Below, one piece after another: positions 1 to 35,479 of a DNA stretch of 35,479 nucleotides. Below the pieces are notes generated by a model, which did no database searches, was not told where the DNA came from, and saw nothing but the letters and a program-made list of their open reading frames with translations. The stretch comes from Chitinophagaceae bacterium. GTDB lineage: Bacteria; Bacteroidota; Bacteroidia; Chitinophagales; Chitinophagaceae. How positions within the stretch are numbered: position 1 is the first letter of the stretch; each line of letters begins with the position of its first letter. The position numbers and the translations under genes are program-made. The stretch is from contig JAICGN010000036.1 in the NCBI GenBank assembly GCA_025923075.1, forward strand, positions 1 through 35,479, in the 5' to 3' direction.

Positions 1-120
1 ACTTAGATTTGATCATTCATTTGATGTTTGGAAATGATGATTATTGGAATATTCATTTTTATTTCCTGAACTGCAATACTACTATCATCGCCTGTTGCGT
101 CGCACGCGTGTACTTCAGCA

Positions 121-138
121 ACCCGATAGGTATCGGGT
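121..138. repeat. Perfect inverted repeat acccgata/tatcgggt
   Basis: Arms of 8 bases (121-128 and 131-138) are exact reverse complements with two bases between them. The core cccgat...atcggg is a common intergenic palindrome type in Bacteroidota. It lies upstream of the DUF4105 gene and may be a hairpin or a protein site; the sequence alone does not decide. Confidence 0.5.
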
Positions 139-172
139 CTGTTCTGCAATTAAAAATACTTTCCTTGCGTTC

Positions 173-191
173 CCTGCCTGTCGCAGACAGG
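173..191. repeat. REP-like palindrome cctgcctgtcgcagacagg
   Basis: Arms cctgtc (177-182) and gacagg (186-191) pair around gca. The same cctgcctgtcg...gacagg design recurs at 35103-35122, and half of it at 27575-27586, so this is a dispersed intergenic element rather than a one-off hairpin. Confidence 0.5.
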
Positions 192-251
192 TTAGCATTT
201 CTTTGCGATTTTGCGTGGAATAAACTTTTATTTTTACCAAAACATCCTTAA

Positions 252-1400
252 GTGAGGAGATCGCTTTTTGCATTTTTACTTTTTACTTTTTACTTTTCAC
301 CAGCACAAACTGATACTTGCGGCATTCGCATTAGTTTACTGACCTGCACGCCCGGACAGGAACTTTATTCCACCTTTGGCCATAGTGCTTTTAGAGTGTT
401 TGATAGTGTAAACAATGCTGACCTTGTTTTTAACTACGGCACGTTTGATTTTTATGACCCCAAATTCTATAACAAATTTGTAAAAGGCAAACTGCTTTAT
501 TTTGTTTCTATAGATACGTTACCCTCGTTCCTCGCAGAATATGATTATTACAAAAGAGGAATAACAGAACAAGCAATAAATATCTCCTGTGATGATAAAC
601 AAAAACTGCTGGCAGCGCTTTTTGAAAATGCAAAAGAAGAAAACAAATATTATCGCTACGATTTTAATTATGACAATTGCACCACCCGCCTTCGTGATAT
701 GCTGGAGAAAGCCGTGGAACAACAATTAGAGACAAAAAATATTTTACCAAAACCCGGCACTACATTTCGGAATTTAATACATGTGTATCTTGACAGGGGC
801 GGTCAGCAATGGAGCAAGCTCGGCATCGATATGCTCCTTGGAAATCCAATGGATAAAAAAGTCACTAATCGCGAGGCGATGTTTTTGCCTGATTACCTGT
901 TAATGGCCTTTGACAGTTCTGAATTGAACGGCCAACCTGTAGTGCAAGAGAAAAAAATCCTGCTGAACTATTTTGAATCGTATAAAACAAGATCAGGCAT
1001 CACTCCTTTTATTGTTTTTGGGGGTTTGTTTTTGGTTGTAGCAGGATTGAGTTTTTTTACACGCCACTCTTGGAATTTGTTTTTCAAAATATTTGACTTC
1101 TTTTTCTTTATTATGGTTGGTCTGATGGGTGTACTGATCTTATTCATGTGGTTTGGAACGGAACATGCAATGTGCAAAAACAACTTCAATTTACTATGGG
1201 CCTTGCCAACGCATTTACCGATTGCGTTTATGTTGTTCAACAAGAAAGCCTGGATAAATAGCTATTTTCGTTTTGTCTTTTTTTATTCACTGGCATTGTT
1301 AGTGGCATGGTTCTTTCTGCCTCAACAATTTAATACAGCCTTACTTCCTGTGATTGGAACTATACTAATCAGAAGTTTTTTCTTAAGTCAAAGAAAATAA
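252..1400 (+). CDS. DUF4105 (Lnb N-terminal periplasmic domain) membrane protein
   Basis: A protein of 382 residues. A signal peptide (MRRSLFAFLLFTFYFSPAQ) is followed by a DUF4105-type domain at about residues 22-230, with the typical STFGHSAFRV and NYDNCTTRLRD motifs; their His and Cys are the plausible catalytic pair of a papain/NlpC-like fold. The last ~130 residues contain about four or five hydrophobic membrane segments, so the protein is probably anchored in the inner membrane with the DUF4105 domain in the periplasm. The start is GTG at 252: an in-frame TAA lies immediately before it and no usable ATG precedes the signal peptide. The next gene begins two bases after its stop, so the two are probably co-transcribed. 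The function within the family is not established; hydrolase activity is an inference. Confidence 0.8.
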   Translation: MRRSLFAFLLFTFYFSPAQTDTCGIRISLLTCTPGQELYSTFGHSAFRVFDSVNNADLVFNYGTFDFYDPKFYNKFVKGKLLYFVSIDTLPSFLAEYDYYKRGITEQAINISCDDKQKLLAALFENAKEENKYYRYDFNYDNCTTRLRDMLEKAVEQQLETKNILPKPGTTFRNLIHVYLDRGGQQWSKLGIDMLLGNPMDKKVTNREAMFLPDYLLMAFDSSELNGQPVVQEKKILLNYFESYKTRSGITPFIVFGGLFLVVAGLSFFTRHSWNLFFKIFDFFFFIMVGLMGVLILFMWFGTEHAMCKNNFNLLWALPTHLPIAFMLFNKKAWINSYFRFVFFYSLALLVAWFFLPQQFNTALLPVIGTILIRSFFLSQRK

Positions 1401-1402
1401 TA

Positions 1403-2194
1403 GTGGAAAAAACAATTTTATACCAAAACAAAAAAATATTTTACCGAAATATTGGCAGCGGGGATCCTGTGATGTTTGTGCATGGCTTTGGTGAGGATGG
1501 AAATGTTTGGAATGACCAGGTTGAGTTTTTCAGTAACAAGTATCATATTATAACTCCTGATTTGCCCGGCTCAGGAAGATCAGAAATGATCAATGATATG
1601 AGCATGGAAGGATTAGCTGAAGTGCTTCATTCTATTATTCACGAAGAAAACATCGCTACCTGTACTGTTATTGGGCATAGCATGGGCGGCTATATCACAT
1701 TAGCACTCGTTGAAAAGTATTGGAATCATGTAAATGCTTTTGGTCTTTTTCATTCTTCAGCTTTTGCGGACTCTGAAGAGAAAAAAGAAATCCGTAAGAA
1801 AGGAATTGAATTTATAAAACAACATGGCGGTTTTGAGTTTTTAAAAACAGCAACGCCGAATCTATTCTCTCCGCTTTCCAAAGAACAAATTCCGAACGCC
1901 ATTAATGAGTTTATCGAAAGCTTAAAAAGTTTTTCTCCTGGCGCGCTTATTTCATATTACAACGCAATGATGAAAAGACCGGATAGAACTGCTGTCCTGA
2001 AAAACACGAAAAGCTCTGTCCTTTTTATTGCCGGTGAACATGACAATGCTATCCCTTTATCTGATGTTTTGAAGCAATGCCATCTGCCTGAAAAATCTTA
2101 TTTTCACCTCTTGAAAAAATCCGGCCATATGGGAATGATGGAAGAAACAGAAAAAGCCAACCGGATACTGGAAGAATTTTTGGCGAACAAATGA
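1403..2194 (+). CDS. Alpha/beta-fold hydrolase
   Basis: A cytoplasmic alpha/beta hydrolase of 263 residues, with no signal peptide. The oxyanion-region motif HGFGEDGNVW (residues 27-36), the nucleophile elbow GHSMGG with Ser93, Asp214 in AGEHD and His242 in KSGHMG form a complete catalytic triad. It resembles the BioH/RsbQ/epoxide-hydrolase branch, where substrates cannot be predicted from sequence. The start is GTG at 1403, two bases after the upstream stop, which suggests translational coupling with the DUF4105 gene. Family assignment is firm; the substrate is unknown. Confidence 0.88.
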   Translation: MEKTILYQNKKIFYRNIGSGDPVMFVHGFGEDGNVWNDQVEFFSNKYHIITPDLPGSGRSEMINDMSMEGLAEVLHSIIHEENIATCTVIGHSMGGYITLALVEKYWNHVNAFGLFHSSAFADSEEKKEIRKKGIEFIKQHGGFEFLKTATPNLFSPLSKEQIPNAINEFIESLKSFSPGALISYYNAMMKRPDRTAVLKNTKSSVLFIAGEHDNAIPLSDVLKQCHLPEKSYFHLLKKSGHMGMMEETEKANRILEEFLANK

Positions 2195-2212
2195 AAACGA
2201 AGTCAGCCTGAG

Positions 2213-4831
2213 ATGATGAAGCGTCAGTTGCTAAGCCTTATCGTTGTTCTATTATTGGCATTATCTTGTTATGCCAATCATATTTCAGGTGGCGAAATGT
2301 CTTATTCATTCGTTAGGCAGGTTGGAAATGATTATACCTACACAATTCGATTAAAGCTTTTCCGAGATGGTTTGGGTGGGGGACCTCAGCTTGCAACTTC
2401 AGAGGCTATAGCCATCTATACAAAAGGAACCAATTTACTTGTCAGGACACTGTTAGCAGTCCCAAGAGTTAGCTTTAATACCATTCAACTAACAAATCCG
2501 GGCCCATGCATAGTTAATCCACCGCAGGTGATCTATGATGTTGCCATTTATGAAGAAACCGTAACTATACCAGGCAATGCGGATGGTTACATTATTACTT
2601 ACCAAAGATGTTGCAGGGTCGGCGGTATCATTAATGTTTCAAATTCAGCCGCCCAGGGTGTTACATATGCTGCAGAAATTCCCGGCAATTTGCCTGACCC
2701 ATCAGCGCCGTCAAATAGTAGCGCCCGGTTTCTTGGAATTGATACTGTGGTAATATGCGCAGGTTATCCATTCACTTATAATTTTGGAGCAGAGGATAGT
2801 GATGGCGATGCACTCGTTTATAGCTTTTGTGATGCTTATACGGGCGGCAATGCGGGCAATCCAACTCCCGTTCCGCCTAACCCGCCTCCCTATACATCCA
2901 TACCATATAGCTCTCCTTTCAGTGGCAGTTTACCATTGGGAACCGGAGTAACCATTAATCCAAACACCGGTGTAATTACAGGCATTGCCCCTCCATCGGG
3001 AACTTATGTCGTTACAGTTTGTGTACAGGAGGTGCGCAACGGTGAATTAATTGCTACGCAAAGAAAAGACCTGCAGGTAAAAGTGGCCGACTGTGATGTG
3101 GCAACCGTGACGCTGGAACCCGATGGTTATATCACCTGTAGTGATTATAGCATGTCATTCAATAATCTTACTCCCAGCTCACTTATCAATAATTATTTTT
3201 GGGATTTTGGTGATCTGACAACGCTTGCGGATACTTCACGTCTTACAGGGCCAGGCTACACATATCCGGATACAGGTATATATACCGTGAAAGTAGTTGC
3301 TAACAGAAATCAACCTTGTTCCGATTCAACAACAGCACAGGTAAAAGTCTATCCGGGTTTTGTTCCTGATTTCGATTTCATAGGCATGTGCATAAATGTA
3401 CCGCTGCAATTCAACGATCTCACCACTGCCACTTATGGTAATGTGAATTTCTGGCGATATGATTTTGGCGTGACATCCGTATCAAATGATACCTCCCGAC
3501 TTCAGCATCCTCAGTATACCTATACCGCCGTGGGAAGCTATACGGCAGGACTTATCGTAGGCAGCAGTAAAGGCTGCAGGGACACTGTTTACAAAACTGT
3601 AACAATTATTGATAAGCCACCGATCACTATGGCATTTCGGGATACACTTATCTGTAATATCGATACGATACAATTAAATGCAAGTGGCAGCGGAGCGATT
3701 TCTTGGACGCCGGATTACAATATTCTTAATTCAACATCTGTGGCGCCATCTGTCTATCCAAAATTAACCACGTGGTATAAAGTAGAACTCAATGAAAATG
3801 GCTGCCGAAATACTGATTCAGTAAGAGTAAGAGTGGTAAGTTTGGTTAGTCTTAGTGTCAGTAACGATACTTCTATATGCGCAAATGATCCCGTGCAACT
3901 ATTTGCAGATACTGATGGACTCCAATACCTATGGACGCCGGCTGCATCTTTAAATAACCCGAATATTGTAAACCCTGTTGCTACTCCTGCGATAAGTACT
4001 ACTTACCAGGTTATATCGAGGATCGGCGGGTGTACAGCAACAGAAGATGTGGTAGTTACCGTAATACCACGACCGACAGTGAATGCTGGTGTTGATGCAG
4101 AAATTTGTTACAACTCGACAACGCAATTGAATGGGCAAACGAATGGCACGTCATTTACATGGTCGCCTTCGTCAAGTCTCAATGATGCAAATCTACTTAA
4201 CCCTGTTGCCAGGCCAACGGGCACTACTTCCTATGTATTGTCTGCAACGGATATAGCTTCGGGATGTCCCAAACCATCTTACGATACAGTAGTCGTCGTT
4301 GTGTTACCCAAAGTGAATGCATTTGCCGGCAATGATACAGTCGGTATTGCGGGGTTGCCATTACAGTTAAGCGCAACGGGAGGTGTAGGTTATCAATGGT
4401 CACCTGCAACATACTTAACGAATCCGGATATTGCGGCACCTATTGCAATGCTTGATGGTAATCCGGAGTTTGTGTCTTATTTGGTCACTGTTGCCGACCA
4501 GGCAGGGTGCACTGATACTGCAAGCATCAGGATCCGGGTTTTTAAAACGGGACCTGAAATTTTTCTGCCAACGGGCTTCACGCCAAATGGCGATGGGCTC
4601 AATGACGTATTCCGGCCCATATATGTTGGAATGAAAACGATCGATTATTTCCAGGTGTATAATCGCTGGGGAGCTCTTCTTTACAGCCATAATAAGGACG
4701 ACGGGCAAGGGTGGGATGGAGCTATCAAAGGACATAAACAAAACACAGGGGCATTTGTATGGATGGTACGAGCTACCGATGTTTTAGGCAAAGTTCATTT
4801 CAAAAAGGGAACTGTAATGCTGATCAGGTAA
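2213..4831 (+). CDS. Secreted PKD/Ig-like protein with type B T9SS C-terminal domain (copy 1)
   Basis: A surface or secreted protein of 872 residues. A signal peptide (about 1-21) leads to a conserved N-terminal region beginning NHISGGEMSY. A cadherin-like part follows, with a calcium-site motif DSDGDALVY (about 196-204) and NTGVITGIAPPSGTY (about 251-265). Two PKD domains lie at about 300-468 (FWDFG and YPDTGIYTVKV). Several Ig-like repeats with 'C...D.VQL.A...YLWTPA.SL..PNIVNPVA' spacing run over about 470-780. The last ~90 residues form the gliding-type CHU_C domain (LPTGFTPNGDGLNDVF, YNRWG, GWDG, KGTVMLIR), the export and surface-attachment signal read by T9SS. It begins 18 bases after the hydrolase stop. 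A tandem paralogue of almost equal length follows. Its role is probably adhesion or matrix, by inference. Confidence 0.9.
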   Translation: MMKRQLLSLIVVLLLALSCYANHISGGEMSYSFVRQVGNDYTYTIRLKLFRDGLGGGPQLATSEAIAIYTKGTNLLVRTLLAVPRVSFNTIQLTNPGPCIVNPPQVIYDVAIYEETVTIPGNADGYIITYQRCCRVGGIINVSNSAAQGVTYAAEIPGNLPDPSAPSNSSARFLGIDTVVICAGYPFTYNFGAEDSDGDALVYSFCDAYTGGNAGNPTPVPPNPPPYTSIPYSSPFSGSLPLGTGVTINPNTGVITGIAPPSGTYVVTVCVQEVRNGELIATQRKDLQVKVADCDVATVTLEPDGYITCSDYSMSFNNLTPSSLINNYFWDFGDLTTLADTSRLTGPGYTYPDTGIYTVKVVANRNQPCSDSTTAQVKVYPGFVPDFDFIGMCINVPLQFNDLTTATYGNVNFWRYDFGVTSVSNDTSRLQHPQYTYTAVGSYTAGLIVGSSKGCRDTVYKTVTIIDKPPITMAFRDTLICNIDTIQLNASGSGAISWTPDYNILNSTSVAPSVYPKLTTWYKVELNENGCRNTDSVRVRVVSLVSLSVSNDTSICANDPVQLFADTDGLQYLWTPAASLNNPNIVNPVATPAISTTYQVISRIGGCTATEDVVVTVIPRPTVNAGVDAEICYNSTTQLNGQTNGTSFTWSPSSSLNDANLLNPVARPTGTTSYVLSATDIASGCPKPSYDTVVVVVLPKVNAFAGNDTVGIAGLPLQLSATGGVGYQWSPATYLTNPDIAAPIAMLDGNPEFVSYLVTVADQAGCTDTASIRIRVFKTGPEIFLPTGFTPNGDGLNDVFRPIYVGMKTIDYFQVYNRWGALLYSHNKDDGQGWDGAIKGHKQNTGAFVWMVRATDVLGKVHFKKGTVMLIR

Positions 4832-5085
4832 TTAATGACCGATACGAGTTTTAAAGCTTTCCTTAGGGACGATTTTTCTTTTTTATAACAACTTTATTGT
4901 GCAGCATTCGTTTAATTATCAGGGTCTTCTACAATTAACGTCTTGGCGATGCGTTATTTTGTACGATAAAAAAACAGTAATTTCAAAATCGGATCCCGGC
5001 CCGGTGGAAACTATCCCCAGGGCTTGACCTTTTTCCGGTCCATAATTTTTTTGCAGACGAAATTATTATCGACGCTATATCCGGC

Positions 5086-7701
5086 ATGAAAAAATTATTT
5101 TTAATATTTTTTCTTTTTTGCACAGCACCATCTTTTGCACGTCATATTGCCGGGGGTGAAATCTTTTATGAATGGAAAGAGCCAGGTGCGATCCCCGGAA
5201 CCAGTGTTTATAAGATCACACTTCGTCTTTTCAGAGATTGCTTTTCAGGTGGCGCAACCCTTGACCAGGTTGCCAATATTGGAATATTTGATAAATCTTC
5301 GGGCGCGTCTGCTTCGGGTTCTCCTTATCCGGTGAATCTTGATCATATTGAAACTATTCAAAAAAGTGGAAATATTCCCTGTATTATTAATCCTCCTGTT
5401 GTTTGTTACCAGGTGGGATTTTATTATCTGACTGTCACTCTTCCAGACAATCAAGCGGGGTATTGGATATCTTATCAAAGATGTTGTCGGGTTGATAATA
5501 TTTCTAATCTTGGCGTTGCAGTTGGCGTCGGCGCTTCTTATGTAGGAAGTATTGCAGGCAGCAACACATTGGGCAGTATGAGCGGCAATCACAACTCAAG
5601 CCCGCAATTTTATGTAAGAGATACGGCGTTGGTTTGTCAAAACAGAAATTTTAGACTTGATTTTGGAGCTTCTGATCCTGATGGTGATGTACTTACCTAC
5701 CAATTTTGCGAAGCATATGTGGGTGGTAATGAGGGGAGCCCCGTTGTAGCCAATCCACCACCGCCACCTTACGGTGTTGTTCCTTACCGTAGCGGTTACA
5801 GTGCATCTTCACCCCTGGGTCCAGGGGTCTCAATTAATCAAAACACCGGTATCATTTCCGGCATAGCGCCGGGTGCAGGATCATACGTTATTACCGTATG
5901 TGTAACTGAATGGAGAAATGGACAGGTTATAAATACGCACCGAAAAGATTTTATTTTAAAGATTGCTGATTGTGACTTTGTCGCTGCACAATTGCCTTTG
6001 TCAGCCGTATTCTGTGATGATTTTAATGTGGGTTTTGCCAATGAGACCCCAACTCCACTTATTTATGGTTGGCATTGGGATTTTGGGATAACCGGCGCTT
6101 TAAATGATACATCAAATATTGAAGCGCCATCATTTATTTATCCTGATACAGGAGTTTATACAGTAAAACTTGTTGTTAATCCGGGCGACCCCTGTTCTGA
6201 TTCTGCTTCAATGCAATTAGCGCTTTACCCGGGATTTTTTCCGGACTTTGTTTCATCCGGAATCTGTGTAACGAAACCAACGCTCTTTACAGACGCCACT
6301 ACGGCAACATATGGTGTTGTAAATTCCTGGCAATGGAATTTTGGAGAATCCACAGTCAATAATGATACTTCGAGATTGCGAAATCCCGCATATAGCTATC
6401 CGACAATTGGAGTAAAAAGTGCGCAGCTGATCGTACAAAGCAGCAAAGGATGTATTGATACTGTAACAAAAGACATCACTATAATCGATAAGCCTCCTAT
6501 TACACTTCCATTCAGGGATACGCTTATTTGTAGTATCGATACACTGCAATTATCAGCTTCCGGCTCCGGTGTGTTTTCGTGGACGCCCGCTTACAATATC
6601 ATTTCCCCAACTACCCCGAATCCCCTTGTTTATCCTAAAACAACTACATGGTATAAAGTATCATTAGATGATAATGGCTGTCTTAATACCGATTCGGTGA
6701 GGGTACGAGTTGTTGACAGAGTAACCCTGAGTGTAAGACCTGATACCACATATTGTGCGGGCGACGGCGTGCAATTATCTGCCGTAACGGACGGGTTGCA
6801 ATTTTCCTGGACACCGAATTCGGATCTGACTGATCCGAATATTGTCAACCCGATTGCCAATCCACCCGTTAACACTACATATCAGCTTACTGCACGTATT
6901 GGAAAATGTTCTTCTACAGATGATGTAACAATATTTCCGGTCCCTTATCCATTTGTGGATGCGGGACCCGATGTAATGATTTGTTACAATTCCCAAACGC
7001 AGTTAAATGGCGACGTTATTGCATCAAGTTATTACTGGAGACCACAGGGATCGTTAAATAGTCCAAACATTTTAAATCCCGTTGCGAGCCCTGCTTCGAC
7101 CACAAAATATATTTTAACCGCAACTGATGTGTTAGGTTGTCCGAAACCGAGTCACGATACGGTGGTGGTAACAGTACTTCCAAAAGTACGGGCATCCGCC
7201 GGCAGAGATACAATGATAGTCGCCGGTCAAACCTTGCAATTGAATGCAAGTGGCGGAGAAAACTATGAATGGACCCCACCGACTGGGCTAAATAATATCA
7301 CAATTGCAAACCCGGTCTCATCACTCAATGGGAATATTGACAGCATTCGTTATAAAGTCTATGTAACCGATCTATTAGGTTGTCTCGACTCTGCGACGAT
7401 GCTTGTGAAGATCTTTCGAACCAATCCCCAGATCTTTGTTCCTACCGGTTTTACTCCGAACGGCGATGGCCTGAACGATGTGTTAAAGCCCATTGCAGTC
7501 GGTATTGATCGCATTGAATATTTCAGGGTGTATAACCGCTGGGGACAATTGGTTTTTAGCACCACTATAAATGGACATGGATGGAATGGCCAGATTGGCG
7601 GTAAGCCGCAAACTACAAATACATATGTGTGGTTGGTAAAAGCCGTTGACTATACCGGCAAGCCTGTATTCCAGAAGGGAACCTCAACCCTTATCAGGTA
7701 A
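5086..7701 (+). CDS. Secreted PKD/Ig-like protein with type B T9SS C-terminal domain (copy 2)
   Basis: The 871-residue paralogue of 2213-4831, with the same domain order: signal peptide (about 1-18, ending SFA), RHIAGGEIFYEW start, cadherin-like part with DPDGDVLTY and NTGIISGIAPGAGSY, PKD domains (WHWDFG, YPDTGVYTVKL), Ig-like repeats (LQFSWTPNSDLTDPNIVNP) and a CHU_C T9SS domain (VPTGFTPNGDGLNDVL, YNRWGQ, KGTSTLIR). The two are clearly homologous throughout but differ at many synonymous and amino-acid positions, so the duplication is old. A 254-base gap separates them and holds no gene, so this copy may have its own promoter. It is presumably exported through the SprA channel encoded in the same window. 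Confidence 0.9.
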   Translation: MKKLFLIFFLFCTAPSFARHIAGGEIFYEWKEPGAIPGTSVYKITLRLFRDCFSGGATLDQVANIGIFDKSSGASASGSPYPVNLDHIETIQKSGNIPCIINPPVVCYQVGFYYLTVTLPDNQAGYWISYQRCCRVDNISNLGVAVGVGASYVGSIAGSNTLGSMSGNHNSSPQFYVRDTALVCQNRNFRLDFGASDPDGDVLTYQFCEAYVGGNEGSPVVANPPPPPYGVVPYRSGYSASSPLGPGVSINQNTGIISGIAPGAGSYVITVCVTEWRNGQVINTHRKDFILKIADCDFVAAQLPLSAVFCDDFNVGFANETPTPLIYGWHWDFGITGALNDTSNIEAPSFIYPDTGVYTVKLVVNPGDPCSDSASMQLALYPGFFPDFVSSGICVTKPTLFTDATTATYGVVNSWQWNFGESTVNNDTSRLRNPAYSYPTIGVKSAQLIVQSSKGCIDTVTKDITIIDKPPITLPFRDTLICSIDTLQLSASGSGVFSWTPAYNIISPTTPNPLVYPKTTTWYKVSLDDNGCLNTDSVRVRVVDRVTLSVRPDTTYCAGDGVQLSAVTDGLQFSWTPNSDLTDPNIVNPIANPPVNTTYQLTARIGKCSSTDDVTIFPVPYPFVDAGPDVMICYNSQTQLNGDVIASSYYWRPQGSLNSPNILNPVASPASTTKYILTATDVLGCPKPSHDTVVVTVLPKVRASAGRDTMIVAGQTLQLNASGGENYEWTPPTGLNNITIANPVSSLNGNIDSIRYKVYVTDLLGCLDSATMLVKIFRTNPQIFVPTGFTPNGDGLNDVLKPIAVGIDRIEYFRVYNRWGQLVFSTTINGHGWNGQIGGKPQTTNTYVWLVKAVDYTGKPVFQKGTSTLIR

Positions 7702-7719
7702 AATTCATTTCAACCGGCA

Positions 7720-7801
7720 ATTATTAATTATTGAGTAGTTATATTTTTTTCAATCGATTCAAGTGTGTTTGAATTCCAATGAATAATCAATAATTAATAA
7801 T
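7720..7801. repeat. Perfect 15-bp inverted repeat around an AT-rich spacer
   Basis: The arm attattaattattga (7720-7734) is the exact reverse complement of tcaataattaataat (7787-7801). A weaker nested stem, ttcaa...ttgaa, lies between them. The structure fills the gap between the paralogue stop (7701) and the dehydrogenase start (7828). It could be a transcript-end hairpin or a small mobile-type element; there is no GC-rich stem typical of an intrinsic terminator. Confidence 0.5.
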
Positions 7802-7827
7802 CTATAATATTGCAGAAATATTCTACA

Positions 7828-8583
7828 ATGCAAAAAGTTGTTTTCATTACGGGTGCATCTTCAGGATTTGGAAAGGCTTGTGCGGAGAAATTTGCATGCC
7901 ACGGATACGATATAATTATTAATGGGCGACGTGAAGAAAGGCTTCTTGAGTTAAAAGAACATTTGGAAATAAAATATAATACGGCAATATTGATTTCCCC
8001 GTTTGATGTCAGAAACAAGGAAGATGTGTTTGATGCTGCAAAAAATATTCCGGAGGATTGGCAACATATTGACGTACTAATCAACAATGCTGGGCTTGCG
8101 CTTGGCCGTGATTATTTTGATGATGCTGAGCTGGATGATTGGGATACAATGATCGATACAAATGTGAAAGGCTTACTCTATACAACAAAGGCGTTAATGC
8201 CCCTTATCAAAAAAAGCTCAAGTCCGCATATCATTAATCTTGGATCCGTGGCAAAAGAGGTTTATGAAAAAGGAAATGTTTATTGCGCTACAAAAGCTGC
8301 CGTTGATATCCTTTCCCAATCAATGCGGGTGGATCTGTTACGGCATGGGATTAAGGTAACTGCTATTCATCCAGGTGCCGCGGAAACTGAATTTTCCCTT
8401 GTTCGCTTTAAGGGTGATGAATCAACAGCAAAAAAAATATACGATGGGTTAACCCCTCTTACTGCTGAAGATGTGGCCGATGTAATCTACTTCTGCGCTA
8501 CCCTCCCACCTCATGTTTGTATTAACGATCTTGTCGTGACGTGTATCCAGCAGGCCAGCGCCATTTACTTTAATCGCAAATAA
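7828..8583 (+). CDS. Short-chain dehydrogenase/reductase (classical SDR)
   Basis: An NAD(P)-dependent oxidoreductase of 251 residues. The Rossmann motif TGASSGFG lies at the N terminus, INNAG in the middle, the catalytic Ser in NLGSVAKE, and the YxxxK pair in YCATKAA. The HPGAAETEF stretch after the active site is typical of the YdfG/serine-3-dehydrogenase-like branch, which suggests a small hydroxy acid or 3-hydroxy compound as substrate; this is an inference. I prefer ATG at 7828, because it places MQKVVFITGASSGFG at the usual distance from the N terminus. A TTG 18 bases upstream is in frame but would start inside the inverted-repeat region. Confidence 0.88.
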   Translation: MQKVVFITGASSGFGKACAEKFACHGYDIIINGRREERLLELKEHLEIKYNTAILISPFDVRNKEDVFDAAKNIPEDWQHIDVLINNAGLALGRDYFDDAELDDWDTMIDTNVKGLLYTTKALMPLIKKSSSPHIINLGSVAKEVYEKGNVYCATKAAVDILSQSMRVDLLRHGIKVTAIHPGAAETEFSLVRFKGDESTAKKIYDGLTPLTAEDVADVIYFCATLPPHVCINDLVVTCIQQASAIYFNRK

Positions 8584-8635
8584 ATTGCCGCAATAAATTT
8601 TTTTCGATGAGTTAAACCAAAGTCGTAGATTTACG

Positions 8636-8734
8636 ATGATTGCTTATAAACCCACCATTCATTACGAGTCCCTTTTACCAGATCCGTCATTTGAAACTTA
8701 CGTAAGACAACTTGGAATTTGTACCCCCATTTGA
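8636..8734 (+). CDS. Possible 32-residue small ORF in intergenic gap
   Basis: An ATG at 8636 opens a 32-residue frame ending at TGA 8732-8734, with a peptide containing YESLLPDPSFETYVRQLG. The composition looks protein-like rather than random, but nothing recognisable was found and there is no clear ribosome-binding or promoter signal. It could be a genuine small protein, a decayed gene end, or chance. Confidence 0.15.
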   Translation: MIAYKPTIHYESLLPDPSFETYVRQLGICTPI

Positions 8735-8818
8735 ATTTACTTAATCAAAAATTTAGAACGCCGGTTACCACGCTCTATTTTTATGCTGTTATCATTTCCA
8801 TATCTATTGAGCACCCTT

Positions 8819-9289
8819 ATGAAAAAACCCTACCTGGTATTGCTTGCACTGATGCTGAGTATTCTTTCAGCAAATTCGCAAAACGTGATCAAGGTTCAAT
8901 CTTGCAGCGATGTGTTAATTGCCCACCAAGTTGACAGTCTTAAAAAATTATATTCCGATGATGGCTTTGTATTGATGAAAGAAGCTTCTATCACCATGGA
9001 AAGTGAATACGAAATGCCCGTGATCGTTCCATTAAATGAAGGAAGCCTTTATCAATTTGTTTTTATTGGTGAGTACACGAGTCGTCTCTATGAAGTTCGC
9101 ATGTTCGACTGGAATGAAAGGCAGGTAGTGTTCAAACAAAAGAAATGGGGTGATGTTGACGGGAATGTCATTTCTTATACTTACCAACCCCGCTTCTCCG
9201 AATTCCACATGATGAAACCTGTACAGGTTAACAAGCAAAAGAAAAAGAACCTCTGTGGTTATGTGATGATGTTTAAGAAAGTAAAGTGA
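8819..9289 (+). CDS. Small secreted protein of unknown function
   Basis: A protein of 156 residues that I cannot assign to a named family. A clear signal peptide (MKKPYLVLLALMLSILSANS, cleavage near residue 20) is followed by a soluble domain of mixed alpha/beta character with two Cys residues (SCSD near the N terminus, NLCGYV near the C terminus). The ATG at 8819 is chosen because it begins the signal peptide; a frame-open start 36 bases upstream would add a second hydrophobic stretch and is less likely. The stop at 9287-9289 touches the left inverted repeat of the GxxExxY element, so it converges on that element and, beyond it, on sprA. Confidence 0.7.
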   Translation: MKKPYLVLLALMLSILSANSQNVIKVQSCSDVLIAHQVDSLKKLYSDDGFVLMKEASITMESEYEMPVIVPLNEGSLYQFVFIGEYTSRLYEVRMFDWNERQVVFKQKKWGDVDGNVISYTYQPRFSEFHMMKPVQVNKQKKKNLCGYVMMFKKVK

Positions 9290-9318
9290 ACCACGATTTA
9301 CAGGATTAATTGGATTAT
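9289..9318 (+). repeat. Left inverted repeat of GxxExxY element
   Basis: Thirty bases beginning aaccacgatttacaggatta. They match the reverse complement of 9768-9797 except at two positions (the sixth and twenty-ninth). Confidence 0.8.
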
Positions 9319-9707
9319 TGAGGACATGAGGGATTAAAAATTCTGTTATTGATCATTCTTTTAAATTGAAGACTAGCAGCTCCAAAATTTATCAATAGTC
9401 CGATCTCAATTCCCCCAGCTTCCAAATAGTTCTTCGCCTGAGCAATATTGACATCTGCTAATTCTGTTGCTGCCTTTATTTCAAGAGGGATAATATTCTC
9501 AACTAAGAAATCAACTTTCCTTAATCCAACCAATTCACCCTTATAAAAAATTTTAATTTCATACTCGCTTAGAAAAATCACATTTTGTAATTTGAATTCG
9601 ATTATAAGAGCCCTGTGATAAATATACTCAGGATAACCAGGGCCAAGTTTCTTATGAACTTCCATTGCACATGCAATGATTTTATATGTGATTTCCTCAT
9701 GCTTCAT
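9315..9707 (-). CDS. GxxExxY family protein (PD-(D/E)XK nuclease-like)
   Basis: A protein of 130 residues. The family-defining motif GYPEYIY (Gly24, Glu27, Tyr30) follows a short helix, and a PD-(D/E)XK-type core is visible as KVDFLVE (Asp66) and PLEIKA (Glu76, Lys78), then a Q-containing helix (AQAKNYLEA) and the GLLINFG strand typical of the family. The fold suggests a nucleic-acid-related enzyme; the biological role of GxxExxY proteins is not settled. Codons near the end overlap the left inverted repeat. The start ATG at 9705-9707 gives the usual family N terminus (MKHEEITYKIIACAMEVHKKLG). Lone gene, between convergent neighbours. Confidence 0.88.
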   Translation of the reverse strand: MKHEEITYKIIACAMEVHKKLGPGYPEYIYHRALIIEFKLQNVIFLSEYEIKIFYKGELVGLRKVDFLVENIIPLEIKAATELADVNIAQAKNYLEAGGIEIGLLINFGAASLQFKRMINNRIFNPSCPQ

Positions 9708-9767
9708 CCCTTCCTTTTAAGCAAAAGTAAAAGTGTTTAAGGATATGTACACTCCCGTAATTCCGCA

Positions 9768-9797
9768 AGAATCCAATTAATCCTGTAAATCCTGGTT
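9768..9797 (-). repeat. Right inverted repeat of GxxExxY element
   Basis: Thirty bases reading, on the minus strand, aaccaggatttacaggatta and onward. They match the left arm at 28 of 30 positions. The arm ends on the first base of the triplet (9797-9799) that forms the sprA stop codon. Confidence 0.8.
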
Positions 9798-12700
9798 TAT
9801 TGTGCTAATGAAATCGTCAACTGCAAACCAGCCCTTGTATTTGTAATTGGTGCGGTGGTAGCAATTTTAGGAATTGTTCTTGTTTGCTGGAAAAATAATG
9901 TAGCTCTTATGCGGCTGTTAACAACATAATCAATAGTCGGATAAATGTTTATTACTTTTTGCCCTGCCGTACCGAACGCTGTATTCTGATCAAGCTTGCT
10001 GTTTGCAGTAGCATCATCACGAAGGCTGAAATCAAGTTTGAACGTAACATCATTATCTAATTTCATTTTACCGATCTTCTTAATTAATGGCATTCCCTTT
10101 ACCCTCCAATCAGCACCTATGACAAATTCGGTGGAACGATTTTCCGCCAATTGATAGTCGATGAGACTCAAACTCAACTGCCTCGTTTTACGAAACTCTA
10201 TTCTTGCACTAAGCTGATTTGTAAAAGTCATATCAATTGAACCCAATGGGCTGAATTCTTCAGTGATCGTTACATTGGGTACAAAGAAGAAGGGAACATA
10301 GTTCCCTGTCAAGGGATCAATAAACTCAGGGTAGCCGTAACGGAAGGGATCCTGGAAGAATAATGCAGAATTAAAACTATTCATGCTTAATGTGCTGCGA
10401 TATCCATGACGAATAGTGACGTTAGTAAATATTTTTTCAAGCCCTTTAATCCTGCTTAATCCGCCATAAGAAAGATTCCAGTTTGGTTTAGCTTTTAATC
10501 CACTGAAGGGATTTGAGCTTGTTGAAGGGTTGGAATTTTTCATTAAAGAAACACTTAAGGGATCTTTATTTGTGTAGGCAGAAATGAATGCAGGGATAAT
10601 TACATCCTGCGCATACCTGCCATAACCTTCGTAATAACCATCAGGGCCAGGTGCAGGTGGGGTTCCGCCAGCATAATTGTAGGGATTTTCCTTGCCAAGC
10701 TTCGCCGAAAGGAAGATCCTGTTTGCTTCAAATTGTCTGAATGTTTCAGAAACAATATTTGGATCGAATTTCTTAAATAATGTCTGGAATGCGATATAGC
10801 TGATGCTGAAAGTTCCAAGTGCATAAGGATTTACTCTTGAGAGCGGGCCCACCCCGGTTAAAGTAGTATCCTTGAATAATTCGGAATAATTTTTAGCAAA
10901 GGACTTATCCAGATTTATATCGATATTAAAATCTCGTAGTGGTGAGACGAGAGCCGTGACATTGATTCGCTGATCATAACGTTGCTGAATAAGCGTATTA
11001 AAGATCGGGGCTTTCGAAAATATACCTTCGGCTCCCTTTTTATTTATCCAATTGGTATCAGGTTGGTAACCTAAAATAAAGTCAAAACCAGGTTGCATAC
11101 TCTGCCAGTTTTGTCCTAAAAATTTTGTGCTATCAAGATAACCCGGTAATAAGGTTCCTGAAGTTTCCGTGTATTGTATGCCTACTCTTTTCAAAGACGT
11201 AACCAATTTCGCCGCTCCTTTTACCATGCCATTTACTTGGGGCAGCGTATTTTGCTTTTGTGCTTTCCTTGCTTGTCTCTCCTGTTTGCGTTGCAGCTTT
11301 CTGAGTTTTCTTGCTTCTTTTCTGGAAAGAGTATCTGTACGTAAATCTTTCCTTGAAGTTTTTGGTTTCTTCGCAACCTTACCTGTTTGAGCATTTGCCG
11401 GAGCAGTGCTGTAAACCGCTTTTAAAAATCTGGATTTGGTATACAACTGTTCGAAATTCAAATCGCCGGTCAAGTTCTTAGTATTCCCATTGGTGATTGT
11501 ATTACCAAGATCTCTTGCAAGTAACGAAGCGCCTATCCAATCATACTCCGCCCTGTAACTCGCCCGGATAGATGTCCAGTCAATAAGTGGGATTTTATTG
11601 GTGGGAAGATTATAGGTAAATGTCGCATCCTGGTGGAAACGGGTGTTCCTTCCGCCGTCGAAGAAATTTTTTCTTACAGAATCCTTTTCGGCTTTCGTAT
11701 CAATGCGGCCAGCAGGTTCATCAACTCTTCCATTATTGATAGCGCTGTAATCAAGACTCAACGATTTGGTAAGATCCCAGCGAACGATAAAGTAACGGTC
11801 AAAAGTGAAATATTTATCATAGCTCTCCGGTATTTTATACGGGCCGCCCCCTACATTCTTGGGTTGTAATGCACCGAATTGCCTGAAGACATCTGCTTTA
11901 AATGAGACCTGCGATGGCAGGTAATTAAAATTGAAATCTTTGACAATTGCTAGCCATTTTGAATTTGATTTTATCATTCGCTTAAAGGGTTCAAGAAATT
12001 TTGGCTGTGGAGCATAATTATAACCAATAGCGCCACGCGTTCTTTTTATATCATCATGATCGATCAGGGGATTGCGTCTTTCAATTTTGGTAAAAGAATA
12101 ATTAAAGTCAAGGTTGGAAATATCCCAGGGTTTGGGTTTTTTATTATTGGCTCTGTTTATTCTGACGTTAGTAAGGGTGAGTGTCTTTATTGTTGTAGCA
12201 TCTACTGCTTCCCGCCGTATTGAATCCTGGTCTTCCTTGGAACTAGCTCTGAGCTTATCTTTTAATTTTATATCCAGATCATAAGGATCATACTCTGGCG
12301 TGAACTGGTTATGACTGAAACCTGCATAAACGGGGATTTGAATTCCCCAATTCCTTGGAAGTAATTTTCCTGCATCAATGTTTGCGGCTATATCAAACTG
12401 CGCATAATCTTCGCGGCTTCGTTCATTTACTTTTTGTTCCAATGTTCCAAAACCGGTGCTTCTTGCGCCAACAGAGACATTGATGTTAAAAAGATCAGCG
12501 CCGATAATATCCAGTCGTCCAATGCCTGCCCACCCTCCGTCTTCATTAAGGTGTGAGAGACGCAATTCATTAAACCAGACTTCAGCGGTGATCGGCTCCA
12601 GCTTCAAATTTTCCACTCCCAAAAAGAATCCTTTTACTTCACCAAGATTTGGGTTTCCGATGAGTGCAAATTTTCGATCTCCTAGGGTTTCGCTATAATA

Positions 12701-15700
12701 TTGTGAAGGAGAAACACCGGCTTTATTCCTGCGTGTTTTTAGACGAACCAATTCCTGAATATCCAGTGCAAGGTTATTTGCCTCGGGCCAGATCAGGAAT
12801 GAATCTCTGGTGAACCAGGGTGTCATCTTCAACGGCACGCGTATTTCATAATAATTACTTACAAAATCATTACCGATTCGGATCACTGCATTCAGGTCAC
12901 CATCATTTATCACTCCCTGGAATAACACTTCTTCAGCGTGAATAAACATGTCCAGTTTACCATACTGTACCAGGTCAAGGTTCATGGTTTTAAACACACC
13001 CCTGGTTTCCTTTGCACTAAGACCATTCAACTTAAGGCTTATTGATTGTTCATTTAATAATAAAGGAACATTATTATTACTGAGTTGCTGTTGTCTTTCT
13101 ATGCCCGGAGGCGTTACATAATTTATCGGCTGACGCTGGTCATTTTCTTCAATATTTACTGCCAGTACATCCACCTTTACGGGATCATTTGCCGGTAATC
13201 TCTTGAAAATACCGGTTGTATCAATTTCATAAGTAAAGCGGCGCCATTGATTGCGTATCAGTTCGAGTTTTGCAAACCTGCAAACAACAGTATCCTCAAA
13301 GCCGGTAAGGAACATACGAACGAAACGAATTGATTTGAAGTCAGGAATATTTCCCACTTTATTATGAAACTGGCTTACAGGTATTCTGAATAAATACCAA
13401 TTCTCCTCCCTGCTTGTGCCATTGACAAGTGCGACATCCACTTTTCGTTTATCGGTGATAAACTCACTTCCGACTGTCATGAATGGTTTCAGGTCAACTC
13501 TGTATTGAAAATATTCTTCTACTTCATTTAGTGTATTGTCGCGGTTTAATTCTTCCTGGTCAGGATATAATGTAAATGCATTAATGAATTCTGTCTCATT
13601 GTTAGAGATCGGCGAATTACCATGGGGGCTATTTACCTCTTTATACCTTCCTAAAATACCGGTCCCTGCCTGGTCGTAAAGCGGATCCCGGTAATTTCTA
13701 AAATTATCGTTCGAAGGATCTACGCTTGCTTGTACATAGATCGGTGAATTGGTTCCGTGGATTGCTGCCAGGTCAGCTAAATAAGTTGCCTGCTTGGTTT
13801 TTTCCAGGTCATCAGTAAGACCGTCATAACCGACATCCTGGAAAGGACGGTCCTCGGGGTCATTGCTAAATGCATTCGTAACCTGTATCGGGTTTGATGG
13901 AACACGGCCCCACACGGTGTTATTGTCAACCGGCATCGCAGGATTTTTTAATGTCGGTAACCCGTTTTCATAGATCCTTTTGCCATCTTTTAAAATATCC
14001 TCAGAAATATTTCCAAGATGAAAATAAAGCTGGCCGCCCTGGCTTGTTGGTTTATTGACAAAAGGATCCTGTAACCAGAATTCTATAAACTCAATATTGC
14101 CTGTTTCAAAATCCGTTTGATCAATATTGCGCATTAATCCGCCCCATGCCTCTTTTGGATTAAGCAGGTTTCCGTTTGCATTTACTCTGCCGTTCCTATA
14201 TTCAAAATTATACGGCCCTCTTTCCTTCGGATAAAACGCAAGATCAAAAGTTGTAATAATTGACTGGCCAAAATCAGTAGTTCGATTAGGATAAATTTCA
14301 TATGAATAAACCTGCCTTGTTTCCGGCTTTGATAATTCATCAGCATTCCCTCTTAATGGATTATTTGAATTTCCTAGCTCCTGTAATACCTGTTCAATAT
14401 TGTACCATGCAAGTTTACCGCGGTTATAACCATACGCAAGGTCATTATGCAATTCTGCTTCAGGAAATAAAATATTACCGTTTGCATCTTGCGCTTTTTG
14501 CGGCGTTGAAGCCAGCGTCCAGTTAATTAATGGGAATCTCAAATCAATACTGCTGCGGGTTCCTTCAAAATCATCGATATAAATTACGCCTTCATCCCCT
14601 TTTCCTATCTGCTTGGCATGGCCCGGATCCAAGAATGCAAATTCACCATAAGCTTGTATACTCGACGTTGCTTTGGTGGAATAAAATGGAAGCTTATCAA
14701 GCCACCGTGTAAGTCTTGGTACTTCGGTCTGGTAATCGAAGTCAAGGCCATACATCGTGTTGCGGATCGGATCATCTCCATAGCCTTGTTTTATAAAAAA
14801 TGGTCTTTCAGCCAACCTCACAATCGTGGCTCCCAGTGTCAACTTCTTGCTGGCAAGATAGTCCAGCCGAAGTGCCATATAGTTCCTGTTTTGCAAACCG
14901 AACGTGGCATTATTTTCATACTGAATGTTTACAGGAATGCCCGAATTGATTATCGCCTGGTTAATTACTTTCAACGATCCAAGATCATAGTTGATCTCAT
15001 AATCAATACCCTCTCTTAGAACCTGTCCGCCAGCAGATACGGTAACCGATCCACGGGGAATATTAAATCCAAGCTGATATTCTGAATTACCCAAACCCGA
15101 TTTACTTTTCCCAACAAATTTGAATCGGTTGAGGTTCGCATAAGTTTGTGCGATGGCTTTGATCGTATCATACAATGGATAATAAAGAAATTTTTCCCGT
15201 TGTTGTATGCTGTCGGGCCCCACATACACATATTCAAGATCTCGGCCGAAGGGTTCAAGCACAGGAAATATAACCCGGCTTTGTGACGAAATAACGGTGA
15301 ATCCTTCCACAAAGTCAAATACACCATCAGGTTGTGGATCATTTTGATTATTTAACCGGTCGAGATTTAATAAGGAAATAAGCGGTTGACCTTTGTAAGG
15401 GTCGCTTACTTCTGCAGGAGGCAAATATCTTTTTTCACCAAGACTTGGTTCTTCATATAATACATCCAGTTTAAAATCTGAACGTTCAAGCTGGCCGAAG
15501 CCAACAGAGTAAACGTTTTTCATCATCAGATCCCAAATAGGAAGATTAGTACGCTGTGAAGTGGCTTTTAAGAGTTTTAAAAAGATAACCGGCTGTGTTG
15601 TACCTGTTGAATCCGGCGGGATATCAGTTGAAAATTCACCCACCTGATAAACTTTTCCGTTAAATGTATACTGAAATGCGATTCCCAGGACCTCATCAGG

Positions 15701-17041
15701 TTGTAATTGCTGATTCAAAGAAAGAAAACCGACCTGCGGATTGAAATAATAATCGCTGGGCAACAGTTTGCGGGCAAATGTTTTTTCAAAATCCTGAACC
15801 GGTTGCAGGCCTGCACCTGATAATATACTGGTAACTGCTGAAGAACTTCTTGCTGCAGATGAACTCAATATTGTTGAATAAAGCGTGTTTGCATCATTTC
15901 GCGGCGGCACATTTCCCAGGCCACCCCATGGACCGTAAGGTTGACCTTCACCCAGATCCATCAATGCCACAACATCTCTTGTTTCGGTTGTTGCACCCGT
16001 TCTGTTAGTCACCCAAACTTCCACACGTAGTATTTGCGCCAGTGAAGTCACAACAGGCAAATTCTTCATTGCTGCATTATAATTATTGCGGAAGTACTGA
16101 GCCATCAGGAAGTGACGATTCTCCTCATACTCATCGGCTTTGTATGTAAAAGCCTGCGTCGATGAGCCACCCTGTAATCCCAATGACTGCCGTTGTGAAC
16201 GTTGAGAAGCAATTACAGTAGTAATATAAAGTTTAGCAAGTTGTAATTGCATTTTTAGTCCAAACAACGATTGTGCACCCGGGATCAATGTCCCCTTAGT
16301 AGTAAAGCTTGTATTTCCTGCCTGGAAAACTTTTAATATTTCATCATCCTTTCCCTGGTAATCCAACTTCAATTGGTTCTCAAAATTAAAATTGGCGAGC
16401 GTATTGTAGTTAATAGGTAGTTTTAATTTATCACCAATGCTTGCGTCCACCTGAAACTGGCTGTTCATGTCAAAATCAAGACCGCCATAGTTCCGTGCAC
16501 GTTCCGGCAGCGTTGGGTTATTTATCTTTTGACCCTGATAACCGATAGTGAGACCAACAAAACCCGTTGGCTTTATATCAATTTTGCCATTACCAACAAT
16601 CCTGTTTACCCAGTCGTTTACAAAATTGAATTTTGGTTTGTATGTCCGTCGATTAAGATTGGTAAGTAAGCTTGCTCTTTTTCTGAAATATTCATTTTCA
16701 TCTTCTTTGCCTTTGAGGTCAAGAAACTCTTTCATTGAAAATGTCATCGGTGTCCGGTAATAATGATTCCCGATCTTTTCAATAATGTAATACTGCTTTG
16801 TTACCGGATCGTATTCTACATTTCTTTTTATGAAACTTGTATCCTTTAGATAAAAAGGATCACGACTGGGATAGTTGTAAGGATCACCATAGCGATCAGT
16901 TGGTGTTGGACGAATTGTATCAGTAGAAAAATAGGTATATCCAAAATCCGGATAAGGTGAAGCATTCACCTTAATAGTAATGAAGGCCAGAACGACAGCT
17001 GTTACCAGCGTACGGGTGATAATGGTCAACTTAGGGCTCAA
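9797..17041 (-). CDS. sprA: Type IX secretion outer-membrane translocon SprA (Sov)
   Basis: A 2414-residue protein, close to the ~2,400 residues usual for SprA. It is the very large single-chain beta-barrel through which T9SS cargo crosses the outer membrane, and it is needed for gliding and surface-protein display in Bacteroidota. The N-terminal signal (about residues 1-27, ending KVNA) precedes the mature SPYPDFGY start. Recognisable SprA stretches include GKIDIKPTGFVGLTIGYQ, YDLGSLKVINQAI, YIDDFEGTRSSIDL, WFNELRLSHLNEDGGWAG and the C-terminal FFQQTRTIPK end, which closes with an aromatic-poor ISLAQ. An Arg/Lys-rich stretch at about 1883-1932 stands out. The gene starts 47 bases after ruvA and is probably in its operon. 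Its stop is embedded in the GxxExxY right repeat. Confidence 0.96.
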   Translation of the reverse strand: MSPKLTIITRTLVTAVVLAFITIKVNASPYPDFGYTYFSTDTIRPTPTDRYGDPYNYPSRDPFYLKDTSFIKRNVEYDPVTKQYYIIEKIGNHYYRTPMTFSMKEFLDLKGKEDENEYFRKRASLLTNLNRRTYKPKFNFVNDWVNRIVGNGKIDIKPTGFVGLTIGYQGQKINNPTLPERARNYGGLDFDMNSQFQVDASIGDKLKLPINYNTLANFNFENQLKLDYQGKDDEILKVFQAGNTSFTTKGTLIPGAQSLFGLKMQLQLAKLYITTVIASQRSQRQSLGLQGGSSTQAFTYKADEYEENRHFLMAQYFRNNYNAAMKNLPVVTSLAQILRVEVWVTNRTGATTETRDVVALMDLGEGQPYGPWGGLGNVPPRNDANTLYSTILSSSAARSSSAVTSILSGAGLQPVQDFEKTFARKLLPSDYYFNPQVGFLSLNQQLQPDEVLGIAFQYTFNGKVYQVGEFSTDIPPDSTGTTQPVIFLKLLKATSQRTNLPIWDLMMKNVYSVGFGQLERSDFKLDVLYEEPSLGEKRYLPPAEVSDPYKGQPLISLLNLDRLNNQNDPQPDGVFDFVEGFTVISSQSRVIFPVLEPFGRDLEYVYVGPDSIQQREKFLYYPLYDTIKAIAQTYANLNRFKFVGKSKSGLGNSEYQLGFNIPRGSVTVSAGGQVLREGIDYEINYDLGSLKVINQAIINSGIPVNIQYENNATFGLQNRNYMALRLDYLASKKLTLGATIVRLAERPFFIKQGYGDDPIRNTMYGLDFDYQTEVPRLTRWLDKLPFYSTKATSSIQAYGEFAFLDPGHAKQIGKGDEGVIYIDDFEGTRSSIDLRFPLINWTLASTPQKAQDANGNILFPEAELHNDLAYGYNRGKLAWYNIEQVLQELGNSNNPLRGNADELSKPETRQVYSYEIYPNRTTDFGQSIITTFDLAFYPKERGPYNFEYRNGRVNANGNLLNPKEAWGGLMRNIDQTDFETGNIEFIEFWLQDPFVNKPTSQGGQLYFHLGNISEDILKDGKRIYENGLPTLKNPAMPVDNNTVWGRVPSNPIQVTNAFSNDPEDRPFQDVGYDGLTDDLEKTKQATYLADLAAIHGTNSPIYVQASVDPSNDNFRNYRDPLYDQAGTGILGRYKEVNSPHGNSPISNNETEFINAFTLYPDQEELNRDNTLNEVEEYFQYRVDLKPFMTVGSEFITDKRKVDVALVNGTSREENWYLFRIPVSQFHNKVGNIPDFKSIRFVRMFLTGFEDTVVCRFAKLELIRNQWRRFTYEIDTTGIFKRLPANDPVKVDVLAVNIEENDQRQPINYVTPPGIERQQQLSNNNVPLLLNEQSISLKLNGLSAKETRGVFKTMNLDLVQYGKLDMFIHAEEVLFQGVINDGDLNAVIRIGNDFVSNYYEIRVPLKMTPWFTRDSFLIWPEANNLALDIQELVRLKTRRNKAGVSPSQYYSETLGDRKFALIGNPNLGEVKGFFLGVENLKLEPITAEVWFNELRLSHLNEDGGWAGIGRLDIIGADLFNINVSVGARSTGFGTLEQKVNERSREDYAQFDIAANIDAGKLLPRNWGIQIPVYAGFSHNQFTPEYDPYDLDIKLKDKLRASSKEDQDSIRREAVDATTIKTLTLTNVRINRANNKKPKPWDISNLDFNYSFTKIERRNPLIDHDDIKRTRGAIGYNYAPQPKFLEPFKRMIKSNSKWLAIVKDFNFNYLPSQVSFKADVFRQFGALQPKNVGGGPYKIPESYDKYFTFDRYFIVRWDLTKSLSLDYSAINNGRVDEPAGRIDTKAEKDSVRKNFFDGGRNTRFHQDATFTYNLPTNKIPLIDWTSIRASYRAEYDWIGASLLARDLGNTITNGNTKNLTGDLNFEQLYTKSRFLKAVYSTAPANAQTGKVAKKPKTSRKDLRTDTLSRKEARKLRKLQRKQERQARKAQKQNTLPQVNGMVKGAAKLVTSLKRVGIQYTETSGTLLPGYLDSTKFLGQNWQSMQPGFDFILGYQPDTNWINKKGAEGIFSKAPIFNTLIQQRYDQRINVTALVSPLRDFNIDINLDKSFAKNYSELFKDTTLTGVGPLSRVNPYALGTFSISYIAFQTLFKKFDPNIVSETFRQFEANRIFLSAKLGKENPYNYAGGTPPAPGPDGYYEGYGRYAQDVIIPAFISAYTNKDPLSVSLMKNSNPSTSSNPFSGLKAKPNWNLSYGGLSRIKGLEKIFTNVTIRHGYRSTLSMNSFNSALFFQDPFRYGYPEFIDPLTGNYVPFFFVPNVTITEEFSPLGSIDMTFTNQLSARIEFRKTRQLSLSLIDYQLAENRSTEFVIGADWRVKGMPLIKKIGKMKLDNDVTFKLDFSLRDDATANSKLDQNTAFGTAGQKVINIYPTIDYVVNSRIRATLFFQQTRTIPKIATTAPITNTRAGLQLTISLAQ

Positions 17042-17088
17042 AACTTTCTCAACAGAATTAGTTAGGTAAATGTCAAGTGTCGATAGGC

Positions 17089-17673
17089 TTACAGAGTTTT
17101 AAGGGCTTTCTTGATAACATCCTCAAGGGAGGTTAGCGAAGGGTCAGACTGTATGACCCTTTGGATCGCCTGATCGGCTGTGTTCCGGGCTATTCCCAGG
17201 GCCATCAGGGCATTTAACGCATCTGGATGCAAAGTATTGTTTTTCATAGCGGAAATATTTGTATCGAACGGTTGTTTAGCTAATTTATCACGCAGCTCAA
17301 GGACCAATCGTTCAGCTGTTTTTTTACCTACACCTTTCACCCTTTCAAGAGCATGAGAATCACCAAGTACGATTGACCTCGTAAGTTCTTCGGGCTTCAT
17401 GTATGACAACATCATGCGTGCAGTTGTTGCACCAATTCCGGAAACGGAAATCAGATGGAGGAACATTTCTTTTTCCGTTTTATCAAAAAAGCCATAAAGG
17501 ATGTGAGCATCTTCGCGGACAAGAAGACAGGTCTGCAAAATTCCCTTGTCAAGGTGCTGGATCTTTGAATAAGTATTTAGGCTGATCTGCACTTCGTACC
17601 CAACCCCATTTACATCCACATACACCATTGCGGGACTCTTGTACACAAATTTTCCGTCAAGATAGGCGAACAT
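17089..17673 (-). CDS. ruvA: Holliday junction branch-migration protein RuvA
   Basis: A protein of 194 residues, normal length. RuvA binds the four-way DNA junction and loads the RuvB motor. The OB-fold N terminus (MFAYLDGKFVYKSPAMVYVDVNG; VREDAHILYGFFDKTEKEMF) is followed by the paired helix-hairpin-helix domain (GIGATTARMMLSY, GVGKKTAERLVLELRDK) and a C-terminal RuvB-binding domain (DALNALMALGIARNTADQAI). sprA follows after 47 bases on the same strand; this ruvA-sprA adjacency is, to my knowledge, common in Bacteroidota. A possible promoter -7 element (TATTTTCG) lies only a few bases upstream of the ATG at 17673, at 17679-17686, so the message may be nearly leaderless; this is tentative. 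Confidence 0.95.
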   Translation of the reverse strand: MFAYLDGKFVYKSPAMVYVDVNGVGYEVQISLNTYSKIQHLDKGILQTCLLVREDAHILYGFFDKTEKEMFLHLISVSGIGATTARMMLSYMKPEELTRSIVLGDSHALERVKGVGKKTAERLVLELRDKLAKQPFDTNISAMKNNTLHPDALNALMALGIARNTADQAIQRVIQSDPSLTSLEDVIKKALKTL

Positions 17674-17701
17674 AGCTGCGAAAATAGGAGAAAAGACTGA
17701 C

Positions 17702-17730
17702 GTTAAGGTTAAGATTAAGGTTAAGACTAA
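17702..17730. repeat. Hexanucleotide (gttaag) tandem repeat
   Basis: Four tandem units gttaag, gttaag, attaag, gttaag are followed by a partial fifth. A related, degenerate (complementary-looking) cct-rich string at about 17763-17795 gives the ruvA-fabH intergenic region an imperfect inverted architecture. The region lies between two divergent genes, where repeat number could affect promoter spacing; this is an inference. Confidence 0.55.
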
Positions 17731-17793
17731 TGGGTAATGGGATCAGCTAATCTCTTCGTAGTCAGCCTAAACCTCAGCCTGAATCTCGGTCTT

Positions 17794-17823
17794 ATTGAAC
17801 AAGCTTTAAACACGTTATCTTCG
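17794..17823 (+). promoter_or_regulatory. Candidate Bacteroidota-type promoter of fabH
   Basis: ATTG at 17794-17797 and TATCTTCG at 17816-17823 are spaced by 18 bases. This fits the Bacteroidota sigma consensus (TTTG, then TAnnTTTG about 19 bases later) with one mismatch in each box. Transcription would begin near 17830, about ten bases before the fabH ATG. Confidence 0.5.
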
Positions 17824-17839
17824 TGCCCTTAATTTTTTT

Positions 17840-18832
17840 ATGATAAAGAAAGTTACAGCAGCAATAACCGCCGTTGGCGGGTATGTTCCTCCGGACAAGC
17901 TTACCAACGCCGATTTGGAAAAAATGGTCGACACAAACGATGAATGGATAAGAACAAGAACCGGGATTTCGGAAAGAAGAATATTAAAAGGTGAAGGAAA
18001 AGCTTCTTCTGATCTTGGTGCGCCTGCTGTATTGGAACTTTGTCATAAAAGGGGAATTGATCCCAAAGAAATTGATTGCCTGATTTGCTGTACCGTTACA
18101 CCAGACATGCTTTTCCCTGCTACTGCCAACATCATTTGTGATAAAATAGGTGCAACAGGTGCATTCGGTTTTGATCTCAATGCCGCTTGTTCGGGATTTT
18201 TATATGGCTTATCGGCCGGAGCTATGTTTATCGAAAGCGGGCGATATAAAAAAGTAGTTGTTGTCGGTGCTGATAAGATGAGTGCGATTGTTGATTATAC
18301 TGATCGTACCACCTGTATTCTTTTTGGTGATGGCGCAGGTGCTGTTCTGTTAGAACCTAATCATGATGGTTATGGTATACTGGACACGATCCTTAAAAGT
18401 GACGGTAGCGGTCGTCATTATTTATACCAAAAAGCAGGTGGCTCACAAAAACCTGCATCGCATGAAACAGTAAATAATAAAGAACATTTTATTTACCAGG
18501 ATGGTCAACCTGTTTTCAAATTTGCAGTGAAGGGTATGGCAGATGTAAGTGCTGAGCTTTTGGAGAAAAATAAACTTACCGGCGATGATATTGCATGGCT
18601 TGTCCCGCACCAGGCCAATAAGCGGATCATCGATGCAACTGCCAACCGGATGGGACTCAGCCAGGAAAAAGTTATGTTGAACATTCAACGTTATGGAAAT
18701 ACTACCGCAGCTACAATACCGCTTTGTCTCTGGGATTACAGAAAAGAATTAAATAAAGGTGATCTGATCGTACTTGCTGCCTTTGGTGGTGGATTTACAT
18801 GGGGTGCTACACTGGTGAAGTGGGAATATTAG
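17840..18832 (+). CDS. fabH: 3-oxoacyl-[acyl-carrier-protein] synthase III (FabH)
   Basis: A 330-residue condensing enzyme that starts fatty acid synthesis by joining acyl-CoA to malonyl-ACP. The Cys-His-Asn triad is complete: Cys117 in [10 protein letters not shown], His257 in VPHQANKRI and Asn287 in [27 protein letters not shown] near residue 31 and the C-terminal [15 protein letters not shown] are diagnostic. It is divergent from ruvA and stands alone, without plsX or rpmF, so it may be a second or specialised FabH copy; that cannot be decided from this window. Its stop codon overlaps by a few bases the end of a decayed minus-strand PKD fragment. Confidence 0.95.
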
Positions 18833-19118
18833 GATTTTTGATTTTGTATCCGGTAATCCCAACATCCGGCACATGGATTCGACGGGTCTCCAACATATCT
18901 GATCACTTCATCCTTACCGGTAAGTCCGTCATTATCTCTAACAACCAATTCAAACACATATACTCCCTCAACCAGGTTATTGACTTTGGTTATGACGCTA
19001 TTTGCATTTGCAATTGTAAAAGCAACCGGACCGGATAAATATTTCCAGGAATAGCTTATAACATAAATCCCAATAATGCAATTAAAAAGAAAAATGAGGT
19101 TTTTAATGCGGGTCTCAT
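18829..19118 (-). pseudogene. Decayed secreted PKD (K319L-type) protein: signal peptide plus second half of domain, out of frame
   Basis: Reading the minus strand from about 19062 to the TAA at 18829-18831 gives a clear second half of a K319L/PKD domain: SYSWKYLSGPVAFTIANAN, then VNNLVEGVYVFELVVRDNDG and KDEVIRYVG, ending in a Cys-containing tail (NPCAGCWDY). There is no start codon in that frame; it is closed upstream by stops near 19135. In another frame, ATG at 19116-19118 starts a signal-peptide-like sequence (MRPALKTSFFFLIALLG) that hits a stop at 19056-19058, exactly where the PKD frame becomes meaningful. The simplest reading is a gene for a secreted PKD protein that lost its middle and its frame. 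The rest of the gap (19119-19232) shows nothing I can name. Confidence 0.6.
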
Positions 19119-19232
19119 GATTGCAACATTTTTATTAGTTATACAGGCCAGGCATCATTGATCCAAGCGCTGACCTGAAAAATGCAATGCCTATAAGTCT
19201 GATCTCATGATCGTAGTTTTATTTATTACCCT

Positions 19233-19682
19233 TTACAGAAATTTTACTTTTACGGAAGCCTTTCTTCCGTTCAATAAAAAATATTGGGGAACTGGATATA
19301 TATACAAGTGTCCGCCGACAGCATTAAAAAAATCAGTCCATCCGATTGAATAATAAAAATTAATGCCCGCAAGATAATATCCATAATCCTGAAAAACATT
19401 CAGCCACACAAATGAAGTGTCAAGCCTAATTGCAACTTTCATTGGTCTGGCAAGATTGAAAAAAAGATCAGGCCGGTCAATGTCAACCATAACATTGGTT
19501 CCCCAGCCCGGAATTCCTTTCCATGTAAGATCATTGAATTCAAATTCCCTGTCGCTTAAAGTATCCAACGTTTGCTGCGGCGCGGGGGCTGGTCCATCAA
19601 GAGAAGAATCTTTTCTGCAGGATAGAAAAATGGCGGGCCAAATCACTAAAGTAAAAAATGAAACATTCACAAACCTTTTCAT
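19233..19682 (-). CDS. Small lipoprotein of unknown function
   Basis: A protein of 149 residues. The N terminus (MKRFVNVSFFTLVIWPAIFLSC) ends in a lipobox FLSC followed by RKDSS, so it is a likely lipoprotein with Cys22 as the modified residue. The body has REFEFNDLTWKG, RPDLFFNLARPMKVAIRLD and several Tyr/Phe-rich strands (YGYYLAGINFYYSIGW), suggesting a small beta-sandwich. I recall similar sequences accompanying K319L/PKD-containing proteins in Chitinophagaceae, which fits the PKD remnant just downstream; I cannot verify this. It is last in a minus-strand series after 19804-20187, with a 121-base gap. Confidence 0.65.
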   Translation of the reverse strand: MKRFVNVSFFTLVIWPAIFLSCRKDSSLDGPAPAPQQTLDTLSDREFEFNDLTWKGIPGWGTNVMVDIDRPDLFFNLARPMKVAIRLDTSFVWLNVFQDYGYYLAGINFYYSIGWTDFFNAVGGHLYIYPVPQYFLLNGRKASVKVKFL

Positions 19683-19803
19683 AACTATAAAATTTCAAAT
19701 CAATGGCTCCATTGATTGATACTTTCAAGAATGACAGTCTCCGGAACATTTCCTGTTTGTCAAAGCAAAACTCAGTCGCTATTTTTTCGCAAGGTAAGCA
19801 CGA

Positions 19804-20187
19804 TTACTTATACACCACTCTGAAATCTTTTGATGCATTATTAGTGCCCTGGCTTTTTGATACGACTCTTACAGTAGCTATACAAAATTTTTGACGCGGT
19901 AAATAGACCAGCCTGATCGCACTTGTTTTAGCGCTGGTTTCTATTGCAGGGCCTTGCGGATAGTTGAAATTATCGGCCTCTCCTCTTACTGAAGAAATAA
20001 TCCTCACTCCACCTGGCGGCATTTTAGATTCCACCGTGACATGAAAGTTAAAGTCAGGCGCGTTTGTTTCATTGTATGCGGGCGCATCGATTGAAATACT
20101 TAGATTTTCTTCGACGTCTTCTCTGTCACATTTCAGCATCGTGATTGCACACAAAGAAACAACGATTGAAAAGCATATTTTACGCAT
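19804..20187 (-). CDS. Small exported protein of unknown function
   Basis: A protein of 127 residues. A hydrophobic N-terminal segment (MRKICFSIVVSLCAITMLKC) looks like a signal or lipoprotein signal peptide; the Cys20 context (MLKCDRED) is a weak lipobox. The rest resembles an extracellular beta-sandwich: NAPDFNFHVTVESKMPPGGVRI, then IRLVYLPRQKFCIATVRVVSKSQGTNNASKDFRVVYK, reminiscent of a fibronectin III/PKD-like strand pattern. It starts 21 bases after the delta-60 protein's stop and is probably co-transcribed with it. No function can be assigned. Confidence 0.65.
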   Translation of the reverse strand: MRKICFSIVVSLCAITMLKCDREDVEENLSISIDAPAYNETNAPDFNFHVTVESKMPPGGVRIISSVRGEADNFNYPQGPAIETSAKTSAIRLVYLPRQKFCIATVRVVSKSQGTNNASKDFRVVYK

Positions 20188-20208
20188 AAAAAAATGTTTG
20201 TATTTGGT

Positions 20209-22254
20209 TTATTTTGATACGACCACTTTAACCATCATTCTTTCCTGGTCATTATAAATTAATAACTGGTACATTCCTGAAGGCAACTTGTCTACCGGCA
20301 ACTGGTTACTCCGTTGATTTAATAGTTGGGTCAGCAAAAGCTTCCCTGTTATATCATATAGTTTCGCTTCGAGTTTATTATAAACAGGATTGACAACATC
20401 AATATTCAAAACTGTGCTTGCCGGGTTCGGGTAGTAACGTAGCCGGGCGTTTCCCACGGTAATATCTGCAACAGCCAGTACCACCAGCTCAAAACCGTCT
20501 GAGATATTCCGGCAACCATTATTATCTATAACTGAAACTTTATATGATCCTGTTTGAACCGGTTTATAAATGTTAGAATCATTGCCCGTAATAAGATTCC
20601 CGTTTAGCATCCATTCATAGTGAGAATAACCCGAACTAGTACTGAACTGCGGAGTGTTCCATATGATAGGTGGTCTTATTGGATTACTATTTACAGTAAC
20701 AGTAAGCGGTAATGATATTCCACAGCCTGCGGCATTACTTACTTCAACCGCATACGAACCGCTGACACTTGCTGCATAAGTGGAACTGGTTGCTCCAATG
20801 ATCGGTATTCCATCTTTGTACCATTGCATTACCCCTGTTTGATCTGACGTTAAGCTCACGTTTGATCCCTGGCAAATTGAAACACTACCGCCGGGAGTAA
20901 TAACAGGGGTAATTATCGGCCTGGAGTCAACCAGGCGTACCACTTCTATGTTTCGGTATTGATTTGCAGAAAAGCCGCCGACAATTATATTATTATTTTG
21001 AATTCCCAAACCGGTCACATAATCATCAGAGGAGGATGAATCAACATGGAAAATTGCCATTCCATTTCCATTAAAAGTGTTATCAAGACTGCCGTCTGTT
21101 TGATATCTCAAAACGCTAAACTTCCATGCAACACCGAATAATTGCAAACCTCCGGCTACCACGATTTTGTCATCTGGCTGAATTGCTAAAAAATCTGAGT
21201 TTACCTGGCAATCCTCATTACAAAAAATCGTAGATACTTTTCCATTTGATCCAAAACTGCTGTCAACGCTGCCATCTTTCGTGAATCTTTCGACCAGAAA
21301 GCGTTCGTCCCAGTTTGCTCCGGTAACCACGATCTTATTGTCCGCCTGAAGCTCCATCGCGGATGGATAATAAATAAACGTAGAATCCATGACTTTGCCA
21401 TTCTTGCCAAAGCTACTATCGGTAGTTCCATTAGTATTGTACCGCGTCATGGCAAATACCGGGTTGCAATAAACGTAACCATAATAATCATAACATCCGG
21501 TGTGGCTATAACTCTGCCCGCCCACTATAATCTTGCCATCAGTCTGAATAAGTATATTGTTTGCAGATTCAGATGAGTATTGTCCATAATAAGTGCTGCC
21601 GATATAAGTAATAAAATGCCCCAGATGGGTGACAATTTTTCCATTTTTTCCAAAACTGCTATCAACAACCCCATCTGCATTGTACCGGACAACAGCAAAA
21701 GCACTCACATATGTGCTATCCATACTGGTACCGACGACCACAATTTTTCCGTCGCTTTGCAGCGCCGCCTTATATGCATAGTCATCAGATAATCCGACTT
21801 GAGTTATCACTTTTCCACTTACGCCAAAACTACTATCGAGTGTTCCGTTATTATTATACCGTAACAGTACAAAATCAGCATTGAGTAAACTATAAGTAGT
21901 TCCTATCGCAACAATTTTTCCATCAGCCTGTAACATTATATGGTCAATATAATTATCCTCATTGCCAACGTTACTGAAAGCTTTGCCATTCATTCCAAAA
22001 GTTGAATCAAGACCGCCGTCTGCTTTATACCTGATCAAACCAAAATCAACGGTATCGGCGGGGTTAAGGACTGCTTGAATGATCTTACCATCTTGTTGAA
22101 TGACGATATCGCCAGCGTAGGTGTACTGAGATGCTGCAATCAGTCCGTAGCTTGTGCCTCTGGCACCGAAAGACAGGTCCCGGGGAGCGCAGATCTGTGT
22201 AAATCCATTTACTGCAGGTGTTGCCAGCATAAGCAGTATAAAAATCTTTTTCAT
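20209..22254 (-). CDS. Delta-60 repeat protein with Ig-like domain and type A T9SS sorting signal
   Basis: A secreted protein of 681 residues. After a signal peptide (about 1-19, ending NGFTQ), about six copies of the delta-60 repeat follow, each with a core such as LDSSFGVSGKV followed by QxDGKIVVVG; they span roughly residues 25-420 and form a propeller-like fold. An Ig-like domain (SICQGSNVSLTSDQTGVMQW) and a second one are at about 440-600. The last ~80 residues are a type A T9SS sorting domain (RYYPNPASTVLNIDV, LYDITGKLLL, LPSGMYQLLI, MVKVVVSK). It is therefore SprA cargo. It lies 40 bases downstream of the degenerate PAP2-like gene on the same strand and may share its transcript. The ligand is unknown. 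Confidence 0.9.
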   Translation of the reverse strand: MKKIFILLMLATPAVNGFTQICAPRDLSFGARGTSYGLIAASQYTYAGDIVIQQDGKIIQAVLNPADTVDFGLIRYKADGGLDSTFGMNGKAFSNVGNEDNYIDHIMLQADGKIVAIGTTYSLLNADFVLLRYNNNGTLDSSFGVSGKVITQVGLSDDYAYKAALQSDGKIVVVGTSMDSTYVSAFAVVRYNADGVVDSSFGKNGKIVTHLGHFITYIGSTYYGQYSSESANNILIQTDGKIIVGGQSYSHTGCYDYYGYVYCNPVFAMTRYNTNGTTDSSFGKNGKVMDSTFIYYPSAMELQADNKIVVTGANWDERFLVERFTKDGSVDSSFGSNGKVSTIFCNEDCQVNSDFLAIQPDDKIVVAGGLQLFGVAWKFSVLRYQTDGSLDNTFNGNGMAIFHVDSSSSDDYVTGLGIQNNNIIVGGFSANQYRNIEVVRLVDSRPIITPVITPGGSVSICQGSNVSLTSDQTGVMQWYKDGIPIIGATSSTYAASVSGSYAVEVSNAAGCGISLPLTVTVNSNPIRPPIIWNTPQFSTSSGYSHYEWMLNGNLITGNDSNIYKPVQTGSYKVSVIDNNGCRNISDGFELVVLAVADITVGNARLRYYPNPASTVLNIDVVNPVYNKLEAKLYDITGKLLLTQLLNQRSNQLPVDKLPSGMYQLLIYNDQERMMVKVVVSK

Positions 22255-22294
22255 GAGCTTAAATGGTTTTTAAAAAATATTTCTAAATCCACAC

Positions 22295-23665
22295 TTAGGG
22301 CGTTGCTGATTTTCTCTTTTGAAATAAAATGTTCTCAATATTCTGCGCCACTTTTCTGCCTTGTTCCAGGCCAACATCTACCGACAGTTTATAATGAATG
22401 CCACCATAGAATTTTGAATCTGCAGCTTCTCGTGCAATAGCCAGTAGCGAACCAAAGGTTCGAGGTTTCATGCCAAAGTCGTCATAAGTATGATCAGTAA
22501 TCGATACCTCGTCACCAAAAACACTACTGAGTGATTGAGCAATAGCTCCCGCCATAGCAGCGAAGCCTGCAGTATATTCCGGATGAGGAGGTGTGGGAAT
22601 AAAAGGCAACCATTCTCTGTAACCCATTACATTCCTGATATAGGTTACTGGTCGTAACAGGTTATAATCATATCTTGTCTTCCAGCAACTGATCCATGCA
22701 TCGTTTAGTGCCATTCCTGAAAGCGCATAAGCAAATGCTGCCTGATCCAACCTGGCATTTTTTTTCTGAAACACCTGTCGCATAATGTGCAACCAATGTC
22801 CCGGAGCCGTAAACCCGGGGTTAATGTCCTTCCAGAAGAAAGCAATTTCTTTTTGTTCCTCGGTCATATTTTGATCAACATCATATACGTCCTTTACCAT
22901 CCTGTAAAAATCGGAGGTTGGTTCTTCAGAATATTCAGGAGGCGCGGGAGGTTGTGTATTGTCAATACTTCCTTTTACAATCGTGCGAAGCTTGCCCCAA
23001 TACGGAATAACAGGTTTTGCAAAATTGGGAGGTGTGGGTACCCATTTGCCCCGTCCTGAGGGTGGATGATAGGGATTACTCGCAAACCGATATCCGTCCG
23101 TTTCAGACCAGTTAAATACTAACCGGCCAATTTTTTTTCCAAATGCTTCAGACCGTTCGATGGTAACAGAATCTGCATCCTTAGAAAATAAAGTTCTTAG
23201 AGTAAGTTCAAGTGAATCCATTGCATGTTTATTTTCGGCACTGGTAGAAAAAAACATTGCATGGTTGATAAATGAAAGTGCCGCATTCAGACTGGAAGGC
23301 CAATGATACTTAACCCCGGGATCAATTGCTGGAATTTCGCCTAGCCCATTAAAGTATTCCAATGGAAAATAGCTGGAAGATTTCTTCTGGATACCCGGAC
23401 GTATCGCTTCATATGCTGCGATACCACTATAAGAAAAAACACGTATAAAGGGTCCGTTGAAGCTTGCAATAGTAGTACTCATCACTTTTGCCTGCATGGT
23501 CATCCATTTGCCCAATACCTCATATGAATAATCGGAAGCAGGATTGCTCAGTTTGGGCGAAGAACTAATTGAACGGTCTGGTTGAAATGAAAGCAAGCCG
23601 CTGATTGCTGGTATCAGAATTATATATAGCAGGGACCTGGTAACAAGACAGAGATTTTTTTTCAT
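22295..23665 (-). CDS. PAP2/vanadium haloperoxidase-like protein with eroded active site
   Basis: A 456-residue member of the vanadium-dependent haloperoxidase/PAP2 superfamily, paralogous to 24097-25482 and 26117-27499 over its full length. The scaffold is kept (EAIRPGIQ, KAYHW equivalent KYHWPSS, SVTIERSEAFGKKIG, FFWKDINPGF, QGRKVAQNIEN), but the vanadate/phosphate pocket is altered. The first-motif Lys is Arg (RYDYNLLRP). PSGH is replaced by TAGF at 365-368, so the catalytic His is missing. The Arg of SRxYGGxH is Lys (Ser417-Lys418, with His424 kept). The N terminus has a signal or anchor segment but, unlike its paralogues, no lipobox Cys. The frame is intact, so it may be a non-catalytic binding protein. 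The delta-60 gene follows after 40 bases. Confidence 0.88.
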   Translation of the reverse strand: MKKNLCLVTRSLLYIILIPAISGLLSFQPDRSISSSPKLSNPASDYSYEVLGKWMTMQAKVMSTTIASFNGPFIRVFSYSGIAAYEAIRPGIQKKSSSYFPLEYFNGLGEIPAIDPGVKYHWPSSLNAALSFINHAMFFSTSAENKHAMDSLELTLRTLFSKDADSVTIERSEAFGKKIGRLVFNWSETDGYRFASNPYHPPSGRGKWVPTPPNFAKPVIPYWGKLRTIVKGSIDNTQPPAPPEYSEEPTSDFYRMVKDVYDVDQNMTEEQKEIAFFWKDINPGFTAPGHWLHIMRQVFQKKNARLDQAAFAYALSGMALNDAWISCWKTRYDYNLLRPVTYIRNVMGYREWLPFIPTPPHPEYTAGFAAMAGAIAQSLSSVFGDEVSITDHTYDDFGMKPRTFGSLLAIAREAADSKFYGGIHYKLSVDVGLEQGRKVAQNIENILFQKRKSATP

Positions 23666-23898
23666 AACCGATATTTTAAAAAAGAAATGTCGAAGGGTCT
23701 GATACGCCGGAAATTTTCAAAAGGTTAGAATCAAAATCAATATTTAATTTATACTATGTTCTTAATTCAAATTTTCTTTTTCGACCAAACAGGTTTAGAA
23801 TAAGGCATACATCTAAAAAACACCTCTGATCGTTTGTTATCGGCGACGAAATGCATACATCGAATAATTTCAATAACGCTTTCACCATTTCATCTTTC

Positions 23899-24096
23899 TT
23901 AAATCCTGCACACTTTCTTTAATGCGAATTCAAAGAAACAGGGCCTGACATTTTTTGTCCAAAGGAAATTGCTTATGTCGCCATCGGGATTGCTGCAATC
24001 GCTGTTGTTGGATAGTGCCTCGGTTGGCATAGCGATTACCGGGTCAGGCTCTGTTATTGAGATCAGTGGTTTGTCAATGGATCTGCAATGACTTAT
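23899..24096 (-). pseudogene. Decayed first half of a K319L/PKD domain
   Basis: Minus-strand translation between the PAP2 stop (24097) and TAA at 23899-23901 gives a degraded but recognisable first half of a K319L/PKD domain: PVIAMPTEALS, then NPDGDISNFLWTK, corresponding to the family pattern 'TITLPTNSV...DPDGTISSYLWTK'. The match stops at the 'SGP' turn (here VRP), after which the frame loses domain character. There is no start codon; the frame happens to be the same as that of the PAP2 gene upstream, separated by its TAA. The remaining intergenic stretch (23666-23898) is AT-rich and should hold the promoter of 22295-23665, but no box fits the consensus well. Confidence 0.55.
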
Positions 24097-25482
24097 TTAC
24101 TCTTTCAGGAATTTTATATTATTTAAAATATTCTGTGCTACTTTTTTTCCTTGTACAAGGCTCTTTTCCTGGGTTTCCACGTAATGCAACCCTCCATAAA
24201 CCCTGCTGTCTGCCATATCTGTCCCCATCTGAGTAAATGTATTGTAATGCCTCGGAGCGTAACCAAGATAATCGTACGTATGAAGTGTTATCGGGAAATT
24301 CTCTCCAAAACTATTGCTTAACATAGTGATCACAGCACCGTTTGTAGTGGCGTGTCCGGAAGGAAACTCAGGATGATTAGGGGTAGGGATATAAGTAGTC
24401 CAGGCTCCGGCTCCAGGTATGTTTGCCCTTATATACGTTACAGGGCGCATCACGTTAAATGTATATTTACTGGTAAAGAGTACAATCGTGACGTCATGCT
24501 GTGCCATGCCTATTTTAGCATAAGTCACGGCTGCCTGGTCCAGCGTAGGATTTGATATTCTCAACGCCTCCTGCAACACCCAAACAAAACCACCGCCAGG
24601 TCCATAACCTGGGTTATCCTTAAAGTAATCAGCCATCGCTTTTTGATCGGTTGTTAGCGAAAGCGATGCGTCGTAAACTTTTTTTACCATCGCATAATAT
24701 GCTGATGAAGGATCGGTGGAGAACGGTGGCGGTGGTGTAAGTGTAGTGCCGGCGTTAGAACCAGGTACCATCAGCCTGCGTTGATACGCATAAGGACCAA
24801 CTGCGGCGGCAGGAGGAGGAGACGTTGGTATCCAAAGTCCAAAACCTACCGGTGATACGTAAGGAGGATTTACATTTGCTGAACCATCTGTCGCAGCCCA
24901 GTTGGCAACCCTGGTGGCTACTTCTTTTCCGAATGCAGTCGAACGTTGTAGGGTGGCTGCATCAACTTCGCCAGCATACTTTGCTTTCAAACTATCTTCG
25001 ACATGCGTGATAAGAGTTTTGTTTTTTTCCGCAGTAGTTGGAAATAGCCTCCGGCTTATTTCTGCGAGCGCGGCATTCGCACTTGCAGCCCAATGATAAG
25101 CTTTACCGGGTTCTGTAGAAGGCATTGAGGGAAAATCGGTGAGTTGCCCGGAAAGTGACTGGTAAGCGGGCATGCCTGGTACCACCGCCTCATACAAAGC
25201 AATGCCAGAATATCCCTGTGCCCTGTCAGTAGCTTGTGTTCCCGTGCCAGCTGGCAACGGTAGGCGAAACATATCTAACTGCACGTTGATCCAGCGCACA
25301 ACCAGATCTGAAGAAAATGTTTTTGTCTGCTTTAAATGACCATGCTCTTTGTTATTATTAGCAGCACCTGCTTCTTCAGCTTGTTGTTGAGAAAAAGGTT
25401 TGTCGACTTGCTTTTGGCAGGAAATAAAAACTATCAGGCTCAATATTGAAAGCCCTGACAGCGTTTTGGTGATGGATCTCAT
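24097..25482 (-). CDS. PAP2/vanadium-dependent haloperoxidase-like lipoprotein (copy 2)
   Basis: A protein of 461 residues. The signal peptide ends in a lipobox (LIVFISC, Cys22), then QKQVDKPFS, so it is an envelope lipoprotein. The vanadate/phosphate-binding motifs of the superfamily are intact: KYTFNVMRP, HPEFPSGHA with PSGH at 374-377, and SRVYGGLH with Ser426, Arg427 and His433. Members either oxidise halides with peroxide or act as acid phosphatases; sequence alone does not separate them, and the bacterial lipoprotein branch is poorly characterised. It shows strong similarity to 26117-27499 (shared KTFSSE, GMPGYQSLYGQLTD-like and STEPGKAYHW). It is followed on the same strand by a PKD fragment. 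Confidence 0.9.
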   Translation of the reverse strand: MRSITKTLSGLSILSLIVFISCQKQVDKPFSQQQAEEAGAANNNKEHGHLKQTKTFSSDLVVRWINVQLDMFRLPLPAGTGTQATDRAQGYSGIALYEAVVPGMPAYQSLSGQLTDFPSMPSTEPGKAYHWAASANAALAEISRRLFPTTAEKNKTLITHVEDSLKAKYAGEVDAATLQRSTAFGKEVATRVANWAATDGSANVNPPYVSPVGFGLWIPTSPPPAAAVGPYAYQRRLMVPGSNAGTTLTPPPPFSTDPSSAYYAMVKKVYDASLSLTTDQKAMADYFKDNPGYGPGGGFVWVLQEALRISNPTLDQAAVTYAKIGMAQHDVTIVLFTSKYTFNVMRPVTYIRANIPGAGAWTTYIPTPNHPEFPSGHATTNGAVITMLSNSFGENFPITLHTYDYLGYAPRHYNTFTQMGTDMADSRVYGGLHYVETQEKSLVQGKKVAQNILNNIKFLKE

Positions 25483-25794
25483 AATTGCAAATTTTTGAAT
25501 TGAAAAATTGTATTTAAGTCTTAAAAGATTATAAAAAGGCGGAATTAAAATATTTGTTTCCCCCTTTGATTTAAATAGCGAGTCGGACTAATAATTTCTA
25601 ACAGCTCAAACTTACCTGCGCAAAACAGGTGTATACAAGCGTATTTTAACCTTTAGTTGTCACCGTTAAAACACGGGATTTCGGTTACGGGGAGTTTCCG
25701 GTTTTGTTACCTGGCGAGTGCCGCAGGATTTTTGTTCCTCAAAAGCTTGCAAAACCCATCCAATGATTTTAATTTTAGATTCAATCCAAAACCT
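25483..25794. other. Intergenic gap, divergent promoter region
   Basis: This 312-base gap separates the divergent PAP2 gene (minus) and the small membrane protein (plus). The left 130 bases are AT-rich, as expected for the PAP2 promoter. A short hairpin, acctg...caggt, is at 25614-25630. The right part (about 25657-25794) is less AT-rich and open in the frame of the small ORF, with a coding-like translation (SFRFCYLASAAGFLFLKSLQ), but with only a TTG start. I see no further gene. Confidence 0.4.
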
Positions 25795-26010
25795 ATGAAC
25801 AAAAAATACTACTCCTTCTGGTTGCGCGTTGGTCTTTTCCTTGTTGTTTTTGCAATTGCCTTTTTCCTGGTGATGTTCGTGGTAGATAGAGATCCTGTTC
25901 AGAATTTGCGAATACTTCTGATTAAGATCGGTTTCTTTGCAACTATTTCATCTTTGTTTTATAATTTATTGATTGAATCAAATCCGGAGACTATCGATCA
26001 AAAACATTGA
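25795..26010 (+). CDS. Small membrane protein of unknown function
   Basis: A protein of 71 residues if started at ATG 25795. Two hydrophobic segments are evident (about residues 9-30, WLRVGLFLVVFAIAFFLVMF, and about 40-58, LLIKIGFFATISSLFYNLL), separated by VVDRDPVQN, with a charged C terminus, suggesting a two-span inner-membrane protein. No family is recognised. It is the only plus-strand gene among minus-strand PAP2 genes and is convergent with 26117-27499; a hairpin terminator lies between them. An in-frame upstream extension to TTG at 25657 would add 46 residues and cannot be excluded. Confidence 0.5.
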   Translation: MNKKYYSFWLRVGLFLVVFAIAFFLVMFVVDRDPVQNLRILLIKIGFFATISSLFYNLLIESNPETIDQKH

Positions 26011-26084
26011 TGTCTTCTTCACGACGAAATTGGAGTATTAACCCAGATTATAATATTAGATCGGATTTTACCACTAAGAAGAGA

Positions 26085-26110
26085 GGCCTGACATTTTTTA
26101 AAGTCAGGCC
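26085..26110. terminator. Bidirectional hairpin terminator between convergent genes
   Basis: Perfect 8-base arms ggcctgac (26085-26092) and gtcaggcc (26103-26110) surround a 10-base T/A-rich loop. It lies 74 bases after the small membrane gene (plus) and a few bases past the stop of the PAP2 gene (minus), where a shared terminator is expected. A T-run follows on the plus strand at 26122-26128. Confidence 0.65.
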
Positions 26111-26116
26111 CTGCTA

Positions 26117-27499
26117 TTAATCTTTTTTGAACTTCACTATGTTCAATATATTCCCGGCAATTTTTTCTCCCTGCCTTTTTCCTTCAACACAAGAATAGGT
26201 ATAATGTATACCAGCATACACTCTTGAACGTCCAATATCTTCTGCCATTTCATTGAAAGAATTGTAAGAACGTGGCGCCATACCAAGATTATCATAAGTA
26301 CGAAGCGTAACAAAATAATTATCTCCAAACAAACTGGTCATGATTGCTGCAAAAGCGCCCCCTGTTTGCGAGTGACCCGAAGGAAAATCCGGGTGATTAG
26401 GCATGGACAACAATGAGGTCCACCCGGTATGTCCCATTACATTACGAATGTAGCGGGTGGGCCGGTCCGTTAGTATATCATATTTTTTCTTCCAGCAATC
26501 GATTTGGGATTCGGCCATCGCGATGGCAACTTTTGCATGTGCCAATGCATAAAAATCCAATTGCGGATTTTCGTCATTCATTACCTGACTGAAGATATAC
26601 TGGTAGTGTGTGCCTCCCTGGAAGCCCGGGTTGTCACGGAAATACAATGCGGTTGCGATCTGTTCAGAAGTCAGTGTTTGTGAAATATCATATACTTCCT
26701 TTACCATTTGGAAGTAGGCTGAGTTAGGATCAGTAGAATAAGCAGGTGGTGGTGATGATGCAGTATTGTTTGTACTGCCCGGAACAAATAGACGGTTAAG
26801 CCCCCAATAAGGCGCCGACGCTGTTGTTGGATTCGGTGCAACAGGTCTCCATTTAGTAACATCGGATGACATCTCATACGCAGGCCGCACAGTTAATGCT
26901 CCATCGGTCTTTGACCATTCAAATACCAATTGCGCTATTTGCTTGCCAAAGTTTTCAGAACGTTGAAATGTGGCTGCATTAACTCGGGGTTGATATTCGT
27001 TTTTCAATGCATTCTCCAAGGAATCCATTGACGCTTTGTGTGCTTGTGAAGCAACTGTATAAAAGTTTTTAGTAAGGAACGCCAGTGCTGCATTGGCAGC
27101 TGTTGACCAATGATATGCTTTGCCCGGTTCGGTAGATGGCATTGCAGGCATGTCAGTAAGCTGCCCGTAAAGGGATTGATAGCCGGGCATCCCAGGTACC
27201 ACTGATTCATACAACGCTATTGCGTTATAAGCAAAATAACGATTGCCATTCAGACCAAAAGGATTTGCACCGGCAATTCGGAGAATTCGTAATTGCAAAT
27301 CATGCCATTTTCTTGCGACTTCTGATGAAAATGTTTTTGTTTGTTGTAAATGCCCGTGCACCTGATTAGCCGCTGTTGCCAATTCTTCGTTCAGAGCTGG
27401 TCGACTGTCCATATCTTTTTGACAGGAAGAATACATAAAAAGCATAATTGCAACAATCGCAATTCTTGTCATTAATGAGACATTAATCAATGTTTTCAT
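26117..27499 (-). CDS. PAP2/vanadium-dependent haloperoxidase-like lipoprotein (copy 3)
   Basis: A protein of 460 residues. The signal peptide ends in a lipobox (MLFMYSSC) followed by QKDMDS, so it is an envelope lipoprotein. The active-site motifs are intact: KYDILTDRP, HPDFPSGHS with PSGH at 373-376, and SRVYAGIH with Ser425, Arg426 and His432. It is closest to 24097-25482, sharing KTFSSE, VPGMPGYQSLYGQLTD-type and PSTEPGKAYHW stretches, so these two are the more recent duplicates and 22295-23665 the outlier. Activity could be haloperoxidase or phosphatase. It is transcribed divergently from the LytS/LytTR operon, 239 bases away, which makes regulation by that system possible but unproven. 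Confidence 0.9.
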   Translation of the reverse strand: MKTLINVSLMTRIAIVAIMLFMYSSCQKDMDSRPALNEELATAANQVHGHLQQTKTFSSEVARKWHDLQLRILRIAGANPFGLNGNRYFAYNAIALYESVVPGMPGYQSLYGQLTDMPAMPSTEPGKAYHWSTAANAALAFLTKNFYTVASQAHKASMDSLENALKNEYQPRVNAATFQRSENFGKQIAQLVFEWSKTDGALTVRPAYEMSSDVTKWRPVAPNPTTASAPYWGLNRLFVPGSTNNTASSPPPAYSTDPNSAYFQMVKEVYDISQTLTSEQIATALYFRDNPGFQGGTHYQYIFSQVMNDENPQLDFYALAHAKVAIAMAESQIDCWKKKYDILTDRPTRYIRNVMGHTGWTSLLSMPNHPDFPSGHSQTGGAFAAIMTSLFGDNYFVTLRTYDNLGMAPRSYNSFNEMAEDIGRSRVYAGIHYTYSCVEGKRQGEKIAGNILNIVKFKKD

Positions 27500-27738
27500 T
27501 TTTTCTAAGTTTGATTTTGAAATTTATTGTCAATATCAAAACTAGTTTTATGGAGATGTTGAAATTTTCTATTTCGGCAGACAGGGTTATTGAGATAGCA
27601 GAAACCTTGCGCCTATAGCCATTTCGTTTTGCCGACGGCAAACTGCATTTGCAGATAAAGAAAGAACACTTGTCTAAAAACACCTATAAACCCGGAATTT
27701 GAAAAAGTGATTATGTAACTTTAAAGGCAAGGCAGCAT
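27500..27738. promoter_or_regulatory. Divergent intergenic region with palindromes
   Basis: This region lies between PAP2 copy 3 (minus) and the kinase operon (plus). It contains half of the REP-like motif (cggcagacaggg, 27575-27586), a perfect hairpin tttgccg-a-cggcaaa (27628-27642), and a small stem ctgca-tt-tgcag right after it. A weak -7-like box TAACTTTA lies at 27716-27723 before the kinase ATG, without a well-placed -33 box. This is the natural place to look for LytTR operators. Confidence 0.4.
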
Positions 27739-28932
27739 ATGAATATTTATGATCTCATATTTTCTAACGAAAGAAATTATCGCGTCCGGCGTCATCTATT
27801 GTTTTGGACAGCCTGGTGTATATATTATATCGTAAGCTTTCTAATCCCCACTCATTGGATACCTGCCTGGAACCTTCGTGGCCCTATGACTCACATTGAA
27901 CGTTATGGTATCGTTCTCGCCAGCTTAAGAATTATGTTGGCTGCCATTTTAATTACTGTAGTGCATGCAGCACTTGTTTATGGTATCTTGTATTTTATCC
28001 TGCCAAGGTATCTCTCGAAAAATAAAAACTGGATCATCACTACCGGTTTGATGCTATTGTTTGTTTCCCTTATGGCGTTTATTAACTATTTCAATTTTGT
28101 TCTTGCCTTTTATCTCAGTACCCAAAAGGGATATTTTGCAGCCATGCCAAACATGGAGTTTATTATCCCGGTGTGGATCCGGCACATATTAATTAATTAT
28201 CCTACAGTGGTCGGTTTTGCGTTGGCTATTAAATTGTTGAAAAACTGGTATGTCAAACAAGAAGAAACCGTACAGCTGACCCGTGAAAAAATCAATGCAG
28301 AACTACAATTATTAAAAGCGCAGGTACATCCTCATTTTTTATTTAATACTCTCAATAATATTTATTCATTTATACTAAATGGTTCTAGCCGGGCTCCTGA
28401 GATGATAAAAAAACTTTCGGCCTTGCTAAATTATATTTTGAACGAATGCAATCGTCCTCTTGTACCCCTCTCGAAGGAACTATCATTGATACAGGATTAT
28501 ATGGAACTGGAACGAATACGCTATGGCGATAAACTGAGCATGAATATGCATATACAGGGAACCACGACCGGGAAAATGATCAGTCCCCTGTTGCTAATTC
28601 CCTTTGTTGAAAACAGCTTTAAGCACGGGACCAGCCGCATGCTTACGCATCCCTGGGTAAAGCTTGATGTTACTATTGACGACAACGCATTAGAGTTTAG
28701 AATATCCAATAATAAACCCGAACAAAAGAAAGATGGAACAACCAAAAAAGGAATAGGGCTTAACAATGTAAAGAAACGATTACAATTACTTTATCCGGAA
28801 ACTCATTCATTATCTATAATAGAAAATGAAATGAGCTACGATGTAACGATGAAGGTTGCGTTATATGTACCTGCCGAAAACGAGAAGGTAGTTTTGAGTT
28901 TAGACGAAAAAGGAATATATGAACTGGCATGA
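27739..28932 (+). CDS. LytS-type sensor histidine kinase
   Basis: A 397-residue membrane histidine kinase of the His_kinase (PF06580) class, which pairs with LytTR regulators. Four membrane segments at about 18-37, 63-90, 99-125 and 145-165 form the sensor, with no large external domain. A short linker leads to the dimerisation/phosphorylation motif LLKAQVHPHFLFNTLNN, where His199 is the expected phospho-acceptor. The ATP domain keeps the N box (PFVENSFKHG) and glycine box (KKGIGLNNVKKRLQLLYP). It overlaps the next gene by 14 bases, so translation is coupled. It is the catalytically complete kinase of the three-gene system. Confidence 0.93.
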   Translation: MNIYDLIFSNERNYRVRRHLLFWTAWCIYYIVSFLIPTHWIPAWNLRGPMTHIERYGIVLASLRIMLAAILITVVHAALVYGILYFILPRYLSKNKNWIITTGLMLLFVSLMAFINYFNFVLAFYLSTQKGYFAAMPNMEFIIPVWIRHILINYPTVVGFALAIKLLKNWYVKQEETVQLTREKINAELQLLKAQVHPHFLFNTLNNIYSFILNGSSRAPEMIKKLSALLNYILNECNRPLVPLSKELSLIQDYMELERIRYGDKLSMNMHIQGTTTGKMISPLLLIPFVENSFKHGTSRMLTHPWVKLDVTIDDNALEFRISNNKPEQKKDGTTKKGIGLNNVKKRLQLLYPETHSLSIIENEMSYDVTMKVALYVPAENEKVVLSLDEKGIYELA

Positions 28933-30070
28933 ATTTGTTTTTTCTGAAAAACCTGCACATCGCGCCAGGCGTCATATTATTTTTTGGCTGCTGTGGTGGA
29001 TCTATTTTGCAGTTACTTATTATTATTATTTGCAGGTCGGATTGCAGAAAATCGTTTGGGGCGACCTGAGTTCAATAATGCTTATTGAATCATTCCTGCT
29101 TGTACTCATTCATTTAACTGCCTGTTATTTTTTTATTTACATATTAATACCGCAATACCTTATTACAAAAAAATATCTGCAGTTAATTGGAGGCATTATT
29201 TTATCGGCGGTTTTTCTTTTAGTTGCCGGCTATTTCATTCACAGTTTTGTATTCCCGATCATTGACCCTGTCTATCGGTCTAAAATATCCTCCAATAATT
29301 CGCTCTGGTGGACAAATATTAATTCTGGTTTACTAAGTGCTCCAAAGGTAATTGCTGCTGCTGCTGTTATTAAGCTGATCAAACGGTGGTACCTTAAGCA
29401 AAAGGAAAAAGAAAGAATAGAAAAAGAAAAGTTGATCACCGATTTGCAGTTGATGAAAGCCCAAATACGGCCCGGCTTTCTATTTAATTCTCTTGACCAG
29501 ATATATGATGCCGCGCAAAAAAATTCGCCGCAAGCCCCTGAATTGTTGCTAAAGCTTGCGGACCTGCTGAGCTATCTCCTGTATGAATGTGAAGAGCCAA
29601 AAGTTCGTTTGGAAAAAGAGCTTACGATGATGAAAGAATATATGGCTTTGGAAAAAGCAAGGCATGGTAACAGGCTTGAACTGGAAACGGTGCTAAAAGG
29701 AGATACCGGGGACAAAACAATTGCTCCTCTATTATTATTACCCTTTATAGAAAACAGTTTTAAACATTGCGGCTGCCAGGACGAACAACCCTGGATAAAC
29801 CTTGACATAAGCATTGAAAATGAAATTTTATCCATGAAACTGATAAATGGTGTTGATCCGGCAAAAACAAAAGTTTCTACTCAAGAGATCATGAATGTTG
29901 AAAAAAGATTACAGCTATTATATCCAGGCAAACATGAACTGAAGAAATATGTTGAAAATGAAATTTATGTAGTTCTTTTAAAAATTAACCTCTGTGAAAG
30001 ACCTGAATTGAATTTCTCGCTATCTTCTAATGTTAAAAATAGACAGAACTCAAAATATGCCATTCAATAA
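28919..30070 (+). CDS. LytS-like pseudo-histidine kinase
   Basis: A 383-residue paralogue of the preceding kinase with the same layout: four membrane segments (about 18-38, 50-78, 87-112, 137-153), coiled linker, then the catalytic region. The phospho-acceptor motif reads QIRPGFLFNSLDQIYD, with Gly186 where the essential His should be and Arg184 in place of the other His. The N box (PFIENSFKHC) survives, but the glycine box has become STQEIMNVEKRLQLLYPG, losing the GxGL that closes over ATP. The frame is intact and the C-terminal half is conserved, so selection probably maintains it as a non-phosphorylating partner, perhaps in a heterodimer with the first kinase. It overlaps both neighbours. 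Confidence 0.9.
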   Translation: MNWHEFVFSEKPAHRARRHIIFWLLWWIYFAVTYYYYLQVGLQKIVWGDLSSIMLIESFLLVLIHLTACYFFIYILIPQYLITKKYLQLIGGIILSAVFLLVAGYFIHSFVFPIIDPVYRSKISSNNSLWWTNINSGLLSAPKVIAAAAVIKLIKRWYLKQKEKERIEKEKLITDLQLMKAQIRPGFLFNSLDQIYDAAQKNSPQAPELLLKLADLLSYLLYECEEPKVRLEKELTMMKEYMALEKARHGNRLELETVLKGDTGDKTIAPLLLLPFIENSFKHCGCQDEQPWINLDISIENEILSMKLINGVDPAKTKVSTQEIMNVEKRLQLLYPGKHELKKYVENEIYVVLLKINLCERPELNFSLSSNVKNRQNSKYAIQ

Positions 30071-30836
30071 AAAAATAAAGTGCCTTGTTATTGATGATGA
30101 GCTTCCTGCAAGAGATGTTCTCGAAAAACATATCTCAGGTGTCGAGGCGCTTGAACTGGCAGGCACCTGTACAAATGCTGTTGAAGCGTTGTCATTTTTA
30201 CAATCCAATATAGTCGATCTGTTATTTCTTGATATTCAAATGCCGCATATTCTTGGGACAAATTTTGTCCGCACATTAAAAAATCCACCTAAAGTAATTT
30301 TCACGACCGCATACAGGAAATATGCCATTGAAGGATTCGAGCTCGATGCTGTTGATTACTTGCTTAAGCCAATAAGCTTTGATCGCTTCTTAAAAGCAGT
30401 AAATAAAATTTTCGAATTAAATCTTCAGAGTAATACAAATACGACAGCTGCAGAAAATCATGCCGAACCATCGCAGCCTTTTTTGTATGTGCGTGTCGAT
30501 CGCAAAATGGTAAAAGTGTTGTTTAATGACATTTTATATATAGAAGGGTTCAGAGATTATATCCGGATATTCACTACCTCAAAAACAATTATAACAAAAC
30601 ACCAGCTCTCATCGCTGGAAGAAATGTTGCCGGCCGATTCTTTCTTACGTATCCACCGATCTTATATAATATCCATTAATAAAATTGATTCATACAATAC
30701 TGACACAATAGAAATAGCGAAAAAAGAATTACCAATTGGCCGGTTATTCAAACACGATGTAATTAAATTGCTGAATGCTTCGACTGTCCGACGTGATTCT
30801 AACATAAATTTGAAAAACAAGCCGGATACTGATTAA
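30057..30836 (+). CDS. LytTR-family DNA-binding response regulator
   Basis: A response regulator of 259 residues. The N-terminal receiver domain has the acidic pair in CLVIDDELPARD, the phospho-acceptor Asp59 in LLFLDIQMP, the Thr in FTTAYRKYAIEGF and Lys in DYLLKPIS. The C-terminal LytTR domain (about residues 148-250) has FLYVRVDRKMVKVLFNDILYIEG, then FLRIHRSYIISINKID and LPIGRLFKHDV. It is the cognate regulator of the kinase operon: its start lies inside the end of the pseudo-kinase gene. ATG 30057 gives the standard N terminus (MPFNKKIKCLVIDDE); an in-frame ATG at 30030 would add nine residues and cannot be excluded. Confidence 0.93.
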   Translation: MPFNKKIKCLVIDDELPARDVLEKHISGVEALELAGTCTNAVEALSFLQSNIVDLLFLDIQMPHILGTNFVRTLKNPPKVIFTTAYRKYAIEGFELDAVDYLLKPISFDRFLKAVNKIFELNLQSNTNTTAAENHAEPSQPFLYVRVDRKMVKVLFNDILYIEGFRDYIRIFTTSKTIITKHQLSSLEEMLPADSFLRIHRSYIISINKIDSYNTDTIEIAKKELPIGRLFKHDVIKLLNASTVRRDSNINLKNKPDTD

Positions 30837-30903
30837 CATATTTCGTCCTTACTGGTTGTCAATGCTTACAACTCAATATCGGTAAGCAAATCCCATCCTC
30901 ATC

Positions 30904-30923
30904 GGTGTTTCGTTTATAACACC
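30904..30923. terminator. Candidate hairpin between convergent genes
   Basis: Arms ggtgtt (30904-30909) and aacacc (30918-30923) flank an 8-base loop, between the stops of the LytTR gene (30836) and the DsrE-like gene (30931). There is no T-run. A second imperfect stem at about 30849-30887 (cttac...gtaag) precedes it. Confidence 0.3.
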
Positions 30924-30930
30924 TAAGCGT

Positions 30931-31356
30931 TCACGGGTTATAGCCCGCTTTCAGATAGCTCCACCCTTCCTGTTGCTTCGATGAAATTTCGAGGCTGGCT
31001 AATGGCACAGTCACCGTCTGTGGTAATAACTGGCTTTTGACGATCCCTCTTCTTTGCATGGAGGCTTCACATGCCGAAAAAACAACATTGTATTTTCTGT
31101 GAAATTCTTCAATTTGTTGCTGCACCGTTGTCCTTTCCTTCATCAATATGTCAAGACCCGGCCCATAACAAACTACTTCCAACTTTGCCTTACCCTCTGT
31201 TGCTTTCACGATATTGTTAAGCTGACGCATAATTGTAGAAAAACTTGCAGTATCTCCTTTGGTAAAATCAAAAATAATTTTGTGTTCTTTTTGCTGCCCA
31301 ATGACTCCAGTTACAATGAAGAATACCGCTGCAGCTGTTAAGACTATCTTTTTCAT
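30931..31356 (-). CDS. Exported DsrE/DsrF-like protein
   Basis: A protein of 141 residues. The signal peptide (MKKIVLTAAAVFFIVTGVIG) is followed by a DsrE-like fold: HKIIFDFTKGD, IMRQLNNIVKA, KLEVVCYGPGLDILMKE, VVFSACEASMQRRGI, LPQTVTVPLASLEI and KQQEGWSYLKAGYNP. The Cys in SACEASM corresponds to the position usually conserved in this group (ACxNxM), so a thiol or sulfur-carrier role in the envelope is possible but unproven. It stands alone, convergent with the response regulator and followed on the minus strand upstream by the DinB-like gene. Confidence 0.82.
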   Translation of the reverse strand: MKKIVLTAAAVFFIVTGVIGQQKEHKIIFDFTKGDTASFSTIMRQLNNIVKATEGKAKLEVVCYGPGLDILMKERTTVQQQIEEFHRKYNVVFSACEASMQRRGIVKSQLLPQTVTVPLASLEISSKQQEGWSYLKAGYNP

Positions 31357-31371
31357 ACCTGGTATTTTACC

Positions 31372-31400
31372 GAAAGGTATGAAACATGTCTTTGTGCAAC
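31372..31400 (-). promoter_or_regulatory. Candidate promoter of the DsrE-like gene
   Basis: On the minus strand, GTTG (31397-31400) and TACCTTTC (31372-31379) are spaced by 17 bases, near the Bacteroidota TTTG/TAnnTTTG consensus with one mismatch in each box. The predicted start site would be only a few bases before or after the ATG at 31356, giving a very short leader. Confidence 0.4.
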
Positions 31401-31425
31401 AACTGTAAGTTTCTATTATGAAAAG

Positions 31426-31917
31426 TCACTTCTTCCTGCTCCAAACACTAAAATCTGTTGGCGGAATTTTGTCAACACCTAACTGGCGAAGCATATTTAC
31501 TAATTGACCCCGGTGATATGTGCCATGATTAAATACGTGCAGGATCATTTGAAAGATCGGTTGCTTAAAACATTCTTTCTTTGAATTGTAATATTGAAAA
31601 ACATGATCCAGCATTGGATCGGTTGCGCTGGTTACCCATTCATGCCATTGGTGATTTTGCTGCAACAGGCTATGGGCAATATCTTTCGTATTCCCTTTAA
31701 AATGTTCACTTGGCGAAATGGTGTGTTCCTGCAATTTCAATCGCTGCCACCAAACACTTTCAGCATCCCACATGTGAAGCATTGTGGTATGCAAATTCTT
31801 AAAACTGCTTGGCATTTCCTGCATCTGCTTTTCTTCAGGCAAAGCAAGAATAATGTCAAACAATTTCTGGTTGGCCCAAATATTATAGGCAGCAAATTGA
31901 GAAAGAAGTTCTTTCAT
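31426..31917 (-). CDS. DinB-family metal-dependent protein
   Basis: A protein of 163 residues with the four-helix DinB/YfiT fold. The His triad that binds the divalent metal is complete: His48 in MLHMWDAESVWW, and His131 and His135 in HVFNHGTYHRGQLV. Family members are thiol-dependent transferases or have unknown roles; DNA-damage induction is historical and is not implied. I choose ATG at 31915-31917 (MKELLSQFAAYNIWANQ), because the longer frame upstream runs through the palindromic intergenic repeat at 31929-31940 and yields non-family sequence. It is divergent from the PLP enzyme gene, 99 bases away. Confidence 0.88.
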   Translation of the reverse strand: MKELLSQFAAYNIWANQKLFDIILALPEEKQMQEMPSSFKNLHTTMLHMWDAESVWWQRLKLQEHTISPSEHFKGNTKDIAHSLLQQNHQWHEWVTSATDPMLDHVFQYYNSKKECFKQPIFQMILHVFNHGTYHRGQLVNMLRQLGVDKIPPTDFSVWSRKK

Positions 31918-31928
31918 GATACCCCCAA

Positions 31929-31940
31929 CCCCTAAAGGGG
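31929..31940. repeat. Intergenic palindrome cccctaaagggg
   Basis: Arms cccct and agggg surround aa; the wider context (accccc...agttttggtg) is the 'ccccTaaaggggag' motif found between many Bacteroidota genes. It lies in the leader of the DinB-like gene and produces a misleading in-frame extension of that gene. Confidence 0.55.
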
Positions 31941-31973
31941 AGTTTTGGTGACTAATAAAGTTTGAAAATCGGC

Positions 31974-31981
31974 TATTTTTG
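31974..31981 (+). promoter_or_regulatory. Candidate -7 element for the PLP enzyme gene
   Basis: TATTTTTG matches the Bacteroidota -7 consensus TAnnTTTG exactly and sits 35 bases before the ATG at 32017, but no -33 TTTG box is found at the proper distance, so the call is weak. Confidence 0.3.
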
Positions 31982-32016
31982 ATAACCAATCAAAATTTCA
32001 AAATTCAATCATCAAT

Positions 32017-33240
32017 ATGGATAAAAGTTTTCCACTTTCTGGCTTTGGCTCAGCAGCATTACACGCCGGACATAAACAAGATCCTTTGTATGCACATGTT
32101 ACGCCCATTTACGCCTCATCAACGTTCGTTTATGATGAAGCAGAACAGGGAATGCGACGTTTTAGCGGCGAAGAGGAAGGTTATATCTACAGTCGCTGGG
32201 GCAATCCAAACTTTAGCGAAGCAGAAAGAAAGATCGTCGCGCTGGAAGCATTTGGTTTAAAAGATGAGAAAGGGAATGAATTACAGTTAAAAGCCTTGCT
32301 TCATTCATCTGGCATGGCAGCACTCAGCAGTTTAATGATTAGCAACCTGAAAAAAGGAGACAAAGTTCTCTCCCACTATTCTCTTTATAGTGGGCTGGAG
32401 GAATTGATAACAAAGATCCTTCCCCAATATGGCGTTGAAGCGATCATCACTGATCTGCGTGACCTGAATAAAGCAAAGGAGGCAATCAAAGCCAATCCCG
32501 GGATCAAACTCATGCATCTTGAAACGCCTGCTAATCCTACGTTGAAGTGTGTGGATATACTGGAACTCACAACGCTTGCAAAAGAAAAAAATATCCTGGT
32601 TTCTATCGACAACACGTTTGCTACTCCTTATTTGCAACAGCCATTTCGTTTTGGAGTTGATTATGTCTTTCACAGTACAACCAAATTCCTGAACGGACAT
32701 GGCACAGCGATTGGGGGTGTGCTGGTTGGAAGGGATCTTGCAAAAATGAATGGTGACGTTACAAAAACGCAACGCATACTTGGCAGCAACAGTAATCCTT
32801 TTGATGCATTTCTTTTAAACCTGGGATTAAAAACACTGGAGCTGCGAATGGAGCGGCATTGCTCTAATGCGATGGAAGTTGCAAAATTTTTGGCAGGTCA
32901 TGCGGCAGTTGCTAAGGTAAATTACAATGGTCTTGAAACCCATCCTGATTATGCAGTAGCAAAAAAGCAAATGAAACATGCGGGGGCTATGATGAGTTTT
33001 GAATTAAAAAATGGAAAGCAGGCTGGTGTGGACTTTATGAATAAGCTGAAGATGTGTGTCCGCACTGTTTCATTAGGTACAGCAGAAACCATCCTTTGCC
33101 ACCCGGCATCTATGACCCATTATGCCATTCCTGATGAAGAAAAAGAAAAGTATGGAATTACAGAAGGGTTGATCAGGCTTAGTGTCGGTTTAGAAAATAT
33201 CCAGGACATTTTGAATGATTTTGACCAGGCGCTCCGGTAA
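32017..33240 (+). CDS. PLP-dependent trans-sulfuration enzyme (methionine gamma-lyase / cystathionine gamma-synthase family)
   Basis: A cytoplasmic enzyme of 407 residues acting on sulfur amino acids or O-activated homoserine. The Cys/Met-metabolism PLP fold is complete: YIYSRWGNPN near residue 56, HSSGMAAL near 96, ETPANPT at 169-175, SIDNTFATPY near 196, and the PLP-binding Lys223 in HSTTKFLNGHG. The C-terminal motif SLGTAETILCHPASMTH is typical. Gamma-lyase, gamma-synthase and O-acetylhomoserine sulfhydrylase members cannot be told apart with confidence by eye; methionine gamma-lyase is my preferred guess. The serine hydrolase gene follows on the same strand after 46 bases. Confidence 0.9.
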   Translation: MDKSFPLSGFGSAALHAGHKQDPLYAHVTPIYASSTFVYDEAEQGMRRFSGEEEGYIYSRWGNPNFSEAERKIVALEAFGLKDEKGNELQLKALLHSSGMAALSSLMISNLKKGDKVLSHYSLYSGLEELITKILPQYGVEAIITDLRDLNKAKEAIKANPGIKLMHLETPANPTLKCVDILELTTLAKEKNILVSIDNTFATPYLQQPFRFGVDYVFHSTTKFLNGHGTAIGGVLVGRDLAKMNGDVTKTQRILGSNSNPFDAFLLNLGLKTLELRMERHCSNAMEVAKFLAGHAAVAKVNYNGLETHPDYAVAKKQMKHAGAMMSFELKNGKQAGVDFMNKLKMCVRTVSLGTAETILCHPASMTHYAIPDEEKEKYGITEGLIRLSVGLENIQDILNDFDQALR

Positions 33241-33286
33241 ACTCTATTTCATACCTTAGTTCAGCTTTTATTACAAAAACTGTTTT

Positions 33287-35077
33287 ATGAGAAAATTTTT
33301 TTTGTTACTCAACACCTTATTACTTTTTGTTTGTTCAATTGCGCAACCTCCAACCGATCCCCGGCTTAAAGGACTGGACACTTTTGCATTAAGACTTTTG
33401 AAAGAATGGCATGCGCCCGGAGTTACCATTGCGGTAGTGGAAAAAAACAAAGTCGTCTATACCGGTGGTTTTGGCTACCGTGATTATGAAAAGAAATTGC
33501 CTGTTACCGAACACACGCTGTTTGCTATTGGGTCCTGCACTAAAGCATTTACGTCTTCTATCCTTGGCATGCTGGAAAAAGAAGGGAAGGTGAGTTTAGA
33601 TAAGCCGGTAAGAGATTATTTACCCGAATTAGTTTTTAAAAACGATTATACCAATAAACATGCAACGCTGCGTGATATGATGTGTCATCGAACAGGATTA
33701 CCACGACATGATTATTCATGGTATGGTTCTACTGCAAGCCGCAATGAGCTGCTTGCCCGGGTACAGTACCAGGAACCTACATTTGAATTGAGAGAAAAAT
33801 ACCAGTACAATAATTTTATGTTTATGGCGCAAGGGCTCGTGATTGAAAAAATCACCGGGAAAAGCTGGGAAGAAAATATGCAGGAAAGAATTTTCAAACC
33901 ACTGGGTATGAGCAAAACCAATATGTCTGTTATTGAAATGGAAAAATCCGCTGATCGTTCTCTTGCTTATTCATCAACAAATAATAAGATTCAGGCAATT
34001 CCTTATAGAAACATTGATGCAATTGGGCCGGCTGGCTCAATAAACAGTTGCGCAAAGGATATGGCCAACTGGCTTATCACCTGGATCAACGATGGAAAAT
34101 TCAATGGCAAAGAAATCATTCCTCCAGGTTACCGTGCTCAGGCGATCACATCACAAATTTCTCCGGGCGGGGGTTTGCCTGGCACAGAAAATCCTGATCT
34201 GCATATGAGTGGATATGGATTAGCATGGGGTATCAGCAGTTATCGTGGTCATTACCGCGTAGAGCATAGCGGAGGCATAGACGGCTTTATCACCTCTACA
34301 TCTTTTTTTCCATCCGATAGTATCGGCATTTTTGTAGTGACCAATCAAGGTACGCCTACTACGAGCATTAGGAATTTTATTGCAGACAGGATGCTCAGGC
34401 TTTCTTACCGGCCATGGGGAAAAACAGCATTAGCCGATAAGTTAAAAGCGGATTCAACGGCAAAAACAACGCCCAACAAGGACAGTATTAATCGAAAACC
34501 CGGTACAAAATATTCGCATGATATAGAAGAGTACACAGGCGAATTTGAAAACAAAGGGTATGGCATTATAAAAATATTCAGGGAAAAAGACACTACATGG
34601 ATCGACTACAATGAGGCAGGTAAAAGAACCAAAAGTTACCTGGAACATTATCATTATGATGTATTTAGGATCAGGCAAACTGATGAAACTGAAAATCCGA
34701 AAGATGCGCCTAAAGTTGCCTTCAATGCCAACACCAGAGGAAACTTAATAGAAATAGAAATACAACTTGAGCCAACAGTAAAAGATATTTTGTTTGAGAA
34801 ATTGCCGCCGGCGGTTGGTAAGAATGAATTGCAAAAATATGTTGGCGACTATGATCTGAATGGGACTAACGTGAAAGTATATATAAAGGATGATAAAACT
34901 TTAATGGCATTTATAGCGGGACAAACCGACTATGAATTGGTGCCAGCCAAAGAAAATGAATTTGATCTGAAAATTGCCAAAGGATACAGTGTAAAATTTG
35001 AGGTGAACAATAAAAATGAGGTCTTGAGCCTGACTTTTATTCAGCCCAATGGAAATTTTAAAGCTACTAAAAAATAG
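33287..35077 (+). CDS. Secreted class C beta-lactamase-like serine hydrolase with C-terminal DUF3471-type domain
   Basis: A protein of 596 residues. The signal peptide ends near residue 19 (SIAQ). The beta-lactamase/penicillin-binding domain (about 25-385) carries SxxK as Ser83-Cys-Thr-Lys86 (IGSCTKAF), the Tyr-x-Asn motif at Tyr174-Asn176 (KYQYNNF) and HSG at 327-329 (VEHSGGIDGF). The C-terminal region, about 415-596, shows strand-rich sequences (EYTGEFENKGYGIIKI, KYVGDYDLNGTNVKVYI) like the DUF3471/lipocalin-like domains attached to such hydrolases. Likely a periplasmic or secreted esterase, peptidase or D-aminopeptidase; resistance to beta-lactams is not implied. An amidohydrolase gene follows. 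Confidence 0.9.
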   Translation: MRKFFLLLNTLLLFVCSIAQPPTDPRLKGLDTFALRLLKEWHAPGVTIAVVEKNKVVYTGGFGYRDYEKKLPVTEHTLFAIGSCTKAFTSSILGMLEKEGKVSLDKPVRDYLPELVFKNDYTNKHATLRDMMCHRTGLPRHDYSWYGSTASRNELLARVQYQEPTFELREKYQYNNFMFMAQGLVIEKITGKSWEENMQERIFKPLGMSKTNMSVIEMEKSADRSLAYSSTNNKIQAIPYRNIDAIGPAGSINSCAKDMANWLITWINDGKFNGKEIIPPGYRAQAITSQISPGGGLPGTENPDLHMSGYGLAWGISSYRGHYRVEHSGGIDGFITSTSFFPSDSIGIFVVTNQGTPTTSIRNFIADRMLRLSYRPWGKTALADKLKADSTAKTTPNKDSINRKPGTKYSHDIEEYTGEFENKGYGIIKIFREKDTTWIDYNEAGKRTKSYLEHYHYDVFRIRQTDETENPKDAPKVAFNANTRGNLIEIEIQLEPTVKDILFEKLPPAVGKNELQKYVGDYDLNGTNVKVYIKDDKTLMAFIAGQTDYELVPAKENEFDLKIAKGYSVKFEVNNKNEVLSLTFIQPNGNFKATKK

Positions 35078-35102
35078 AACCCCAATTAATTGGATTAAAA
35101 AA

Positions 35103-35122
35103 CCTGCCTGTCGGCCGACAGG
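35103..35122. repeat. REP-like palindrome, perfect 16-base core
   Basis: The core cctgtcggccgacagg (35107-35122) is a perfect palindrome, preceded by cctg as at 173-191. It lies between the serine hydrolase stop and the amidohydrolase start. A second 12-base palindrome, ccaattaattgg, is at 35082-35093. Together they could act as a processing or attenuation hairpin within a bicistronic message. Confidence 0.55.
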
Positions 35123-35129
35123 GATCATA

Positions 35130-35479
35130 ATGAAAAAAATTAAGGGCCTGCTGATTGTTACAGTTGTTTTATATTTTATTTCCTGCACAGAAAAGCAACC
35201 GGAATATGACACCATCATCCGAAACGCGATGATCTATGATGGCAATGGCGGTGAGCCATTTAAAGGAGACGTCGCGATCAATGCCGACACGATCGCAGTC
35301 ATTGGCGATTTTTCAAAAGCTTCCTCGAAAAATGAAATTGGCGCAAACGGAAAGGCTGTCGCTCCCGGTTTTATAAATATGCTTAGCTGGGCCACTGAAA
35401 CATTGATCGAAGATGGCCGGTCACAAAGTGATATTAAACAAGGTGTGACGCTTGAAGTAATGGGTGAAGGATGGAGTAT
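35130..35479 (+). CDS. D-aminoacylase-like amidohydrolase lipoprotein (5' part, cut by window end)
   Basis: Only the first 116 residues are in the window. The signal peptide ends in a lipobox (LYFISC, Cys19), then TEKQPEYDTIIRNAMIYDGNG, the start of the amidohydrolase beta-sandwich. The region that normally reads GFIDVHTH, with two metal-binding His, is here APGFINMLSW, with Leu and Trp at those positions, followed by ATETLIEDGRSQSDIKQGVT and EVMGEGWS. I recall this variant as a distinct group of N-acyl-D-amino-acid-deacylase-like proteins. It lies 52 bases after the serine hydrolase and may form a D-amino-acid/peptide scavenging pair with it; this is an inference. Confidence 0.8.
   Translation, partial: MKKIKGLLIVTVVLYFISCTEKQPEYDTIIRNAMIYDGNGGEPFKGDVAINADTIAVIGDFSKASSKNEIGANGKAVAPGFINMLSWATETLIEDGRSQSDIKQGVTLEVMGEGWS

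What the first reader, a model, noticed from the sequence alone, without database searches (positions are those of the whole stretch)
27739..30836. Tandem LytS kinase and pseudo-kinase with overlapping LytTR regulator
The first kinase has HPHFLFN and the GIGLNN box. The second, overlapping it by 14 bases, has RPGFLFN (phospho-acceptor His replaced by Gly186) and QEIMNV where the glycine box should be, while the N box, membrane segments and the LQLLYP stretch are conserved. Loss of both catalytic elements with an intact frame and coupled translation suggests a maintained regulatory subunit, for example a heterodimer partner, sensor adaptor or sink for the regulator.
Basis: partly seen in the sequence, partly recalled or inferred. 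Interest (0 to 1): 0.75.

Follow-up and report, generated by a model that had tools for sequence, protein, structure and literature searches.

The report
Dead sensor kinase kept beside twin
A bacterium carries two sensor-kinase genes side by side of which the second has lost its working parts, yet related bacteria keep the same live-plus-dead pair, so the dead twin is probably a working sensor subunit rather than junk.

Summary
In detail: K1 (27739-28932) is an intact LytS-type histidine kinase; K2 (28919-30070) has Gly186 where the phospho-acceptor His should be and no GxG box; a LytTR regulator follows.

It is not one strain's decay. Nine species, window included, carry this operon: K2 lacks His in 9 of 9 (G4, D3, A1, E1), K1 keeps it in 9 of 9, and a 14-base overlap joins them in 9 of 9. 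A second lineage of 18 pairs puts the pseudokinase first; His is lost in 16 of 18. Of 146 distinct kinases typed, all 25 without His sit in tandem, against 0 of 82 non-tandem ones (sample enriched for tandems). Both arrangements together were found in at least 21 of 394 family genomes, so they are a minority trait.

In both lineages the pseudokinase's membrane domain diverges no faster than its partner's (ratio 0.95), the segment around His 2.1-2.8 times faster. This fits a sensor and dimerisation subunit better than a regulator sink. Heterodimerisation, targets and sign of regulation are inferred. The closest characterised analogue found is FasBCA of group A Streptococcus, where the pseudokinase keeps its His.

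The parts
27739..28932 (+). K1: catalytic LytS-type histidine kinase, 397 aa, His199 and GIGLNN present
28333..28335 (+). codon of the phospho-acceptor His199 of K1 (HPHFLFN)
28750..28767 (+). G box of K1 (GIGLNN)
   Evidence: sequence
28919..30070 (+). K2: LytS-type pseudokinase, 383 aa; modelled as N-terminal helices (membrane domain), DHp helices and a GHKL-type fold
29474..29476 (+). codon of Gly186 of K2, at the position of the phospho-acceptor His
29882..29899 (+). QEIMNV of K2, where K1 has the G box
28919..28932 (+). 14-base K1/K2 overlap (coupled translation inferred); possible in 9 of 9 orthologous operons
30057..30836 (+). LytTR response regulator (receiver plus LytTR domain), likely start at ATG 30057, overlapping K2 by 14 bases; LLFLDIQMP, TTAY and LLKP present
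27636..27654 (+). CGGCAAACTGCATTTGCAG, element shared upstream of K1 with L057, L058 and L062; candidate operator, not tested
26117..27499 (-). divergently transcribed PAP2 lipoprotein resembling vanadium haloperoxidases (PF01569 over its cut-off, VCPO_2nd below its cut-off), likely target gene, inferred from recurring neighbourhood
24097..25482 (-). second PAP2-like paralogue

Best explanation
K2 is a catalytically dead LytS paralogue kept as a membrane sensor and dimerisation subunit of K1. K1 carries both the phospho-acceptor His and the ATP site, so phosphate runs from K1 His199 to the LytTR regulator. K2, made from the coupled second gene, would pair with K1 through its DHp helices and bring a second, different membrane sensor domain (about 20% identical to K1's). 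It would thereby tune K1's activity in response to its own ligand. The regulator then controls envelope genes such as the divergent PAP2/peroxidase-like lipoprotein and, in relatives, an outer-membrane-like protein. Shown here: loss of catalytic residues, maintenance over many species, overlapping gene order, and selective conservation of the membrane domain. Inferred: physical pairing, ligand sensing, the targets, and the sign of the effect (I lean towards restraint of K1, since a K1:K2 dimer cannot phosphorylate in trans).
For: K2 lacks His in 9 of 9 orthologous operons and K1 keeps it in 9 of 9. The K2 set and the K1 set are each a single clade, with similar though not identical branching inside, so they travel as a pair. 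The 14-base overlap is found in 9 of 9. A second lineage with reversed order (pseudokinase, then kinase) has 18 pairs: His is lost in 16; L105 keeps His but has lost the N and G boxes, and L176 keeps His and the E-N of the N box but has lost the G box. All 25 His-less kinases of 146 distinct ones are in tandem, against 0 of 82 non-tandem. Pseudo/catalytic divergence ratio, order A then B: membrane domain 0.95 and 0.95; DHp core around His 2.12 and 2.81 (column-bootstrap intervals exclude 1); rest of DHp 0.90 and 1.00; CA 1.19 and 1.67. K2 still models as DHp plus GHKL fold, best PDB match the GanS kinase domain 6swk. Precedent: FasB and FasC interact with each other and not with themselves in a two-hybrid assay (PMC12675982, passages); native ChrS and HrrS heterodimerise (PMC9491836, passages).
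Against: No interaction was tested. Own K1-K2 partners are no more alike than K1 and K2 from different species in any region (in order A they are slightly less alike in DHp), so there is no direct co-evolution signal. L061 K2 keeps a GxG box, so not every K2 is fully dead. dS is saturated. Whether these kinases act in cis or in trans is unknown. L062 K2 is frame-broken in its contig. In the ChrS precedent the truncated pseudokinase itself gave no significant heterodimer signal. The arrangement is a minority trait (at least 21 of 394 family genomes), and related kinases elsewhere work without it.
Confidence: 0.62

Rival explanations
1. K2 acts on the regulator rather than on K1: it binds or dephosphorylates the LytTR regulator as a sink or phosphatase, using a DHp surface that no longer carries the His.
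For: The DHp outside the His segment diverges no faster than in K1 (ratio 0.90 and 1.00), and the K2 gene overlaps the regulator gene.
Against: The segment around the His, which in known kinases is also next to the regulator docking site (general knowledge), is the part of the pseudokinases most relaxed relative to the partner (2.12 and 2.81 times). The membrane domain, which a sink would not need, is held at the partner's pace.
Confidence: 0.15
2. K2 is the trans ATP donor: its CA domain still phosphorylates His199 of K1 in a mixed dimer, so only its own His is dispensable.
For: L061 K2 retains GNGLVN, and the N box is largely kept in the A lineage. In the model of the Fas system one subunit supplies the kinase domain and the other the His (PMC12675982).
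Against: The G box is lost or partial in the other 8 of the 9 A operons, including the window, and GxG is absent in all 17 B pseudokinases where the segment could be aligned (L181 could not be). The CA domain diverges faster than the partner's. K1 has a complete CA domain.
Confidence: 0.06
3. K2 has been repurposed for an output other than K1, for example reading another regulator as DivL does.
For: DivL is a known pseudo-histidine kinase whose catalytic domain became an input sensor (PMC4211667, listing and start of abstract).
Against: No His-less kinase was found alone (0 of 82 non-tandem). A LytTR-type regulator gene is in the same locus in 25 of the 26 loci (in L200 judged by its start motif only); L174, cut by its contig end, is the exception, and L103 has two pairs and one regulator gene. 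No further domain in K2.
Confidence: 0.12
4. K2 is a decaying duplicate.
For: One orthologue (L062) is frame-broken; residues at the His position differ between species.
Against: 8 of 9 reading frames are full length at about 39-65% identity, and dN/dS is low where computable; the gene overlap is constant; the same pattern recurs in a second lineage.
Confidence: 0.03

Closest known systems
FasBCA of group A Streptococcus (PMC12675982; abstract, outline and passages seen)
   Same: Two membrane sensor kinases and one regulator (ComE-like, per that paper) in one operon; one kinase is proposed to be a pseudokinase; two-hybrid evidence for a heterodimer and against homodimers.
   Different: There the pseudokinase FasC keeps the phospho-acceptor His and its kinase domain is dispensable; here the pseudokinase has lost the His and usually the G box, so it can be neither acceptor nor, in most species, donor. 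Sequence kinship was not tested.
LytS/LytTR two-component systems, e.g. BtsS/BtsR (PMC10653868, passages seen)
   Same: LytS-type kinase with membrane sensor domain and LytTR regulator; the BtsS variant H382Q could not be phosphorylated, which confirms the His.
   Different: BtsS dimerises with itself; no pseudokinase partner in the passages seen.
DivL of Caulobacter (PMC4211667; listing and start of abstract)
   Same: A histidine-kinase homologue repurposed as a pseudokinase.
   Different: It controls the kinase CckA (passage in PMC9491836); different architecture and not a LytS protein (recalled).
ChrS pseudokinase variant of Corynebacterium glutamicum (PMC9491836, passages seen)
   Same: A CA-dead kinase that raises output through a paralogous kinase; the native kinases heterodimerise.
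   Different: Arose in laboratory evolution by a frameshift, not a conserved gene; the truncated form gave no significant heterodimer signal.

Membership tests
LytS-type histidine kinase (PF06580) | PF06580 match over the curated cut-off | tested here: met
   K1 93.5 and K2 70.2 bits, cut-off 25.2
LytS-type histidine kinase (PF06580) | phospho-acceptor His in the H box | tested here: not met
   K1 His199 present; K2 Gly186, and not His in 9 of 9 K2. K2 is therefore a pseudokinase of the family, not a kinase.
LytS-type histidine kinase (PF06580) | GxG box of the ATP site | tested here: not met
   K1 GIGLNN; K2 QEIMNV; kept only in L061 among the 9 K2
LytS-type histidine kinase (PF06580) | N box | tested here: met
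   PFVENSFKH in K1 and PFIENSFKH in K2
LytS/LytTR two-component system | regulator with receiver and LytTR domains and a receiver Asp | tested here: met
   LLFLDIQMP (that this D is the acceptor is recalled)
FasBCA-type three-component system | two kinase-like genes and one regulator gene in an operon | tested here: met
   against PMC12675982; that ComE-like regulators have LytTR domains is recalled
FasBCA-type three-component system | pseudokinase keeps its His as acceptor | tested here: not met
   K2 has Gly186; 9 of 9 orthologues lack the His
FasBCA-type three-component system | heterodimer of the two kinases | not testable with these tools
   needs a two-hybrid assay or purified proteins
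DivL-type pseudo-histidine kinase | sequence kinship with DivL | not tested
   no DivL sequence was compared; a DivL structure (4q20) is rank 40 of 197 PDB fold matches with E up to 0.001, as many histidine kinases are

The most novel reading that the evidence does not exclude
In a minority of Chitinophagaceae and at least one other family of the class, a group of two-component systems has given up the symmetric kinase dimer. Each is built from one live and one dead LytS subunit with different membrane sensors and works as a two-input gate on one LytTR regulator that controls an envelope module (PAP2/peroxidase-like lipoprotein plus outer-membrane-like protein). The live-plus-dead arrangement may have arisen twice, with opposite gene orders.
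Probability: 0.33. Interest if true: 0.75.

Novelty: new variant of a known kind. Interest (0 to 1): 0.62.

Why it matters
Histidine kinases are generally treated as homodimers, and the Fas paper calls reports of two kinases forming a heterodimer rare. Here are 27 natural live-plus-dead pairs in 24 species, in two gene orders. They make it directly testable whether a dead subunit turns a sensor kinase into a two-input device, and which parts of a kinase a pseudokinase still needs.

Tried and rejected
LytTR binding sites: a scan for paired repeats with a consensus that I recalled from memory found 2 hits in 14 upstream regions, fewer than the shuffled sum. Rfam: nothing at 27400-31000. Co-evolution of own partners: none seen. 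One or two origins of the pseudokinases: the trees place the A and B pseudokinases apart, but one clade is not rejected (p 0.26, p 0.085), and long branches are present, so this stays open. dN/dS: dS is saturated, and most comparisons gave no finite value by one or both methods. NCBIfam: no family at E up to 0.01 for K1, K2, the PAP2 gene or the outer-membrane-like protein. The structure model of the outer-membrane-like protein is of low to moderate confidence (mean pLDDT 62) and was not searched further. A broad DNA pattern for non-His H boxes matched in 296 of 394 genomes with a reversed control that also hit widely; five of its places were fetched (L187-L191) and none held a pseudokinase. 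Outside the family, 11 of the 12 loci of the class-wide search held a single kinase with His and only L200 a pair. Literature: the listings of searches showed no description of this LytS pseudokinase class; the library lacks most subscription papers. Search 75, on the PAP2 neighbourhood, returned nothing; passages of PMC8895600 did not help.
Full report
Observation. Window 27739-28932 encodes K1 and 28919-30070 encodes K2, overlapping by 14 bases; a LytTR regulator follows and ends at 30836. Both kinases match PF06580 well above the cut-off (93.5 and 70.2 bits against 25.2) and the regulator has receiver and LytTR domains. K1 has HPHFLFN with His199 and GIGLNN. K2 has RPGFLFN with Gly186 and QEIMNV; its N box PFIENSFKH and KRLQLLYP are kept. 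The pair is 35% identical. The regulator probably starts at ATG 30057, which again gives a 14-base overlap. In the window's genome 15 of 16 PF06580 proteins have the His; K2 is the exception.

Orthologous operons. A scan of one genome per species in GTDB r220, by two short peptide patterns and so not exhaustive, found eight loci with a relative of K2. L061 is Ginsengibacter hankyongi. With the window this makes nine operons of order kinase-pseudokinase-regulator (order A). At the His position K2 reads G in the window, L057, L058 and L061; D in L060, L063 and L064; A in L059; E in L062. That is 9 of 9 without His, while K1 has His in 9 of 9. The G box is lost or partial in 8 of 9 and reads GNGLVN in L061. 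K2 of L062 is split by a frame break in a contig whose name gives about 2.6x coverage; the other eight are open over their full length. The K1/K2 overlap is 14 bases in 9 of 9; L057, L059, L060, L062 and L064 have in addition in-frame upstream starts.

A second lineage. Profile searches of 394 genomes of the family and of 395 genomes of the class, with earlier hits, brought in pairs in which the pseudokinase comes first (order B): 17 pairs in 16 family loci (L049, L102, L103 twice, L104, L105, L172-L176, L178-L183) and one outside the family (L200, with the regulator gene upstream). His is lost in 16 of 18 (R6, D3, E3, G2, A1, T1). L105 keeps the His but has lost the N and G boxes; L176 keeps the His and the E-N of the N box but has lost the G box. 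GxG is absent in all 17 that could be aligned there; L181 could not. In L104 the catalytic gene is in two pieces, and L173 and L174 run into contig ends. A 14-base overlap occurs in 7 of the 15 order-B pairs examined, and in L200 by its coordinates. Four pairs with His in both members (L098-L101) have no such overlap (0 of 4) and stem from three separate duplications on the tree; in one of them (L100) the second member is already degenerate at the G box and after the His.

How common and how specific. Orders A and B together were found in at least 21 of the 394 family genomes (7 with A, 16 with B, 2 with both). These are lower bounds: the searches scored four candidates per genome, used strict cut-offs, and their lists are capped. 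Over everything fetched, 146 distinct kinases of at least 200 aa and 100 bits were typed: 25 lack the His and all 25 lie in tandem; of 82 not in tandem (65 single, 17 near a contig end) none lacks it. The fetched set was enriched for tandem loci and the rows are related, so this is a strong pattern and not an unbiased rate.

Phylogeny. K1 of order A, K2 of order A, the catalytic members of order B and the pseudokinases of order B are each one clade. The catalytic members of A and B are sisters (bootstrap 100, SH-aLRT 97; SH-aLRT 92 in the larger quick tree). Branching inside K1 and K2 is similar, not identical (L059 shifts, with low support), so the genes seem to travel in pairs. Whether the pseudokinases of A and B had one origin or two is open: one clade is not rejected (p 0.26; p 0.085).

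What selection keeps. Comparing the same species pairs, the pseudokinase diverges at the same pace as its catalytic partner in the membrane domain (ratio 0.95 in A, bootstrap 0.88-1.02; 0.95 in B, 0.91-0.99) and in the DHp outside the His segment (0.90, 0.71-1.12; 1.00, 0.83-1.18). It diverges faster in the 33 columns around the His (2.12, 1.35-4.14; 2.81, 1.96-4.71) and in the CA domain (1.19, 1.03-1.38; 1.67, 1.49-1.89). The membrane domain is only 25-37% identical within these sets, so its alignment is the least sure part. One search used 8 of the 9 A pairs (L062 left out) and 13 of the 18 B pairs (L104, L173, L174, L181 and L200 left out as broken, truncated, short or found later). dN/dS of K2 is 0.088 (NG86, window-L057) and 0.115 (YN00, window-L058) with saturated dS; K1 gives 0.07. 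Own partners are not more alike than foreign ones in any region, and the membrane domains of K1 and K2 in order A share only about 20% identity, so they are old, different domains. K2 models with mean pLDDT 81 and pTM 0.59, and its best solved match is the GanS kinase domain 6swk (the profile search gives 6swj and 6swk).

Surroundings. A PAP2 lipoprotein resembling vanadium peroxidases lies beside 5 of 9 order-A loci (window, L057, L058, L061, and L062 more weakly; L063 begins 75 bases before K1), 4 of 16 order-B loci, 2 of 4 both-His loci and 3 of 19 single-kinase loci. An outer-membrane-like protein of about 359 aa lies in or beside 11 of 25 pseudokinase loci and in 0 of 19 single and 0 of 4 both-His loci (L200 not examined for it; the search profiles were built from members of these loci, and flank lengths differ). 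In the window's genome the only match to that protein lies between two PAP2-like genes on another contig. Upstream of K1 an element CGGCAAACTGCATTTGCAG (27636-27654) lies 1 mismatch from the 19-base query, with 0, 1 and 2 mismatches in L057, L058 and L062, and 5 in L059 and L061, which is near chance (3 hits at 5 mismatches in 213 kb of shuffled window). It was not found upstream of the operons of L060, L063 and L064. In the window's genome this is the only site with fewer than 3 mismatches. I read it as a candidate operator; nothing was tested.

Mechanism. The best account is a maintained, dead sensor subunit that pairs with K1 and tunes it. Shown: the losses, their conservation, the gene overlap and the pattern of constraint. 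Inferred: pairing, ligand, targets and sign. A regulator sink or phosphatase is less likely because the part next to the His is relaxed while the membrane part is held. A trans ATP donor is unlikely outside L061. Decay is contradicted.

Known systems. FasBCA of group A Streptococcus (PMC12675982, abstract, outline and passages) is the nearest in logic: two kinase-like proteins, one regulator, heterodimer, one proposed pseudokinase. It differs in that FasC keeps its His and lends it. BtsS (PMC10653868, passages) confirms the His of a LytS-type kinase as the phosphorylation site. ChrS (PMC9491836, passages) and DivL (PMC4211667, listing and start of abstract) are precedents for pseudokinases acting through another kinase, although the truncated ChrS gave no significant heterodimer signal. 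The listings of searches showed no report of this class.

Noticed in passing
L057:5967-7046, L049:7139-8224, L103:4300-5376 and eight further pseudokinase loci: A conserved outer-membrane-like protein of about 359 aa (N-terminal helix, then QGCVxxR; beta-rich in a low-confidence model) is found in or beside 11 of 25 pseudokinase loci and 0 of 23 other loci; no Pfam family over its cut-off in the two copies scanned.
   Followed up: partly
L198:3594-8594 (G000:C7): In the window's genome the outer-membrane-like protein lies between two PAP2/vanadium-peroxidase-like genes, suggesting a module shared with the kinase loci.
   Followed up: partly
window 27636-27654: Conserved upstream element containing the dyad GCAAA-CTGCA-TTTGC; weaker look-alikes lie 13 bases before the kinase pair in L180 (4 mismatches) and, on the other strand, upstream of the single kinase in L110 (5 mismatches).
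   Followed up: partly
L103:1970-7732: Two pseudokinase-kinase pairs in a row, separated by the outer-membrane-like gene, with one regulator gene.
   Followed up: no
L100:4728-5876 and L101:6363-7478: Tandem LytS duplicates in which the second copy is starting to lose motifs (HPHFLVS without a G box in L100; HPHFLIN in L101), possibly a pseudokinase in the making.
   Followed up: no
window 24097-25482 and 26117-27499, minus strand: Two neighbouring PAP2/vanadium-peroxidase-like lipoprotein genes upstream of the kinase operon.
   Followed up: partly
L105 and L057 (both G361); L176 and L061 (both G073): Two genomes carry both an order-A and an order-B pseudokinase pair.
   Followed up: no
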